A stretch of DNA of 64,000 bases from Algimonas porphyrae. Its GTDB lineage: Bacteria; Pseudomonadota; Alphaproteobacteria; Caulobacterales; Maricaulaceae. Made by a program: the position numbers and the translations under genes. This document shows positions 1 through 64,000 of the stretch, one piece after another. How positions within the stretch are numbered: the stretch's first letter is position 1; the number at the start of each line of letters is the position of its first letter. The notes under the pieces were generated by a model that made no database searches, was not told where the DNA came from, and worked only from the letters and a program-made list of their open reading frames with translations. The stretch spans positions 1,242,001-1,306,000 of the forward strand of contig NZ_CP163424.1 of the NCBI RefSeq assembly GCF_041429795.1, given 5' to 3'.

Positions 1-1080
1 CTTCCAGTGCTGACGGCTTCGGCGAAATCGGATTCGGTCACGCTGAGCATCACCACACAGGGCGAAGTGCAGGCCCGGACGAAAATCCGTCTTGTGACGC
101 AGGTCGGGGGGCGCATTACCTATATGTCGCCCAATTTCATCGAAGGCGGGCGTTTCAGCCGCGGCGAACTGCTCGCCCGGATCGATCCGGCGGAATATAG
201 GCTTCGCGTTACGCAGAACCGCGCCAGTGTTTCGCAGGCCGAAACCGTTCTGGCGCGCGAGCAGTCCGAAGCCGAACTGGCCCGGATGGACTGGGAAGAC
301 CTCGGACGGGGCGGCACGCCGACACCGCTGACCCTGCGCGAACCGCAAATGGCCGAAGCCGCAGCCAGCCTCGAGGCCGCAAAGGCACGACTGGCTGAGG
401 CAGAGCTGCAGCTCGCCCGGACGGAAATCCGTGCACCCTTCGATGGACGAGTCACGGAACGATTGGTCGATGCGGGCGAATTTGTCGGCATGAACAGCCA
501 GCTTGGGCAGGTCTATGCGACGGACATTATGGATGTCCGTCTGCCACTGACCCATAATGAATTGCGTCAGACGGGCCTCTATCTGGGTTACGAGTCAGGC
601 GGCGATACGGAAATTCCGGTGATCCTGACGAGTGATGTCGCCGGGCAGCCCGTGGAATGGTCTGGTGTCATTGCGCGGACGGACAGCGAATTCGACACGC
701 AGTCACGGGTTCTGCATGCCTATGCGGAAGTTCGCGGCGCGTTTGAGGGCGCTTCGGCCAAGGCGCCGCTGGCCCCCGGATTGTTTGTTCAGGCCAAGCT
801 TGCTGGGCGGACCCTCAACAATGTTGTCGTCATTCCGCGCAACGCATTGCGTGGTCAGGACAAGGTCTATGTCGCCAAGACCGATGGGACATTGTCCATC
901 CACACGGTCGAAGTCCTGTCATCGGACCGGAACCGCGTCGTGCTGGGCAGTGGCATTACGCCGGGTATGGCCGTCGTGACATCGCCCATTCGCGGTGCGG
1001 CTGAGGGTATGCCGATCGAAGTCGTCGAGACGCTGGCCTCCGACATGGTCTCGACCTCGTCCGAAAAAGAGGGAGCGTAG
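1..1080 (+). CDS. RND efflux periplasmic adaptor (HlyD/MFP family), 5' end outside window
   Basis: This is the periplasmic adaptor that links an inner-membrane RND pump to an outer-membrane channel. The reading frame is already open at base 1, so the N-terminus and any signal peptide lie upstream; a GTG at base 7 is only an internal candidate. Visible parts are a barrel-sandwich (lipoyl-like) half near residues 25-60, an Ala/Glu-rich helical hairpin around residues 65-140, the second lipoyl half (motif RAPFDGRVTER), and a beta-barrel/membrane-proximal region to the end. The stop is 3 bases before the permease start, so the two are co-transcribed. No outer-membrane factor is visible; it may be upstream or shared. 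The family is clear, the substrate cannot be told. Confidence 0.93.
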   Translation, partial: LPVLTASAKSDSVTLSITTQGEVQARTKIRLVTQVGGRITYMSPNFIEGGRFSRGELLARIDPAEYRLRVTQNRASVSQAETVLAREQSEAELARMDWEDLGRGGTPTPLTLREPQMAEAAASLEAAKARLAEAELQLARTEIRAPFDGRVTERLVDAGEFVGMNSQLGQVYATDIMDVRLPLTHNELRQTGLYLGYESGGDTEIPVILTSDVAGQPVEWSGVIARTDSEFDTQSRVLHAYAEVRGAFEGASAKAPLAPGLFVQAKLAGRTLNNVVVIPRNALRGQDKVYVAKTDGTLSIHTVEVLSSDRNRVVLGSGITPGMAVVTSPIRGAAEGMPIEVVETLASDMVSTSSEKEGA

Positions 1081-1083
1081 ATC

Positions 1084-4000
1084 ATGGAAGGCATCATTCG
1101 CTGGTGGGCGTCCAATAAGGTCGCTGCCAACCTCCTCATGATCATCTGCATCATTGGCGGACTGGTCAGCTTTCTGTCGATCGAGCGCGAGCTCGAGCCC
1201 TATGTCGAATTCCCGGGCGCTTGGGCGCAGGTGACCTGGCCTGGTGCATCCCCGCAGGATGTGGAGGAACAGATCGTTGTTCGGCTGGAAGAAGCCATGA
1301 GCCAGGTCGATGGGGTCAACCGCATGTGGGCGTTCGCCGGTGAAGGCGGCGGGTCCGTCACGGTCGAAGGCAAGCAGGGCGCAGATGAGGCCGAACTGCT
1401 GGCCGATGTCAAACGGGCCGTGGACTCGATCTCCAATTTCCCGCCGGCGGCTGAACAACCCAATGTCAATGTCTGGCGCAATCAGAACGAAATGATCCGA
1501 CTGGCCGTGTCCGGCGATGACAGCGTGTCCGAGCGCGACCTCAAGCGCTTTGCCGAGAAGACACGCCGCGAGGTGGCGCTGCTGGGCGCTGTGCCGAGCG
1601 TTGAGCTGTTCGGTGTGCGCGGCGAGGAAGTCTCGATCGAAGTGTCAGAGACGGCCTTGCGCCGATACGGTCTGACATTCAGCGACGTCGCAAGCGCGGT
1701 GCGCGGAACATCGGTCAATAGTTCTTCGGGACAGGTCCGGACCGGTGTCGGCGCAGTGCAACTCCGCACGCGCAATCAGGCCGATAGCCAGGCCGAATTC
1801 GAAAACATCATCGTGCGGCAGGAACCGGGTGGGGCCACGATCCGGGTGCGCGATGTCGCAACCGTCATTGACGGCTTTGTCGAAGTGAACCTGCTCGCCA
1901 CGGTCAATGGCCGACGGACGATCCTGGTGCAGATCCAGAACGGCCCGGATATGGACATTCTGAAAATGAGCGAGAATGTGAACCGCTATCTGGAGACTGT
2001 CGCGGACGAGCTGCCTCCTGGTATCTCGATTACCAAATGGAGCGACGCCGCCGACGATTATGCAGGTCGGATCAATTCTATCTCTTCCAATTTCTTCCTC
2101 GGCTTGCTGCTGGTCTTTGCCACGCTGATGCTGTTCCTGCGGCCCAAGATCGCGCTCTGGGTTTCAGCTGGGATCGCGACGGCCTTCCTTGGAGGCTTGG
2201 CGCTGCTTCCGCTGTTCGACGTGTCGCTGAACATGATTTCGACCTTCGCCTTCCTGCTGGTTATTGGCGTCATCGTGGACGATGCGATCATTGTCGGCGA
2301 GGCGATCCATCACAAGACGGAAACTGGTGAAACCGATCTGGATGCGGCGGTGAACGGAACGATGATGGTGGTCAAACCCGTCATCTTTGCCGTGCTGACG
2401 ACGATGATCTTCTTTGCCCCCTGGATGTGGCTGACGGGCGATGCACGTCACTTCACCCGGGCTATTTCCATCGTGGTGATTCTGGCGCTGCTGTTCTCCC
2501 TGATCGAGAGCTTGCTGATCCTGCCCGCCCACCTGTCGCACCTTAAACCTGTCGATCCGCAAAACCGGTTCACGCGTTTTCAGAAGAAGATTTCCGACAG
2601 TCTGACCTGGGTTGCGGAGCGGGTCTACCGTCCAGTCATGACGGGCGCGCTGCGCCGGCGTTATCTGACGGCGTCGATCTTCCTGGGGGCCATGATCCTG
2701 TGCATCGGTCTGGTCGCCAACGGTCTGGTCAAATCCAGCTTTTTCCCGAATGGCGAGTCCGATCAGATCGACGTGACCGTCCAGCTGCCCGAAGGTACGC
2801 CTTATGCCCGCACGCTCGAAGTGCTGGCGCAATTGCAAGCCGCAGAAAAGGCGCTGGAAAAGGAAATCGCCGAGACGGACGGAGAACTGATCGAGAACTG
2901 GTATACGCGGGCCCGCGACAATAATATTCTGGCCCTCGTCAAGCTGGTGCCACCGGAAGACCGTGCGCTGGAAATCTCCGCTGCTGCGGATCGCTTGCGC
3001 GAATTGCTGGGCGATGTGCCGGATGCGGAAAACATCTCGGTCAACTATGGCAGCAATAATAATGGTCCTTCCATCCAGTATGTTCTCAATGCGAAATCGT
3101 TCGACGATCTGAATGCAGCCGCAGACGATTTGATGGGGCAGCTGCGATCCTATGAAGGCGTATTCAATGTCGTCAACGACATGGAAAGCGCGACCGAGGA
3201 AGTTCAGTTCGACTTGCTGCCAGGCGCGGAAGCGCTGGGGGTCACGGCGGCCGATGTGTCGCGTCAGGTCCGTCAGGGTTTCTTCGGTGATGAAGTGCAA
3301 CGCCTGCCACGTGACGGCGAGGATGTGAGGGTCTATGTCCGCTATCCGCGTGCTGACCGGGAATCGCTCGATTTCCTGAACGGCATCCGCATTCGGACGG
3401 CTGACGGGCGCGAATTGCCGCTGGAATCGGTTGCTCGCCTGCGCTTCGAACCCGGCACGAACCGCATTCTGCGGCGTGAACGCCAGCGCGCGATCATCAT
3501 CTCCGCCGAAGTCGAAGACACGCGCGCACAGGAAATCCGTACCGCACTCAATGAAGACTTTTTCGAAGGATTTGATGCGCGCCATCCCGATGTGACGCGC
3601 GGCAATATCGGTCGAAGCCAAGGTGAGGCGGAAATGATGGCGGAACTGCGAATCCTGTTCCTGATCGCCATCGGCATTGCCTACTTCCTGGTCGCGGTCT
3701 CGTTCCGGTCCTATTCGGAACCGATCCTGATCCTGTTGGCGGCGATACCATTCTGCTATTGCGGCATGATTATCGGCCATGTGGTGATGGGCTTCGAGAT
3801 GTCGCTTCTCTCACTCCTTGGCATGTTCGCCGCAGCTGGCGTGGCTGTGAACGACAATCTCGTCCTGCTCGATTATGTCCATAAGCTCAGGGACAAGGGC
3901 ATGGACGGCGCACAGGCGCTGGTCGAGGCTGGCACGCGGCGGTTCCGGCCGATCCTGCTGACTTCGCTGACGACCTTTGTCGGCCTGCTTCCGCTGCTGA

Positions 4001-4227
4001 CCGAGAAGTCCCTGCAGGCGCAATGGTTGATCCCGATCGGAATCAGTCTGGCGTTCGGTGTCTTCTTCGCCCTGTTCGTAACGCTGTTCTTCGTCCCGGC
4101 CCTGTACGGGATCGGCGCTGATATTCGCCGCTATTTCGTCTATCTCATCAAGGGACAGGAACAGCCACGTTTCAGCGAGAGGTTGGAACCGCCCGCACCG
4201 GACGGAACGCTCGCTCCGGCGGAATAA
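1084..4227 (+). CDS. RND family efflux permease (AcrB/HAE-type)
   Basis: This is the proton-driven inner-membrane pump of a tripartite RND exporter. At 1047 residues it has the full family length. The first TM helix is near residues 12-30 (NKVAANLLMIICIIGG), followed by a large periplasmic porter loop, a TM block around residues 335-500, a second porter loop, and a final TM block from about residue 855. The stretch VIGVIVDDAIIVGEAI carries the paired acidic residues expected in TM4 for proton relay. It follows the adaptor gene by 3 bases and is followed directly by a strong terminator, so the operon ends here. It resembles the multidrug/HAE branch more than the heavy-metal CzcA branch, but substrate is unknown. 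Confidence 0.95.
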   Translation: MEGIIRWWASNKVAANLLMIICIIGGLVSFLSIERELEPYVEFPGAWAQVTWPGASPQDVEEQIVVRLEEAMSQVDGVNRMWAFAGEGGGSVTVEGKQGADEAELLADVKRAVDSISNFPPAAEQPNVNVWRNQNEMIRLAVSGDDSVSERDLKRFAEKTRREVALLGAVPSVELFGVRGEEVSIEVSETALRRYGLTFSDVASAVRGTSVNSSSGQVRTGVGAVQLRTRNQADSQAEFENIIVRQEPGGATIRVRDVATVIDGFVEVNLLATVNGRRTILVQIQNGPDMDILKMSENVNRYLETVADELPPGISITKWSDAADDYAGRINSISSNFFLGLLLVFATLMLFLRPKIALWVSAGIATAFLGGLALLPLFDVSLNMISTFAFLLVIGVIVDDAIIVGEAIHHKTETGETDLDAAVNGTMMVVKPVIFAVLTTMIFFAPWMWLTGDARHFTRAISIVVILALLFSLIESLLILPAHLSHLKPVDPQNRFTRFQKKISDSLTWVAERVYRPVMTGALRRRYLTASIFLGAMILCIGLVANGLVKSSFFPNGESDQIDVTVQLPEGTPYARTLEVLAQLQAAEKALEKEIAETDGELIENWYTRARDNNILALVKLVPPEDRALEISAAADRLRELLGDVPDAENISVNYGSNNNGPSIQYVLNAKSFDDLNAAADDLMGQLRSYEGVFNVVNDMESATEEVQFDLLPGAEALGVTAADVSRQVRQGFFGDEVQRLPRDGEDVRVYVRYPRADRESLDFLNGIRIRTADGRELPLESVARLRFEPGTNRILRRERQRAIIISAEVEDTRAQEIRTALNEDFFEGFDARHPDVTRGNIGRSQGEAEMMAELRILFLIAIGIAYFLVAVSFRSYSEPILILLAAIPFCYCGMIIGHVVMGFEMSLLSLLGMFAAAGVAVNDNLVLLDYVHKLRDKGMDGAQALVEAGTRRFRPILLTSLTTFVGLLPLLTEKSLQAQWLIPIGISLAFGVFFALFVTLFFVPALYGIGADIRRYFVYLIKGQEQPRFSERLEPPAPDGTLAPAE

Positions 4228-4230
4228 AGA

Positions 4231-4262
4231 AAACCCCGTCGCAGATTGCGGCGGGGTTTTTT
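4231..4262. terminator. Rho-independent terminator, probably bidirectional
   Basis: A 9-bp stem (CCCCGTCGC with GCGGCGGGG, one G-T wobble, loop of 5) is followed by six T on the plus strand and is preceded by a run of A, so it reads as a terminator in both directions. It sits 3 bases after the RND permease stop and 25 bases beyond the 3' end of the convergent tRNA gene, and probably serves both. Confidence 0.9.
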
Positions 4263-4287
4263 CATGTTCGATAACAACCCGGATACC

Positions 4288-4364
4288 TGGTAGTGAGAGA
4301 GAGACTTGAACTCTCGACCTCAGGATTATGAGTCCTGCGCTCTAACCAGCTGAGCTACCTCACC
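4288..4364 (-). tRNA. tRNA-Met (anticodon CAT)
   Basis: The complement folds into a complete 77-nt cloverleaf with an encoded CCA. The D arm is GCTC/GAGC, the anticodon stem CAGGA/TCCTG with loop CTCATAA (anticodon CAT), and the T arm GAGAG/CTCTC with loop TTCAAGT. It lacks the three G-C pairs of the initiator anticodon stem, so it is an elongator Met tRNA or, less likely, an Ile2 tRNA whose C34 is modified to lysidine. The acceptor stem pairs over 7 bp but with G1-U72 and G7-U66 wobbles, which is uncommon at position 1-72. The discriminator base is A. Confidence 0.93.
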
Positions 4365-4464
4365 ATTCCAAGGCATCCAAGCAGGCGCGCGATATAGTGG
4401 GACGGACGTTCGCGGGCAAGCCTTGTTTGTGAGTTGGAACACGCCCGATGCAGTTATCCGAATG

Positions 4465-6006
4465 TCAGGCCAGAAACATCTCGATCGGGTCCTGAAGACG
4501 CGCTTTCAGCTCCTGGATCATGGACGCGGCATCATAGCCGTCAATGACGCGATGATCGCAGGATACGCTGAAATTCATCACCATCCGTTCGACCACCGCG
4601 CCGTCACGCAGCTCCAGCTTGGGACGGATCTTGTTGGGGCCGAAAATCGCGACTTCGGGTTTGTTGACGACCGGCGTCGTGACAATGCCGCCGAGCGGGC
4701 CCAGCGACGTCAATGTCGTGGTTGCCCCCTGAAAGTCGGACGGCTTGAGCTGGTTGTCCCGCGCGCCATTGGCGAGCCGGGCGATTTCGCGCGCCATGTC
4801 CCAGATGCTCAGCGTCTGGGCCTGCTGAATAACGGGCACGACCAGCCCGATATCGGTCTGGGTCGCGATGCCGAGATTGATGTCGGAGAATTGCGAAATA
4901 TGACCCAGATCGTCATGATAGCGTGCATTGAATTGCGGCCAGTCTTTCAGCGTCATCGCAAGAGCGCGAATAATGAAGGGCAAAACCGTCAGTTTGGGAC
5001 GCTCGCCCGCTGAAATGGCGTCCGCGAATTTCGCATTAGCGCGTTTTCGTAGTGCTTCCAGGTCGGTCACATCGATTTCGTCGACATAGGTGAAGTGGGC
5101 GATCGTTCGTTTGGACTCCGCCATGCTCTGCGCGATTTTGCGGCGCAGCCCGATGACCTTGATGCGGGTTTCGCCGGGTGCGGGTTCCAGTGCCGTCTCA
5201 AGGAGATCGAGATCGGCATGCGTCACCTGACCCTGCGAGCCTGTGGCTCTGGCCTGGGACAGATCGAGCCCAGCGTCGCGGGCGCGTTTGCGAACGGCAG
5301 GAGCAGCGAGGGGACGGTTAACAATAGGTCTGTCCTCGGCTTTTATTGCCGGGGCCTTGGTCGGCTTGTCGGTAACATCGCGAGAGGTCCCGGCAACAGG
5401 TGCCGGGGATGGTTTTTCTGGTTCGGGCTCCGTGTTTCCGATCCCTTCGACGGCAAAACTTACCAGCGTCGCACCGACAGAGATCGTATCGCCTTCATCG
5501 CCTGCGACCATGGTCACTGTGCCGCTGACAGGGCTGGTCAGCTCGATCGTGGCCTTGTCCGTCATCGCGTCGGCGAGCGGATCATCTTCCTCGACACTGT
5601 CGCCGACCGCGACGTGCCAAGCCGTGATCTCGGCTTCGACGACGCCTTCGCCAATATCGGGCAGTTTGAAGTCATAGGTGCCCTGACCCCCGGACGCGGC
5701 CTTGACTGCAGGTTCGGGGGACGGGCTGTCCGCGCTCGCTGCTGGGTGGGCTTCCGCTTCCTCGCCATCCGTGTCGAAGACAACCAGATCAGCCCCAACG
5801 GCGACCATTTCGCCTTCTTCGCAGGCCACCGTGCGCACAACGCCGTCGACAGGGCTGGTCAGCTCGATCGTGGCCTTATCCGTCATCGCATCGGCCAGCG
5901 GCTGATCTTCCTCGACCGTTTCACCCGGCGCGACATGCCAAGCGGTAATTTCGGCTTCGACGACGCCTTCGCCGATGTCCGGCAGTTTGAACCTGTAAGT
6001 TCCCAT
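4465..6006 (-). CDS. bkdB: Branched-chain 2-oxoacid dehydrogenase E2 (lipoyl acyltransferase)
   Basis: This is the core acyltransferase of a 2-oxoacid dehydrogenase complex, moving the acyl group from lipoyl-lysine to CoA. It has two nearly identical lipoyl domains (lipoyl lysines about K44 and K151, each in MTDKATIELTSPV), a peripheral subunit-binding domain near residues 230-265 (PAVRKRARDAGLDL), and a C-terminal catalytic domain ending with the active-site motif SCDHRVIDG (His about residue 485). The start lies 1 base from the E1beta stop, so translation is probably coupled. The alpha/beta-split E1 upstream and the Lrp-type regulator point to branched-chain rather than pyruvate substrates. 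No E3 gene is present in the window. Confidence 0.93.
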   Translation of the reverse strand: MGTYRFKLPDIGEGVVEAEITAWHVAPGETVEEDQPLADAMTDKATIELTSPVDGVVRTVACEEGEMVAVGADLVVFDTDGEEAEAHPAASADSPSPEPAVKAASGGQGTYDFKLPDIGEGVVEAEITAWHVAVGDSVEEDDPLADAMTDKATIELTSPVSGTVTMVAGDEGDTISVGATLVSFAVEGIGNTEPEPEKPSPAPVAGTSRDVTDKPTKAPAIKAEDRPIVNRPLAAPAVRKRARDAGLDLSQARATGSQGQVTHADLDLLETALEPAPGETRIKVIGLRRKIAQSMAESKRTIAHFTYVDEIDVTDLEALRKRANAKFADAISAGERPKLTVLPFIIRALAMTLKDWPQFNARYHDDLGHISQFSDINLGIATQTDIGLVVPVIQQAQTLSIWDMAREIARLANGARDNQLKPSDFQGATTTLTSLGPLGGIVTTPVVNKPEVAIFGPNKIRPKLELRDGAVVERMVMNFSVSCDHRVIDGYDAASMIQELKARLQDPIEMFLA

Positions 6007-6007
6007 C

Positions 6008-7024
6008 CTAAGCGGCCTCTAGCACCTCACGGACAGCCGCCGTAACGCGTTTCTGTCCCGGGAAATAGGCCCATTCTTGCGCGTGTGGATAGGGCGTGTC
6101 CCATCCGGTGACCCGGCGGATCGGCGCTTCCAGATGGTAGAAGCAGCGTTCCTGCACTTGCGACATCAGTTCGGCGCCGAAGCCGGACGTTCGCGTTGCT
6201 TCGTGCAGGATGACGCAGCGTCCGGTTTTCTTCACACTGGTTTCGATGGCGTCGAGATCGAGCGGAACGAGGGATCGCAGGTCGAGAATGTCGGCCTTGA
6301 TGCCGAGATTGGCCGCGACGGCTTCGGCGACCCAGACCATGGTGCCATAAGCGATGATCGTGACGTCCGGACCTTCGCTGACGTGACGGGCCTTGCCCAG
6401 CTCGACCGTATAATGGCCACTCGGAACATCGCCGAGTGCATGGCCTTTCCAAGATACGGACGGGCTTTCGTGGTCGCCATCGAACGGGCCGTTATAGAGT
6501 CGTTTGGGTTCGAGGAAGAGAACCGGATCATCGGATTCGATCGCCGCAATCAACAGCCCCTTGGCGTCATAGGGATTGGACGGGATGACCGTCTTCAGAC
6601 CCGCAATATGAGTAAACAGGGCTTCCGGGGATTGGCTGTGGGTCGGTCCGCCGAAAATACCGCCGCCGACCGGTGTCCGGATGGTCAGCGGGCAGATGAA
6701 ATCGCCATTGGATCTGTATCGCAGGCGCGCCGCTTCGGATGCAATCTGGTCATAGCCGGGATAGATATAGTCCGCGAACTGGATTTCCGCGACAGGGCGC
6801 AGGCCATTGGCCGCCATGCCGATGGCGATGCCGACAATGCCGCCTTCGCTGATTGGTGTATCGAAGCAACGGTGCAGGCCATGTTTTTCCTGCAGGCCCG
6901 CCGTGCACCGGAAGACACCGCCGAAATAACCGACATCTTCGCCGAAGGTCAGGACGCTCGCATCTTGGCTCATCTTGACATCCATCGCATCGCGAATGGC
7001 TTCGATCATGGACATGTGCGGCAT
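6008..7024 (-). CDS. bkdA2: Branched-chain 2-oxoacid dehydrogenase E1 beta subunit
   Basis: This is the beta half of the thiamine-diphosphate-dependent E1 component, which decarboxylates branched-chain 2-oxoacids from Val, Leu and Ile. At 338 residues it has family length. It starts with MSMIEAIRDAMDVKM and contains the pyrimidine-binding domain (LTFGEDVGYFGGVFR, and PISEGGIVGIAIGMA with the ThDP-activating glutamate region) and a transketolase C-terminal domain (DILDLRSLVPLD, HEATRTSGFG). Its ATG overlaps the E1alpha stop by one base at 7024, so both subunits are likely made in equal amounts. Confidence 0.94.
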   Translation of the reverse strand: MPHMSMIEAIRDAMDVKMSQDASVLTFGEDVGYFGGVFRCTAGLQEKHGLHRCFDTPISEGGIVGIAIGMAANGLRPVAEIQFADYIYPGYDQIASEAARLRYRSNGDFICPLTIRTPVGGGIFGGPTHSQSPEALFTHIAGLKTVIPSNPYDAKGLLIAAIESDDPVLFLEPKRLYNGPFDGDHESPSVSWKGHALGDVPSGHYTVELGKARHVSEGPDVTIIAYGTMVWVAEAVAANLGIKADILDLRSLVPLDLDAIETSVKKTGRCVILHEATRTSGFGAELMSQVQERCFYHLEAPIRRVTGWDTPYPHAQEWAYFPGQKRVTAAVREVLEAA

Positions 7025-8271
7025 TAGCCCAGCTCCTTCCGGAACATCTCTTTTTGTTCAAGCAACAGCTCGGGAGGATCGGCATAGACCTGTTCGAACA
7101 TGGTGAAATCGTCGAGTTGCGGACCGTGTTCGACCGTGCCGAGGGCTTCAGCCTGCTTGTAGGTTTCGCGCACAAACAGCTTGGCCTCCTTCGCAAAGGC
7201 CTCATGCTGCTCATCGTCCCATTCGCCGATCTTGACCAGATGGGTTTTCAACCGCTCGACCGGATCGCCGAAGGGCCAGACTTCGCTCTCATTAGCGGGC
7301 CGGTATTTGCTGGGGTCGTCAGACGTTGAATGGCCTTCGGCACGGTAGGTGAAATGCTCGATGACGGTCGCGCCGCCGCCTTGGCGGGCGCGTTCTGCCG
7401 CCCATTGGGTGGCCGCATAGACGGCGAGAATGTCGTTACCGTCGACGCGCAAGGTTGCGAGGCCATAGCCCGTTCCGCGGGCGGCAAAGCTTTCCCCGTC
7501 GCCCATGGCGATGCCCTGAAAGCTGGAAATGGCCCATTGATTGTTCACCACATTGATAATGCAGGGGGCGCGGTAGGTCGACGCAAAATTCAGCGCATAA
7601 TGGAAGTCGCCTTCTGCCGTTGCGCCTTCGCCTGTAAACGCCGACGCGATACCGTCTTCATTCTTATAGGCTTCGGCCATGCCCCAGCCGACCGCCTGAA
7701 TCAGTTGTGTGCCGAGATTGCCGGAAATGGAGAAGAAGCCGTGCTTGCGGAAGCTGTAGAGCACCGGGATGTTCTTGCCTTGCAGCGGGTCGCCTGAATT
7801 GGACAGGCACTGGTTCATCATCTCCAGCATGGACGCCCCGCGCGCGATCAGAATGCCTTGCTGACGATAGGTGGGGAAGACCATGTCCTGATCGCTCAGC
7901 GCATAGGCGTGACCCACGGAGACGGCCTCTTCCCCGCGAGACTTCATGTAGAAGCTCATCTTGCCTTGGCGCTGCATCGCAAACATGCGGTCATCCATGG
8001 CGCGGGTCAGCATCATGTCCTTCAGCATCTTGCGCTTCACGTCAGGTGTCAGCCCGGGCACCCATTCGCCGGCCGTTTCACCGTTGAAACGCATGACCCG
8101 GATCAGCTTGAGCGCATGTTCGACCGTCTCGTGATCGTCGCACATCGGATCCGGACGGTGCGGCGTGTGGTCGGTCGGAACGCTGATATGGCTGTAATCC
8201 GGCGTGTCGCCGGGCCGGAACGGGGGTTCGGGCACATACATGCGGGACTGATTGGATTTCGGTGTTGCCAT
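7024..8271 (-). CDS. bkdA1: Branched-chain 2-oxoacid dehydrogenase E1 alpha subunit
   Basis: This is the alpha half of E1 and carries the ThDP/Mg binding region (GEGATAEGDFHYALNFA, then NNQWAISS). The N-terminal region around YVPEPPFRPGD is typical of the Bkd branch rather than pyruvate dehydrogenase. The phosphorylatable-serine loop region reads FTYRAEGHSTSDDPSKY. The open frame extends 20 codons further to a TTG at 8331, but the ATG at 8271 gives 415 residues, matching the family. It is first in a three-gene operon (E1alpha, E1beta, E2) read away from an Lrp-type regulator gene. Confidence 0.94.
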   Translation of the reverse strand: MATPKSNQSRMYVPEPPFRPGDTPDYSHISVPTDHTPHRPDPMCDDHETVEHALKLIRVMRFNGETAGEWVPGLTPDVKRKMLKDMMLTRAMDDRMFAMQRQGKMSFYMKSRGEEAVSVGHAYALSDQDMVFPTYRQQGILIARGASMLEMMNQCLSNSGDPLQGKNIPVLYSFRKHGFFSISGNLGTQLIQAVGWGMAEAYKNEDGIASAFTGEGATAEGDFHYALNFASTYRAPCIINVVNNQWAISSFQGIAMGDGESFAARGTGYGLATLRVDGNDILAVYAATQWAAERARQGGGATVIEHFTYRAEGHSTSDDPSKYRPANESEVWPFGDPVERLKTHLVKIGEWDDEQHEAFAKEAKLFVRETYKQAEALGTVEHGPQLDDFTMFEQVYADPPELLLEQKEMFRKELG

Positions 8272-8473
8272 AGCGGATAAGCCCTGTGTCAATGAAACCC
8301 GGATGTGGGGGAAGGCGTTCCGGACGCCCAATCGCTGCTTCTATACGTCTGAACCGCATGAATGGCTTGGCGGCAATCGCTTGATCCTTGGCAAATTATG
8401 CCGGAATGCGCTAGAGGGATGGAAAAGTTAGCCGTGTGCAACCTGTCTCTCTTACGTGCCATGAGGTCGGATC
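8272..8473. promoter_or_regulatory. Divergent bkd operon / Lrp-type regulator intergenic region
   Basis: The 202 bases between the E1alpha start and the regulator start must hold both promoters and probably the regulator's own binding sites, as in known bkd systems where an Lrp-like BkdR activates the divergent operon. I cannot assign -35/-10 boxes or operator sequences with confidence. The role is inferred from gene arrangement. Confidence 0.45.
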
Positions 8474-8974
8474 ATGAAATCCAGCAGCCAGATCGACAAT
8501 ATCGATGCCAAAATCCTGCATCTACTGCAAGGCAATGCCGGCCTGTCCGTCGCTGAAATCAGCGAGCAGGTCGGCCTGTCCTCCTCGCCATGCTGGCGCC
8601 GGATCAAGCGTATGGAAGAGCTGGGTATTATCGACCAGCGCGTGACGCTGCTCGACCGGCAATTGCTCGGCCTCGATTTCGAGGTTTTCGTCGCCGTGAA
8701 GCTGTCCCTGCCCAATCGCGCCAATATGGAAAAGTTCGAACGCGAAGTCGCGCGCATGCCCGAAGTGGTTCAGTGCGCCGTGGTCACGGGCGCGGTCGAT
8801 TTCATGCTCCGGGTCGTCACGACCGACATGCATGCCTATGAAACATTTCTGCGCGAAACGTTGCTCAGCATCGACCTGATCAGTGACGTGCAGAGCCGGA
8901 TCGTCCTCCGCCAGGCCAAGGACACGACCGCACTGCCGCTCAACCTCATCAGTCCGGCGGTGCCGCGTTATTGA
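8474..8974 (+). CDS. Lrp/AsnC family transcriptional regulator (probable bkd regulator)
   Basis: The 166-residue protein has an N-terminal winged helix-turn-helix (IDNIDAKILHLLQGNAGLS, then VAEISEQVGLSSSPCWRRI) and a C-terminal RAM/ligand-binding domain from about residue 75. Lrp-type proteins form octamers or higher oligomers and sense amino acids. It is divergent from the branched-chain 2-oxoacid dehydrogenase operon, which is the classical arrangement of bkdR, so Leu/Val/Ile or their keto acids are the likely effectors (inference). It could also act more widely. The next gene is convergent, 13 bases away. Confidence 0.9.
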   Translation: MKSSSQIDNIDAKILHLLQGNAGLSVAEISEQVGLSSSPCWRRIKRMEELGIIDQRVTLLDRQLLGLDFEVFVAVKLSLPNRANMEKFEREVARMPEVVQCAVVTGAVDFMLRVVTTDMHAYETFLRETLLSIDLISDVQSRIVLRQAKDTTALPLNLISPAVPRY

Positions 8975-8987
8975 TGCCGGCGCCTCT

Positions 8988-9908
8988 TTAGTGGACCGCA
9001 AAGTTGATGTGCGTAATCAGCTCTTTCGAGTCGGTATCCTGCGGGGAATTGCCGTAGGTTTCGAAAGGGTGGTAGTTCTTTACGACCTTGATTTCCTTGG
9101 CGCGGATCAGGTTGTGCATGGCGGACCAGGCATTGCCGAGATGTTCATAAGGGCCGACATGTTCGAGCGTGTAGAGGCGCGTCGCGGCCTGTGATCCGGT
9201 GATGAAGTCCGCGGGCATATCGGCGGGTATATCCGAATAAGGGACGGCTGCCGTATAGTCGCAATGGCCCTTCATCGGATTGAAGTCATGATAGATGCAG
9301 AACATGGAGGCCGGATCGAGCCCATTCTGTGCTGCCCAAGGCCCAAGCCGTTCGAAATCCTGCTGCATCAGCTGCGGCATGTCGTCGAGCGTGCAAGCGC
9401 GCCGGATGCCGATATAATCGCATCCGGCATAATCACGTGGACCGAGAAAGTTCAGTCTCGAGTGAATTTCGCCGTCTTCGACATAGTCTTTCAGCAGGTT
9501 TAGCCCGCGCTCATAATCCATGCCGATGAACGACTCCATCATTCGCTTCATGAAGAACATGAAGAAGGGGAGCTGGCTGTCCATTGACCATGTGATCTTG
9601 GTGCCGCCCTCGACGTCTTCAAGGTCCATGCCGACCTTGGCGGTGGATTTGAACGGCTTAAGGAAGGTCAGATCATAGCGGGCTGAGCGGTTCGGCACCG
9701 TGTCCGTGATCCTCATGTCTCCTTCGCCGACACGCACTCCCTCCCAGCGGTAGGACTGACCGTCATCTGACACAGTCACGACGGCGTCCGGCTCCATGAT
9801 CAGCCAGGGCGACCAGGCCTCCCACTGATCCATATTGGCGATGGCAGGATAGACCTGATTGGCGGGCGCGTTGATCAGCTTGGAGCGGGCGACGTGAACT
9901 TTGGGCAT
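8988..9908 (-). CDS. SRPBCC domain + GyrI-like effector-binding domain protein
   Basis: The 306-residue protein joins two ligand-binding folds. Residues 1-150 are an SRPBCC/START-like domain (polyketide cyclase family; INAPANQVYPAIANMDQWEAW is its typical first motif). Residues 155-306 resemble the GyrI-like small-molecule binding domain found in AraC-type regulators and SbmC (YIGIRRACTLDDMPQL, then TLEHVGPYEHLGNAWSAM). There is no DNA-binding domain. The start has a perfect AAGGAGG ribosome site 6 bases upstream. Such proteins are thought to bind hydrophobic or toxic small molecules; no substrate can be proposed. It stands alone, convergent with the Lrp-type gene. Confidence 0.85.
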   Translation of the reverse strand: MPKVHVARSKLINAPANQVYPAIANMDQWEAWSPWLIMEPDAVVTVSDDGQSYRWEGVRVGEGDMRITDTVPNRSARYDLTFLKPFKSTAKVGMDLEDVEGGTKITWSMDSQLPFFMFFMKRMMESFIGMDYERGLNLLKDYVEDGEIHSRLNFLGPRDYAGCDYIGIRRACTLDDMPQLMQQDFERLGPWAAQNGLDPASMFCIYHDFNPMKGHCDYTAAVPYSDIPADMPADFITGSQAATRLYTLEHVGPYEHLGNAWSAMHNLIRAKEIKVVKNYHPFETYGNSPQDTDSKELITHINFAVH

Positions 9909-10181
9909 GGCGGTCCTCCTTAGGGGGAGAACTTTACTACTAGCGCAAAGCGTTTTCTAGATGCTTGAGAAATAGTGTCATCCTTGTGGCCTACCGCAGA
10001 GTAAGAGTTTTTTTGTTCGCATCGATATATCCAATTCTCTTGTAGAAAAACGTGATGCTAGACTTAGAGATAATATAGATGGAGTTCTTTGCACTCATAC
10101 AATCATCACAGAAGAATCGACAGATTTGGTGTCTTGAAGACGAACTGCATATAGAATCGAGGTGCCAAACCCTGCGGACTG
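9909..10181. other. AT-rich intergenic segment upstream of the SRPBCC gene
   Basis: This 273-base gap is much poorer in GC than its surroundings: 10021-10080 holds 19 G+C in 60 bases. It must contain the promoter of the SRPBCC gene on the minus strand. A short plus-strand frame beginning at 10079 runs into the uvrB coding region and shows no recognisable protein. I see no hairpin terminator or repeat here. It could be a remnant of transferred DNA. Confidence 0.5.
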
Positions 10182-12326
10182 CTACGCGCCCTTCAATTTC
10201 TGCAACTCATCCCGCAATCGCGCGGCTTCCTCAAACTCCAGATTCTCTGCGGCTTCGAACATGCGCTTCTCCAGGTCGGCGGCGACGGCTTGCATGTTGC
10301 CGCCCATGAAGGGTTCCTGACCTTCGGCCATTTCGAGGGCGCGGCGTTCGGCTTTGCCGCTCTTGCCGATGCGCTTCCTGCCGGAAGGCGTGTAGCTGTC
10401 GCGTTCGTCCTTGATCTTCTGGGCGGATTCGCTGTCGCCGACCATATCGGCAACACCGCGCAGGACGGTCTGGGGGATGATGCCATGTTCTTCATTATAG
10501 GCGATCTGGCGAGCGCGCCGACGCTCGGTCTCGTCCATGGCGCGTTTCATTGAGCCCGTAATCTTGTCGGCATAAAGCACGACGCTGGCTTCGCTGTTGC
10601 GAGCAGCACGGCCAATCGTCTGGATCATCGAGGTTTCTGACCGCAGGAAGCCTTCCTTGTCAGCGTCGAGAATGCCGACAAAGGCACATTCGGGAATATC
10701 CAGTCCTTCGCGCAACAGGTTGATCCCGATCAGCACATCGAACGTGCCGAGCCGCAGATCGCGGATAATTTCGATCCGCTCCAGCGTGTCGACGTCCGAA
10801 TGCATGTAGCGCACGCGAATGCCTTGATCCGACATATATTCCGTTAGGTCTTCGGCCATTTTCTTGGTCAGTGTCGTGACCAGAGAGCGGAAACCCTTGG
10901 CGGTGGTCTTACGGACTTCATCGACCACATCATCGACCTGATTGTGATGCTCGCCGCTAACGGGCCGCACCTCGACCGGAGGATCGATCAGACCGGTCGG
11001 GCGGATGACCTGCTCTACGAACACGCCGCCCGTACGTTCCATTTCCCAATCGGCGGGAGTGGCGGATACATGAACCGTCTGCGGTCGCATCGCGTCCCAT
11101 TCCTCGAACTTGAGCGGCCGATTGTCGATGCAGGACGGCAGACGGAAGCCATGCTCGGCCAGTGTCGATTTGCGGTTGAAGTCGCCCCGGCTCATCCCGC
11201 CGATCTGCGGCACGGAGACATGGGACTCGTCCATGAAGAGAAGCGCATTTTCGGGCAGATATTCGAACAGGGTGGGCGGAGGCTCGCCCGGCGCGCGCCC
11301 AGTCAGGTAGCGCGAATAGTTCTCGATCCCGTTGCAGAAACCGGAGGCCGCCATCATTTCCAGATCGAACTCGGTGCGCTGCTGCAGACGCTGAGCCTCC
11401 AGCAATTTGCCTTCGGATTCGAACAGTTTGAGCGTCTTGTCGAGCTCTGCCTTGATGCCCTTCATCGCGCTCTGCACTGTCGGACGCGGTGTCACATAGT
11501 GGCTATTGGCATAGACACGGACCGTATCGAGCGACCGTCCGGTTTTTCCCGTCAGTGGGTCGAACTCGGTGATGCTGTCGATCTCGTCACCAAAAAAGTC
11601 GAAGCGCCAGGCTGTATCATCATAGTGAGCGGGGAACAGCTCGATCGTGTCGCCGCGCACGCGGAAACTGCCGCGCGCAAAAGCCAGATCGTTGCGCTGA
11701 TATTGCAGGCCGACCAGCTGCGCCATCAGCTCGCGCGGATCGATCGCCTGTCCACGCGCCAGATCGATCGTCATGGCGGTATAGGTTTCGACCGAACCGA
11801 TGCCGTAAATGCAGGAAACCGAGGCGACGATGATGACGTCATCGCGTTCGAGGATCGCCCGGGTCGCGGCGTGGCGCATCCGGTCTATTTGCTCATTGAC
11901 GCTACTATCCTTCTCGATGAACGTGTCCGTCCGGGGCACATAGGCTTCAGGCTGGTAATAATCGTAATAGCTGACGAAATATTCGACCGCATTGTCCGGG
12001 AAGAAGCTTCTGAACTCGGAATAGAGCTGTGCGGCGAGCGTCTTGTTCGGCGCCATGATCAAAGCGGGGCGCTGCGTCTGCTCGATGATCTTCGCCATGG
12101 TGAAAGTCTTGCCGGAGCCCGTGACGCCCAGCAGAACCTGATCGCGTTCACGCTCCGAAATGCCGCCGACCAGTTCCTTGATCGCCTTGGGCTGATCGCC
12201 CTTCGGCTCGAATGGTGACACCAGACGGAAAGTCTGACCGCCTTCCGATTTGGAGGGGCGGTCCGGTCGGTGCGGCGTCCACAGGGCCGGGGCCTCGTGA
12301 ACAGATATTTCGGCAGTGTCTGGCAT
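10182..12326 (-). CDS. uvrB: Excinuclease ABC subunit B
   Basis: UvrB is the damage-verifying helicase-like subunit of nucleotide excision repair; it works with UvrA and UvrC. The 714-residue protein shows Walker A ([14 protein letters not shown]), the beta-hairpin region around [15 protein letters not shown], helicase motifs ([39 protein letters not shown]) and a C-terminal UVR domain ([24 protein letters not shown]) that contacts UvrC. The frame stays open 44 codons further upstream, but the ATG at 12326 gives normal length. It is divergent from the hybrid kinase gene. No SOS box could be identified with confidence in the 185-base gap. Confidence 0.97.
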
Positions 12327-12511
12327 GGGGGCTAGATAGGGGAACGGACCGGGAACGCCAAGGGGTGGCCTGTCGCGCGAATGTGTTTGCAGGCTGCGTT
12401 TGCGACAAATTGCCCGAATTCCGTCACGCTTAGTATTCCCGTAACCCCCCGTCGTCATGAGGCAGATCGAGTAACCTTCGCCCGCCTCTGTCAGTCAACA
12501 GTGATCTCTGC

Positions 12512-15043
12512 ATGAAAAGTGATTCCACAGATCGTCTGTCCAACCTCTGGTCAGAACGCTCCCTCGTGGTGAAATATTCGGCCATCGTTTCGGGGCTGGT
12601 CGTCAGTTGTGTCGCCCTATTGGGGATGTTCTACTACGCGCAGTTTCGCGAAGTTGTCGCGACGACAGACACGACAACCCGGTCCATCGTCGATGAAGCC
12701 CTGCAGGAGTCCGAGATCGGGCGCGGCTACGGTCTTGCGGCTGCGGCGCAACGTATATTCGCGCAGCCGTTTCGTGACGGCGATCTATCGCTGCTGGCCG
12801 AGCGCATGGAGGGATTGGCGACACGTCAGCGGATGGGACTTTTGCGCGTATCCGATCTCTCCGGAGAGGTGATTTACGAAACGGGCTCGAATGCCATGGC
12901 GGCGCGCGCGCTGCGCGACGGCGTCGACGGAACCTTGCGTGTCCGGATCGATGATGGCTTGCTGATCGGGAGCGGCCCTCTCACCTACAATGACGTGCCG
13001 ATTGGCTATTATGTTTTCACGCGGCAAATGTATGAAGCCAATGCGGCGACGGGCAAGATCGACACGGCACTCGACCAGGCTCTGCATGACAATCAGCGGC
13101 GCATCCTCAGTGCCATTCTGCTTGCGGGTTTACTGGCCATGGCGGGCGGAATATTCGCCGCGACACGCATTGCCCGCCGTATGAGCCTTCCGGTGCGGCA
13201 ACTGGCGGAAGCCGCCACCCACATCAGTCGCGAAGATTTCGGTCATGAGCTCGCCGTGCGGCATAATGATGAAATCGGCGACCTGTTCACGGCCTTCAAC
13301 GATATGAGCCGCAATCTCGCACGCGGGCGTGACGCGCAACGTGCCGCCAACCTGAGCCAGATCGCCCGCATCGAAGCCGAACAGGCGAGCGAAGCCAAGA
13401 CAGAGTTCCTCGCCAATATGAGCCACGAGATAAGGACACCGATGAATGGCGTTCTGGGAATGGCGCAGCTCCTGTCGTCAGGTCCGCTCACTGCGGCGCA
13501 AAAACAGCAGGTCGATGTGATCTTGCGCTCTGGTGATGCCTTGCTGACGGTCATCAACGATATTCTCGATTTTTCGAAAATCCAGTCTGGCCAACTCCGG
13601 ATCGAGGCGGTGCCGTTCGATCTGCGCGCTACAGTCGAAGATGTGATGTCCCTGCTAGGCCACACGGCGCGGGAGAAGCGACTGGAACTGGTTGGCGACA
13701 TGCCGATCGACGTGCCGCACCACCTCATTGGTGACGAAGGGCGGATCCGCCAGATCCTAATCAACATCATCGGCAATGCGCTGAAGTTTACGGAAGCCGG
13801 ATATGTGCGTCTGTCCGTGCGCGCCGCAGCGACGGATCTTCCTGGCTATCAGCGGTTGGAGTTCGAGATCAAGGATACCGGTATCGGCATTGCCGCCGAC
13901 AAACTCGACCGTATCTTCAATCAATTCGAGCAGGCCGACAATACGACCACGCGCCGCTTTGGCGGAACGGGTCTCGGCCTTTCCATCAGCCAGCAATTGG
14001 CCGAAGCGATGGGCGGCCGGATCAGCGTGTCGTCTGTGCTGGGTCAGGGGTCGGTCTTTCTTTTCCATGTGGATGCGCAAAGTTCAGGCGAGACGACGCC
14101 GAGCGTCAGTGAACCGACGGATCGACTGCCGCAGAAGACGCCTGTACTCGTCGTCGATGATCTACCGATCAACCGGGACATCATCGCTCAGCAGTTGCGA
14201 CGCTTCGGGGCCTCGCCCGTCTGCGTGCCGGATGCGGCAACGGCGTTACGCGTTATGGAACAGGCGCGTGCCGCGCACGGTTTCCGGTTCCCTCTGGTCG
14301 TTGCCGATCATCTCATGCCGGGCATGGACGGCCTTGATCTCGTCCAGACCGTGCGGGCGACGACAGGGATTTCCGAGACACCTTTCATCATTCTGACATC
14401 AGCCAATGCCGAAGAGGTCACGCCCGACTTCGAGGCACATGGCGTGGCGGACATTATCGAAAAACCCTATCCGACCCGCCGTCTGACCGACGTGATCTTC
14501 AGGCACCTGGCCGAAATTCGTCTCCACGAGTTGAAAGACATCATGGCTCAGGCCCGCCGGGAAGCGCCACAGGAGACGATAAACTCGACGGCGTTGGCGG
14601 GACAAGGGCCGTCAGGGAAAACACAGTCAGAGTTGACACAGGATCGTCCCCAGCTGCGGGTACTGGCGGCTGATGATGATGAGATCAATCGCATGGTGCT
14701 CTCCAGTATGCTTGATCCGTTGGATCTGGAGCTGACCTTGGTGGAGAACGGTCAGGAGGCCGTCGCGGCTTGTCAACAACAGGCCTACGACCTCATTCTG
14801 ATGGATGTCTCCATGCCGGTTATGAACGGCCCTGACGCGGTCAGTCATATTCGCGCGCTTGAGCGCAGGGCCGGGCGTTCGCCCTGTGCGATTATCGCGG
14901 TGACAGCCCACGTCATGGAGCAGGACCGGCAACGTTTTCTTGCCGCCGGAATGCAGGACTATCTGTCAAAACCGATCGTGAAGACGGACCTGCACCATGC
15001 CGTGGCGCATTGGGGCGGCCGGATGGTCGAGGTCGCAGCCTGA
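12512..15043 (+). CDS. Hybrid sensor histidine kinase with two receiver domains
   Basis: The 843-residue protein has TM helices near residues 22-43 and 199-220 around a periplasmic sensor of about 150 residues, then a HAMP linker (about 222-275), a HisKA domain with phospho-acceptor H305 (ANMSHEIRTPMNG), an HATPase domain (FEIKDTGIGI; FGGTGLGLSI) and two receiver domains. REC1 (about 548-665) has DD and the acceptor Asp in VVADHLMPG. REC2 (about 715-835) has DDD and the acceptor Asp in LILMDVSMPVMNG, with KP at its end. There is no Hpt domain, so a separate phosphotransfer protein is likely. No cognate regulator lies beside it; the stimulus is unknown. Confidence 0.94.
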   Translation: MKSDSTDRLSNLWSERSLVVKYSAIVSGLVVSCVALLGMFYYAQFREVVATTDTTTRSIVDEALQESEIGRGYGLAAAAQRIFAQPFRDGDLSLLAERMEGLATRQRMGLLRVSDLSGEVIYETGSNAMAARALRDGVDGTLRVRIDDGLLIGSGPLTYNDVPIGYYVFTRQMYEANAATGKIDTALDQALHDNQRRILSAILLAGLLAMAGGIFAATRIARRMSLPVRQLAEAATHISREDFGHELAVRHNDEIGDLFTAFNDMSRNLARGRDAQRAANLSQIARIEAEQASEAKTEFLANMSHEIRTPMNGVLGMAQLLSSGPLTAAQKQQVDVILRSGDALLTVINDILDFSKIQSGQLRIEAVPFDLRATVEDVMSLLGHTAREKRLELVGDMPIDVPHHLIGDEGRIRQILINIIGNALKFTEAGYVRLSVRAAATDLPGYQRLEFEIKDTGIGIAADKLDRIFNQFEQADNTTTRRFGGTGLGLSISQQLAEAMGGRISVSSVLGQGSVFLFHVDAQSSGETTPSVSEPTDRLPQKTPVLVVDDLPINRDIIAQQLRRFGASPVCVPDAATALRVMEQARAAHGFRFPLVVADHLMPGMDGLDLVQTVRATTGISETPFIILTSANAEEVTPDFEAHGVADIIEKPYPTRRLTDVIFRHLAEIRLHELKDIMAQARREAPQETINSTALAGQGPSGKTQSELTQDRPQLRVLAADDDEINRMVLSSMLDPLDLELTLVENGQEAVAACQQQAYDLILMDVSMPVMNGPDAVSHIRALERRAGRSPCAIIAVTAHVMEQDRQRFLAAGMQDYLSKPIVKTDLHHAVAHWGGRMVEVAA

Positions 15044-15147
15044 ACGGAAGAGCCAAGCCATGATGTGACTTGGAGATGGTGCTGGACAGGGCGTTGGTCC
15101 AGACCTAGCCTTCATCAATGATACAGAAGCGGAGCAGGGGACCCATC

Positions 15148-16215
15148 ATGGCCAAGTCGACGCGACGTCCGCAGCAATTCTACGCCATCGTGATGTGGGT
15201 CCTGTCCGTCATTTTTGCGGGCTTTCTAATCGGCCTTGGCAGCCTGATCATCCGCGATATTCCGCGCGTCGATCAACCGGTCCTGATCGAACAGTTCGTC
15301 GATGCGAACAGGATCGAAACCCTGCGCGAAAGCGAAACCCTGCTGGAAAGTCAGACCCTGTCCCTGCGCCGACGCGTCGAGGATGCAGTCAATGCACAGA
15401 GCGCCGCGACTGCGGATTACCGCGCCGCGCGGGCCAGTTTCGACAACTGGATCGCGACCCGGACGGCAACCCAGGCCGATGCGACCAATCCGGAGGTTCT
15501 GGTGCGGACACGCGAACTGGAAGGGCTGACAGATCAGATCCGACAAGCCGACAACGCCGTCGAACAGGCGCAGCAGGTCCTGCGCGATCAGCAAAGAGTG
15601 CTAGCAGATACGCGCGACGCCATGGTGCAGCTTCGGGCTGATGCGGATCCGGACTATCGGCGTGCCAGACGAGCGCAGGAATTCCGTGTGTTCGCCTTCC
15701 GCCTGGCATTGACGCTGCCTTTGCTTCTGCTGTCCGGCTGGATGCTCGCGAAAAAGCGACGGAGTCCCTATTGGCCGCTCTATCGCGGTTTCGTTCTGTT
15801 TTCGCTCTTTGCCTTTTTCGTCGAGCTCGTGCCCTATCTGCCGTCCTATGGCGGCTATGTCCGCTATACGGTGGGTATCCTGACGGTCATAATATCCGGG
15901 TATTTCCTGATCAAGCAAATGCGTCGCTACCTCGCTCGCAAACAGGCCGAGGAAGCCCGTTCAGAGGTCGAACGCCGCCAGTCCATCGATTATGAAACCG
16001 CGCTGAAGAAAATTGCCGCCAAGACCTGCCCAGGCTGCGACCGGTCCATCGTCAACCGCGATGGGGTTCATTCCGATTACTGCGTCCATTGCGGGATTCA
16101 CCTGCAGAAGGAATGTGAAAGCTGTGGCACGCGCAATGTCACATTCTACCGCTATTGCCTCAGCTGCGGCACACCGAATGCGGAAACGCCAGGCGTGCAA
16201 TCACAAAGCGCCTAA
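15148..16215 (+). CDS. Membrane protein with periplasmic coiled coil and C-terminal zinc ribbons
   Basis: The 355-residue protein has a TM helix near residues 14-36, a long extra-membrane helix rich in Arg, Gln, Ala and Glu (about 55-170) that looks like a coiled coil, a hydrophobic block with three TM segments (about 183-265), and a cytoplasmic tail with paired cysteines: CPGCD, YCVHCG, CESCG, CLSCG. These make two double-zinc-ribbon modules. An ATG 30 bases upstream is open, but the ATG at 15148 has an AGGGG ribosome site and fits the TM layout. I recognise no named family. It lies between the hybrid kinase and thrS with its own gaps, so function cannot be read from context. Confidence 0.8.
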   Translation: MAKSTRRPQQFYAIVMWVLSVIFAGFLIGLGSLIIRDIPRVDQPVLIEQFVDANRIETLRESETLLESQTLSLRRRVEDAVNAQSAATADYRAARASFDNWIATRTATQADATNPEVLVRTRELEGLTDQIRQADNAVEQAQQVLRDQQRVLADTRDAMVQLRADADPDYRRARRAQEFRVFAFRLALTLPLLLLSGWMLAKKRRSPYWPLYRGFVLFSLFAFFVELVPYLPSYGGYVRYTVGILTVIISGYFLIKQMRRYLARKQAEEARSEVERRQSIDYETALKKIAAKTCPGCDRSIVNRDGVHSDYCVHCGIHLQKECESCGTRNVTFYRYCLSCGTPNAETPGVQSQSA

Positions 16216-16291
16216 ACCGAGTCGCAAGCTTGCTCTTGCGTGAAAGCTTTGCCATTGGCGCGGGACTCTCAATCGAACCGATACCGACCTG

Positions 16292-18235
16292 ATGCTCACC
16301 CTAACTTTCCCCGATGGCGCCTCCCGCGAATATGATGCGGGCGTAACAGCACTCGAGGTCGCCAAATCGATCTCTTCCGGACTGGCCAAGAAGGTGCTGG
16401 CCGTGAAGCTCGATGGCGAGCTGCAGGATGCCACGCGCCCAATTGAGGGTGACGCGCGGATCGAACTGATCACGGCCAAGGACCCGGAAGGGCTAGAGCT
16501 GATCCGTCACGATGCCGCGCATGTGCTGGCTGAAGCCGTGCAAGAGCTGTTTCCGGGAACGCAGGTCACGATCGGGCCTGTCATCGAAAACGGATTCTAT
16601 TACGATTTTCATCGCGACGCGCCCTTTTCCGAAGATGACTTCGCCGCCATCGAAAAGAAGATGACGCACATCATCAACCGCAATGACAAGTTCGAGCGGC
16701 AGGTAATGGATCGCAATGAGGCGATTGCCCTGTTTCGGGGTATGGGCGAGTCCTTCAAGGCGGAGCTTATCGAAGACCTGCCCGAAGACGAGACCATTAC
16801 TGTCTATAAGCAGGGCAAATGGTTCGATCTCTGCCGCGGCCCGCATCTGCCAAGCACTGGCAAGATCGGCAAGGCTTTCAAGCTGATGAAGGTCGCCGGG
16901 GCCTATTGGCGCGGCGATAGCAATAATCCGCAGCTGCAGCGCATCTACGGCACGGCGTGGGCCAGCCAGGAAGATCTCGATGCGCATCTGAAACAGATCG
17001 AGGAAGCGGAAGCCCGCGACCATCGTCGCCTGGGCCGTCAGCTGGAATTATTCCACTTTCAGGAAGAAGCGCAGGGACAGGCTTTCTGGCATCCGAACGG
17101 TTGGACGCTCTATACGGTGCTGCGCTCCTATATGGCGCGCCGCCAAAAGGAGTATGGCTACCAGGAGATTAAGACGCCGCAAATGATGGACCGGAAGTTC
17201 TGGGAGAAGTCAGGTCACTGGGACAAATATCGCGAGAATATGTTCGTCGCCGAGATCGCCGATGAGGATAAGGTCCTGGCTTTCAAGCCGATGAATTGCC
17301 CGTGCCACATTCAGGTTTTCAATCAGGGCATGAAATCCTATCGCGACCTGCCGCTGCGCTATGCCGAGTTCGGCTCCTGCCATCGCTACGAGCCGTCCGG
17401 CGCGCTGCATGGCTTGATGCGCGTGCGCGGCTTCGTGCAGGATGACGGACATATTTTCTGCACGCTGGATCAGGTCACGGATGAAGTGAGCGCCTTCACG
17501 GAGATGCTGAAAAGCGTCTATGCCGATCTCGGCTTTGACGATGTCAAAGTGAATTTCTCGACGCGCCCTGAAACACGTGTCGGATCCGACGATTACTGGG
17601 ACAAGGCGGAAGAGGCGCTGGAAGCTGCCGCGAAGGCATCGGGTCTTGAAATCGTGCTGAATGAAGGGGACGGCGCATTTTACGGGCCAAAACTGGATTT
17701 CGTGCTGCGCGATGCGATCGGCCGCGAATGGCAGGCAGGCACGATTCAGCTCGATCCCAACACGCCCGAACGCCTGGATGCGTCCTATATTGGCGCGGAT
17801 GACCAGAAACACGCGCCGCTCATGTTGCACCGCGCCGTCCTGGGCAGTTTCGAGCGCTTCCTCGGCATCCTAATCGAGAATTATGCGGGCAAGTTCCCGC
17901 TCTGGCTGTCACCGGTCCAGATCGTCGTTGCGACGATCACCTCCGATGCTGACGGTTACGCCGAAGATGTCGTCGAAAAGCTGCGGGCTGCCGGTCTGCG
18001 GGCCGAGGTCGATACGCGCAACGAGAAGATCAACTACAAGATCCGTGAGCTTTCTGCCGACAGGAAGATCCCCGTGATTGCCGTCGTTGGTCGCCGCGAA
18101 GCAGAAGAAGGCAAGCTTGCCCTGCGCCGACTGGGCAGTCAGGGCCAGGAAATCGTCACGCTGGACGAGGCGATCGCCACCCTGACCGAAGAGGCCACGC
18201 CGCCTGATCTGAAGCGCCGCGCTGCGGACGCCTAA
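16292..18235 (+). CDS. thrS: Threonyl-tRNA synthetase
   Basis: This enzyme charges tRNA-Thr. The 647-residue protein has the full bacterial architecture: TGS domain ([14 protein letters not shown], residues 1-62), second additional editing domain with [15 protein letters not shown] and [10 protein letters not shown] (about 70-235), class II catalytic core with [10 protein letters not shown] (zinc ligand cysteine), motif 2 ([17 protein letters not shown]) and motif 3 ([17 protein letters not shown]), and an anticodon-binding domain from about residue 540. The editing His and Cys residues are in place, so it should clear Ser-tRNA-Thr. It is followed 8 bases later by an O-antigen ligase-like gene. 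Confidence 0.97.
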
Positions 18236-18243
18236 GCTTCGGC

Positions 18244-19485
18244 ATGTTGGCCAGCCTGACCAACCGCGCGGCAACCGTCTGGCTGCTGTTCTGGATCAGC
18301 TTTTTCGCCGTCTATATCCATATGGGCGGGCTGGCCTTTTCCGGGCTGGTCATCCTTCTGGGCGCAGCCGGATGGCTGGTCTGGGCTGTTAATTACCGCA
18401 ATGTTGGCTGGCCGTCCAAAGACTTAGCACTCGCTCTGATGGCGTTTCTGGCCTTCTTCGTCTGGTTGGCCATTAGCGGCTCTTGGAGCGGCTACGGATC
18501 TGGCACGGCCATCCGTCTGGGCGGTCAGATCGTGATGATGATGGCGCTCCCCGTCTTGCTGCTAACGCGCAGTCCGGCCATACGCGAGTTCGTCTCCCAT
18601 ATTATCATGGCGATGGCGCTGGGTGGGGTCGCGGTTCTCGCGCTCGATGTGGCGTCGGGCTATGGCATCAACACATTTCTCGATCCCGTCGGTCCGGGTC
18701 AGGACCTGAACATGCGTCAGGGCGATGCGGAGAAGAATATCGGGCGCGGTCATGTCGTCTATGCGATCTTCACGCCGCTTCTGCTGGGCCTGTTTGCAAC
18801 CCGTCTGCCGCGAAAGCCGGCCCTTGCTGCAGCCATCGGCCTGCTGGCGCTGCTGTTTGTCGGAACGATGCTAAACCGTTTAGCTGTGGCCCCGCTAATC
18901 GTGATCGGCGCCTTGCTGTTAGTGGCTATCGGCTGGCGGTCGCCGCGCTGGGGCGTGCGGCTATCGCTTGGGACCGCCGTCGCCTCGGTGTTGCTCGCCC
19001 CGCTTGTCGGCGTTTTCGCGCGTCTGGCCGGGGAAGGCGTTATGGCTCGCGTGCCCATGTCATGGGATCACCGTTTGCGTATGTGGGATTACAGTCTCAG
19101 CCGTATCGCCGAAGCGCCTCTGTTCGGGCAGGGGCTGGATGCGTCGCGGACCATGCAGGAAGGGTTCACGACTCGGATCGGCGTCGACATTCCGTTCGTG
19201 TCGCTGCATCCGCATAATCTCGGCTTGCAGACATGGATGGAAGCCGGCGCAGTTGGCGCGGTGCTGCTCTCCATAGCCTTGGCGGCTCTCTACCGACCGC
19301 TGCGACGGCTGTCGGGCGGCAGCCGCTGGCGCGCCGCCGCTCTGTCCGGGACTGTGATGGGCGCAGCGATTGCCAGCGCGATCACGGTCGGGGCTTGGCA
19401 ATATTGGTGGTGGGGACTTATCGGTCTGGCTGCAATGCTGGTCGTGCTGATCCCTGAAGATGCATATGATACTCCGCACGCATGA
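18244..19485 (+). CDS. O-antigen ligase/polymerase-like membrane protein (Wzy/WaaL family)
   Basis: The 413-residue protein is almost entirely hydrophobic, with about 11-12 predicted TM segments and a larger loop near residues 250-330 (VPMSWDHRLRMWDYSL; GQGLDASRTM; SLHPHNLGLQTWMEAG). The H-x-H-N-x-x-L-Q motif in the loop before a late TM helix is characteristic of the O-antigen ligase/polymerase family. The role is transfer or polymerisation of undecaprenyl-linked glycan on the periplasmic side; ligase and polymerase cannot be told apart by eye. The GT2 gene that follows supports a surface glycan role. Confidence 0.85.
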   Translation: MLASLTNRAATVWLLFWISFFAVYIHMGGLAFSGLVILLGAAGWLVWAVNYRNVGWPSKDLALALMAFLAFFVWLAISGSWSGYGSGTAIRLGGQIVMMMALPVLLLTRSPAIREFVSHIIMAMALGGVAVLALDVASGYGINTFLDPVGPGQDLNMRQGDAEKNIGRGHVVYAIFTPLLLGLFATRLPRKPALAAAIGLLALLFVGTMLNRLAVAPLIVIGALLLVAIGWRSPRWGVRLSLGTAVASVLLAPLVGVFARLAGEGVMARVPMSWDHRLRMWDYSLSRIAEAPLFGQGLDASRTMQEGFTTRIGVDIPFVSLHPHNLGLQTWMEAGAVGAVLLSIALAALYRPLRRLSGGSRWRAAALSGTVMGAAIASAITVGAWQYWWWGLIGLAAMLVVLIPEDAYDTPHA

Positions 19486-19550
19486 GATGCGCCGGATGAC
19501 AGGAAAATTCAGTTGAAAGGCGTTCTGCCTTTGGCCAGAGCCTGCCGCCA

Positions 19551-20456
19551 GTGACTCGTACGACACATTCCGACAGGCCCGGCAAGGACGGCCGCATAAG
19601 CGCCGTCATGGTGTCCTACATGACGGGGCCTGCGCTGATGGAGGCCGTGCGCGGCATTCAGCGCGATCCGGGCATTTTCGAACTGATTATCATCGATAAT
19701 GGCAATCCGCGCATAGACCGGGCCCGCATATGGGAGGTGGCGTCTCGAACGGAGAATGTCCGGCTGGTGCAGGGTCACGGCAATATCGGCTTTGCCGCCG
19801 CCTGCAATTACGGTGCAGCCCTGGCCGATGGCGACTATCTGTTGTTCATCAACCCTGATGCCATTCTGGAAAGCGGAGCCGCCCGGCAAATGGCGCGCGC
19901 GGGCGATCTTCACACCCGTCCCTGGATAACCGGCGGAATGCTGTTCAATGCGGCGGGCCGCGAACAGCGCGGCGGACGGCGCGGCGTTCTGAGCATGCGC
20001 TCGGCCATTGCCAGCTTTACGCCGCTGCACCGTCTGCCGGGCATCGCCTCCATTCACCGCGAAAACGAACCGTTGCCAAGCGGACCAGCGCTGATCCCGA
20101 CCGTATCAGGGGCACTGATGCTGATGGATCGTCAATCCTTCGACCAGCTTGGCGGTTTTGATGAAGCCTATTTCCTGCATGTCGAAGATATCGAGATCTG
20201 CCGTCGTGCCCGCGATATGGGCGGCGATGTCATCTTCGTGCCCGGTGCCTGCGCCTTTCATTATGGATCGACTTCGGAAGTCACGCGCTGGCGCGTCGAA
20301 ATGCACAAGCTGCGCGGTCTGATCCGCTATTTCTGGACTTCCGGACCTGGCTTCGGTGCCAAGCTCGGGACGATCCTGATCGCGCCGCTCATGGCGGCGG
20401 CGCTGATGGCGCGGACCGTGTGGTTGAGCCTCAGGAAAGCCGTCACCGGTCGCTGA
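19551..20456 (+). CDS. Glycosyltransferase family 2 (rhamnosyltransferase-like)
   Basis: The 301-residue GT-A enzyme starts with a GTG at 19551. It contains the nucleotide-sugar binding part (SAVMVSYMTGPALMEAV; ELIIIDNGNP), the GNIGFAAACNYGAA motif typical of the WbbL-like rhamnosyltransferase branch, the metal-binding stretch LLFINPDAIL, and the catalytic region GGFDEAYFLHVEDIEICRRA. A C-terminal hydrophobic stretch may anchor it to the membrane. It sits 65 bases behind the O-antigen ligase-like gene, which suggests O-antigen or other surface glycan assembly. Sugar donor is unknown. Confidence 0.9.
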   Translation: MTRTTHSDRPGKDGRISAVMVSYMTGPALMEAVRGIQRDPGIFELIIIDNGNPRIDRARIWEVASRTENVRLVQGHGNIGFAAACNYGAALADGDYLLFINPDAILESGAARQMARAGDLHTRPWITGGMLFNAAGREQRGGRRGVLSMRSAIASFTPLHRLPGIASIHRENEPLPSGPALIPTVSGALMLMDRQSFDQLGGFDEAYFLHVEDIEICRRARDMGGDVIFVPGACAFHYGSTSEVTRWRVEMHKLRGLIRYFWTSGPGFGAKLGTILIAPLMAAALMARTVWLSLRKAVTGR

Positions 20457-22871
20457 TCAGCCGCCGGACGAACCTTCGATCCAACTGCTGGGTTCGGGGA
20501 TGACGCGTCCGCGTTCATCCGTCAGTTTAAAAGTTATTTTGACGTTCTCGTCGCGGCTCTGAACGAACTTCCCGCCTTGGCGCGCGGGTTGATAGACCCA
20601 TTTACGCAAGGATTGCTTGGCGTTTCTGTCAAAGACGCGCTCCGTGCATCCGACCGTGTCGATCGTGGTGACCTGTCCCCAAGCGCTGACGCTCAGATTA
20701 TATATGCAGTGACCGCTGGCATCGGCGCGTCTTGGCAATATGGGTGGAATACGGACCACAGGCACGGCCTCGCTATCCCGGGTTTCGATATTCAGCCCAT
20801 CGACAAGGAATGCGATCTGATTGCTGGTCAGTTTCGGAACAGCACCCATATAGTCCAGACCCGGTATGGTGGCCCCCGGTTTGCGTAGCAGTGCTGCCAG
20901 ATCAGCTCCCGGATCCGGCCGTGACAGGTTGGCGGACTCGAAGGCGACTTTGAACTCATCCAGATCACGCTGCAACGACGCGTCTAACACGGCGTCCGGG
21001 ACGTTATATTCTGTAAATTGCCCCGATTCAGGAACGTAGCTGCCATCCGGGTCGCTCATGCGGAACACGATACGATTCTCGATACCGGGCCGTTCCACGA
21101 TTTTTCCATTCTCGACGCGGGGCTGGTAAAACCAAGTGTTAATCGCCGCACGGGACGGATTGAGAAAAACCGACTCTGTGCATCCGGTTGCAACGATGTC
21201 GCGGGTGTGACCCTGCTGATCGACCGTAAACCGCATGTTGCAATAACCGCTATACTGCGCTTCCCCGGGCGCGATCGGGCCGTTGCGCAGACAGGGTGCG
21301 GCATCAACATTTTCGGGCGCACTTTTCACGAACTCACGGGCACAATCATTGGCTTTCGCTGAGTCAGCTTGATTGAAGGCCGTCTTTCCGGATGGAATCG
21401 CGTAGACGAAATTGCTCACGAGCGAGAGCCTCTCCTTGCGGGCCTGTTCCGCCAGTCGGGCCGCCTCGGCAGCAGCGGCAGCCTTGGCCTCTGCGGCACG
21501 TTTCAACCGGGCCGCCTCGGCCTCGGCAGCACGCTTCAATCGGTCTGCTTCGGCCCGCGCGGCAGCTTCGGCGGCTTCCTTATCGTCGATGCGCTTCTGA
21601 AATTCTTCGGCGCTAACGAGCGTATAGGTCGACGTCCCCTTATTGCCTTTCCGACCGGATGATCCGCTGCGGCCCTTATAGCCGTCGGGACCGCGATAGG
21701 CCCGTCTGCTACCGGCATCCTGACCGTCGCGCCCGCCGTCACCCGCACTTCCCGCTGATCCGCCAGAGCCAGCGGCACCGCCATTGACGTTGGAATTGAG
21801 ATTTTTAAGGAATGTATCCTTGAAGGCGACACTCCCGACAACCTCGATCCTGACGGCTCCGCCATCACCGCCATTGCCGCCGCGACCGCCATCACCGCCG
21901 TCACCACCGGGTCCCCCATCGCCACCGATCGAACTGTGCCGGTCTGCGTAGGACCCATTGGCACCTTGGCCGCCTGTGCCGCCCTTGCCACCGCGACCCC
22001 CACTGCCACCGTCACCGCCCGTCGCATCGATCTGCAGCGTATTGGCAAAGTCCCAATAGCCACTGGCAAGAACTTCGCGGCTGTCATAGTCGAGAACTTC
22101 GATAAAGCCGAGCGGGGCCGTATATTCCATCGGCACTTCGCGAACACGAATGCGGACCCGCCCGCCATTTCGCCCGTTACTGCCTGATGATGCGTCTGAC
22201 CCGTTGCCGCCCTTGGTGCCGTCGCCATTATGGGCGCGAATGTTGAGAGAATTGGGAATGCCCGGGATTGGATAGACCGCTCGAGTTACGCGCCCGCCAG
22301 CGCCCGCCCGGCCCTGACTTCCACTCTGACCCGGCGACCCATCAGAGCCGGGTTTCCTGAGACGCGAGGTCGCGTTGAAGGGCTGCGACCGCAAGAATTC
22401 GGCTTTGCGGGCGTTTTCGGCCACGATGAAAGGGGCCTGAATGGCCGCTTCCAGACGGGCGGCTTCGTCGGCGCGCTTGCGTTCGCGTTCCGCTTCGATC
22501 TTGGCATCGATATCCAGCAAGATCTTGTCGATCGGCATCTTGTCCGCATCGCTCGGTCCAGACGCATAGAACTCGTCGATGACCGCCAGGGCGCGTTCAT
22601 AATTTTCCATCCGGTACAGCGCGCGCGCTTCCAGACTCAACAGACGGGCACCCGTCTCGCCGCTGATCTCCTCAGCCTTGGCGAGGGCTGTCAGGGTTTC
22701 GGAATAATTGCCCGATTTGAACGCGGCCTGTGCGGACGCGAAATGTGCGCGAGCCTTGGCCAGGTCGACATTCGACAGTTGCGCCGCCGCCGGCATGGCC
22801 AGTCCGGTGGCAATCATCAATGCGATTGCTGCGATGGAACGGCCCGATTTCAAGGGTGATTTATATGGCAT
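20457..22871 (-). CDS. Exported TPR / poly-glycine / coiled-coil protein with two TonB-C domains
   Basis: The 804-residue protein has a signal peptide (cleavage about A30), TPR-like helices (about 33-105), an Arg/Glu/Ala coiled coil (about 108-165), four glycine-rich blocks (about 175-195, 210-238, 284-340, 362-414) built from GGDGG/GGxGGx repeats and flanked by predicted beta strands, a second Ala/Glu/Lys coiled coil (about 420-482), and two C-terminal TonB-like domains (about 540-606 and 718-785). Each TonB-C copy has a Y-x(4-5)-V-x(5)-G, G-C-T-E and W-x-Y-Q-P pattern with paired cysteines. The TonB domains occur without an N-terminal TM anchor, so this is not a classical TonB. It follows the WG-repeat gene by 9 bases and should be co-expressed. 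The combination is unfamiliar to me; a structural or envelope-spanning role is a guess. Confidence 0.8.
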   Translation of the reverse strand: MPYKSPLKSGRSIAAIALMIATGLAMPAAAQLSNVDLAKARAHFASAQAAFKSGNYSETLTALAKAEEISGETGARLLSLEARALYRMENYERALAVIDEFYASGPSDADKMPIDKILLDIDAKIEAERERKRADEAARLEAAIQAPFIVAENARKAEFLRSQPFNATSRLRKPGSDGSPGQSGSQGRAGAGGRVTRAVYPIPGIPNSLNIRAHNGDGTKGGNGSDASSGSNGRNGGRVRIRVREVPMEYTAPLGFIEVLDYDSREVLASGYWDFANTLQIDATGGDGGSGGRGGKGGTGGQGANGSYADRHSSIGGDGGPGGDGGDGGRGGNGGDGGAVRIEVVGSVAFKDTFLKNLNSNVNGGAAGSGGSAGSAGDGGRDGQDAGSRRAYRGPDGYKGRSGSSGRKGNKGTSTYTLVSAEEFQKRIDDKEAAEAAARAEADRLKRAAEAEAARLKRAAEAKAAAAAEAARLAEQARKERLSLVSNFVYAIPSGKTAFNQADSAKANDCAREFVKSAPENVDAAPCLRNGPIAPGEAQYSGYCNMRFTVDQQGHTRDIVATGCTESVFLNPSRAAINTWFYQPRVENGKIVERPGIENRIVFRMSDPDGSYVPESGQFTEYNVPDAVLDASLQRDLDEFKVAFESANLSRPDPGADLAALLRKPGATIPGLDYMGAVPKLTSNQIAFLVDGLNIETRDSEAVPVVRIPPILPRRADASGHCIYNLSVSAWGQVTTIDTVGCTERVFDRNAKQSLRKWVYQPARQGGKFVQSRDENVKITFKLTDERGRVIPEPSSWIEGSSGG

Positions 22872-22880
22872 GAGGATCCC

Positions 22881-24359
22881 CTAATTGACATCGTATCCGC
22901 GACTTTGGAGGCGGGAGGAATAGCTGGATGCCTTGGCACCGCAGGCTTCCATCAGGCGCCGTTCGCGCGCACCGTCATTCCGGTCGCGACAGCCTTCAGG
23001 CGGGCATGACCGGATCACCAATTTGGCGCTGCTACTATATTTGACAGTGGCCGTTTTGGTCGGTGGTAGAACCCAGCCGCCAGTCGAATCGACAAAGCCC
23101 ACTTCTTCCATCGTCACATCGATGGAATAGCTCCTGAATGCGGTCCCTTCGCAATCCGGAACATTTCCGTCGGCAGCGACCGATTTGACGACGTGGGCCA
23201 TGCCGTCCTCGTAGCTTTTTATCTCCCACGGTCCGTAAGGGATCAGAATGTCGCCCAGGCTGTTGATGACGCCAACGTCATTGTAGCCGCGTTTATGGAT
23301 TTCAAAATCGGCCACCCCGCCGGAATCCCATATCCCGCCACCAGACGGTTCTGCGCTTGCGACAGCTTTGACAGGCTCGGAGTCCCAGACACCGGCCCGC
23401 GCCACCTTAACGTCCCTGTCCCCCGAGGCGCCATTGGCGTCCGACGTTCCGGATTGCGGTGCTGCCGCATTATCTTCTGAGTCCCAGATGCCGTTTGATG
23501 CCGCATTTTCAGAGCTGGCCTCAGCTTGGTCCGGTGCGTTGGCTTCGAAATTGTCAGATGGCTGGTCGTCAACCTCGTCAGCCTCGTCGGTTTCGTTGCG
23601 TCGTTCCAGTTCGTCATGAATCATCTGGATCGTCGCCTCGGGCCATTCGACCTTTTCGATCGTCAGATCCGATAGCATGATCGTCTTGGCCCCTCTCATC
23701 GTGTTCTGCGCTCTGTTATCGGCGTCTTCGCCTGTGTAGATGCTGCCCCAGTCGATGAATTCCCGATAGCGACGCGGGCTGGACGGGATAAAGTTGCTAC
23801 TGCGACGTCCGGCAGGCAGGATTTGCAGATGCGGTGTGTAGCGGACATATTTTGTCCCGCTGGCCCCCGTCGCCTTCCCATTGAACTGACCATAATGGTT
23901 CGGCTGCCTCAATTGTCCTTCATCATCCGGAAAGACGTCGACTTTCATGCTGAGGACCAGATCGATCGGCTTGATATCATCAAACCGTTTCAGGAGATCG
24001 GGATGACCGGCCAGAGCGTCGCGTCGCAGCGTTTCTCCGTTGTCGAGATAATATAAACCGGGGCTGGTCCACAGCAGGGTGTAGGACTCGACTGCCTGAC
24101 CCATCAGACCAGTCCACTTCAAACCCAGCTCGATGCGTTCGAATGTCTCGTGAATGGGATAATTCCACAATTCCAGAGCGATGCCGCCCTTGAAGACGCC
24201 GTCGGGCGTCCGCTCCATGGTGACGCCCTGCGTGGAGTAGCGATCCTTATCCTGCGCGCTGGTCGGTGTCGCAAAGGCGGCCAGCAGTAAACAGGCGAGA
24301 AGACAGATTAGGATTGAAGCGCGCCAGAGGTGAGCCGGAAAATATCCGTCTGGTCTCAC
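22881..24359 (-). CDS. Exported protein with WG-repeat-like region and IWDSE repeats
   Basis: The 492-residue protein starts at a GTG with an AGGGGGG ribosome site 8 bases upstream; an in-frame TTG 18 bases earlier is less likely. It has a signal peptide (residues 1-36, ending TPTSAQ), a globular N-terminal half with no family I recognise, an acidic linker (about 245-290), three copies of a G-[IV]-W-D-S-[EG] motif (about 290, 323, 342), and a region with WG/KWG-repeat character (VGVINSLGDILIPYGPWEI; VGFVDSTGGWVLPP). The tail has four cysteines likely to form disulfides. It is the first gene of an operon with the poly-glycine/TonB-C protein, so the two probably work together outside the cytoplasm. 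Function unknown. Confidence 0.75.
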   Translation of the reverse strand: MRPDGYFPAHLWRASILICLLACLLLAAFATPTSAQDKDRYSTQGVTMERTPDGVFKGGIALELWNYPIHETFERIELGLKWTGLMGQAVESYTLLWTSPGLYYLDNGETLRRDALAGHPDLLKRFDDIKPIDLVLSMKVDVFPDDEGQLRQPNHYGQFNGKATGASGTKYVRYTPHLQILPAGRRSSNFIPSSPRRYREFIDWGSIYTGEDADNRAQNTMRGAKTIMLSDLTIEKVEWPEATIQMIHDELERRNETDEADEVDDQPSDNFEANAPDQAEASSENAASNGIWDSEDNAAAPQSGTSDANGASGDRDVKVARAGVWDSEPVKAVASAEPSGGGIWDSGGVADFEIHKRGYNDVGVINSLGDILIPYGPWEIKSYEDGMAHVVKSVAADGNVPDCEGTAFRSYSIDVTMEEVGFVDSTGGWVLPPTKTATVKYSSSAKLVIRSCPPEGCRDRNDGARERRLMEACGAKASSYSSRLQSRGYDVN

Positions 24360-24460
24360 TATCTTTACCCCCCTCAATTGCTGAGACCGTCCCCTGACGC
24401 GGTATCAGCCCATTCTCTCTGGCATAAGGAAACAGCGTGGCAAGGCTGTTTTTGCAGGCA

Positions 24461-26035
24461 TCAAGCATCTGAACGTGCCCACGCGTCCAGATCTGATTGG
24501 CGGCATGCCGCGGTCCGGTGAATGAGCAGTTCGACCTCGCGACCCTTGGCGTAATGGCTGCCTGCCACAGACACGACCGGCTCGGCACAGGCCGGGGGCG
24601 TCGTTTCGGATGACAGGATCAGTGTATCGCCGGGGCGGGCCTCTCGCGTCAGCCGCGTCTGCGTGCCCGCAAGAAAGACCAGTGACGGTTCGCGGTAGTC
24701 CGGTGAGACGACGGATGACTGGGCCGGGATTTGCGCCACAAGACGTGGCGTCAAGTCGAGCAGCGGGCTGTTTGCAAGCACCAGACCGAAACCCGTTGCA
24801 AGGAATAAACCGCCGGCGATCAGCCCGCGCCAGACGTCCTGCCTCGCAAACCAGAGCGCGGACAACATGACGAGTGCGGACAGGATGACGGCGCAGAGCA
24901 CGACTGCGGTAACCGACAGACTGTCCCAATGTGTTGCCGCGACGAGGGCGGCCAGCAGGACGCCGACGACGCCCATCAGGACCAGACCTGACAGGCGCAG
25001 CCAACCCGCATCGACCAATCTGACCCAGCCCGCACCAGCCAGCAAAGCCAGCGCCGGATAGAGTGGCAGCGTATAATGCGGCAATTTTGTCGGGACGAGT
25101 TCCAGCCCGATCCACATCGGGATGATCCAGGCGAGCAGCAATCTGACGCCGCGATCAGTCCGGTTTCGCCATGCAAACAGGATCGCGACCGGCACGGCCA
25201 GAATGCCGGGCCAGAACATAACCAGGCTTGTCAGCAGATAATAACCGGGCGCGCCGCCATGGCTTTCCTGCGCGCCGGCGATTTTGCCGCCAAAGTCGCG
25301 GCCCAGCGCTTCGGCGAAAAAGGCGCCGTCGGTCCTGATCCCAATCGCCACGAACCAGGGCAGTGCAATCAGCAAGGCCACGATGATCGGCATGGGTTTC
25401 ATGGTTGCGCGGACTCGGTCCCATGAGCGGTCCCAGAGGGCCGATCCGATCAGTCCCAATGCGGCAATCGCCAGGATCAGCGGACCTTTCAGCAGCAGTC
25501 CTGCCGCAATGCCCATCCAGACTGGCCAAGCCTTACGCGCCGCCAGACCGTAGAGCACGACCGCGCAGGCCCCAGCCAGCATGGCGTCGGTCTTGGCGAT
25601 ATGGGCTTCGAAAACCAGCGATACGGACAGGGCCAAAAGCCCTGCGCCCCATAACGCTTCGCGGCGGCCGAACAGGGCAAGCCCACCCAAATAGGTCGCC
25701 CAGACCGCGATCAGCGCGCCCAGAACGCTCGGCAGACGGTGCGCCCAGATGGCGCGTTCGCCGCGTTGTACATCATCGATCTGTCCGGTCAGGGTCAGGC
25801 TGGCAAGCTGCGCCCAATAGGCCCCGGCGGGCTTCTTGTGACGCGCATCCTCCTGAAACCGGATGTCGATCAGGTCGCCCGTCTCGACCATCTGTACCGT
25901 GGCCTGCGTGTAGCGGGCTTCGTCGCGGTCGATCGGGGGCAGGGACGCCAGGCCCGGCAGATAGGCTAGCAGGGCAATCAGACCCAGCAGCAGCATGTCG
26001 CGCCGTCTGGAATGGCTGGAAGGCGAAGCAGTCAC
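24461..26035 (-). CDS. ArnT-like GT39 family lipid-linked sugar glycosyltransferase
   Basis: This is a polytopic GT-C enzyme of about 524 residues that takes a sugar from a polyprenyl phosphate and adds it to a periplasmic acceptor such as lipid A or protein. The conserved acidic motif IDRDEARYTQ lies in the first periplasmic loop, followed by RFQEDARHKKPAGAYW and about 11-12 TM helices; the TKLPHYTLPLYPALA motif is typical of the ArnT/YfhO-like branch. I chose GTG 26035, which has AAGG upstream; an ATG at 26125 would add 30 residues overlapping the divergent gene's leader. It is divergent from a polyprenyl-phosphate sugar synthase-like GT2, which could make its donor. Confidence 0.85.
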   Translation of the reverse strand: MTASPSSHSRRRDMLLLGLIALLAYLPGLASLPPIDRDEARYTQATVQMVETGDLIDIRFQEDARHKKPAGAYWAQLASLTLTGQIDDVQRGERAIWAHRLPSVLGALIAVWATYLGGLALFGRREALWGAGLLALSVSLVFEAHIAKTDAMLAGACAVVLYGLAARKAWPVWMGIAAGLLLKGPLILAIAALGLIGSALWDRSWDRVRATMKPMPIIVALLIALPWFVAIGIRTDGAFFAEALGRDFGGKIAGAQESHGGAPGYYLLTSLVMFWPGILAVPVAILFAWRNRTDRGVRLLLAWIIPMWIGLELVPTKLPHYTLPLYPALALLAGAGWVRLVDAGWLRLSGLVLMGVVGVLLAALVAATHWDSLSVTAVVLCAVILSALVMLSALWFARQDVWRGLIAGGLFLATGFGLVLANSPLLDLTPRLVAQIPAQSSVVSPDYREPSLVFLAGTQTRLTREARPGDTLILSSETTPPACAEPVVSVAGSHYAKGREVELLIHRTAACRQSDLDAWARSDA

Positions 26036-26143
26036 AGTTTCGCCTTGGCGCGCAGTGACGCGGAGAGCAAGTCTGTCACGCTGTAACAAAGCTTGCACAC
26101 TGCTCACTTGTCGCTGTGCCGTCATCCTGTCAAAGGCAGCGTC

Positions 26144-26875
26144 ATGCGTTCAGAGCCTGACATCGCGGTCGTTCTGCCGGCCTATAATGAATCCGGTAAT
26201 CTGGGCCCGCTGATCACGGAGATCGATGCGGCCTTGTCGGATGTTCCGCATGAAATCGTCGTGACCGACGACGGATCGACGGATGATACGCGCGACAGGC
26301 TGATCGCACTGAAATCGGATTTCCCGCAGCTGCGCGTTCTGGCGCACCGCAAGAATGCCGGGCAGAGCCGGGCGCTGCGCACCGCCATCATCGCTGCCCG
26401 CGCGCCGATCATCGCAACGCTGGACTCCGACGGCCAGAATGTGCCTGCCGATATCCCGGCGCTTTACCGGCAGCTGATGCGCGACGACGCACCGGACACA
26501 TTGGCCATGGTTGGCGGACGGCGCGCCAAACGCAAGGACACGGCGGCGAAGCGGCTCGGATCGCGCATCGGCAACGGCGTGCGCAAACGCCTTCTGCATG
26601 ACGAAGCGGATGATACGGGCTGTGGCCTGAAAGTATTTCGGCGTCAGGCGTTTCTGGAACTGCCCTATTTCGATCACATCCACCGCTACCTGCCGGCCCT
26701 GATGCTACGCGAGGGCTATCGCTGCGAATATGTCGATGTCGGTCACCGCGAACGCGGCGAGGGCGAGAGCAAGTATACGAATTTCGGACGCCTCAAGGTC
26801 AGCATTGCCGATCTGCGCGGTGTGCGCTGGCTGATCAGCCGGTCGCGCCAATCTGGCGGCTATGACGAGCTTTAA
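26144..26875 (+). CDS. GT2 polyprenyl-phosphate glycosyltransferase (DPM1/ArnC-like)
   Basis: The 243-residue soluble GT-A enzyme has IAVVLPAYNESGNLGPLI at its start, the nucleotide-binding DDGSTDDT motif, the DxD-type stretch ATLDSDGQNVPADIP, and a conserved C-terminal motif VGHRERGEGESKYTNFGR seen in dolichol/undecaprenyl-phosphate sugar synthases. It lacks C-terminal TM helices. I placed the start at the ATG at 26144 with AAAGG upstream; an open frame extends to 26093. Its likely role is to load a sugar on undecaprenyl phosphate for the divergent ArnT-like enzyme. That pairing is inference from position. Confidence 0.88.
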   Translation: MRSEPDIAVVLPAYNESGNLGPLITEIDAALSDVPHEIVVTDDGSTDDTRDRLIALKSDFPQLRVLAHRKNAGQSRALRTAIIAARAPIIATLDSDGQNVPADIPALYRQLMRDDAPDTLAMVGGRRAKRKDTAAKRLGSRIGNGVRKRLLHDEADDTGCGLKVFRRQAFLELPYFDHIHRYLPALMLREGYRCEYVDVGHRERGEGESKYTNFGRLKVSIADLRGVRWLISRSRQSGGYDEL

Positions 26876-26957
26876 GTCGCTACGGCCTGACTTAACCCGA
26901 CCTTAACCCTGACAGGCGCACGATAACCTCCGGTTAACCACGCTTGCGAGGGCCGCC

Positions 26958-27395
26958 ATGCGCGCTCTGTCTATCTTCCCCCTGATGACCGTGCCGGTTA
27001 TCATCTATAATCTGATGGCTCTGTCCGGACAGGCGTTGAGCTCGATCGACGCCATGCGTGAACGTCTCGATACGGATTTCATGTCCGTTGCCATGGCAAG
27101 CGGCGTCAACTGGTCGATCACGCCGGGACATGCGCTGACCGTGCTGGCTCTGGTCTGCCTGTTCTTCGAACTGATCAAGTCGACGGGAACGGGACGCGCC
27201 GCGGTGATGAACCACGCCTTTTCCCTGATCCTGTTCATTCTCTGCCTGGTTCAGTTCCTGCTGATGCCTGCCTTTGCGACGAGCGTATTTTTCATCATCG
27301 GTGTCATGACCCTGCTAGACGTACTGGCCGGCTTCATGGTGACGATTGCGTCTGCCCGCCGCGACTTCGGGGTCGATGCGGCCTATGCCGACTAG
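26958..27395 (+). CDS. Small conserved four-TM membrane protein, unknown function
   Basis: The 145-residue protein has four hydrophobic segments (about 5-24, 58-74, 86-104, 107-128) and a short hydrophilic loop between the first two. The start is an ATG with GCGAGGG upstream. It resembles small membrane proteins common in alphaproteobacteria but I cannot assign a family. The EAL-domain gene starts 9 bases after its stop, so the two are probably one transcript. Confidence 0.75.
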   Translation: MRALSIFPLMTVPVIIYNLMALSGQALSSIDAMRERLDTDFMSVAMASGVNWSITPGHALTVLALVCLFFELIKSTGTGRAAVMNHAFSLILFILCLVQFLLMPAFATSVFFIIGVMTLLDVLAGFMVTIASARRDFGVDAAYAD

Positions 27396-27404
27396 ACGAC
27401 GCTC

Positions 27405-29075
27405 ATGGATGTCCACCACATTCCACCCGCGGCCATTGCCAGAAAGACCCGCTCCCCCTTGAGCGAACCGGCTCTGCTGTCCGATGCGCTGATGCTGGCC
27501 GGGGCGTTCGCATTCGAGATGGGAGAAGATGGTCATCTCGATCCGGCGAACCGGGACGCGCTCGCCCATAATCTTGTCGAGATGCCGGATATGTTCTCGA
27601 CGGCGGCCAGCGACTGGGAAGCCCGACTGGGCCCCGATGATGTGAGAGCCCGGCGCGCCGCCCTGTCGCGCCTGACCTTTGTCGGTGCACGCTACAAACT
27701 CGATTATGTGGTCCGCGACGGAATGGGCGAACACCGTCATTTTCGTGAAATTGCCGAAGCCATGGCCTGCGCGGACGGGCGCGCGACACTGATACGCGGC
27801 GTGCTGCTGGACCGGACGGGCGAAGCCAGTCGCAACGCTGCCATCGCCTGGCGCGCGCGGCACGATCCTTTGACGCGATTGCCAAACCGGTCCTGTCTGG
27901 ACGCTGCGGCAGTGCAGCTATCCGCGCTGAGCATCCGGACCGGCGTTCCAGCCTATCTGCTGCGCGTGCGGATCGGTAACTGGCGACGATATGTCGATAC
28001 TTATGGTGAGGAGATAGGCGATCAGCTGCTGGGCGAAGTCGGGCACCGTCTGCGGGCTGCATCTCTGGCTCCCGATATGGCCTTCCGACTGGGTGGCGCG
28101 GACTTTGCAATAGGGTCCCTGACGGGGGATCTGGAAGATTTGGCGACATCACTCGAAATTTTGCTGGGCGGTCAGCCCGTTCATACGGCGATGGGGGCCT
28201 TGCCGCTTGACATCGACATCGCGAGCGTACGGCTCGGCGCGCTCAGAGATGCACTCGATGCCACACGGGCCGTACTCGAGGACGATCTTGATTATGGTTC
28301 GCGCACCCCGCAGTCGCAGCCCATCGATATTGATCAGCTACTCCGCGATGACCGTATTACCCTAGCGTTTCAGCCCATCGTTCATGCCAAGACAGGGGCG
28401 CTCCACCATTATGAATGCCTGCTGCGGCTGCGGCTGCCCGATGGCCGCATCGAAAGCGCCTATAAGGTCATTCTGGCTGCCGAGCAGTCCGGACAGGTGA
28501 CACAGTTGGACCGTCGCGCGCTCGATCTGGCCTTGCCATTTCTGAAGGATGACGGCGATGTGCGTCTGGCGCTGAACGTGTCCGCTGGAACAATTGCGGA
28601 CGAAGCGGCATCGGCGGCCTATATCGCCTCCCTGACGGCGCTGGGCTCGGACGCAGCGCGGATCACGATCGAGATGACCGAAACGCTGGCGCTTGACGAT
28701 CCGGCGCTGGCATCCAGTTTTGCCGCGGCGGTGCGGGCGCTCGGCTGTGCCTTTGCCGTGGATGATTTTGGGTCCGGCCACACGTCTTTCCGCAACCTGC
28801 TGGCCGTCGAAGCCGACAGCATCAAGATCGATGGTAGCCTCGTCGCGGGCGTGGCGACCGACGAGAACAAGCAGGCCTTCATCCGCATGATGGTCGATCT
28901 GGCCGCAACATTTTCGGTTCAGACCGTGGCGGAAATGGTCGAAGATCATGCCGATGCCATCGTGCTGGCGCGGATCGGCGTCGATTATCTGCAAGGCTAT
29001 TATTACGGTCGCCCTGTTCCCGCCCCGTCCTGGCCCCGGCTGAGCCCCGACGCCAAGAAAACTGTCGAAACCTGA
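27405..29075 (+). CDS. Cyclic-di-GMP phosphodiesterase with degenerate GGDEF and intact EAL domain
   Basis: The 556-residue soluble protein has a PAS-like N-terminal region (about 25-145), a GGDEF-type domain (about 155-295, starting RHDPLTRLPNRS) whose signature is GGADF instead of GGDEF, and an EAL domain (about 310-545). The EAL catalytic set looks complete: ExLxR as ECLLR, the N of LALNVSAG, E of IEMTETLAL, DDFGSG, K of SIKIDGS, E of AEMVE, and QGYYYGRPVP. It should therefore hydrolyse c-di-GMP, with the GGDEF domain acting as a regulatory (perhaps GTP-binding) module. No TM segment is visible. The PAS call is tentative. Confidence 0.88.
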   Translation: MDVHHIPPAAIARKTRSPLSEPALLSDALMLAGAFAFEMGEDGHLDPANRDALAHNLVEMPDMFSTAASDWEARLGPDDVRARRAALSRLTFVGARYKLDYVVRDGMGEHRHFREIAEAMACADGRATLIRGVLLDRTGEASRNAAIAWRARHDPLTRLPNRSCLDAAAVQLSALSIRTGVPAYLLRVRIGNWRRYVDTYGEEIGDQLLGEVGHRLRAASLAPDMAFRLGGADFAIGSLTGDLEDLATSLEILLGGQPVHTAMGALPLDIDIASVRLGALRDALDATRAVLEDDLDYGSRTPQSQPIDIDQLLRDDRITLAFQPIVHAKTGALHHYECLLRLRLPDGRIESAYKVILAAEQSGQVTQLDRRALDLALPFLKDDGDVRLALNVSAGTIADEAASAAYIASLTALGSDAARITIEMTETLALDDPALASSFAAAVRALGCAFAVDDFGSGHTSFRNLLAVEADSIKIDGSLVAGVATDENKQAFIRMMVDLAATFSVQTVAEMVEDHADAIVLARIGVDYLQGYYYGRPVPAPSWPRLSPDAKKTVET

Positions 29076-29124
29076 TTTGCGGAGACTCATGACGCGGCGA
29101 CCCGGCCCGTGCTAGGCGGGTCAT

Positions 29125-29862
29125 ATGCGCGAAAGTGCCGACAGACTGGAAAGTTTCTATGCCGCGCCGCTGGGCCGGATGGCGCGCAGCATGGCGATGC
29201 GTCGGCTTGTGACCTTGTGGCCGGATCTGGCAGGCTGCAACGCGCTCGGATTTGGCTATACAGCCCCCTATCTCGAAGCTTATCGCCGCAGTGCCAACCG
29301 TATCGTTCTGGCCAATCCGGCAGAGCAGGGGGCGATTGCCCACCGCTCCTCACGGGGTGTGATGAGTTGTGTTTCCGATGAAAGCCTGCTGCCTTTTTCA
29401 GACGCGGCGTTCGACCGCGTCCTGTGCGTACATGCGCTGGAAGAAGCTGATGACCTGCCCGGGCTCCTGCGGGAGCTGTGGCGCGTCACCCAGCCGGAAG
29501 GCCGAATCGTCGTGATCGCGTCTGGACGGTCGGGCCTGTGGGCGCGCGCCGATACGCTGCCTTTCGGATCGGGCCGATCCTTTTCGCGGACGCAGCTGCG
29601 CGCACGCTTGCTCAAGGCCGGCTTTCATCCGACGGTCGGGGCGGGGGCGCTTTACGGCCCGCCGATCACTCGTTTGTCAGGCCCGAAGCTTGCCTATGGG
29701 TTCGAGCGCTTCGGTGAAACGGTCTGGCCGGGTTTTTGCGGACTGGTGATGGTCGAAGCGATCAAACGGCTCTATGTCGAACCGGACCGGATCGAGACCG
29801 CCAAGGTCCGCGCTCCGCTCTTCGGGTCGTCGGCCCAGCCTTCAGTGGAGCGTCGCAAATGA
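29125..29862 (+). CDS. Class I SAM-dependent methyltransferase
   Basis: The 245-residue protein has a Rossmann-type methyltransferase fold. The glycine motif I is weak (NALGFGYTAPYLEA), but SLLPFSDAAFDRVLCVHALEEADD and LRELWRVTQPEGRIVVIAS match motifs III-V of the Methyltransf_11 family. The stop overlaps the chorismate mutase start (ATGA). Alphaproteobacterial relatives commonly lie beside hydroxyacylglutathione hydrolase or aromatic amino acid genes; the substrate is unknown. Confidence 0.85.
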   Translation: MRESADRLESFYAAPLGRMARSMAMRRLVTLWPDLAGCNALGFGYTAPYLEAYRRSANRIVLANPAEQGAIAHRSSRGVMSCVSDESLLPFSDAAFDRVLCVHALEEADDLPGLLRELWRVTQPEGRIVVIASGRSGLWARADTLPFGSGRSFSRTQLRARLLKAGFHPTVGAGALYGPPITRLSGPKLAYGFERFGETVWPGFCGLVMVEAIKRLYVEPDRIETAKVRAPLFGSSAQPSVERRK

Positions 29863-30587
29863 GTGCCAATCCCGATTTGGATCGTGTCCGGCAGGAAATC
29901 GACCGGGTCGACAAGGCCATGCTCGATTTGATCGCGGAACGGCTGGCTCTGTCTGCCGATGTACGTCGGGCCAAGGCCGGTGCCAAACTGTGGCGACCCT
30001 CGCGCGAAGACGGTCATGTCGCGCATCTGGCCGAACGGGCGACGCATACGGGCACGCCGCCTGCGCTGGTGTCGCGGATCTGGGCCGAATTGATGAGCGC
30101 GTCGATTTCCGTACAGGGTTCGAGCCGGATTCACGTCGCGCTGGAAGGGGACGCCCGCGCCAATCTATCGCTGATCCGGGACCGGTTCGGCGGCAGTCTG
30201 CCGGTCCTGTCCTACCCGACCAGCTCGAACGCACTGGCCGCCTGTTACGGTGAGGATGAGGGCATTGCGGTGCTGCCCGCGCCGGGCGGCATGAATAACT
30301 GGTGGACGGCGCTGGCGGCAGGGGGCGCGATGCCGGAATTGAAAATCGTGGCGCCGCTGCCACGGATCGAAGCTGGCGACTGGCCGCGCGCCGTCGCGAT
30401 TGCGGCCATCGATCTCGACATCGGTTCCTTTGATGGTGACGGACGGATCTTGTGTGCAAGCCGGGACGTCATGCCGGGGCTGGTTCGTGCCGAATCGGGC
30501 GATCTGTCGCTCTACGAAATTGCCGCAACGGAAGATGTGGATGCGCGCGACGTGATCGGCTACCTGCCACCGCCCGTCTCTGTCTGA
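29859..30587 (+). CDS. Chorismate mutase (AroQ type) with extra C-terminal domain
   Basis: The first 90 residues form an AroQ chorismate mutase (VRQEIDRVDKAMLDLIAERL; ADVRRAKA; RIWAELMSAS), turning chorismate into prephenate. Residues about 95-242 are a second domain not found in minimal AroQ enzymes; its layout recalls a prephenate-dehydratase-like periplasmic-binding fold, but I see no T-R-F catalytic motif, so it is probably not an active dehydratase. The start ATG overlaps the preceding stop, and an upstream open frame is only a shadow of the methyltransferase. Prephenate dehydrogenase follows 27 bases later, which supports a tyrosine pathway role. Confidence 0.88.
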   Translation: MSANPDLDRVRQEIDRVDKAMLDLIAERLALSADVRRAKAGAKLWRPSREDGHVAHLAERATHTGTPPALVSRIWAELMSASISVQGSSRIHVALEGDARANLSLIRDRFGGSLPVLSYPTSSNALAACYGEDEGIAVLPAPGGMNNWWTALAAGGAMPELKIVAPLPRIEAGDWPRAVAIAAIDLDIGSFDGDGRILCASRDVMPGLVRAESGDLSLYEIAATEDVDARDVIGYLPPPVSV

Positions 30588-30614
30588 TGGCTGCTTTGCC
30601 AAGGCTTACAATCC

Positions 30615-31523
30615 ATGTCTGATACGCCATTCGACTCCCTTCTGATCGTGGGATCAGGCCTGATCGGCAGTTCCATCGCCCGGGCCGCCAGAGCGCGGGC
30701 TGGCGTTTCGACAATCTGGATGTCCGACCGGTCCGCCACAGTCATCGAAACGGTCGAGCAGCTGGGTCTGGCTGAAGGTACGGCGGAAGGTCCGGCCCAT
30801 CACTTCGCCTCGCAAGCCGATCTGGTCATGCTCTGTGTGCCGCCCGCGCGCATCGCCGAAGTTGCCGCAGATCTCCTGCCACTCATGAAGCCGGGCGCAG
30901 TCCTGTCCGATGTCGGGTCGATCAAGGGCGCTGTGATCGATGCCGTCCGGCCCGCCTTGCGCGATGATGTCTCCTTCATTCCGGGTCATCCCATTGCTGG
31001 GACAGAATTTTCCGGACCGGAAGCGGGCTTTACGGAATTATTCGATAATCGCTGGTGCGTACTGACGCCGATCGATCCTGACGATCCGGCGCTGCGGCGG
31101 CTGAGCGCGTTCTGGGAAGCTCTGGGCTCCTCCGTGGCGGTGATGGACCCGACCCGTCATGATACAGTTCTGGCGACCACAAGTCATGTCCCACACCTGA
31201 TCGCCTATACGCTGGTCGGGACTGCGGTCGATATGGAAACGGTGACGGGCGACGAAGTGGTCAAGTTCTCGGCTGGCGGCTTTCGAGACTTTACCCGTAT
31301 TGCCGCGTCCGATCCTGTCATGTGGCGGGATGTCTTTCTGTCTAACCGCGAAGCCACGCTGGATGTGGTGGACCGGTTCATCGAAGATCTGACGGCCCTG
31401 AAACGGGCGATCCGCTGGTCTGATGGTGATACGCTGCTCGATCATTTCGCCAAGACGCGCGATATCCGGCGCCGCATCGTCGAAAGCGGTCAGGATGAGC
31501 CGAATTTCGGTCGCGACGATTAA
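30615..31523 (+). CDS. tyrA: Prephenate/cyclohexadienyl dehydrogenase
   Basis: This NAD(P)-dependent enzyme makes 4-hydroxyphenylpyruvate from prephenate, or tyrosine from arogenate. The 302-residue protein has the dinucleotide motif GSGLIGSSIARAA at the N-terminus, the conserved HPIAGTE substrate-binding motif, and the TTSHVPHLIAY helix with its catalytic-region His, followed by the helical dimerisation domain. No ACT domain is present, so allosteric tyrosine control through ACT is not expected. It follows chorismate mutase in the same direction and is convergent with a DUF218 gene. Confidence 0.93.
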   Translation: MSDTPFDSLLIVGSGLIGSSIARAARARAGVSTIWMSDRSATVIETVEQLGLAEGTAEGPAHHFASQADLVMLCVPPARIAEVAADLLPLMKPGAVLSDVGSIKGAVIDAVRPALRDDVSFIPGHPIAGTEFSGPEAGFTELFDNRWCVLTPIDPDDPALRRLSAFWEALGSSVAVMDPTRHDTVLATTSHVPHLIAYTLVGTAVDMETVTGDEVVKFSAGGFRDFTRIAASDPVMWRDVFLSNREATLDVVDRFIEDLTALKRAIRWSDGDTLLDHFAKTRDIRRRIVESGQDEPNFGRDD

Positions 31524-31539
31524 CCCGCGAGTGCTCGCC

Positions 31540-32265
31540 TTATTCGGCGTTCTGATTGGGCGTGACAGGGTCCGAACTTATCTCCGCGTCCGGTAGCGGG
31601 TCTTTGAGAACCGGCGCGCGGCCTGCCTCATTGACGGGACGACCTCGCGCCAGGCTGAGAAGATATTTGGCATATTCACCCGCCAGCCTGCGAAAGCGTG
31701 GCAGATCGGTCCACCAGTCCGCCGTATCGGTCGGCTGAACGGCGACGGGCGTGACATGCAGACCGCCCATGGCGTGGCTGAGTTCCACCAGCGCGCGCGG
31801 CATGTGATAGGCGGACGTCACCAGAATGATATGGTCATACCCCAGAGCTTGCGCCCAGGCGACCGTCTCGCGCGCATTCCCGCGCGTATCGAGCGCGGCA
31901 TAATCGATATCGACGCAGCACTCGGCCGTGTCTGCCGTGACGCCGGACAGGCGCGCGACCGAGTCTAACGTCAGGCTGCGATTGACCCCGGAGACGAGCA
32001 GACGTTCGCCGCGCCCGTATTCGATCAACGCTCCGGCTCGTTCCAGTCGTCCCCCTCCCGGACCGGTCCAGACTACAACTCCATCGGCAGCCGGAAGATC
32101 GACCGGGACGGTAATGCCGTCGACATAGTGGGCAAACGCGAGAAAGCCGCCGGTCAGGCCGCCAAACAGCAAGGCCGTCAGAAAGACAAACAGACGCCGC
32201 GGTCCACCGCCCGAACGTCGCAATTCGGCTTCCGTTTCAGGATGTCTACGGCGTTGTCCTGTCAC
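31540..32265 (-). CDS. YdcF-like DUF218 membrane-anchored protein
   Basis: The 241-residue protein has an Arg-rich cytoplasmic N-terminus, one TM helix (about 25-48), and a DUF218 domain: VVWTGPGGGRLERAGALIEYG, LLVSGVNRS, DTRGNARETVAWAQALGYDHIILVTSAYHMPRA. DUF218 proteins (SanA/ElyC/YdcF) are linked to envelope and lipid-carrier metabolism; the polar cluster T-R-G-N-A plus T-S-x-Y-H-x-x-R is the expected active-site set. Its start overlaps the ftsX stop by 4 bases, so it is the third gene of an ftsE-ftsX-DUF218 operon, suggesting a role in wall growth or division. Confidence 0.9.
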   Translation of the reverse strand: MTGQRRRHPETEAELRRSGGGPRRLFVFLTALLFGGLTGGFLAFAHYVDGITVPVDLPAADGVVVWTGPGGGRLERAGALIEYGRGERLLVSGVNRSLTLDSVARLSGVTADTAECCVDIDYAALDTRGNARETVAWAQALGYDHIILVTSAYHMPRALVELSHAMGGLHVTPVAVQPTDTADWWTDLPRFRRLAGEYAKYLLSLARGRPVNEAGRAPVLKDPLPDAEISSDPVTPNQNAE

Positions 32266-33173
32266 GCGCGCCGCCTTTCATAGGCGAGTTGGCGCAAGGC
32301 CGCCCATCCGGCTGCCCCCGCACAGATCGCCCCGAACAGAAAGGCCAGCGCCGCCAGTATGGCCCCGTCATAGACCCCGTCCGTGACAGCCTGCCAACCG
32401 ACCGAACCCTGACCGGGACCCATGGACACGACAGCCCAGATCAGAAACGCCAGAACCATGCCGATGCCCGCGCCGACGAGCCCGCGCCGCGCCGCCTGGC
32501 CAACGAACAGCCGGGCGACGAAACTGTCGGATGCACCCGCCTGGACCAGCACATGGATGATGTCGCGCTGAGCGGCGAGATTGGAGCGGGTCGCGAAAAC
32601 ATTCACGGCCATGGCTGCAAAGCCGATCAGAAGAACCAGCGCCGCGCCCAGCAGAACCAACCGTCCCACGGTTCTGTGCAATTGCCCGGAGAAGCGGGAA
32701 TGATCGTCGATAATGGCCATGATGCCGCCTGCATCGAATTGCGACTGCAGGCTTTCTACGGGCAAGCGGCTCTCGGATTCGATTTCGATCACGCCGGGTA
32801 TGGGCAGATCGTCGGGCAGATCGCCATCACCCAGCCAGGGCTCGATGAGAGCGGCGGCTTCGCTGCGCGACAGGGTCGACAGACGGGCTCGCGGCAAGGT
32901 CTCGCGCAGGATCGCTCGCGTCGCATCGATCTCGGCGTCACGCCGGCTTTCGGCACTGATCATGATCTGTACGGTGGAACTCTGCGACAACTGCGCCGTC
33001 CAGCGATCGGATAGCCGGTCGGCCCCGCGTGAGAACAGCAAGGCCAGCGCGGCGAGAAACGCCATCACGACCAGCACAAAAAGAAGCGAGCGCCCGCGTT
33101 CCGGTCGCGGCGGTAGCAGCGGCTGCGAAGCCGGGCTGACAGGTACGCTATGAAGGGCGGGTTCGGTGTTCAT
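32262..33173 (-). CDS. ftsX: Cell division protein FtsX
   Basis: FtsX is the membrane partner of FtsE; the complex passes ATPase signals to periplasmic peptidoglycan hydrolases or their activators at the septum. The 303-residue protein has a cytoplasmic N-terminus, TM1 (about 28-46), a periplasmic domain (about 50-175), and three further TM segments (about 178-203, 225-248, 268-290) in the FtsX/MacB fold. It overlaps ftsE by 4 bases. Sequence identity in FtsX is always low, so the call rests on topology, length and linkage to ftsE. The M23 peptidase gene at 51.6 kb is a possible downstream type of partner, though unlinked. Confidence 0.9.
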   Translation of the reverse strand: MNTEPALHSVPVSPASQPLLPPRPERGRSLLFVLVVMAFLAALALLFSRGADRLSDRWTAQLSQSSTVQIMISAESRRDAEIDATRAILRETLPRARLSTLSRSEAAALIEPWLGDGDLPDDLPIPGVIEIESESRLPVESLQSQFDAGGIMAIIDDHSRFSGQLHRTVGRLVLLGAALVLLIGFAAMAVNVFATRSNLAAQRDIIHVLVQAGASDSFVARLFVGQAARRGLVGAGIGMVLAFLIWAVVSMGPGQGSVGWQAVTDGVYDGAILAALAFLFGAICAGAAGWAALRQLAYERRRA

Positions 33174-33892
33174 GCCGCGCGTCCGGGCCGCGTCGGCGGC
33201 GACACTTGCGCGGCGTTAAGCCGACCGGCGTCGAGGCGCAAAGTGCGCGCGCTGACGTGATCGATCAGACCGACATCATGGGTCGCGATCAGAACCGTCG
33301 CACCCATTCGGTTCATTTCCGAAAACAGACGCAGCAGTCGGGCACCGATTTCGGGATCGACATTGCCGGTCGGTTCGTCGGCAATCAGCAAATCGGGTTT
33401 GGCGATAACGGCCCGGGCAATGGCGCATCGCTGCTTTTCTCCGCCGGACAGGGTCGGAGGCAGCGCGCCCATGCGGTGGCCGAGTCCAACCCAGTTGAGC
33501 AATTCGATGACATCGGAGGCATAACTGTTCCGGCTTTCGCCCGCGACCCGAAGCGGCAAGGCGACATTCTCAAACACGGAGAGATGGTCGATCAGGCGAA
33601 AATCCTGCAACACGACGCCGATCCGACGTCGTAAAGCCTGCACTTTCGAGGACTTTAGCGCGTCCACATCCTCACCGAACAAACGGATCAGACCGCGCGA
33701 GGGTTTGAGTTCGAGATAGCAGAGCTTGAGCAGGCTGGATTTCCCGGCTCCTGATGGGCCTGTCAGGAAGGTGAAGCTGCCGCGTGGCAGTGAGAGATCG
33801 ATATCGCTCAGCACTTCTGGCCCCCGACCATAGCGCAGCCCGACCCGTTCCAGCACGAGGCTCGGTTCCGGATGCGGCGGAGCCAGCGTCAT
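33170..33892 (-). CDS. ftsE: Cell division ATP-binding protein FtsE
   Basis: The 240-residue ABC ATPase has Walker A (TGPSGAGKSSLLKLCY), Q-loop (VLQDFRLIDHLSVFENV, strongly FtsE-like), signature LSGGEKQRCAIARA, Walker B (LLIADEPTGNVD) and an H-loop (IATHD). The bound partner is FtsX, whose gene overlaps by 4 bases. The N-terminus starts at the ATG at 33892, 213 bases from the divergent zinc-ribbon gene. Confidence 0.95.
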   Translation of the reverse strand: MTLAPPHPEPSLVLERVGLRYGRGPEVLSDIDLSLPRGSFTFLTGPSGAGKSSLLKLCYLELKPSRGLIRLFGEDVDALKSSKVQALRRRIGVVLQDFRLIDHLSVFENVALPLRVAGESRNSYASDVIELLNWVGLGHRMGALPPTLSGGEKQRCAIARAVIAKPDLLIADEPTGNVDPEIGARLLRLFSEMNRMGATVLIATHDVGLIDHVSARTLRLDAGRLNAAQVSPPTRPGRAA

Positions 33893-34105
33893 GCGGTCGT
33901 CTTTTGAAGAGGTGTTCGATAAGGAGGCATGGGGATTGCTGTCTGGGATTGGGGGCTTTTCTGCCTACTGTTGGAACGGTTGCTGGACAATCCCTGCAGT
34001 GTGGTCGAATAACAGCTAAGCTAGCGTAAATCTGGGGTGAGTCTCAATGGCCAGCATGGCAAAAGGGACGAAAGAAGAAATAGCGGGGGACGGGGTGATG
34101 GGCCG

Positions 34106-35065
34106 ATGAGCGAAATCGTTCTGACATGTCCGGCCTGTGCCACGCGCTACAAGGCCGATGTTGAAAGTATTGGACCCAATGGCCGGACGGTGCGCTGTGC
34201 GCGCTGCGAAGAGGTCTGGTTCCAGCCTTCACCCGACATGGTGGCCGATGCGGTGACGGACACGCCAATAGACCCGCAGGCTCTGGCCCATGCGGACAAT
34301 GAACAAGACGATACAATGGGTGGTGAGGCTGGTCAGTCCATGAGCCCTCGTCATGAGCGATCCCAGTCCGCCAACTCTCTGCCTGCGGGGTCGGACGCTG
34401 ACTCGCGCGGCGCCATTGGCGGCTTTGGATCCGTCCCTGTGGCCGTGACGTCGGACGGCTCGGGTCAGGTTGCAGCATCTGCGGGCACTGTGAACCCTGC
34501 CGCCAGCGCTGGTCCCTCTTCCATCACGGATGAGTCGCAAGCCAGCGTCGCGCCACTGCCGGATGCGCTCGGTGCCGATGTGATGATGCGCGACCGCGCC
34601 GATCAGGCCAAGCTTGCCAAGCGCAGACGGACCATTCTCATCATCTGGCTCGTACCGTTGATCATTGTGTTGCTTGCCGCCATTATCGCCTGGACGCAGC
34701 GACAGGCGATCGTGAACCGCATTCCGCAAATGGCGACGCTGTATCAGGCCTTGGGTGAGGAAGTGCGTGTCGGCGGTCTGAAGCTGGATCCGCCATCCGC
34801 GACTATTCTGGAAGAGGACGGGGTGGCCGTCATTCGCATTGATAGCGTCCTATACAATCTGACCAGCAAGACTCTGCCTGTGCCGCTGATCGAGCTGACC
34901 CTGCATGACGATCTCGGTCAGTCTCTGGCACAATGGTATGTCGAACCGTCCCAGACGCAAATTGCACCGAAGGGTCAGATTCCGATTTCGACGAACTACA
35001 CCGATCCGCCTAGCGGGGCCGTCGGCGTCCGGTATCGGCTGATGAATGAGGGGCGGGCGGCCTGA
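34106..35065 (+). CDS. MJ0042 zinc-ribbon / DUF3426 membrane protein
   Basis: The 319-residue protein starts with an MJ0042-type zinc ribbon (TCPACATRYKAD, then VRCARCEEVW), followed by a long low-complexity acidic/Ser-rich linker (about 45-165), one TM helix (about 175-197, preceded by KRRR) and a C-terminal DUF3426 domain (about 225-319; IELTLHDDLGQSLAQWYV). I chose the ATG at 34106, with GGGG upstream, because the zinc ribbon begins there; a GTG at 34037 would add 23 residues. The same gene is commonly divergent from or next to ftsE in alphaproteobacteria, so it may take part in division or envelope control. Molecular function is not known. Confidence 0.87.
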   Translation: MSEIVLTCPACATRYKADVESIGPNGRTVRCARCEEVWFQPSPDMVADAVTDTPIDPQALAHADNEQDDTMGGEAGQSMSPRHERSQSANSLPAGSDADSRGAIGGFGSVPVAVTSDGSGQVAASAGTVNPAASAGPSSITDESQASVAPLPDALGADVMMRDRADQAKLAKRRRTILIIWLVPLIIVLLAAIIAWTQRQAIVNRIPQMATLYQALGEEVRVGGLKLDPPSATILEEDGVAVIRIDSVLYNLTSKTLPVPLIELTLHDDLGQSLAQWYVEPSQTQIAPKGQIPISTNYTDPPSGAVGVRYRLMNEGRAA

Positions 35066-35101
35066 ACCCTGTTGCTAGGCGTCCAGGCTGCGGCCGACGT
35101 T

Positions 35102-36085
35102 CTAATCCCGGATCGCCAATCCGTCGCCTTGGCGGCCGACGGGGATGCGGCGCAGGACGGTGCCGGTATCGAACTCCACTTCGGCGACCGTGTCGGTTCC
35201 GGTTTCCGCGACATAGAGCCGGGAGCCATCGGCAGAGAACAGGATCGTCACTTGCTGCGCAGCCGCATTGCCACTGACCGGTATGGTGCGGGTCAGCGTC
35301 CGGCTGGCAACATCGATGACGGAGAGCGAGCCATCCGTCAGGTTGGACGTAACGGCATCGCGACCATCGGGCGAGATGACGAGACGCAGCGGAAAGCCGC
35401 CAACATCCAGCCGGGCTAATTCGTCCAGATTGGCGGCGTCATAGACGATCACGCTGTCGGCGCTGCGATTACTGACCCAGAGCTCGCCACCATCCGGGGT
35501 CAGGTCGATGCCTTCCGTGCCCGCGCCTGCTGGTACGGTGCGGATCAGGCGGTCCGCATCCAGATCGATCAGGCTGATCGTCCCCGCGCCGAGATTGGCG
35601 GTATATGCGCGCGATCCATCCGGTGAAACGGCGACCATATGGGTGCCGTCTTCATCGGTGCGAATGCCGACAACCTCGCCGCTGCGCGATATGTCGACAA
35701 GGCTTTGGCCGCCTTCGGTCGTGGCGATGATGCGACCATCGGCCAACCATTTGATGCCATGCGGACGGCTATTGTCGCCCAGATCGATCGTGTCGATGAT
35801 GGTGAGCGTTTCAAGGTCGAAAATATCGATAAGCCTGTCGCCATAATTGACGACGGCGGCGCGGCTCAGATCGGGCGAAAGGGCAATCTCATGGGGTGCA
35901 TCGGCGCTCGTGTCGCGCCGTGCCAGCTCGGTTCCGTCGTCCAGATTGATGAAACTGACCGTGTCTTCGCCTTTATTGCCGACGATCAGCATCGGGCCGT
36001 CATAGATCGGCGGTGTATCGGCGCTGGTCGCAGCGGAGCTGCAAGCCGTGAGCAGAGCGATGGCGGCGATCCAGATCGTTTTCAT
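35102..36085 (-). CDS. YVTN beta-propeller lipoprotein
   Basis: The 327-residue protein has a lipoprotein signal (lipobox LLTACSS, Cys about residue 15) and then seven-blade-type YVTN/NHL repeats throughout, recognisable by recurring PDGxxxxVxN and I-D-L-x-T units ([75 protein letters not shown]). Such proteins bind partners or act in envelope assembly or quinohemoprotein-like functions without catalytic residues of their own. Its stop is convergent with the DUF3426 gene and its start overlaps the rnhA stop by 4 bases. Confidence 0.88.
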
Positions 36086-36618
36086 GTCTTGCCTTTCCGG
36101 GCTTTGGCAGTCTTCGGTTTCGCTGTCGTTTTTGCCTTTGCCTTTGTTTTGGTTGGGGTCTTGCGTCCTGGAATGCCGTCACGGGCCAGTTCGTCCGCGC
36201 GTTCATTGCCGAAATCGCCTGAATGGCCCTTGACCCAGCGCCAGTCGATTTCCCGTGCATTGGCCAGCCCGTCCAGTTCCTGCCAGAGATCGGCATTCTT
36301 GACGGGCTTTTTCGCGGCGGTCTTCCAGCCCCGTTTTTTCCAGCCGGGCAACCACTCCTGCAGCCCTTTGAGCACATAGGTCGAATCAGAAAACAGGACC
36401 GTTTTGCCGGAATAGCTGGGCTTGATTGCGCGCAGCGCCTCGATCACGGCCTGCATTTCCATCCGGTTATTGGTCGTCAGTCCTTCGCCGCCGTTCAGTT
36501 CCTTCTGGCGCTTGCCGTGAAACATGACCACACCCCAGCCTCCGGGACCGGGGTTTCCCGAACAGGCCCCATCCGTGTAGATGACCAAGGCGCTTTCCAG
36601 GCTTTCGCAGTCGCTCAT
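36082..36618 (-). CDS. rnhA: Ribonuclease HI with lysine-rich C-terminal tail
   Basis: RNase HI cuts RNA in RNA-DNA hybrids. The catalytic acidic residues are present: D16 ([12 protein letters not shown]), E54 (NNRMEMQ), D78 (LFSDSTYV) and D142 (GNERADELA), with the usual His in the GHSGDFGN loop. The core ends near residue 150. A tail of about 28 residues made almost only of Lys, Thr, Ala, Pro and Arg follows and is likely to bind nucleic acid. The gene overlaps ispH by 4 bases on one side and the YVTN lipoprotein by 4 on the other. Confidence 0.95.
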
Positions 36619-37625
36619 GCGGCCGGCTTTTTCGGCGGAAGAAGTTGTCGCGGCAAGCGGAAGACAACTTCTTCCTTCGTTACCTGGATCTCCTTGACCT
36701 CGACATCATAGCGCGATCGCAGCGCCGCCAAGACGCCATCGACCAGATATTCCGGCGCTGACGCGCCGGCAGACAGGCCGATTGTGTCGGCCTGCGCAAC
36801 TCTGTCCCAGTCGATCGCATCTGAAGCACTGATCAGGTAGGCGGCGTCAGCGCCAGCTTTTTCGCCGACTTCAACCAGTCGTTTGGAATTGGAGGACGTC
36901 TGAGATCCGATCACCAGCATCAGATCGCACTGCGCGGCGATCGTCTTGACAGCAGCCTGGCGGTTCGTCGTCGCGTAGCAAATGTCTTCCTTGTAAGGCA
37001 AGGCGAGCGTCGGGAAACGTTCGCGCAGAATGTCGATCAGATGGGACGTATCGTCGACGGACAGGGTTGTCTGGGTAACGAGTGCCAGATTGTCAGGGTC
37101 CTGCGGCGGATAATCCCGCGCATCCGCCTCGGTTTCGATCAGTGTGATTTCGCCTGCCTGAAGCTGGCCCATTGTGCCGATTACTTCCGGATGGCCCTTA
37201 TGGCCGATCAGCAGAATATGCTTGCCATTGGCGTGGTGACGCTCGGCCTCGACATGGACCTTGGAGACAAGCGGGCAGGTCGCATCGAGGAAGTTCATCG
37301 CTCTGGCGGCGGCGGCGGCGGGTACGGATTTCGGAACGCCATGAGCGGAGAAGATGACGGGTCGATCGTCCGGGCATTCGTCAAGTTCGTCGACGAAAAC
37401 GGCGCCCAGCGATTCCAGGCGGCTGACCACATGGCGGTTGTGCACGATTTCGTGCCGAACATAGACCGGCTTTCCATATTTCTTCAGGCTTTCCTCGACA
37501 ATCTGGATCGCCCGGTCGACGCCAGCGCAAAACCCGCGCGGACTGGCCAGCAGAACGGTCTTGGAGGGACGGCTCTGGGCGGACGCTGTTGCTTGCGAGG
37601 ACGCGAAATCAGGGGTGGTCGTCAT
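36615..37625 (-). CDS. ispH: 4-hydroxy-3-methylbut-2-enyl diphosphate reductase
   Basis: IspH (LytB) is the [4Fe-4S] enzyme of the last step of the MEP isoprenoid pathway. The three cluster cysteines are in [23 protein letters not shown] and [10 protein letters not shown]; the active-site TQTTLSVDD stretch and [10 protein letters not shown] motif are also present. The ATG at 37625 has AGG 7 bases upstream and gives 336 residues; a GTG two codons earlier is an alternative. It heads a tightly overlapping ispH-rnhA-lipoprotein operon. Confidence 0.96.
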
Positions 37626-37794
37626 GGGCACCTGTCTTAAAGCTCTGTCACCTTGGCAAGATCACGGTTCGCGGATGTTGCGCGGCTAACCATCGGCGGT
37701 TAAGCAGCGCCCTAACAGACGCGCCGCGATCCTGCCAAGGCTTCACCTGATGTCGAGGCAATCCGGGCGCTCCTATGACGACAATTGGCTTTCC

Positions 37795-38373
37795 ATGAAA
37801 AAACTTCTGATATTTGCAGTCATCGGCGCGCTGGCTGTCTCAGGTTGCCGCTCGACAGCGGAAGTCTTCGAGATTGGTGAAGCGGGCGAGCGAAATGTCG
37901 GCCCCTGTCCACGCGCATTCGCCCTGTATGACGCAGCGCGCATCGTCGAATTTCGCGGCGAGGGGCAGCGCTACGACAATGTCGGCTTTACGGGTGAAAT
38001 CAGCAAGGTGACGTCGCTCTGCCGTTATGTCGGCGACAATCCGATTACAGGTGACGTGACGATAACGTTCGATCTGGGTCGCGGCCCGGCCACGGATGGC
38101 CAGCGCGATGCGGTCTATCAGTATTGGGTCGCCGTCACGCGCAAGAATATTGCCGTGATCGACAAGCAGACCTTTCCCTTACGCGTGACCTTCCCGGAGG
38201 GATCGGACCGGATCCGTGTAACTAAAACGGTCGAGGATTTCAGCATTTCGCGCGTCTCGGACACGACATCCGGTGAGAATTTCGAGATCATCGTCGGTTT
38301 CGAGGTGACGCCGGAACAGCGTGCCTTCAATAATGAAGGTCGACGTTTCCGCGTCAATGCCGGCCAAGGCTAG
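37795..38373 (+). CDS. Putative lipoprotein, unknown function
   Basis: The 192-residue protein has a lipoprotein signal peptide (KKLLIFAVIGALAVSGC, Cys at residue 18) and a mature domain with beta character and no motif I recognise. A cysteine pair (VGPCPRA and TSLCRYVG) may be bridged. An in-frame ATG 45 bases upstream is open, but the signal peptide starts at 37795. It lies 4 bases before argS, so both are probably on one transcript. Similar small lipoproteins are widespread in alphaproteobacteria with no assigned role. Confidence 0.8.
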   Translation: MKKLLIFAVIGALAVSGCRSTAEVFEIGEAGERNVGPCPRAFALYDAARIVEFRGEGQRYDNVGFTGEISKVTSLCRYVGDNPITGDVTITFDLGRGPATDGQRDAVYQYWVAVTRKNIAVIDKQTFPLRVTFPEGSDRIRVTKTVEDFSISRVSDTTSGENFEIIVGFEVTPEQRAFNNEGRRFRVNAGQG

Positions 38374-38377
38374 CCTG

Positions 38378-40151
38378 ATGTCCCTGCAATCGCGCCTCTC
38401 GGCGGCTTTCGGCGAGGCGTTTGCGGCGCTCGGTCACGATGCGGCTTTCGGCTCCGTTGTCGACAGCAGCAAGGGCGATGCTCCTTATCAGTGCAATGGC
38501 GCCATGGCGGCGGCAGGCGCGGCGAAAAAACGCGGCGAAAAGCTCAACCCGCGCGAGGTCGCAACGCAGGTTTCGGAACGTCTCAAGGACCACCCGCTGG
38601 TCGCATCGCTCGAGATCGCAGGACCGGGCTTTCTCAATATCGTCCCGTCGCAAGCGGCCTTGGCTGAAACGGCGCAGCTGATCGCGGAGAATCCAGCGCG
38701 CGGGATCGAAGCAGGTGCGGAACTGACGATCGTGATCGATTATGGCGGCGCCAATGTGGCCAAGCCCATGCATGTCGGTCATTTGCGCAGTGCCGTCATC
38801 GGGGAGGCGATCAAACGGCTGATGCGTGCGCGCGGCCACACGGTCATTGGCGATGCCCATCTCGGTGACTGGGGCCTGCAAATGGGCCATCTGATCAGCG
38901 AGCTGGAGATCGAACAGCCAAGTCTTGTCTATTTCGACGTCGATTATGACGGTTCCTATCCGGATGTGCCGCCTGTGACGATGGACGATCTGGCCCGGCT
39001 CTACCCGCAGGCATCGAACGCCGCCAAGGCCGATGAAGCGCGGATGGAGCGATCGCGGGTCGCAACGGCGGAATTGCAGTCTGGACGTCGGGGCTACCGG
39101 GCGCTGCTGGATCATTTCATCGCCGTGTCGATCGCCGCACTAAAGGAAGGCTATGGCCGGCTGGGTGTCGAATTCGACCTCTGGAACGGTGAAGCCTGCG
39201 TCGATCCGCTGATCCCCGACATGGTCGAAGACCTGCGTGAAAAGGGACTGACCGAAGAAGATGGCGGTGCGCTGATCATCCGTGTGGAGCGCGATGACGA
39301 TAAGAAGGATGTTCCGCCCGTCATGCTGCTCGCCAGTACCGGGGCCGTGCTTTATCACACGACGGATCTGGCTACGCTGGTGGACCGCAAGGCCGAAATC
39401 GACCCGGATCTGGTCCTCTACGTCGTGGATCAGCGCCAGGCCTTGCATTTCGAACAGGTTTTCCGCGCGGCAGCGCTGGCGGAGTGGTTCCGTCTGGATC
39501 AGCTCGAACATCTCGGCTTCGGCACGATGAACGGCAAGGACGGAAAGCCCTTCCGGACTCGCGACGGCGGTGTGCTGCGGCTCGAAGATCTGATGGAAAT
39601 GATGCAGTCTGCAGCGGAAAAACGTCTGGCCGAGTCGGGCATCGGAGCTGATTTCGACGCCGAAGAACGCGGCGAGATCGCCCGAACTCGTCGGTCTGGC
39701 CGCGCTGAAGTTCGCCGATCTGCAAAATGCCCGTCTGACCAATTATGTGTTCGATCCGGATCGCTTCACAGCGTTCGAAGGCAAGACCGGGCCCTATCTG
39801 CTCTATGCGGCGGTGCGCATCAAATCGATCCTGCGTAAGGCCGAGGATATGGGCGAAGCGTTCGGCTCGATCATACCGGAGAACGAGGCCGAAGCGACGC
39901 TGGTTCTGGCTCTCGATGCCTATCCCAAAGCCATCGCGCTGGCGGCTGAAAAACGCGCGCCGCATATTCTCTGCGACCATGTCTACAGCCTCGCGCAGGC
40001 TTTTTCGCGCTTTTACACCAACTGCCCGATTCTGGCCGACGACACGCCCGACGACGTTCGCGCCTCCCGCCTGTCACTCGCCAAAGCGACGCTGGAACAG
40101 TTGGAACACGGACTGGAGATCATCGGGCTGGAAGTGCCCGAGCGGATGTAA
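38378..40151 (+). CDS. argS: Arginyl-tRNA synthetase, interrupted by an apparent 1-base insertion
   Basis: The class I synthetase charges tRNA-Arg. The first frame (from ATG 38378) encodes the Arg-tRNA N-domain, the HIGH-like motif HVGHLRSAVIGE and the core to GKPFRTRDGGVLRLEDL. After residue about 435 the frame turns to non-homologous sequence and stops at 39838. The +1 frame from about 39684 continues with typical ArgS sequence (LVGLAALKFADLQN; GKTGPYLLYAAVRIKSIL; the DALR anticodon-binding domain) to a stop at 40149-40151. Removing one base near the CCC at 39681-39683 restores a normal protein of about 590 residues. A sequencing error is the simplest reading, since argS is essential; a real frameshift or a second gene copy elsewhere cannot be excluded. 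Confidence 0.88.
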
Positions 40152-40154
40152 GCG

Positions 40155-40183
40155 TTCAATATGATCCGGGGTATTATATTGAA
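40155..40183. other. Inverted repeat between argS and the amidohydrolase gene
   Basis: An 8-bp perfect inverted repeat (TTCAATAT and ATATTGAA, separated by 13 bases) begins 4 bases after the argS stop. It could form a weak terminator-like hairpin for both convergent genes, but there is no adjacent T run; a run of seven T lies about 30 bases further on. Role uncertain. Confidence 0.35.
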
Positions 40184-40281
40184 TGCGAGGCGTGCGCCCG
40201 CGCGGCAAAAGACTTTTTTTACCCCGAACCGTCCGGAAAAGGCCACTCACAGTCACACACTGGCACGCGGTAATCGCGAAA

Positions 40282-41658
40282 TTACTCTGTGAAGAGTTCC
40301 AACGCACCAGCGGTCATAGACTGCACGCCAAGCTTCAGTGCCGGCTCTGGTTGAGGGGCAAAGAATGGCGAGTGATTAGCGGGTGGTAGCGAGCCCGTTT
40401 TCTCAGACATCGCCATCATCTTGGCGTCCACACCGCCGGTCCAGAAAATAAATGTCGGAATGCTGCGGTCATAGCGGTGGAATTGGGAAAAATCCTCTCC
40501 GCCCATGCTCGGAGGCCGCGCAACGACTTTATCATTCCCAATAGACGCGCCAATGGCTTTCATGACACGGTCCGTCATGCCGGGATCATTAAAGGTCGAA
40601 GGCGTGTAGTCGCTCTCTATCTTAACCTCAGGCATCAGCTCTTCCGGTAAGCCAGCAGACAGCGCCTGAGCGTTCGCGATCCGTTTGATACCATCCAGCA
40701 AAGTCTTGCGCACACCATCATCATAAGACCGGACCGTGATCAACAGCTTCGCTTCATCCGGAATGATGTTGTGCTTGTAACCGGCTTGAAATGAGCCGAC
40801 TGTCACGACACCGGATTCGAGCGGATTGACCTCGCGGGACATGAGGGTCTGCAAGGCATTGATGATCTGAGATCCGATAACAACCGGGTCCTTACCCATG
40901 TGCGGGGCAGAGCCATGGGCACCGATACCCTTGATCGTGATATCGACGCTATCGACATTCGCGAGCGCATAGCCGGATGTATAGGCAATTGTGCCGGCGG
41001 CATCCCAGCCAGATGTATGTGTCGCGAGCACGTAATCAGGCTTCGGATAGTCTCTATAAAGGCCATCTTCGAGCATGGCGATCGCACCCAGACCTAATTC
41101 CTCTGCGGGTTGTCCGATAATGACGAGGGTGCCAGACCATTCATCTTTCAGATCAACCAGCTGACGGGCCGCGCCTATCATGATCGCCATGTGACTATCA
41201 TGGGCACACGCGTGCATGATCGGGGCTTCATTGCCCTTATGGTCCAGGCCGACCGCAGTGGATTGGTAAGGAAGGCCCGTCTTTTCAAGCAGAGGTAGCG
41301 CGTCGATGTCGGCACGAAGCATGACGGTCGGTCCGTCGCCATTTTTCATTACGGCCACGACGCCATAGCCTCCCACACCTGGGAGTACTTCACCGACGTC
41401 CTTTTTGACTTTCTCCCGCACCCAGTCATTGCCAACATTCTCTGTGACATTGAAGCCGAGTGATCGTAGCTCTTGAGCGTATCGCGCCGACGTCTCTTTT
41501 TCCATCAGGGAGAGTTCCGGGTTTTCATGGAAATGTTTGTAGAGGTCGAAGACATAGGAATAATCTTCGGACACACTTGCCGTCAGGTCATTCGCCAGAA
41601 CAGGCGAAGACATGACAGACAGGAGTGAGGCCGCTGTCAGCATCAGAAATTTTTTCAT
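40282..41658 (-). CDS. Exported M20-family amidohydrolase/carboxypeptidase
   Basis: The 458-residue enzyme hydrolyses amide bonds of N-acyl or N-aminoacyl compounds (IAA-amino-acid hydrolase/HipO branch of M20D). It has a signal peptide (MKKFLMLTAASLLSVMSSPVLA), so it works in the periplasm or outside. Metal-binding motifs are ADIDALPL, HACAHDSHM, the PAEELGLGA glutamates, a His in ATHTSGWD, and GGEDFSQF; the C-terminal NHSPFFAPQ completes the fold. The start at 41658 has an excellent AAAAGGGGA ribosome site; the open frame upstream is not needed. The base composition is somewhat AT-richer than most neighbours, which may reflect transfer. Natural substrate is unknown. Confidence 0.9.
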   Translation of the reverse strand: MKKFLMLTAASLLSVMSSPVLANDLTASVSEDYSYVFDLYKHFHENPELSLMEKETSARYAQELRSLGFNVTENVGNDWVREKVKKDVGEVLPGVGGYGVVAVMKNGDGPTVMLRADIDALPLLEKTGLPYQSTAVGLDHKGNEAPIMHACAHDSHMAIMIGAARQLVDLKDEWSGTLVIIGQPAEELGLGAIAMLEDGLYRDYPKPDYVLATHTSGWDAAGTIAYTSGYALANVDSVDITIKGIGAHGSAPHMGKDPVVIGSQIINALQTLMSREVNPLESGVVTVGSFQAGYKHNIIPDEAKLLITVRSYDDGVRKTLLDGIKRIANAQALSAGLPEELMPEVKIESDYTPSTFNDPGMTDRVMKAIGASIGNDKVVARPPSMGGEDFSQFHRYDRSIPTFIFWTGGVDAKMMAMSEKTGSLPPANHSPFFAPQPEPALKLGVQSMTAGALELFTE

Positions 41659-41910
41659 TTGAAGTCCCCTTTTTGCTGACTTGACCCAAATTTCAACGAT
41701 GTGCAAGCAACGCAGATCAAGCATAAGGTCATAGAAACCGCATCCTCGCAAATTCTGCCCCCAAAAGCGCTTGCACAGTCTATGCGTTGTTTCGCGATGC
41801 CGTGCCCCGCCAATACATCAGCAAGTTGGGACCTTGCCTGCCGCATCATCCACATCCTCGCCGATTGACTCCGGCGCGATTCGCGCGCATTTCGCGGCCA
41901 TCTTCCAGCC

Positions 41911-42100
41911 CGTGGGAGAGAGTGGGGGCCTAACCTTGATTTAGGGCCCTCACCGCCGAAGGCGCAACCGCCGCCGGAAACGCTCAGGCACCCAGGACCA
42001 CGGGTCGGTCAAATTGCTGGAAAGAGGGTCTGCCCATTGATTTGGGTGGTGTGAGGACCCCGCCGACGGAGTAAATCTCTCAGGCCCGATGAGACAGCAG
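41911..42100 (+). promoter_or_regulatory. Tandem glycine riboswitch upstream of gcvT
   Basis: Two glycine aptamers lie in tandem before gcvT. The first (about 41911-42003) begins GTGGGAGAGA and contains CACCGCCGAAGG followed by CGCAACC and ACGCTCAGGCACC, matching the conserved core of the glycine (gcvT) RNA. The second (about 42014-42100) begins TGGAAAGAG, contains CCCGCCGACGGAGTAAA and CTCTCAGGCCCGATGAGACAG. The gcvT start codon is 41 bases further on. This class usually turns on glycine cleavage genes when glycine is high. The expression platform is not obvious; no strong T-tract hairpin follows, so translational control is possible. Confidence 0.93.
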
Positions 42101-42141
42101 GTGGCACGGTGCGGGTTTTCCCCGCGACTGGGTGCTCGACT

Positions 42142-43290
42142 ATGGCGGACGATCTGAAACAAACGGCGCTGCACGACCTGCATGTCGATCTGGGCGCGAA
42201 GATGGTGCCTTTTGCGGGCTATGCCATGCCGGTTCAATATCCGATGGGCGTGTTGAAAGAGCATTTGCACACACGCGCGGCGGCAGGACTGTTCGATGTC
42301 GGGCACATGGGCCAGTGTTTCATCGCCGCCGAGGACGGAACTTTCGAGACGGCGGCGCAGGCGCTGGAAACGCTTGTGCCAGCTGCAATCGCGGACATGG
42401 AACCTGGACAGCAGCGCTATACGCAATTGCTGAACGATGAAGGCGGCATTCTCGATGACCTGATGGTCAGCCGGATCGATATGGCCGGTCACGATCACAT
42501 GCTCTATCTGGTCGTCAATGCGGGCTGCAAGACGTCCGACTTCGCGCATCTGGAGGCGCATCTGCCGGACGGCGTTTCGCTCAGCATCAAGGACGACATG
42601 CTGTCGCTGGTCGCGCTACAGGGTCCAATGGCGGTCGAGATCATAAGCCGTCTCAACCCCGACATCACGAAGCTGGTCTTCATGACGCATGGCGAGTTTG
42701 AACTGCAGCTCGAAGACGGCCCGCTCTACGCGCATATTTCGCGCTCCGGCTATACGGGCGAAGACGGCGTCGAAATCAGTGCCAAGCATGACGATATGAA
42801 ACGGCTGGTCGGCCATCTGCTGAGCCAGGACGGTGTCGAGCCGATCGGCCTCGGCGCGCGTGACAGTCTGCGCCTGGAAGCCGGACTATGCCTCTATGGC
42901 AACGATATCGACACGACGACCTCGCCCATCGAAGCGGGCCTGATCTGGTCGGTGCAGAAGCATCGGCGCACGGGCGAAGGCTATAAGGGTGCAGCGCGGA
43001 TCGCGCAGGATCTGGCGGTCAAGACGCGTCGTCTGGTCGGCCTCAAGCCCGAAGGCCGTGCCCCAGCCCGCGCGCATACGGAAATCCAGGACATGAACGG
43101 CAAGTCGATCGGCGAAGTCACGTCCGGCGGCTTCGGCCCCAGCGTCGGCGGACCTGTTGCGATGGGTTATGTCGATATCCCGCACAATAAGGCGGGTACG
43201 ACCGTCAATCTGATGATCCGGGGAAAGGCCAATCCGGCGAAGATCGTCAAACTGCCATTCGTTCCGAACAACTATTTCAGAGGGGAATAA
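42142..43290 (+). CDS. gcvT: Glycine cleavage system T protein (aminomethyltransferase)
   Basis: GcvT releases ammonia from the aminomethyl-lipoyl intermediate and passes the methylene to tetrahydrofolate. The 382-residue protein shows [15 protein letters not shown], the [14 protein letters not shown] motif, [33 protein letters not shown] and the C-terminal [18 protein letters not shown]. The catalytic Asp region around LFDVGHM is intact. The ATG at 42142 is chosen over an upstream in-frame GTG because [14 protein letters not shown] matches the family N-terminus. It is the first gene behind the glycine riboswitch. Confidence 0.96.
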
Positions 43291-43292
43291 AC

Positions 43293-43661
43293 ATGCTCAA
43301 ATTCAGCAAGGACCATGAGTGGATCAGGGTCGAGGGTGATACGGCCACGGTCGGCATTTCCGATTATGCGCAGAAACAACTGGGCGATGTGGTGTTTGTC
43401 GAACTGCCACAGGTCGGCGATGAAATCGACGCGAACGGCGAAATCGCCGTCGTCGAGAGCGTCAAGGCGGCCTCGGAAGTCTATGCGCCTGTGGCGGGCG
43501 AAGTCACCGCGATCAACGGGGCCCTGGAAGGGGCACCGGAAACGGTCAACGCCGCGCCCATGGGCGAGGGCTGGTTCATCAAGATGTCGATTTCTGATGC
43601 GAGCGACCTCGACGCGCTGATGGATGAAGCCGCGTACAAGGATTATTGCGAAGGTCTGTGA
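43293..43661 (+). CDS. gcvH: Glycine cleavage system H protein
   Basis: GcvH is the lipoyl carrier shuttling between P, T and L proteins. The 122-residue protein is of standard length, with the lipoylated lysine about K58 in [15 protein letters not shown]. It begins [15 protein letters not shown] and ends with the usual [13 protein letters not shown]-type helix. The ATG follows the gcvT stop by 2 bases with AGAGGGG as ribosome site. Confidence 0.96.
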
Positions 43662-43700
43662 TCAGTGTCTGAGCCACGGAATACGATCAGGGAGTCCGCC

Positions 43701-43826
43701 GTGCCGCTTGGCCTTATCGTCGGTGGCTTCGTCTGGATCGTGTTCGATTCCTTGTTTTTCGGCTTTCTGGCGGCGGCCGCCGTCATCATCCTGCGCAAGC
43801 GTGACGAACGCGAGGATGAGGTGTGA
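43701..43826 (+). CDS. Small 41-residue single-TM membrane protein in the gcv operon
   Basis: A 41-codon frame starts at a GTG with a strong AGGGAG site 7 bases upstream. It encodes one hydrophobic helix (about residues 3-31, including VWIVFDSLFFGFLAAAAVII) followed by a charged cytoplasmic tail (RKRDEREDEV). Its stop TGA overlaps the ATG of the next gene by one base. An in-frame GTG at 43665 would add 12 residues but has no ribosome site. The frame is short and I recognise no family, but the translation signals and the overlap with the next gene support it as real. Confidence 0.65.
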   Translation: MPLGLIVGGFVWIVFDSLFFGFLAAAAVIILRKRDEREDEV

Positions 43827-44200
43827 TGACCAAGCTGCTCCCCTATCTCTTCGGCGCGCTCGCGCTGATTCATGTCCTCCCGACCATGGCCGTTCTGATG
43901 CCTGCGCGCCTGTCGCAGCTTTATGGGTTCGAGGCGGGGGATGCCGTACTTACGACCTTGCTGCAGCACCGCGCGCTGCTGTTCGGTATTCTGGCTGCAG
44001 CGCTGATCTATGCCGCGTTCAACGCGGCTGTGCGCTGGCCCGTCCTGATCGGTGCCGTAATCTCCATGGGCGGGTTCATCGTGATCGCGATGATACGCGG
44101 CGAAACAGGCGGCGCGCTGCGGTCCATCGTCATCGCCGATGTGATCGGGCTGATCATTGCCGCCGTCGCGGCGGGCCTGCTCTGGAAAGCGGCTGCATGA
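43826..44200 (+). CDS. Four-TM membrane protein in the gcv operon
   Basis: The 124-residue protein has four hydrophobic helices (about 5-27, 46-64, 70-88, 101-121) with a short loop HRALLFGI that recalls a family of small membrane proteins sometimes labelled by mistake as phosphopantetheine adenylyltransferase. It has no soluble catalytic motifs. Start and stop overlap the flanking small genes (TGATG before, ATGA after), so all three are translated as a unit inside the glycine cleavage operon. Confidence 0.8.
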   Translation: MTKLLPYLFGALALIHVLPTMAVLMPARLSQLYGFEAGDAVLTTLLQHRALLFGILAAALIYAAFNAAVRWPVLIGAVISMGGFIVIAMIRGETGGALRSIVIADVIGLIIAAVAAGLLWKAAA

Positions 44201-44403
44201 ACACGAACAGGACTCTGCGCATTGTCGCGCTGGTCGCGGCTATTATCGCCGCCCCGGTCGCCGCAGGGCGCGTGGAGCTGCAACCCACCTGGCTCGACCT
44301 GCTCGCCTCTGCGGCAATCGGCGCCATTACCGGCCTGACCGTTCTGTTCCTATTCCGGCGGCTGCCCGTCAATCCGCCTGATGATTCTTCGAAAGATAAA
44401 TAG
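44197..44403 (+). CDS. Small 68-residue two-TM membrane protein in the gcv operon
   Basis: The ATG at 44197 overlaps the previous stop (ATGA) and the frame runs to TAG directly before the gcvPA start at 44404. The product has two hydrophobic helices (about 8-25 and 32-52, the second TWLDLLASAAIGAITGLTVL) and a polar, charged C-terminus ending DDSSKDK. No family is recognised. A longer open frame exists upstream in the same phase, but it only shadows gcvH and the preceding gene. Confidence 0.68.
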   Translation: MNTNRTLRIVALVAAIIAAPVAAGRVELQPTWLDLLASAAIGAITGLTVLFLFRRLPVNPPDDSSKDK

Positions 44404-46055
<1,652 letters not shown>

Positions 46056-46059
<4 letters not shown>

Positions 46060-47654
46060 CCGACCCCGTGAACACCCAACTCCGTTCGGCGCTCAACAAT
46101 CAGGGCCGTCCGACGCGGCCTGTGAAGGATGCGGCGTCCGTCGCGCCTGTCACGTCTTCCGGTTCCTATGCGCTGGACCAGCAGGCGAAGCTCATCTTCG
46201 AGATTGGCGATCCGGAAACGACGGGCGTGGACCTGCCGAAGCCTAAGGGTGGCAAGTCCCGCCTCGGCAACCATGCGCGCAAGAACGCTATCGGCCTGCC
46301 GGGCTTAAGCGAGCCCGAAACCATGCGCCACTATGTGCGGCTCAGCCAGAAGAACTACGCCATCGACCTCGGCGTCTATCCGCTCGGCTCCTGCACGATG
46401 AAGCACAATCCGCGTCTGAACGAGAAAGTCGCGCGCATGCCGGGCTTCGCGGATGTCCACCCGCTGCAGCCCGTGTCCACCGTGCAGGGTGCGCTCGAAC
46501 TTATGTCCGAGCTGTCACACTGGCTGATGACGCTCTGCAACATGCCCGCCGTCGCGCTGACGCCCAAGGCCGGAGCCCACGGGGAACTCTGCGGCATGAT
46601 GGCGATCCGCGCGCGCCTGCTGGCCGACGGCCAGACGCAGCGCAAACGCGTGCTGGTCCCTGAGTCCGCTCACGGCACCAACCCCGCGACCGCCGTGCAG
46701 TGCGGCTTCACCGTGGACCAGATCCCGGCCAGCGGGAATGGTCGCGTCGATCTGGACGCGCTCAAGGCCCGAATCGACTCAAACCCGGACGATGTCGCCG
46801 GCATCATGCTCACCAACCCGAACACGTGCGGCCTGTTCGAAAGGGATATCATCGAGATCGCCGACGCCATCCACGCGGCGGGCGGCTATTTCTATTGCGA
46901 CGGGGCGAACTTCAACGCGCTGGTCGGGCGGGTGCGTCCCGGCGATCTCGGCGTCGATGCGATGCACATCAACCTGCACAAGACATTCTCCACGCCGCAT
47001 GGCGGCGGCGGCCCCGGCTCCGGCCCGACCGTGCTGTCAGAGGCGCTGATGGATTACGCGCCCGTGCCTTACGTCGTGAAGGACGGCGAGAGCTTCACGC
47101 TCGTGGAAAATGCCGATGACGCCAGCTTTGGCCGCATGTGCGCCTTCCACGGCCAGATGGGCATGTATACGCGCGCCCTGACCTACATGATGAGCCACGG
47201 TTCCGACGGCCTCAAACAGGCGACCGAGGATGCGGTGCTCAACGCCAACTATGTCCAGGCGAGCCTGTCCGACGTCATGACCCCGGCCTTTGGCGGCGTC
47301 TGCATGCACGAAGCCCTGTTCGACGACCGCTTCCTCAAGGACACAGGCGTGGAAACCATCGACTTCGCCAAGGCGATGATCGACGAAGGCTACCACCCCA
47401 TGACGATGTACTTCCCCCTCGTCGTCCACGGCGCGATGCTGATCGAGCCGACCGAGAGCGAGAGCAAGCAGGAACTGGACCGCTTTATCGGGAGCATGCG
47501 CCATCTGGCGACCAAGGCGAAAGAGGGCGATACGGAGATGTTCAAGCAGGCGCCTGTCTATGCGCCGATGCGGCGGCTGGATGAGACACAGGCGGCGCGG
47601 AAGCCGGTGCTTCGGTGGAGCGAGCCTGAGGAGGAGTTGAAGGCGGCGGAGTGA
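46056..47654 (+). CDS. gcvPB: Glycine dehydrogenase P protein subunit 2
   Basis: This is the beta half of the split P protein and carries the PLP lysine, about K309 in [17 protein letters not shown]. Other family stretches are [35 protein letters not shown]-like sequence, [13 protein letters not shown] and [18 protein letters not shown]. At 532 residues it is close to family length. GC content and codon bias are very high (codon third positions mostly G/C), unlike the end of gcvPA just before. It closes the glycine cleavage operon; no L protein gene is present here. Confidence 0.95.
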
Positions 47655-47673
47655 ATCTCAACTCTAGCCCCAC

Positions 47674-47729
47674 GGATTTGCGTCCCCGCATAGGGGTCTA
47701 AGGCTCGCGAAGCGAGGCGTCGCAAATCC
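47674..47729. other. Cloverleaf-like palindromic element after gcvPB
   Basis: A 9-bp outer stem (GGATTTGCG with CGCAAATCC) encloses two perfect inner hairpins: CCCC/GGGG with a 5-base loop (47684-47696) and CTCGC/GCGAG with a 3-base loop (47704-47716). It starts 20 bases after the gcvPB stop. It has no T run, so it is not a classical terminator; it may be a mobile palindromic repeat or a structured 3' end that stops exonucleases. Confidence 0.55.
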
Positions 47730-47804
47730 CGCCGTAGGCGAACGTGCTCAAAGCGCGTTGGGGGTATGGTGCGGCGTGAGCAATATAAAGCATGTGAACG
47801 TGCC

Positions 47805-48800
47805 TTAACGACGTTTTAGCGCGGTCATGTTAGGTTCCGTTCTACGGAACGTCTTGAGGTCGAAAATCCAATTGCTCGAGCGATTCGATAGATCGAAACC
47901 AACATCTGTTTTATTCAGTTTCAGCCATTGGTTACTCCACGCATTAATTTTTGTGAGGTCAGCGTATAAATCACTCCGAACCATTTTTTTTCGATCTTCG
48001 ATGACCTGAAGCGTGTCGTCTAATCCTTGCACAAGACCCGATAATGTCGCGACAGTGTCTGCATTGAAATTTGGGGTAGATTGGACGTCACTGAATCGAA
48101 AGTCGAAATTATTATCTAGGGCGGTTGTGATCATTCGAATCTCATCTTTCTTGCCAGGATTTGGAAGAAAAACGTGTGCGCACCTGATAGTTTGTGCCGC
48201 GCGACGCCCTCTATAGTCTTGCCATACAGGAAGTGTGTGGCTGTCGCTCTCTAAAGCTTCGCGAAAAATCCGTCTCTGTTCATCAGACATTCCATCTTTT
48301 ACTATCTGTGAAACCTTGCGGGCAATTTGCCCAAACATGAGCGCTTGTGAGGTCCGGTCACGATAACTTTCGAGGTTGTCAATAAACGACTTTACTTTAT
48401 CGTCAGCAATCTCTCTTCGGACGCGTTGTTCATATGCTTTTAGTCCGAAACTAATGTCGCGCCGCTGGTCCTCACGCCCACAGACTGGTCCTACTACATA
48501 TATGTATCCATCTCGGTAATATGCATAGTAACCACCCGAAACAAATTTATGCTGACGGTTGCAGACATTACATTGAAGTCTTCGCTTGTTGCTCCACGCG
48601 TCTCTCACTTCAGCAGGTGCAATAATGAATGGAATAGTATTTGCTGGCGGAGAAACTGTATAGTGCGCTACTTCTGCGAGATCTTCCGGCCTTCGGACCT
48701 TAAGGCTGATAGCGTCGCTACGTGATAGAACTTCAGATTCTGAATATCCTGCCAGAGGCGGCTTATCTCCAAGCCGTATACTTTTTTTCATGGCCTCCAT
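47805..48800 (-). CDS. Orphan low-GC protein with Cys cluster, unknown function
   Basis: The protein has about 331 residues from the ATG at 48800 (another ATG three codons on, 48791, is possible; both have weak ribosome-site spacing, although GGAGG lies between them). The region is clearly AT-rich against its surroundings: 47941-48000 has 22 G+C of 60 and 48541-48600 has 25. Near residues 75-110 it has C-x-x-C (LQCNVCNRQHKF), an aromatic stretch (YYAYYRDGYIYVVG) and a further Cys in GPVCGRE, suggestive of a zinc-binding knuckle. The rest is helical and rich in Arg, Asp and Lys, without a signal peptide or TM helix. I recognise no family. Its composition and the decayed nuclease gene next to it point to acquired DNA. 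Confidence 0.68.
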   Translation of the reverse strand: MEAMKKSIRLGDKPPLAGYSESEVLSRSDAISLKVRRPEDLAEVAHYTVSPPANTIPFIIAPAEVRDAWSNKRRLQCNVCNRQHKFVSGGYYAYYRDGYIYVVGPVCGREDQRRDISFGLKAYEQRVRREIADDKVKSFIDNLESYRDRTSQALMFGQIARKVSQIVKDGMSDEQRRIFREALESDSHTLPVWQDYRGRRAAQTIRCAHVFLPNPGKKDEIRMITTALDNNFDFRFSDVQSTPNFNADTVATLSGLVQGLDDTLQVIEDRKKMVRSDLYADLTKINAWSNQWLKLNKTDVGFDLSNRSSNWIFDLKTFRRTEPNMTALKRR

Positions 48801-48868
48801 ATAACAATGTTCACGCTTTGTGCCAACCCTTGAGCTATTGCAATCCACAGCTTTTTGCGTCCGGCTAG

Positions 48869-49128
48869 CATTGTAAGCTCTGTATTGGCGCGGCGTCGGA
48901 CATTGCCGCGCGGGTGGCGGAGCATAAGGCGCAGGCTGATCCGAAATCATTCACGGCGCAATATGGCTGCGACAGGTTGGGTTACCTTGAGCGGTTGAGT
49001 TAATGACCGATGCGATTGCGCGGGAGAAGCATCTCAAGCACTGGACGCGACAGTGGAAGATCGAACTGATTGAGCGAGATAATCCGGAATGGGATGATCT
49101 GCCGATCAGTTGGGAGGATTACCGATAG
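48869..49128 (+). pseudogene. GIY-YIG family endonuclease remnant
   Basis: Two frames together resemble a small GIY-YIG nuclease (YhbQ/UvrC-type, usually about 90-100 residues). From 48872 the first frame reads LCIGAASDIAARVAEHK then SFTAQYGCDRLGYLERLS and stops at 49001-49003; the second frame begins with an ATG at 49003 and reads MTDAIAREKHLKHWTRQWKI then ELIERDNPEWDDLP, stopping at 49126-49128. The normal gene would have these joined. The N-terminal strand with the GIY triad is missing or unreadable and the tyrosine of YIG appears as Cys. It is a decayed copy, in a patch of accessory DNA. Confidence 0.75.
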
Positions 49129-49180
49129 AGGAGCGCCATGGATCGCATGGTCGAGCCGTGCGATGACGGTACGTGCTAAA

Positions 49181-49276
49181 GGGTTTCGCCGCTGACGCGT
49201 CGAGGTCGCTTCGCGACGCTAGCGAAAATACCACTTCAGCCGCTTCGCCTGCGGCTTCGCAGCGGGTATTTTCGCT
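49181..49276. repeat. Palindromic repeat element, copy 1
   Basis: This copy holds a small hairpin (GTCGC-TTC-GCGAC at about 49205-49217) directly followed by a long one: AGCGAAAATACC (49221-49232) pairs perfectly with GGTATTTTCGCT (49265-49276), with an inner GCCGC/GCGGC stem. The same layout recurs at 49856-49946 with changed loops and conserved stems. It has the look of a REP/BIME-type element. Confidence 0.8.
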
Positions 49277-49855
49277 GTTGGCTAACTTATCCTCGGTCTG
49301 ACAGCTTCGAAGCCATTGTTCCTCCTCACTTTCCAACAATTTGATCCTCGCCATCGAAAGACGTGACAGTCTTGCTACTTCACCCCGAGCCACGAGGCGG
49401 TTGCATGACCGTGGTGGGGTGGGGTTTCGGAATGTCCGGGCCGGGCGTGTTGTGACGATGCGCCGGAGCCGCCGTGAGGCGGGTTCGTCAACTGGCTCTG
49501 GATGGCTAAGCGGGTGCGCCATGCAACCGCCCGCTGGCCCGACGGATCTGAATAGATCGCGAACCTCCGGCTGTGCCGGGCGGGGTTGGCGGCGCGCGCC
49601 TTTGATGGATGTCCCGCGTCACGGGATATGCTGAGACCGTTGCCGCCTTGTCCGGACCGACTGGACGCTGACCTGTTTGGGCGACTGTTTTCGAAACCGA
49701 CGCGCGGGCGCCTGCCTGTCGTAAATTGGTGTGTCTCTTGTTTATCCATCGATGGGTAAACGCTCGCGCCTCGTGCATTTCTTTCGAGGAAATGCGTCTG
49801 TTGCCGACTCCGTGATGGGCGGTGGGACGTGGGGCTATGAGCGAATGGCGTTAGC
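49277..49855. other. Non-coding spacer between the two palindromic repeats
   Basis: I find no convincing gene in these 579 bases. Open frames here lack ribosome sites and family similarity, and those on the minus strand run on antisense to xseA. Local structures are a near-palindrome TTTATCCATCGATGGGTAAA (about 49741-49760), a hairpin GCATTTC/GAAATGC (about 49777-49797) and a short TCCCG/CGGGA hairpin (about 49612-49626). They may be further mobile-repeat remains or the promoter region of xseA. Confidence 0.5.
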
Positions 49856-49946
49856 GGGTTTCGACGCTTCGCGCCGAGGTCGCGTTGCGACGCTAGCGAA
49901 AATACCGCTACAGCCCCTCGCTTCGCTTGGAGCGGGTATTTTCGCT
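49856..49946. repeat. Palindromic repeat element, copy 2
   Basis: The second copy has the same head (GGGTTTCG), a GTCGC-GTT-GCGAC hairpin (about 49879-49891) and the long hairpin AGCGAAAATACC (49895-49906) with GGTATTTTCGCT (49935-49946). Loop sequences differ from copy 1 while the stems are conserved. It ends 34 bases before the xseA start, so it may also affect xseA expression. Confidence 0.8.
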
Positions 49947-49980
49947 GGGCGAGCGTTGCCCTTTCGCTGGGGTCAGCGCT

Positions 49981-51363
49981 ATGGACCCATCTATGAGTCC
50001 TGAAAGCAACGCCCCTGAATTCACGGTCTCCGAACTGGCCGGAAACATCAAGCGCACGATCGAGCAGTCCTTTGGTCGTGTCCGCGTGCGGGGCGAATTG
50101 GGACGCGTGACGATTGCCAAGTCCGGGCACTGCTATCTCGACATGAAGGATGACCGGGCCGTCATCAATTCGATCATCTGGAAGGGCACGATGAGCCGCC
50201 TGTCCATGCGTCCCGAAGAAGGGATGGAGGTGATCGTCGAGGGCAAGATGAGCACCTATCCGGGGCGGTCCAACTATCAGCTGGTGATCGAACGGATGGA
50301 GCTGGCGGGCGAAGGCGCGCTGATGGCGCTGCTCGACAAGCGCAAGAAAAAGCTGGCCGCAGAGGGCCTGTTCGATGCGGACCGCAAACGCGCGCTGCCC
50401 TTCATGCCGCGCACGATCGGCGTCGTGACATCGCCCACGGGCGCTGTGATCCGGGACATACTGCACCGGATCGAAGACCGCTTTCCGGTCCACGTCATCG
50501 TCTGGCCCGTGCTGGTCCAGGGCGACAAGGCGGCGGAACAGATCGCGGCGGCAATTACGGGCTTCAATCACGCAGACGGATTTGAACGGCCAGACGTGCT
50601 GATTGTGGCGCGAGGCGGTGGGTCGCTGGAAGACCTCTGGTGTTTCAACGAAGAAGTCGTCGTGCGCGCGGCGGCAGCGTCGAAAATTCCGCTGATCTCT
50701 GCCGTGGGCCACGAGACGGATACGACGCTGATCGATTATGTCTCGGATCGGCGCGCGCCGACGCCGACGGGGGCGGCGGAGGTGGCCGTTCCGGTGCGGG
50801 GTGACTGGCTGGAAACGGTCGCCGATCTGGGTCTGCGGCTGACACGCGGGCTGCGGCGATCCGTGCGGGACCGGGCGGTGCAGCTGCGCGCGGCGCGCCT
50901 GCCGGGGCGGCATGCGCTGCTGGGCCGGGCGGAGCAGCGGCTGGACGGGTCGAGCCTGCCATCGCTCGGGCGGCTGCTGGATCCGAAGCGCAGTGCCTTG
51001 GGAGGGCTGCGGCTGCCGAACCCGACACAGCTGATCGCGTCGAAACGGTCTGAACTGGCGGGTTTGCGGCTTCCGCCTGCGTCGCGTCTGACGGAAAGCC
51101 GCCGCATGCAACTCGACAAGGCGGGCAGCCTGCTGGAGGCGTTTAGCTATCAGGGCGTGCTCGCGCGGGGCTATGCGCTGGTCACGGACGCAGACGGCGC
51201 TGTCGTGCGCTCGGCAAAGACGCCCAAGGCCGGCGAGCCGGTGTCGCTGACCTTCGCGGACGGCAAGCGGGCGGCGATGATCGACGGGGCGATGACGCGA
51301 AAGAAAACGCCGCGGAAAGCCGTCAGGAAACCGGAAACGCCGCAAGGCTCATTGTTCGAATGA
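49981..51363 (+). CDS. xseA: Exodeoxyribonuclease VII large subunit
   Basis: XseA with the small subunit XseB degrades single-stranded DNA to oligonucleotides. The 460-residue protein has an N-terminal OB fold ([39 protein letters not shown]) and the nuclease domain with [60 protein letters not shown], then a long Leu/Arg-rich helical region and a C-terminal strand region ([10 protein letters not shown]). ATG 49981 is the start; ATG 49993 is an alternative. xseB is not nearby. The downstream DUF2093 gene is a common neighbour in alphaproteobacteria. Confidence 0.95.
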
Positions 51364-51416
51364 GGGCCTGTTCAGCAACGTTTCATTTCGGCGCTGTAAG
51401 TCCTATGTAGGCGATT

Positions 51417-51629
51417 ATGAACATGTTCTTTCAGAAACAGGGCGAAGCCCAGCTTCATTACGGCTCCAGCGATTTCACGATCCTGGAAGGCGGGGCCTAT
51501 GTGACCTGCGCCGTCACAGCGGAGCGCATTCCGCTGGAGGAGCTGCGCTACTGGAACGATGAACGGCAGGAGGCTTATAAGGACGCCGCCGCCGCTCTCG
51601 AAGGGTTCAAGCGGGCGGACGCGCTATGA
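51417..51629 (+). CDS. DUF2093 family small protein
   Basis: The 70-residue protein matches the alphaproteobacterial DUF2093 family: LHYGSSDFTILEGGAYVTCA followed by VTAERIPLEELRYWNDERQE. It is soluble and acidic, with no catalytic motif. It lies 53 bases behind xseA and its stop overlaps the start of the M23 peptidase gene by 4 bases. Function is unknown. Confidence 0.9.
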   Translation: MNMFFQKQGEAQLHYGSSDFTILEGGAYVTCAVTAERIPLEELRYWNDERQEAYKDAAAALEGFKRADAL

Positions 51630-52456
51630 AAATGGCCCTCGCATTTATCGGCGTTCTGCTGAACATCGGGGTCGCTGCTGCCGCGGATGCGCCGGCTATC
51701 ACCTGTCAGGGCATCGCCAAACAGGGCGGCATGATGATCTGTCAGACAGCGCCGAATGCGACGGTCATTATCGGACGGTCCGAGACGGATACCTATCCGC
51801 AACAGGCGGATGCAAACGGGATCATCATTGTCGGTTTCGACCGTGACGAACCCGACAACTTCATTCAGGTCGGCGAACAGCGGATCAGCTTCGATCTGGC
51901 TGCGCGCGACTATGATATTTCGCGTATCGACGGTCTGCCGTCCAACATGGTCAATGAATATACAGAAGAGGAACTGACGCGCATTCGGGCAGCGACAGCG
52001 CGTAAAAAGGTCGGCTTTTCTTCGCGCGTGGACGAGATCGGCTTCAAGGACGGGTTCATCTATCCGGTCGCCGATCACATCAAGACGACGAATTTTGGTG
52101 CGCAGCGCGTACTGAATGGCGAGCCGAAACGCCCGCATTTCGGGGTCGATCTGGCCGCGCCCAAGGGCACGCCGATCGTCGCGCCTGCGGACGGGATCGT
52201 CTCCATGGCGGATGACGACATGTATTTTGAAGGCTCACTGATCCTGATCGATCACGGGCAAGGGCTGATCAGCTACTATCTGCACAGCGAAGAGCTGCTT
52301 GTCGAAGACGGTCAGCGCGTGGTTCAGGGTCAGCCGATCGCCACGGTCGGCAGTCGGGGCCGCTCGACCGGGCCGCATCTGTGCTGGCGGCTGAAATGGC
52401 GCGGGCGCAATCTCGATCCGGAACTGCTTGTCACGGAGTGGCCGTCCCATGGCTAA
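51626..52456 (+). CDS. M23 family (LytM-type) metallopeptidase, exported
   Basis: The 276-residue protein has a signal peptide (about residues 1-20, ALAFIGVLLNIGVAAAA) and an N-terminal domain of about 140 residues. The C-terminal M23 domain has HFGVDLAAPKGTPIVAPADG (H-x-x-x-D zinc ligands), SLILIDHGQGLISYYLHSEE and STGPHLCWRLKWRGRNLDPE with its final His. The zinc ligand set appears complete, so it should cleave peptidoglycan cross-links rather than only activate amidases. It overlaps the DUF2093 gene before it by 4 bases and the chorismate mutase gene after it by 8. Confidence 0.92.
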   Translation: MKMALAFIGVLLNIGVAAAADAPAITCQGIAKQGGMMICQTAPNATVIIGRSETDTYPQQADANGIIIVGFDRDEPDNFIQVGEQRISFDLAARDYDISRIDGLPSNMVNEYTEEELTRIRAATARKKVGFSSRVDEIGFKDGFIYPVADHIKTTNFGAQRVLNGEPKRPHFGVDLAAPKGTPIVAPADGIVSMADDDMYFEGSLILIDHGQGLISYYLHSEELLVEDGQRVVQGQPIATVGSRGRSTGPHLCWRLKWRGRNLDPELLVTEWPSHG

Positions 52457-52757
52457 GCGTCCTCAGGATTGCCGCACGATGGTGGATGTGCGTGAAGGGG
52501 TCGACGCGCTCGACCGCGAACTGGTGCGCCTGCTCGTGACGCGGCAGGGCTATATGCACGCCGCCGCCCGCATCAAGCAAAGCCGCGAGGCCGTCTATGA
52601 TGCGGACCGGATCGAAGATGTGGTCAGCAAAGTGCTGGTCGAGGCACGCGCACAAGGCCTGTCGCCCGACATTGCGGAACCCGTCTGGCGCAAGCTGATC
52701 GAGCGCTGCATCGCGCACGAATTCGATGTGTGGGACGCGCAGAAACGATCAGCCTAG
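52449..52757 (+). CDS. Small AroQ-type chorismate mutase
   Basis: The 102-residue protein is a stand-alone AroQ-fold chorismate mutase (REGVDALDRELVRLLVTRQG; AARIKQSREAVYD; WRKLIERCIAHEFD). The active-site Arg and Lys positions expected in the helix bundle are present. It may also belong to the related isochorismate-pyruvate lyase branch (PchB), but there are no siderophore genes around. It overlaps the M23 peptidase gene by 8 bases. This is the second chorismate mutase in the window. Confidence 0.88.
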   Translation: MAKRPQDCRTMVDVREGVDALDRELVRLLVTRQGYMHAAARIKQSREAVYDADRIEDVVSKVLVEARAQGLSPDIAEPVWRKLIERCIAHEFDVWDAQKRSA

Positions 52758-52758
52758 C

Positions 52759-52803
52759 GCGGGAAGGTCCCGCATTCGCCAGCTCTGTTCGAAGGCTGGC
52801 GAA
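52759..52803. terminator. Double hairpin between convergent genes, possible terminator
   Basis: Two perfect hairpins sit in the 67-base gap between convergent genes: GCGGGA/TCCCGC with a 3-base loop (52759-52773) and TTCGCCAGC/GCTGGCGAA with an 11-base loop (52775-52803). There is no T tract on either strand, so efficient Rho-independent termination is uncertain. Confidence 0.45.
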
Positions 52804-52824
52804 AGGCGCTGTCAGACCCGCTGA

Positions 52825-53259
52825 CTAGTCCTCCGGCGACCAGTCGCCCGTGATCATGCAGGAGCCATCATCCTGGGCTTCCGTGCCTTCGGGACAGGCG
52901 ACTGTCGCTCTCACGTCGACATCGACGTCGGCATCGGCGTCAATGGCATCATCAACCGCGTCGGCGGTCGCGTCAGCTGCATCGTCGATCGCATCTGCGG
53001 CCTCGTCCATCGCGTCGTCTGCCGCGTCCATCGTGTGATCCGCCATGTCGTCAGCCGCATCCGCAGCGTCATCCGCCATGTCTTCGGCAGCGTCCATCGC
53101 ATCCTCAGCGGCGTCGGCTGCATCGTCCATTGCATCCTCGACAGCATTGTCCGCCTCGACCTCAACGGTCGTCTTCATTTTGGCGTCCTGTGCAAAGGCG
53201 TGTGGTGCAGCAAGGATGAAAGCGAGTGCGGCAGCGCCGCTCAGCAAAGTTTTCGTCAT
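52825..53259 (-). CDS. Exported Asp/Ala-rich repeat protein
   Basis: The 144-residue protein has a clear signal peptide (MTKTLLSGAAALAFILAAPH, cleavage after AFA) and a GAGAGGGAAA ribosome site, so the start at 53259 is firm. Residues about 30-115 are a low-complexity run of AADDAMDxA-type units repeated about a dozen times, extremely acidic and probably helical, ending in DADADVDVDV. The tail has two cysteines (VACPEG and SCMITGD) that may be bridged. It could bind cations or form a coiled coil like a cell-envelope spacer; no family is recognised. The upstream part of the open frame is not used. Confidence 0.8.
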   Translation of the reverse strand: MTKTLLSGAAALAFILAAPHAFAQDAKMKTTVEVEADNAVEDAMDDAADAAEDAMDAAEDMADDAADAADDMADHTMDAADDAMDEAADAIDDAADATADAVDDAIDADADVDVDVRATVACPEGTEAQDDGSCMITGDWSPED

Positions 53260-53353
53260 GATGTTTCCCTCTCTGTGTAAGCCCAGCCTGGCTGGACTGG
53301 CCATCAGATTAAGGCAAGATTTGGGCGAGGCAAGGCCCGGCGCGTGAGCAGGG

Positions 53354-54259
53354 TTACGGCTCCGTTGATCGCTTGCGCCGATAATGCGCTTTGGGCCAGC
53401 GTCGATGGACCCAGAACCACTGGTCCGGATTGGCGCGAATACAGTCTTCGATATAGGCGGTAACAAGGCGCACCCCGGCCTCCACATCGACACTACGATT
53501 GCCCGTCTTCGGCCAGTCGAGCGGCGGGCTGATGCGGACGTAGAATTGCGTCTTGTCGCGCACGACTGTCATCGGGAGAAGCGGGCGTTTCGTCTTCAGT
53601 GCCAGCCGCACCGCGCCCTGGGCCGTCATCGCCTCGACGCCGAAAAAGGGAATGGACAGGCCCGTATTGAATTTCTGGTCGTTCATGATCGCGATAGACT
53701 CGCCGCCGCGTAGGGCCTCAAATAGTTCGCGGCCGCCGCGGTGGGTCGATTTCTGAACCAGAAAGCGCGTGCCATAAGCTTCACGTTGTTCACGCACGCG
53801 CCGATCGATCAGAGGGTTGTTGATCTTGCGGTAGGTGATCCGGACGGGTTTGGGGGCCTGGGTCAGAACCGTGCCGATCACTTCCCAGTTGGCGAAATGG
53901 CCACCCACGAAAATGGCGGGCGCATTGGCGTCGAAATGCTCCATGCCTTCGACCGTCACGCGCGAAACCGGTTCGAACGCCCGGATGCGGTCGGTCAGGG
54001 CAAATTCTGCGAAGGTGCGACCGAGATTGTCCCACTGGGCGGAGAGCAGCCTCCGGATTTCCGCTTTCGAGGCCTCGGGAAAGGCCGTTTCCAGATTGAT
54101 GCGTGCAACGCGGTGCTTGGACGTCAAAGGGCCGACGCCGCGCAGGATCAATCCGCCCAGAGCAGACACGAACGCAAATGGCAGCATACGGAGCAGCCCG
54201 GTCAGCACATCATAGCCAAACGCTTCGATACGATGCGCGAAACGAATGGGGTCGGTCAT
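53354..54259 (-). CDS. Lipid A biosynthesis acyltransferase (LpxL/HtrB-like)
   Basis: The 301-residue membrane-associated enzyme adds a secondary acyl chain to Kdo-lipid A precursors. The catalytic H-x4-E motif is in FVGGHFANWEVIGT, with the conserved region SIAIMNDQKFNTGLSIPFFG and a basic C-terminus (WVHRRWPKAHYRRKR). A hydrophobic N-terminal helix (about 20-42) anchors it. It overlaps lpxK by 4 bases and is last in a four-gene overlapping operon with waaA and a DUF374 acyltransferase. LpxL versus LpxM specificity cannot be told. Confidence 0.92.
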   Translation of the reverse strand: MTDPIRFAHRIEAFGYDVLTGLLRMLPFAFVSALGGLILRGVGPLTSKHRVARINLETAFPEASKAEIRRLLSAQWDNLGRTFAEFALTDRIRAFEPVSRVTVEGMEHFDANAPAIFVGGHFANWEVIGTVLTQAPKPVRITYRKINNPLIDRRVREQREAYGTRFLVQKSTHRGGRELFEALRGGESIAIMNDQKFNTGLSIPFFGVEAMTAQGAVRLALKTKRPLLPMTVVRDKTQFYVRISPPLDWPKTGNRSVDVEAGVRLVTAYIEDCIRANPDQWFWVHRRWPKAHYRRKRSTEP

Positions 54260-55257
54260 CGCGATGTCGCCTTTTCGATGACGGGATGCAGCAAGCGACG
54301 CAAGGTCAGCTCGTCTTCGAACCGAACCTCGACAGGCAAGGTCTGAATCCCGCGCCGATAGCCGGAAGGCAGACGGACATGGTCCTTCTCGGTCGTGATC
54401 AGGGCCGCGTCATAATCGGCGGCCCGGGCGAACAGACTTTCAATCTCTGCGTCGGTGAATTTGTGGTGATCGGCAAAGGGGATCTGTTCGACAATGTCGG
54501 CGCCAAGGCGGCGGAGCTGATCGAAGAATTTCTGAGGCCGGCCAATTCCGGCAAAGGCGTAAAGACGCCCACCCGGCGGCTTTGACCGTGGCGCCAGAAA
54601 CGCAGGAATGACGATCTGATCGGCGAGCTGCCCTGCGAGGTGGGGATCGATGTCGAATTCCGGCGATGGCTTCATCAGGATCACGGCGTCGGTCCGTTCA
54701 AGTGCATCTGCCAGCGGTTCGCGCAAGGGCCCGGCGGGGACGACGCAGCCATTGCCAAAGCCGACTTCGCCGTCGACGACCAGCAGCGACAGTGTTTTGC
54801 GTATCTGCGGGTTCTGATGACCATCATCCATAATCAGGGCGTCCGCGCCTTCCGAGACTGCTGCTTTCGCGCCTTCATCCCGCGCGGCGGAAACCCAGAC
54901 AGGGCCTGACCGAGCGAGCAGAAGCGGTTCATCGCCGACATCCTCGGATGTATGGCGCGGATTGACAGGAACAGGCCCCTTGATCTGACCGCCATAGCCG
55001 CGCGTGAGGACATGCGCATTCACGCCGAGGCGCCGCAGACTACGCAGAAGATAGATCGCGACTGGGGTCTTGCCAGTCCCGCCGACGGTCGCATTGCCGA
55101 CACAGATAACGGGAATGCCCGGGTCCAGGGGCTCCGTGCGTTTACGGCGTCGTCGCCCCGCCCAGGCATAGATCGCGCTGACAGGGCGCAGCAGCGTCCG
55201 GATCACGGGCGCGCCCTCTCGTCCGTCTCGAATATTCCAGAATTCCGGCGGTCTCAC
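54256..55257 (-). CDS. lpxK: Tetraacyldisaccharide 4'-kinase
   Basis: LpxK phosphorylates the 4' position of the lipid A disaccharide at the inner membrane. The 333-residue protein has a P-loop (VGNATVGGTGKTPVAIYLL), the RGYGGQIKG motif, the metal-binding stretch LIMDDGHQNPQ, and ADHHKFTDAEI near the C-terminus. I place the start at GTG 55257, which overlaps the waaA stop (GTGA); the frame is open a few codons further. The order waaA-lpxK-lpxL with overlaps implies co-translation. Confidence 0.95.
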   Translation of the reverse strand: MRPPEFWNIRDGREGAPVIRTLLRPVSAIYAWAGRRRRKRTEPLDPGIPVICVGNATVGGTGKTPVAIYLLRSLRRLGVNAHVLTRGYGGQIKGPVPVNPRHTSEDVGDEPLLLARSGPVWVSAARDEGAKAAVSEGADALIMDDGHQNPQIRKTLSLLVVDGEVGFGNGCVVPAGPLREPLADALERTDAVILMKPSPEFDIDPHLAGQLADQIVIPAFLAPRSKPPGGRLYAFAGIGRPQKFFDQLRRLGADIVEQIPFADHHKFTDAEIESLFARAADYDAALITTEKDHVRLPSGYRRGIQTLPVEVRFEDELTLRRLLHPVIEKATSR

Positions 55258-56546
55258 GACGGCGTGTCTCCCCAATCATCCGGATCCATGTAGCGACGGG
55301 CGATCAGTTCCTCCAGCCTCGTGACTGTAATGTCCAGTACGCCGGACTGCTGTTCCGCGAAATCCGATGCGGTTCTGGCCTGATCGGACAGTTGTCCGTC
55401 AAGGCCCTGCAGGACAGCGTCAGCCAGCGCATCTGGCTCAACGATGATCACCGCCTCAGCTGCCGCCATCGCGTCGAATAAATCTGCGAAACTGGACAGG
55501 TGCGGACCGGTTATCACGGGGACGCCGGCTCGCGCTGCCTCGAGCGGGTTATGACCCATCAATTCCGGTGCGAACGACCCGCCCAGAACACAAACATCGA
55601 CTAGCGACAGGGCCAAGCCCATCTCGCCCATCGTATCCATGACGTAAACGGACTGGTCAGGACGGGGCGTTTCCCCTTTGGATCGCTGCGCCCCACCGGT
55701 TCGCTTGGTCAAGGCCTCGCCGCGCTCCGGGTGACGCGGCAACCAGATCAGGACGCTGTCAGGTTTCTCAGCGCGGACTGCCTGAAACAGATCAAGTATG
55801 ACGTTCTCTTCCGCCTCGTGGGTTGAGGCTGCGAGCCATGCGGGGCGATCGCCAATCCATCGACGCAGCCCGTCATGATCGTCCTGGCTGTACGCCAATG
55901 CCGGGGCATCCAGTTTAAGGCTGCCGATTTCCGGGACCGAACGATCGAGTAACTGGCTCAAGCCCTTTGCAGTCTTGCTGTCGGCCGGAAGGATCAGATT
56001 GAATGCGCCTATGACGGACCGCGCCATACGCTTGCGTCGGCTCCAGCCGTGCAGGGACGCGTTACTCATCCGGGCATTGACCAGCGCTAAAGGCACATTG
56101 GCCCGCTCCGTAGTCCAGATCAGATTGGGCCATAATTCGCTCTCTGCAAAGATGGCCAGCGTCGGAAACCAGTAGGCGACGAACCGGGCGGTTGCGCGGG
56201 GTGTGTCTACCGGGAGATATTGGTGGATAGCACGATCGGGGAGTTGTTTGTCCAGAAGATCGGCCGATGTGGTCGTGCCGCTGGTGACGAGAATGTGCCG
56301 GTCCGGTTTTTCCAGCAACCGATCGATCAAAGGCCGCAGCATCTGCGTTTCGCCGACGCTGGCCCCATGCAGCCAGATCAGCTCGCCCGGCGGACGCATA
56401 TGGTCGGTCCGGCCATATCGTTCCTGAAGACGTGAACCGTCTTCTTTCCCGACCTTGGCGCGTCGGCGCAGCCAGAGCGGCAGAACGGGCGCGACAAGCG
56501 ACGTCAGAACGCGGTAGAGTAGCGGCGTTTGCAACGGATTGATCAT
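55254..56546 (-). CDS. waaA: 3-deoxy-D-manno-octulosonic acid (Kdo) transferase
   Basis: WaaA (KdtA) transfers Kdo to lipid IVA from CMP-Kdo. The 430-residue GT-B protein has an N-terminal membrane helix (about 7-25), the motif GELIWLHGASVGETQMLRPLI with the catalytic glutamate, SELWPNLIWTTERANVPLALVNARMS, and the nucleotide-sugar binding C-terminal half (CVLGGSFAPELMGHNPLEAARAG). It overlaps the DUF374 gene by 4 bases and lpxK by 4. Confidence 0.95.
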   Translation of the reverse strand: MINPLQTPLLYRVLTSLVAPVLPLWLRRRAKVGKEDGSRLQERYGRTDHMRPPGELIWLHGASVGETQMLRPLIDRLLEKPDRHILVTSGTTTSADLLDKQLPDRAIHQYLPVDTPRATARFVAYWFPTLAIFAESELWPNLIWTTERANVPLALVNARMSNASLHGWSRRKRMARSVIGAFNLILPADSKTAKGLSQLLDRSVPEIGSLKLDAPALAYSQDDHDGLRRWIGDRPAWLAASTHEAEENVILDLFQAVRAEKPDSVLIWLPRHPERGEALTKRTGGAQRSKGETPRPDQSVYVMDTMGEMGLALSLVDVCVLGGSFAPELMGHNPLEAARAGVPVITGPHLSSFADLFDAMAAAEAVIIVEPDALADAVLQGLDGQLSDQARTASDFAEQQSGVLDITVTRLEELIARRYMDPDDWGDTPS

Positions 56547-57253
56547 CCCGCCTCCACAGGTGCGTGGCCCATCGCCCTGTCCGCTTCTGCCATGAGCTGG
56601 TTCATCTCTGTTTCAACGCGGGCGCGCAGTCGTTCGATCCCGGTTTCGTTCATATCCTGTGGGACGCGCACGGGCGTTCCCCAGACGATTTGACCGCGAC
56701 CGAAGGGCAGGGGCAGCACGAAACGGTCCCAACTCTTGAACTGGCGACGACGGGCCACCGTGAAAGTGCAGGGCAGGATCGGGGCGCCTGAGAGTTTTGC
56801 CAGCCGGAACGGTCCGATGGGGACACGCTGGCGCGGTCCGCGGGGTCCGTCCGGTGTGATGACGACGCAGCCCCCTTGATCGATCGCATCCAGAATTTCG
56901 CGACCAGCCTTCCCGCCGCCCTTGATCTTGGTCTTGGCCGCATTTCGTGCCGAGCCCCGGACGGTCGACAGGCCAAGCCAGCGACATGTCCAGGCTACGA
57001 CGGCACCATCGCGCGAGCGGGAAATCAGCACATGCGGGTGCTGGTAGCTGCGTTTCCAAGCGCTGGTGAGGAGCAGAAAGCGGGAGTGAAAGGTGAGGGC
57101 GATCAGCCCGTGCTGCCCATCGATCAGGGGCTGTGCCCGTTCGGGGTAGAGAATATCCCAGCGCGTCGTATATTTGACGAGCGTCATCCAGCTCGCGACC
57201 AGCCCGCCAAGACAGGCTTGCATGAAAGAAGAGCGCATCAAGCGTTTGAACAC
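56543..57253 (-). CDS. DUF374 lysophospholipid acyltransferase family protein
   Basis: The 236-residue protein resembles the DUF374/LpxL-superfamily acyltransferases that sit beside waaA in many alphaproteobacteria. Motifs are LIALTFHSRFLLLTSAWK (in place of the usual H-x4-D), VVITPDGPRGPRQRVPIG and ILPCTFTVARRRQFKSWDRF. An N-terminal hydrophobic helix is present. The GTG at 57253 has a very good AGGGAGGG ribosome site; the frame is open 22 codons further but would overlap the divergent gene. It is first in the lipid A/Kdo operon. Acyl acceptor unknown. Confidence 0.87.
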   Translation of the reverse strand: MFKRLMRSSFMQACLGGLVASWMTLVKYTTRWDILYPERAQPLIDGQHGLIALTFHSRFLLLTSAWKRSYQHPHVLISRSRDGAVVAWTCRWLGLSTVRGSARNAAKTKIKGGGKAGREILDAIDQGGCVVITPDGPRGPRQRVPIGPFRLAKLSGAPILPCTFTVARRRQFKSWDRFVLPLPFGRGQIVWGTPVRVPQDMNETGIERLRARVETEMNQLMAEADRAMGHAPVEAG

Positions 57254-57284
57254 GTTCGCCCTCCCTGTTAGTGGCCGCGCGGAT

Positions 57285-57965
57285 ATGGCGGACCTAAGCG
57301 ACAAACCTCTCGACCTCAACGATCCAAAGGACAGAAAGCAGGCGCGGTATGACCTGACCTGGGGCGATCACGGCTTCCTGCGCAAGCGTTTTGCCAACCG
57401 TCACGATATTGGCGGTGGCATGTACCGTGAAAACCAGCCTTCGCCTGAACGCATCGCGGTCTGGGCCGATGAAGGCATCAAGACGGTCGTTAATCTGCGC
57501 GGCCCGAGTCCCAAGGGGTTCTATCTGCTGGAGAAGGAAGCCTGCGAAAAGCATGGGATCGCGCTGGAAAACTACCGCATGTATTCGCGTGACGTCCATT
57601 CAAAGGATCGTCTGCTCGGTACGAAGGACCTGTTCGATCGGATCGAGTATCCTGCCGTCATGCATTGCAAGTCGGGGGCGGACCGGACCGGGATCATGGG
57701 CGTGCTCTATCGTCATTTCCGGATGGGCGATCCAATCGAAGACGCGATCGAGCAACTCTCATTCAAATATCTGCATGTCCGGCACGGCAAGACCGGTATG
57801 CTCGATTTTTTCTTCGATGATTATCTGACATATAAAGCTGAACATCCGGAGATCAGCTTCGAAGACTGGGTCAAAGGCCCTTACGATCCGGCCGATGTCA
57901 AAAGTCGCTTCATGAGTCACTGGACGGGAAACGCCATCACCGAATGGCTGCTGCGACGGGAATAG
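57285..57965 (+). CDS. Protein tyrosine/dual-specificity phosphatase-like protein
   Basis: The 226-residue protein has the CX5R phosphatase loop (MHCKSGADRTGI, Cys about 128, Arg about 134), and an upstream region around KTVVNLRGP typical of the Siw14/DSP-like branch. There is no signal peptide. It starts only 31 bases from the divergent DUF374 gene, so both promoters must overlap or share elements. A role in controlling envelope or exopolysaccharide synthesis is a guess from position. Substrates might also be inositol phosphates or lipids. Confidence 0.9.
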   Translation: MADLSDKPLDLNDPKDRKQARYDLTWGDHGFLRKRFANRHDIGGGMYRENQPSPERIAVWADEGIKTVVNLRGPSPKGFYLLEKEACEKHGIALENYRMYSRDVHSKDRLLGTKDLFDRIEYPAVMHCKSGADRTGIMGVLYRHFRMGDPIEDAIEQLSFKYLHVRHGKTGMLDFFFDDYLTYKAEHPEISFEDWVKGPYDPADVKSRFMSHWTGNAITEWLLRRE

Positions 57966-58489
57966 TGGCGATTTACCCCTACCATTTCGAGGCTGAGATC
58001 GAGCGATACGGCGTCGTGAAAGTCAGAAAAGTCTGGTATCAGGTGCTGATGCTGCCTCAATCTCTGAGAGCGGAGCTGCCATTTGACGAGTTCCCGAGAC
58101 TGAGAGTCGAAGGCGAGATCGCAGACGTTCCGATGACGAATGCCTTCATACCGACTGGTAATGGACGGAATTATGTAATCGTTGGTCCCGGCGTACGGAA
58201 GGCAGCCTGTGTCGGACTTGGCGACCATGTCGAAATGCGCTTTAGAATTGCCGATCAGGACAGCGTTGATGTGCCAGCTGCGCTTTACGAGGCCTTGCAA
58301 TCCAATCCCGCATTCCAGTCCATCTGGGATGAACTGACTCCTGGAAAGCAGCGCGCGGTGGCACAACATGTGAAATCCGCCAAAACCGAAGCGACGCGAA
58401 AGCGTCGTCTTGAGGAGGCTGTTGAAGTCGTCATGTCATTCGAGGGCCGATTTCGAGAGTGGCGTGACATCCGAAAGCGTGAGACATAA
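57965..58489 (+). CDS. DUF1905 / YdeI (OmdA)-family protein
   Basis: The 174-residue protein combines a DUF1905 beta-barrel domain (residues about 5-95; HFEAEIERYGVVKVRKVWY, FIPTGNGRNYVIVGPGVR) and a YdeI/OmdA-type helical domain (IWDELTPGKQRAVAQHVKSA, TRKRRLEEAVEVV). The proposed GTG start at 57965 overlaps the phosphatase stop by one base with GGGA upstream; an ATG at 57944 is an alternative. YdeI-type proteins are linked to resistance to cationic peptides in some bacteria, without known mechanism. Confidence 0.82.
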   Translation: MAIYPYHFEAEIERYGVVKVRKVWYQVLMLPQSLRAELPFDEFPRLRVEGEIADVPMTNAFIPTGNGRNYVIVGPGVRKAACVGLGDHVEMRFRIADQDSVDVPAALYEALQSNPAFQSIWDELTPGKQRAVAQHVKSAKTEATRKRRLEEAVEVVMSFEGRFREWRDIRKRET

Positions 58490-58491
58490 TC

Positions 58492-58948
58492 ATGGAATAT
58501 CTGCACACAATGGTCCGCGTGGCGGATATCGACGCTTCGCTCGCCTTCTATTGCGATGCGCTCGGCCTTGAAGAGATCAGCCGTTACGATAATGAGGGCG
58601 GGCGGTTCACGCTCGTTTTTCTGGCCGCTCCTGGCGATGCAGAACGGGCCCGGTCCGACAAGGCGCCGATGGTCGAACTGACCTGTAACTGGCCGACGGA
58701 AGACGGCACGTCCGAGACCTATTCCGGCGGACGCAATTTCGGTCATCTGGCGTATCGAGTTCGATGATATCTATGCGGCCTGTCAACGTCTCATGGATCA
58801 TGGGGTGACAATCAGTCGTCCACCGCGCGATGGACGCATGGCCTTTGTCCGGTCGCCTGACGGTATCTCGGTAGAGCTCTTGCAAAAAGGTGACGCGCAG
58901 GAGCCGATCGCGCCATGGGTGGACATGCCCAACGTCGGCAGCTGGTAG
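58492..58948 (+). pseudogene. Glyoxalase/lactoylglutathione lyase-family gene with 1-base insertion
   Basis: The first frame starts at ATG 58492 and gives a vicinal-oxygen-chelate domain ([31 protein letters not shown]) with metal-ligand His near the start and Glu in MVELT, and stops at 58765-58767. The +1 frame from about 58762 continues with [39 protein letters not shown] and stops at 58946-58948. Deleting one T in the GTTC at 58759-58762 restores a protein of about 151 residues, including the last metal-binding Glu. Either a sequencing error or a recent inactivation. It would detoxify methylglyoxal-type aldehydes or belong to a related branch. Confidence 0.85.
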
Positions 58949-59046
58949 CGCCATAGCCCCAACCGATAGGCCCTATTGAAAACTGCGATGCCGCGACGTG
59001 ACGGTCGTCATTGCCCACGGACAGCCGTGCCGCTAGGCACCGCAGC

Positions 59047-61005
59047 GTGATTGCTGAAGTCGGACATATCGCGCTGATTCTCGCCTTTGTTGTGGCGATC
59101 CTGCAGGGAACAATTCCTCTGATCGGCGCGCATTTCAAACATGGGCGCGCCATGGCGCTGGCTGAGCGCGCGGCGTTGGCGCAGGCTTGGTTGCTGATCG
59201 CCAGTTTTTCGCTGCTGACAATCGTCTTTCTGCGCTCCGATTTCTCAGTTCTGCTGGCGGCGAACCATAGTCACACGATGAAGCCGCTACTTTACAAAAT
59301 CAGTGGGGTCTGGGCGAACCATGAAGGCTCCATGCTGCTCTGGGTCGTCATTCTCGGCATTTTCGGGGCCATGGTGCCGCTATTCGGTCGGGCGCTGCCC
59401 CTGTCGCTCAAAGCGCGCGCGCTGGCCGTTCAGGGCCTGCTGGGGGCCGGATTCATCGGTTTCCTGCTATTCACCTCCAATCCGTTCGAGCGGCTCAGCC
59501 CAGTGCCGCTCGATGGTCGGGGGCTGAACCCGCTGCTGCAAGACCCCGGCCTCGCCTTCCATCCGCCGCTGCTCTACGTCGGTTATGTCGGCTTCAGCCT
59601 GGCGTTTTCCTTCGCCGTCGCAGCCCTGATCGAAGGACGTGTTGATGCCGTCTGGGCCCGCTGGCTGCGGCCTTGGGTGCTACTGGCCTGGAGTTTTCTG
59701 ACCCTCGGGATCACGGTCGGGTCCGTCTGGGCCTATTACGAGCTGGGCTGGGGCGGCTGGTGGATGTGGGACCCGGTCGAGAACGTGTCCTTCATGCCGT
59801 GGCTGGCCGGTACGGCACTGCTGCATTCCATCCTGTCGTTGCAACACCGCCACAGCCTTGCGAACTGGACGGTGCTGCTCGCGATTTCGACATTCTCGCT
59901 GTCCATGATCGGGACATTCGTCGTACGGTCCGGTGTGTTGGTCAGCGTTCACGCTTTCGCCGTCGATCCGGCGCGCGGTGTCGTGATCCTCACACTCTTG
60001 CTGATCTATACCGGGGCTGCGCTTGCCCTTTATGCAATGCGCTCGAACACGCTGCAAAGGAGCGCCAATCTGCATCTGGTCAGCCGTGAAGGCGGCCTGG
60101 TCGTCAACAATATCCTGCTGGTCGTCGCCACGGCGACTGTCTTTCTCGGGACCTTCTATCCCCTCTTCGTGGAAGCGACATCAGGCGACAAGATAAGCGT
60201 CGGGGCCCCTTATTTCGATGCGGTCTTCGCGCCGATGATGATCGTGCTGATCCTCGTCATGGCGATCGCCCCGATGCTGAAATGGCGGGAAGATAGATTG
60301 CCACGTTATCGGTCGCTGATGATCAAGGCGGCCATTATTGCCGGGGTCGTGACGGTCCTGACATTCTGGCTGGGCCGGTCGGTGCTGGGTGCGCTGTCTT
60401 TCGGCGTCGCGGGCTGGCTGATCGCCGGGACCGTGGCGGCGCTGCACCGCAGAACCGGGTTCAAAGGGGCGCGTCTGCGGGCTCAGCCGGCGGGAACCTG
60501 GGGATTTGTGATCGCGCATCTGGGCGTCGCCGTCTTCACCATCGGTGTAACCGCAATGAGCATCGGAGCTCAGGACGATATTGCGCGTATGCAGGCCGGC
60601 GACAGTCTCGATGTGGCAGGCTACACATTCACCTTGCAAAGCAAGGAAACAGGCGCGCGCGACAATTTCCAATATCTGGAAGGGACGGTCGACGTGACCC
60701 GAGCGGGTCGCGAGGTCGCAACCCTGACGACACAGCGGCGCTACTATCCGGTGCGTGAAATGTTCACCTCCGAAGCCGGTTTCAAACTGTCGCCCGGTGC
60801 CATGCTGTTCGCCGCGATCGGCGAGGGTGGTACCGAAGGCGGCGTGATTATCCGGGCCTATTATCAGCCCGGTGTCCTGTGGATCTGGATCGGCGCGCTG
60901 ATGATGGCGCTGGCAGGCTTTGTCAGCCTGGCTGATCAGAGGTTGCGTGTCCCCAAGCAGGCCAAGCCTGCCATTGCGAGCGCGGACGCGGTGCCAGCCG
61001 AATGA
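59047..61005 (+). CDS. ccmF: Cytochrome c maturation heme lyase subunit CcmF
   Basis: CcmF is the membrane core that attaches heme to apocytochrome c with CcmH and CcmI. The 652-residue protein has about 14-15 TM helices, the WWD heme-handling motif (WGGWWMWDPVENVSFMPW), the N-terminal ANHSHTMKPLLYKISG loop, FHPPLLYVGYVGFS and a late periplasmic domain (about 540-610). GTG 59047 fits the family start (IAEVGHIALIL); an in-frame TTG at 59011 is less likely. ccmH overlaps by 4 bases. ccmA-E and the thioredoxin gene ccmG are not beside it. Confidence 0.95.
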   Translation: MIAEVGHIALILAFVVAILQGTIPLIGAHFKHGRAMALAERAALAQAWLLIASFSLLTIVFLRSDFSVLLAANHSHTMKPLLYKISGVWANHEGSMLLWVVILGIFGAMVPLFGRALPLSLKARALAVQGLLGAGFIGFLLFTSNPFERLSPVPLDGRGLNPLLQDPGLAFHPPLLYVGYVGFSLAFSFAVAALIEGRVDAVWARWLRPWVLLAWSFLTLGITVGSVWAYYELGWGGWWMWDPVENVSFMPWLAGTALLHSILSLQHRHSLANWTVLLAISTFSLSMIGTFVVRSGVLVSVHAFAVDPARGVVILTLLLIYTGAALALYAMRSNTLQRSANLHLVSREGGLVVNNILLVVATATVFLGTFYPLFVEATSGDKISVGAPYFDAVFAPMMIVLILVMAIAPMLKWREDRLPRYRSLMIKAAIIAGVVTVLTFWLGRSVLGALSFGVAGWLIAGTVAALHRRTGFKGARLRAQPAGTWGFVIAHLGVAVFTIGVTAMSIGAQDDIARMQAGDSLDVAGYTFTLQSKETGARDNFQYLEGTVDVTRAGREVATLTTQRRYYPVREMFTSEAGFKLSPGAMLFAAIGEGGTEGGVIIRAYYQPGVLWIWIGALMMALAGFVSLADQRLRVPKQAKPAIASADAVPAE

Positions 61006-61460
61006 GAGCGCTTCTGATCGCAGGCCTTCTGACGCTGTCGACGCCGACGACCCTGCCGGCCCAGCAGTCCGATCCGGTTGTTACCCAGGCGGTTTCGCCG
61101 GAGATCGAAGCACGGGCCCGTTCGCTCGGACGGACGCTGCGTTGCGTCGTCTGCCAGAACCAGTCGATCGAAGAATCAGACGCCGATCTGGCCGCCGATA
61201 TGCGCGTGCTGGTGCGCGAAGAACTCTCCGCAGGGAAGACGGAAGCCGAAGTCACGGCGCTGATGCGCGACCGTTACGGAGACTATGTGCTGCTCATGCC
61301 GCCTGTGCAGGGTAATACGCTGATCCTCTGGTTCGCGCCGCTGATTGCGGCTTTGGTGGGCCTGTTCTGGTTCGTTTCGCTGCGGCGTCGTCAACAGACC
61401 GATCCGCTGCCCGCGCTGACAGAGGAAGAGCGAGCGCGGCTGGAGACGCTGAGACGATGA
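61002..61460 (+). CDS. ccmH: Cytochrome c-type biogenesis protein CcmH
   Basis: CcmH (CycL) reduces or presents the CxxCH cysteines of apocytochrome c. The 152-residue protein has a signal peptide, the redox motif LRCVVCQNQSIEESDADLA in a short helical bundle, then a TM helix (about 106-126) and a charged tail. Start and stop overlap ccmF and ccmI (ATGA each), so the three are translationally coupled. Confidence 0.95.
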   Translation: MRALLIAGLLTLSTPTTLPAQQSDPVVTQAVSPEIEARARSLGRTLRCVVCQNQSIEESDADLAADMRVLVREELSAGKTEAEVTALMRDRYGDYVLLMPPVQGNTLILWFAPLIAALVGLFWFVSLRRRQQTDPLPALTEEERARLETLRR

Positions 61461-62257
61461 TCTGGGTGATCCTCGCCATACTGGTCCTGATGACGCTGCT
61501 CGTGCTTGCGCCGGCATTTGTGTCGCCCGTGCAGCAGGATAGCGACGAGCTATCCGACTATTTCGCTCAGCTGGACGCCCTTAGTGCGCGAACCGATCTG
61601 GATGCCGACACGCAGGCCGCTGCGCGTCTGACGCTGGAACGACAGATTTTGAAGGCAGAACGCGCGCAAGATAGTGGCGGTGGGCGCTGGCTGGCGGCGA
61701 TGGTCTTCGGCGCTTTGCTGATCGGCGGGGCGACCATCTATGGGCAGGTCGGGCATCCGGGCCCGCTCGAACAACCGATGAGCGAGCAGGATAGTCTGCT
61801 GGCGCAGCTCGAAGCCCGGCTCGCGACTGACCGGGCTGACGATCCAGTCGGCTGGACACTCTACGCCCGGGCATTGGCGTCTCTCGGTCGTCGCGGCGAG
61901 GCGGCCCGTGCCTATGACCGCGCGTTGGAGCTGAATGATGACCCGGCCCTTCGCGCTGAGGCCGAAAGCGCGATCCGCGGTCCGTCTCAGGAAGACATCA
62001 ATGCGGCCATGGAGATGAGCGAAGAAGACCGAAGGCTCATGATCAGAGGCATGGTCGATCGGCTGGCCGAACGGCTTTACGAAAATCCGCAGGATGCGCC
62101 GGGCTGGATCCGCCTGATCCGTGCGCGGATCGTGCTGGGCGATCCGCTGGACGCGGACATTGCCCGGATGCGCGCAGCCTATGTCGAGCGGCAGGATGTT
62201 GCCGATCAGATCCTGCGAGAAGCAGGATATCCACCGCCTGAAAGCGAGACGCCCTAG
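61457..62257 (+). CDS. ccmI: Cytochrome c biogenesis TPR protein CcmI (CycH)
   Basis: CcmI captures the C-terminal part of apocytochrome c. The 266-residue protein has one N-terminal TM helix (about 2-20), a short cytoplasmic/linker helix region, a second TM helix (about 74-92) and a periplasmic domain with TPR-like units (DDPVGWTLYARALASLGRRG; AAARAYDRALEL-type helix) up to the end. Shorter than the roughly 400-residue E. coli-type fused CcmH/I proteins. Its position directly after ccmH supports the call. Confidence 0.88.
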   Translation: MIWVILAILVLMTLLVLAPAFVSPVQQDSDELSDYFAQLDALSARTDLDADTQAAARLTLERQILKAERAQDSGGGRWLAAMVFGALLIGGATIYGQVGHPGPLEQPMSEQDSLLAQLEARLATDRADDPVGWTLYARALASLGRRGEAARAYDRALELNDDPALRAEAESAIRGPSQEDINAAMEMSEEDRRLMIRGMVDRLAERLYENPQDAPGWIRLIRARIVLGDPLDADIARMRAAYVERQDVADQILREAGYPPPESETP

Positions 62258-62403
62258 CAATATGATTGGGCTAGGGCACGGACTTGCGCAGCGGCTGAAA
62301 TATCCATCCATTGAACAAGAATTGGTCGCCATAACCTGTTGCAAGGGGTTCCATACTGCGTGTGAGCCACGCTATGGGACGGCTTTGACCGGGAACTCAT
62401 TCG

Positions 62404-63636
62404 ATGAACGCACAGCCTGAAATCGTTGCCGCACTCAAGCCCAAAGACGCACCCGCGCTGGGTAAATTCGCTTGGGACGACCCGTTTTTGCTGTCCGAAC
62501 AGCTCACCGAAGATGAGCGGATGATCGCGGATGCGACGCGGGCTTTTGCGGACGAACATCTCATGCCGCGCGTAACCAAGGCCTTTGCGGAGGAGACCGT
62601 CGATCCATCCCTGTTCAAGCTCATGGGTGATCAGGGATTGCTCGGCGTGACCTTGCCGGAAGCCTATGGCGGCATTGATGCGGGCTATGTCACTTACGGG
62701 CTGGTCGCGCGCGAAGTCGAACGGGTCGATTCCGGTTATCGCTCCATGATGAGCGTCCAGTCCTCGCTCGTGATTTACCCGATCTATGCTTACGGGTCAG
62801 AAGCCCAGCGCCGCAAATATCTTCCGGGTCTGGCCAGTGGCGAGCTGATCGGTTGCTTCGGTCTGACCGAGCCGGATGCCGGTTCCGATCCGGCGGGCAT
62901 GAAAACGACGGCAACCAAGACTGATGGCGGTTACCGCCTCAACGGGTCCAAAATGTGGATATCCAACTCCCCCATCGCCGATGTCTTCGTGGTCTGGGCC
63001 AAATCCGACGCGCATGATGGCAAGATCCGCGGTTTTGTACTCGATAAGGGCACGCCTGGCCTCAGCGCGCCCAAGATTGGCGGCAAAATCAGCCTGCGAG
63101 CCTCCGTCACGGGCGAAATCGTGATGGATGAGGTCGAAGTCGGTGAAGACGCGCTGCTGCCGAATGTCGAAGGGCTCAAAGGCCCATTCGGATGCCTGAA
63201 CCGCGCGCGATACGGCATCAGCTGGGGTGCGATGGGCGCGGCGGAATTCTGCTGGCATGCGGCGCGCCAATACGGTCTCGACCGGATCCAATTCGGCCGC
63301 CCTCTGGCCCAGACGCAGCTGTTCCAGAAGAAGCTCGCCGATATGCAGACGGAAATCGCGCTCGGCTATCAGGCATCTCTACGCGTCGGTCGTCTCATGG
63401 ACGAGGCCAAGGCTGCCCCGGAGATGATTTCGCTGATCAAGCGCAATAATTGCGGCAAAGCGCTCGATATCGCCCGCCAGTCCCGCGACATGCATGGCGG
63501 CAACGGCATCAGCGAGGAATTTCAGGTCATCCGCCACATGGTCAATCTGGAAACCGTGAATACCTATGAAGGCACGCACGATATTCACGCGCTGATCCTG
63601 GGCCGTGCCCAGACCGGTCTGCAAGCCTTCTTCTAG
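62404..63636 (+). CDS. gcdH: Glutaryl-CoA dehydrogenase
   Basis: This FAD acyl-CoA dehydrogenase oxidises and decarboxylates glutaryl-CoA to crotonyl-CoA in Lys/Trp breakdown. The 410-residue protein has the GCDH-type substrate-binding stretch [55 protein letters not shown], and the catalytic base Glu in [18 protein letters not shown]. These features separate it from short-chain and isovaleryl enzymes. A 2-oxoacid dehydrogenase E1 gene follows 12 bases later, perhaps a step that feeds acyl-CoAs. Confidence 0.93.
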
Positions 63637-63648
63637 GGTCCGGCTGGT

Positions 63649-64000
63649 ATGAGCCGCGATCACGCGGAAACGGTTCACCGCAACTTTCTGTCTCGGGTTG
63701 CCGCGACAGACTTGCCGTCGCCGCGAACTGATATGGATCTGGCACGGTCGGGTCTTGCCGCGCATGATCTGGTCGCCCTGTTTGATGCGCAGCTTTTGTC
63801 GCGTCATCTCGACCGGATTGCGTTAAAGCTTCAGGCTCGAGGCGAGGGCTTCTACACGATCGGGTCATCCGGTCATGAAGGGAATGCCGGCATCGCCTGG
63901 GCGCTCCGTCCGACGGATATGGCGTTCCTGCATTACAGGGATGCGACGTTCCAGATCGCACGCTCCTTGCAGGTGCCAGGCACGACCCCGCTCTGGGATA
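63649..64000 (+). CDS. 2-oxoacid dehydrogenase E1 (ThDP-dependent), N-terminal part, cut by window end
   Basis: The frame begins at ATG 63649 and runs off the window, giving 117 residues. The stretch LFDAQLLSRHLDRIALKLQA then ARGEGFYTIGSSGHEGNAGI and DMAFLHYRDATFQIARSL matches the fused alpha-beta E1 enzymes of the 2-oxoisovalerate/transketolase-like group (about 700-750 residues in full). It is a different E1 from the split BkdA1/BkdA2 at 6-8 kb. Being 12 bases after gcdH, it is probably in the same operon. Confidence 0.82.
   Translation, partial: MSRDHAETVHRNFLSRVAATDLPSPRTDMDLARSGLAAHDLVALFDAQLLSRHLDRIALKLQARGEGFYTIGSSGHEGNAGIAWALRPTDMAFLHYRDATFQIARSLQVPGTTPLWD

Follow-up and report, generated by a model that had tools for sequence, protein, structure and literature searches.

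Within a window of 64,000 nucleotides (the whole stretch of DNA analysed) from Algimonas porphyrae, a marine, alga-dwelling bacterium, we identified two adjoining genes encoding a modular protein, P0001, and a partner carrying repeated tryptophan motifs (W motifs), P0002. P0001 combines a TPR fold with TonB_C folds, a gene with W motifs lies next to the TPR gene at all four known loci of its subfamily, the part following the TPR domain is swapped between species, and the cargo of the junction holding the pair is variable. We tentatively propose, with slightly less than an even chance of being right, that the two proteins form an accessory modular envelope adaptor pair, in which the TPR domain of P0001 would dock the tryptophan motifs of P0002 (GxWDS, or [D/S]xFW in relatives) and exchangeable C-terminal modules would bind a target. 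The part after the TPR domain would set what the complex holds, the A. porphyrae set comprising a Gly-X-X spacer, a coiled coil and two TonB_C domains.

A broader proposal, possible but more doubtful, is that these genes represent an undescribed envelope system of accessory cassettes, in which an exported TPR domain would read [D/G/S]x[F/I/V]W motifs on separately encoded exported partners. Swappable modules (TonB_C, Sel1, propeller-like) and partners (WG-like, coiled coil, ankyrin) would then be mixed around one motif-reader contact. Helical-repeat domains that read short linear motifs have been studied in depth within eukaryotic cells; to our knowledge, few have been described from bacterial envelopes. 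Should the docking prove real, it would provide a small motif-reader pair that is located outside the cytoplasm and open to testing, in which TonB_C serves as an exchangeable binding part instead of terminating an energy transducer.

Gene anatomy and genomic context

Both open reading frames are located on the minus strand, P0002 first, and are separated by the 9 bases reported in the initial annotation. The gene of P0001 (20457..22871, ORF and Pfam evidence) encodes 804 aa and that of P0002 (ORF, 22881..24377) 498 aa from a TTG start, the GTG at 24359 being the alternative start that was taken in that annotation. The same annotation called both proteins exported, which stands as regards their signal-peptide-like N-termini, judged by eye (AAA|Q in P0001, residues 1-30, 22782..22871; SAQ|D in P0002); both are probably exported, putatively to the periplasm. 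The neighbouring genes belong to the glycosyltransferase, O-antigen ligase and PMT types, and no exbB or exbD was found among the adjoining genes. Genes resembling exbB/exbD (named by eye) are located beside tonB, at ~2.489-2.491 Mb of the same genome (G000:C1).

A distinct TPR subfamily

The helices previously described as TPR-like, at residues 31-103 of P0001 (22563..22781), adopt a genuine TPR fold made of two TPR hairpins, according to both modelling and solved TPR structures. A joined model with P0002, whose alignment included four TPR relatives, reached a pLDDT of 90-98 over this domain, against ~49-81 when P0001 was modelled in full from an alignment without TPR relatives, and a structure search against solved TPRs returned 1na3 (Z 13.2, rmsd 1.5, 86 aligned). 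The sole Pfam match of the region, ANAPC3, fell below its cut-off.

Profile comparison sets this N-domain (TPR-N) apart as a subfamily of its own. With P0001 left out of the profile, its domain still scored 46 bits, against less than 5 for three other TPR proteins of the genome, and leave-out profiles recovered P0003 at 67 bits and the copy of genome G120 at 48 bits. The G120 copy had itself been detected with a profile that did not include it (4.8e-13). Strong members amount to five copies at four loci in the genomes G000 (A. porphyrae), G006 and G120. Beyond the family, no further strong member was detected in 398 order genomes (1e-4), where the other matches scored 23-33 bits and had a generic TPR look, nor in 385 class (1e-7) or 259 phylum genomes (1e-6), these sets partly overlapping and each counting the own genome.

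Tryptophan motifs in the neighbouring genes

A motif scan of the P0002 linker revealed three copies of G-[I/V]-W-D-S that were absent from the initial annotation: GIWDS at residues 296-300 (23478..23492), GVWDS at 329-333 (23379..23393) and GIWDS at 348-352 (23322..23336). Shuffling the linker 100,000 times never gave two or more of them, and the corresponding GxWDS DNA pattern occurs at four sites genome-wide, three of them inside P0002 (three sites for the reversed control). The linker has a disordered look, with a pLDDT of 27-48 in the joined model of P0002 and the TPR domain, which did not place the motifs, and a structure search with a poor-quality P0002 model aligned nothing. The three motif copies in this linker would allow a single P0002 to bring together up to three P0001 molecules. 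As for the label of WG-repeat protein, residues 360-440 (23058..23300) are a degenerate, WG-repeat-like region, and the weak match to WG_beta_rep (PF14903) stays under the Pfam cut-off of 25.6 bits in P0002 (12.4 bits) as well as in its homologue P0004 (22.4 bits).

The genes adjoining TPR-N at the four loci encode three motifs in P0002, four in P0004, one in P0007 and one in an ankyrin protein of G120, with signal-peptide-like starts (by eye) in P0002, P0007 and the ankyrin protein. Since P0002 and P0004 constitute one family, the four loci involve three partner families, among which Pfam revealed no mutual similarity. In its loose form, a motif defined after inspection of the same genes and whose matches inside one gene are not independent, the W motif was counted 12 times in 53,857 aa of ORFs taken from 11 stretches, eight of these matches falling within the 1,589 aa of the four partner genes. 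The exact DDFW codon pattern has 10 sites in G006 and G120, four of them inside three partner genes. The form of the motif varies from GxWDS in A. porphyrae to DDFW, and a DDFW is also present in a G120 protein with a signal-peptide-like start encoded on another contig (C23) than the TPR-N gene. A role of AQDDFW as a general tag for export or sorting was also considered and rejected, the pattern not being enriched in the 398 order genomes (two matches against four for the reversed pattern); its matches were the G120 partner and an enzyme-like ORF without signal peptide (by eye).

The kinesin light chain system is eukaryotic and cytosolic, with more TPRs, whereas the A. porphyrae domain has two hairpins and is probably exported, and no homology is claimed. 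The two would nonetheless share a TPR reading an acid-flanked tryptophan within a short peptide, as described for kinesin light chain with SKIP and calsyntenin, TNLEWDDSAI being an example of the W-acidic peptides bound by the kinesin light chain TPR (PMC6214655). In the open-licence literature, no paper was found that brings together DDFW and tetratricopeptide, or that combines glycine-rich or polyglycine, TonB C-terminal and tetratricopeptide; WG-repeat work related to such a pair was likewise absent among the matches listed.

The C-terminal part of P0001

Two long helices were modelled at residues 114-161 (22389..22532) and 421-489 (21405..21611, weakly matching the helical part of TolA), in agreement with the two coiled coils proposed earlier. 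Between them, sequence and model delineate a Gly-X-X region (residues 170-416, 21624..22364) with a glycine period of three, glycine at distance 3 being 2.7 times more frequent than expected over residues 165-430. The "four GGxGG-type blocks" of the initial annotation thus correspond to a real glycine region with another count, namely five G-X-X runs of at least four triplets, two of which are of the GGx type, with modelled beta strands between the blocks. Glycine at every third residue is a feature of polyglycine-II and collagen-like bundles, and P0001 could on this ground be the structural element suggested in the initial annotation, on the surface or in the periplasm, with the Gly-X-X blocks forming a rod of polyglycine-II or collagen type that displays the TonB_C and TPR ends. 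Two genes of genome G025 carry a weakly similar region (42-45% identity, E 4e-5 to 6e-5), within a total of five of the 137 family genomes, own genome counted, with matches at E 0.01. We nevertheless consider this rod improbable: model confidence for any polyglycine-II or triple-helix packing is middling (block pLDDT 30-80), and the Gly-X-X region was not seen in the four other members with the same TPR domain and is therefore not the shared core.

The C-terminal half contains two TonB_C domains, as initially described, both folding as TonB_C in prediction and recognised by Pfam as two stretches (E 2.4e-15). Domain 1 (residues 526-615, 21027..21296) is assigned from sequence and model, and domain 2 (residues 699-785, 20517..20777) from Pfam and structure matches (6i97, Z 11.5, rmsd 1.6, 86 aligned), including TonB bound to BtuB and FoxA. 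The two domains are alike the TonB energy transducer in fold and sequence, sharing 33-48% identity with the anchored TonB proteins compared from the same bacterial family, and against the TonB of A. porphyrae itself domain 2 reaches 46%; a tree of 16 TonB_C domains had too poor a resolution to place them. P0001 differs from the transducer by its two copies, fused to TPR and Gly-X-X parts, and by its N-terminus, which looks cleavable, unlike that of the genome's own TonB, with no uncleaved anchor seen by eye. As also noted initially, it has no proline-rich spacer, its longest proline run being 2 against 5 in the genome's TonB, although that of the second TonB of A. porphyrae is also 2. The motor-binding motif SxHxLxS of the TonB anchor (PMC12204202) is absent from P0001, but neither TonB protein of the genome has it either, and its absence does not discriminate between them. 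Since P0001 shows no lasting membrane anchor, it would not be coupled to ExbB-ExbD, and beta-strand addition would be the most likely way for its TonB_C domains to bind, the strand taken up being for example the TonB box of a receptor in the outer membrane.

The lack of an anchor is not in itself special, four more anchorless TonB_C proteins being encoded elsewhere in the genome. A WD40-TonB_C (G000:C1:1836978) and a TPR-TonB_C protein (G000:C1:2137859) share with P0001 a signal-peptide-like start, a helical-repeat or propeller part and a terminal TonB_C, which is single in both whereas P0001 has two. Their TPR-like parts score less than 5 bits with the TPR-N profile, and no W motif was found in the ORFs scanned around both genes.

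The resemblance of domain 2 to the genome's TonB and to receptor-bound TonB structures would also suit two proteins that share an operon without contact, P0001 acting in the periplasm as a scaffold or decoy that covers receptor TonB boxes with its TonB_C domains and limits uptake or colicin and phage entry, and P0002 being an unrelated passenger. The C-terminal part of P0001 is moreover not conserved along with the partner. We regard this explanation as unlikely, though less so than the rod, because the P0002/P0004 family accompanies the TPR domain at different sites in two species.

The Algimonas arctica pair, junction and distribution

The second species is Algimonas arctica, whose locus was the single one retrieved when genome contigs were searched with the P0002/P0004 alignment. 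The conservation check suggested by the initial annotation thus gave a positive but narrow result, the pair being present in two of 137 family genomes, while the domain order is not kept. In A. arctica (P0004-P0003, NZ_BMZH01000029.1, ~0.7 kb upstream of a D5_N-type primase gene), gene order and TPR subfamily are the same and the partner P0004, 34% identical to P0002, carries W motifs of the form [D/S]xFW, whereas P0003 displays Sel1 repeats where P0001 has Gly-X-X and TonB_C. The constant core is therefore the TPR domain with its W-motif partner, not TonB_C with WG. As read, P0004 has no visible signal peptide, unlike P0002, whose first ~115 residues have no counterpart in it; an in-frame stop precedes P0004 close to the contig end, so the gene is perhaps broken.

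The junction that contains the pair in A. porphyrae was compared in two of the 17 other genomes of the genus. One relative has no gene there; in A. arctica, a 459-base gap at this junction contains a different gene, a short ORF of glyoxalase type (named by eye), and no remnant of the pair was found in it. No repeats bracketing the pair, such as transposon ends, were seen. The pair is rare and was apparently transferred between genomes. A constant TPR domain with changing C-termini at a variable site, together with a third-codon GC lower than in the six flanking genes, is also what a polymorphic toxin or defence-like cassette would display. This origin appears very improbable: PADLOC gave no match for the six proteins tested, nor did PHROG for P0001, P0002 or P0004, and wherever Pfam recognised a C-terminal part, it was a binding module and not a toxin domain. 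Viral contigs contained no P0002-family relative. On plasmids, tblastn found nothing with P0002, P0005 or the TPR domain, and returned 124 records for P0003, the best 20 of which all align to its Sel1 part.

Domain architecture of the gene pair

The window is part of a single chromosome of 3,169,281 bases (G000:C1:1242001-1306000), the Algimonas porphyrae LMG 26424 genome being reported at 3,169,281 bases (PMC11556061); Algimonas belongs to the Robiginitomaculaceae in the NCBI taxonomy. The two-gene arrangement with a 9-base spacing proposed in the initial annotation was borne out, with the genes of P0001 (20457-22871, 804 aa) and its partner P0002 (22881-24377, 498 aa) both located on the minus strand and sharing one reading frame. 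From its N-terminus, P0001 consists of a start resembling a signal peptide (by eye), then a TPR domain, a Gly-X-X region set between two long helices, and finally two TonB_C domains. Across residues 165-430, glycine recurs at distance 3 at 2.7 times the expectation. Large Gly-X-X regions weakly resembling this one were also seen in two adjacent genes of a relative (G025:C11, L021 8415-9608 and 9669-10940).

A TPR subfamily associated with tryptophan-motif partners

P0001 was matched in 49 of 60 relatives, nearly always in its TonB_C parts among the matches listed; P0002 was matched in only 2 of the 60, its own genome counted, and an alignment of P0002 with its Algimonas arctica counterpart P0004 in 2 of 137 family genomes. 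No Pfam TPR match was obtained above the cut-off on P0001. The predicted structure of its TPR part nevertheless reached a pLDDT of 90-98 when the alignment contained four relatives (about 49-81 in the full-length model, whose alignment lacked TPR relatives), and superimposed on the designed TPR 1na3 (Z 13.2, rmsd 1.5, 86 residues aligned).

This domain defines a narrow subfamily, hereafter TPR-N. Profiles rebuilt with one member left out scored that member at 46 bits (P0001), 67 bits (P0003 of A. arctica) and 48 bits (the copy of G120, another genus of the family), while three further TPR proteins from A. porphyrae remained below 5 bits with the TPR-N profile; the G120 copy matched at 4.8e-13 with a profile built before its inclusion. 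Matches were found in 10 of 137 family genomes at E 1e-3 (three strong, seven weak at 1.6e-4 or worse) and in 52 of 398 order genomes at 1e-4 (three strong, the remainder at 23-33 bits), and solely in A. porphyrae itself among 385 class genomes at 1e-7 and 259 phylum genomes at 1e-6. All searches together yielded five strong copies, from four loci in three genomes.

A gene with a tryptophan (W) motif adjoins the TPR-N genes at all four loci. We read the TPR domain and a W-motif partner as the constant core, with variable C-terminal modules. In P0002, G-[I/V]-W-D-S, absent from the initial annotation, occurs three times in the linker, where none of 100,000 shuffles gave at least two GxWDS copies; at the DNA level, a genome-wide count of G[I/V]WDS gave four sites, of which P0002 contains three, and the reversed control gave three. 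The A. arctica pair, on the 9,497-base contig NZ_BMZH01000029.1, combines P0003, with the same N-terminal TPR domain followed by Sel1 repeats, and P0004, which is 34% identical to P0002 over the shared part and bears four W sites (DDFWS, DDFWD, DSFWT and SAFWN). As read, P0004 has no signal peptide and no counterpart of the first ~115 residues of P0002, and is preceded by an in-frame stop near the contig end (L019 8070-9497); the gene may be disrupted, or a complete genome may show a different continuation. At a second A. arctica locus, the adjacent TPR-N proteins P0005 and P0006 (L020 6352-7803 and 7808-9382), whose C-terminal parts gave no Pfam match and show propeller-like repeats by eye, are divergent from P0007, composed of a signal-peptide-like start, QGDDFWNSW and a coiled-coil-like stretch. 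In G120, the TPR-N gene is divergent from that of an ankyrin protein whose start reads AQDDFWAGG after a signal-peptide-like segment.

Across A. arctica and G120 together, 10 sites fit the exact DDFW codon pattern, four of them within the three partner genes (about 3.3 kb out of roughly 6.4 Mb). The remaining six belong to a protein of membrane type, one resembling an integrase and a G120 protein with a signal-peptide-like start (all named by eye), or to short or startless frames. The A. porphyrae genome has three such sites, none in the pair. A looser motif, [DGSN][DGSA][FIV]W[SDTNA], which catches only two of the three P0002 motifs, was scanned in greedy ORFs totalling 53,857 aa and drawn from 11 stretches, partner loci included. 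Of its 12 matches, 8 lie in the four partner genes; the window ORF 59011-61005 has 3 and the A. arctica PMT-type protein 1. The corresponding Fisher test on residues (2.5e-10) is a guide only, because the motif was drawn from these same genes and within-gene matches are not independent. As a general tag, AQDDFW was rejected, since it had 2 matches in the 398 order genomes (the G120 partner and an enzyme-like ORF) versus 4 for its reversed control.

TonB_C domains and a putative docking mechanism

Pfam recovered TonB_C in two stretches of P0001 (E 2.4e-15), and both domains adopted the TonB-C fold in the full-length model (mean pLDDT 65), upholding their original assignment. The domain 2 model aligned with TonB of the FoxA (Z 11.5, rmsd 1.6, 86 residues) and BtuB (Z 10.8) complexes, with Foldseek matches to TonB from E 7e-6.

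Six further TonB_C loci were detected in A. porphyrae. Two encode TonB proteins with an anchor-like start, adjoining exbB/exbD-like genes (by eye) at 2.486-2.489 Mb; the other four have a signal-peptide-like start and are anchorless by a crude rule, and periplasmic use of TonB_C is therefore usual in this genome. The domains of P0001 are closest to anchored TonB (46% identity with the species' own TonB for domain 2, 37% for domain 1) and less similar to each other (33%), so they need not stem from a recent duplication. One row of genes (G000:C1:2484500-2491500, L072) comprises exbB/exbD-like genes (by eye), tonB, a TPR protein beginning with a signal-peptide-like segment, and another tonB. Another protein (G000:C1:1836978; L074 1473-3329, minus strand) joins a signal-peptide-like start without anchor, TPR-like helices (by eye), a coil, a WD40 propeller and a single TonB_C. 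Most TonB_C domains compared (P0001, L072, L077-L081; L075 lacks them) share two conserved cysteines (SGHC ... CT), lying in P0001 within residues about 545-620 and 715-785, a pair that looks like a putative disulfide. To our knowledge, E. coli TonB has no such disulfide.

Kinesin light chain TPR domains are described as binding tryptophan-acidic peptides (PMC6214655), and TonB as engaging TonB boxes via beta-strand addition (PMC11658791). In the reading we favour, the TPR domain would dock the W motifs of its partner, and the TonB_C domains of P0001 would bind a receptor strand through beta-strand addition, as TonB does with its box. We place slightly less than even confidence in this combined reading, whose folds and gene associations were observed and whose binding steps are inferred. 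The shared frame allowed P0002 (minus its signal-peptide-like start) and P0001 residues 1-165 to be modelled as one chain read through the stop; its mean pLDDT was 53.9, the linker, at 27-48, being too low for reading docking.

Genomic context of the pair

In A. porphyrae, the pair occupies a glycosyltransferase/PMT junction (edges at window 20456-20457 and 24378-24461). The order of thrS, O-antigen ligase, family-2 glycosyltransferase, PMT-type and the next three genes is kept, with the pair absent, in the two genomes compared out of 17 others of the genus, A. arctica and G017. The flanking gene matches abut in G017 (L123 8860-8861) and are separated in A. arctica by a 459-base gap (L122 8643-9101) with a small glyoxalase-like ORF (by eye). 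No remnant of the pair was found in the 459-base gap. The two genes of the pair have third-codon GC values of 0.643 and 0.651, below the 0.688-0.726 measured for six flanking genes. In A. arctica the pair sits at another site, where a D5_N-type primase gene follows about 0.7 kb downstream. These observations fit a pair acquired by transfer into a variable junction, a possible insertion hotspot; the relatives may instead have lost it. No repeats were seen bracketing the pair. The contig of the tandem A. arctica TPR-N genes (L020) also carries an integrase-like ORF.
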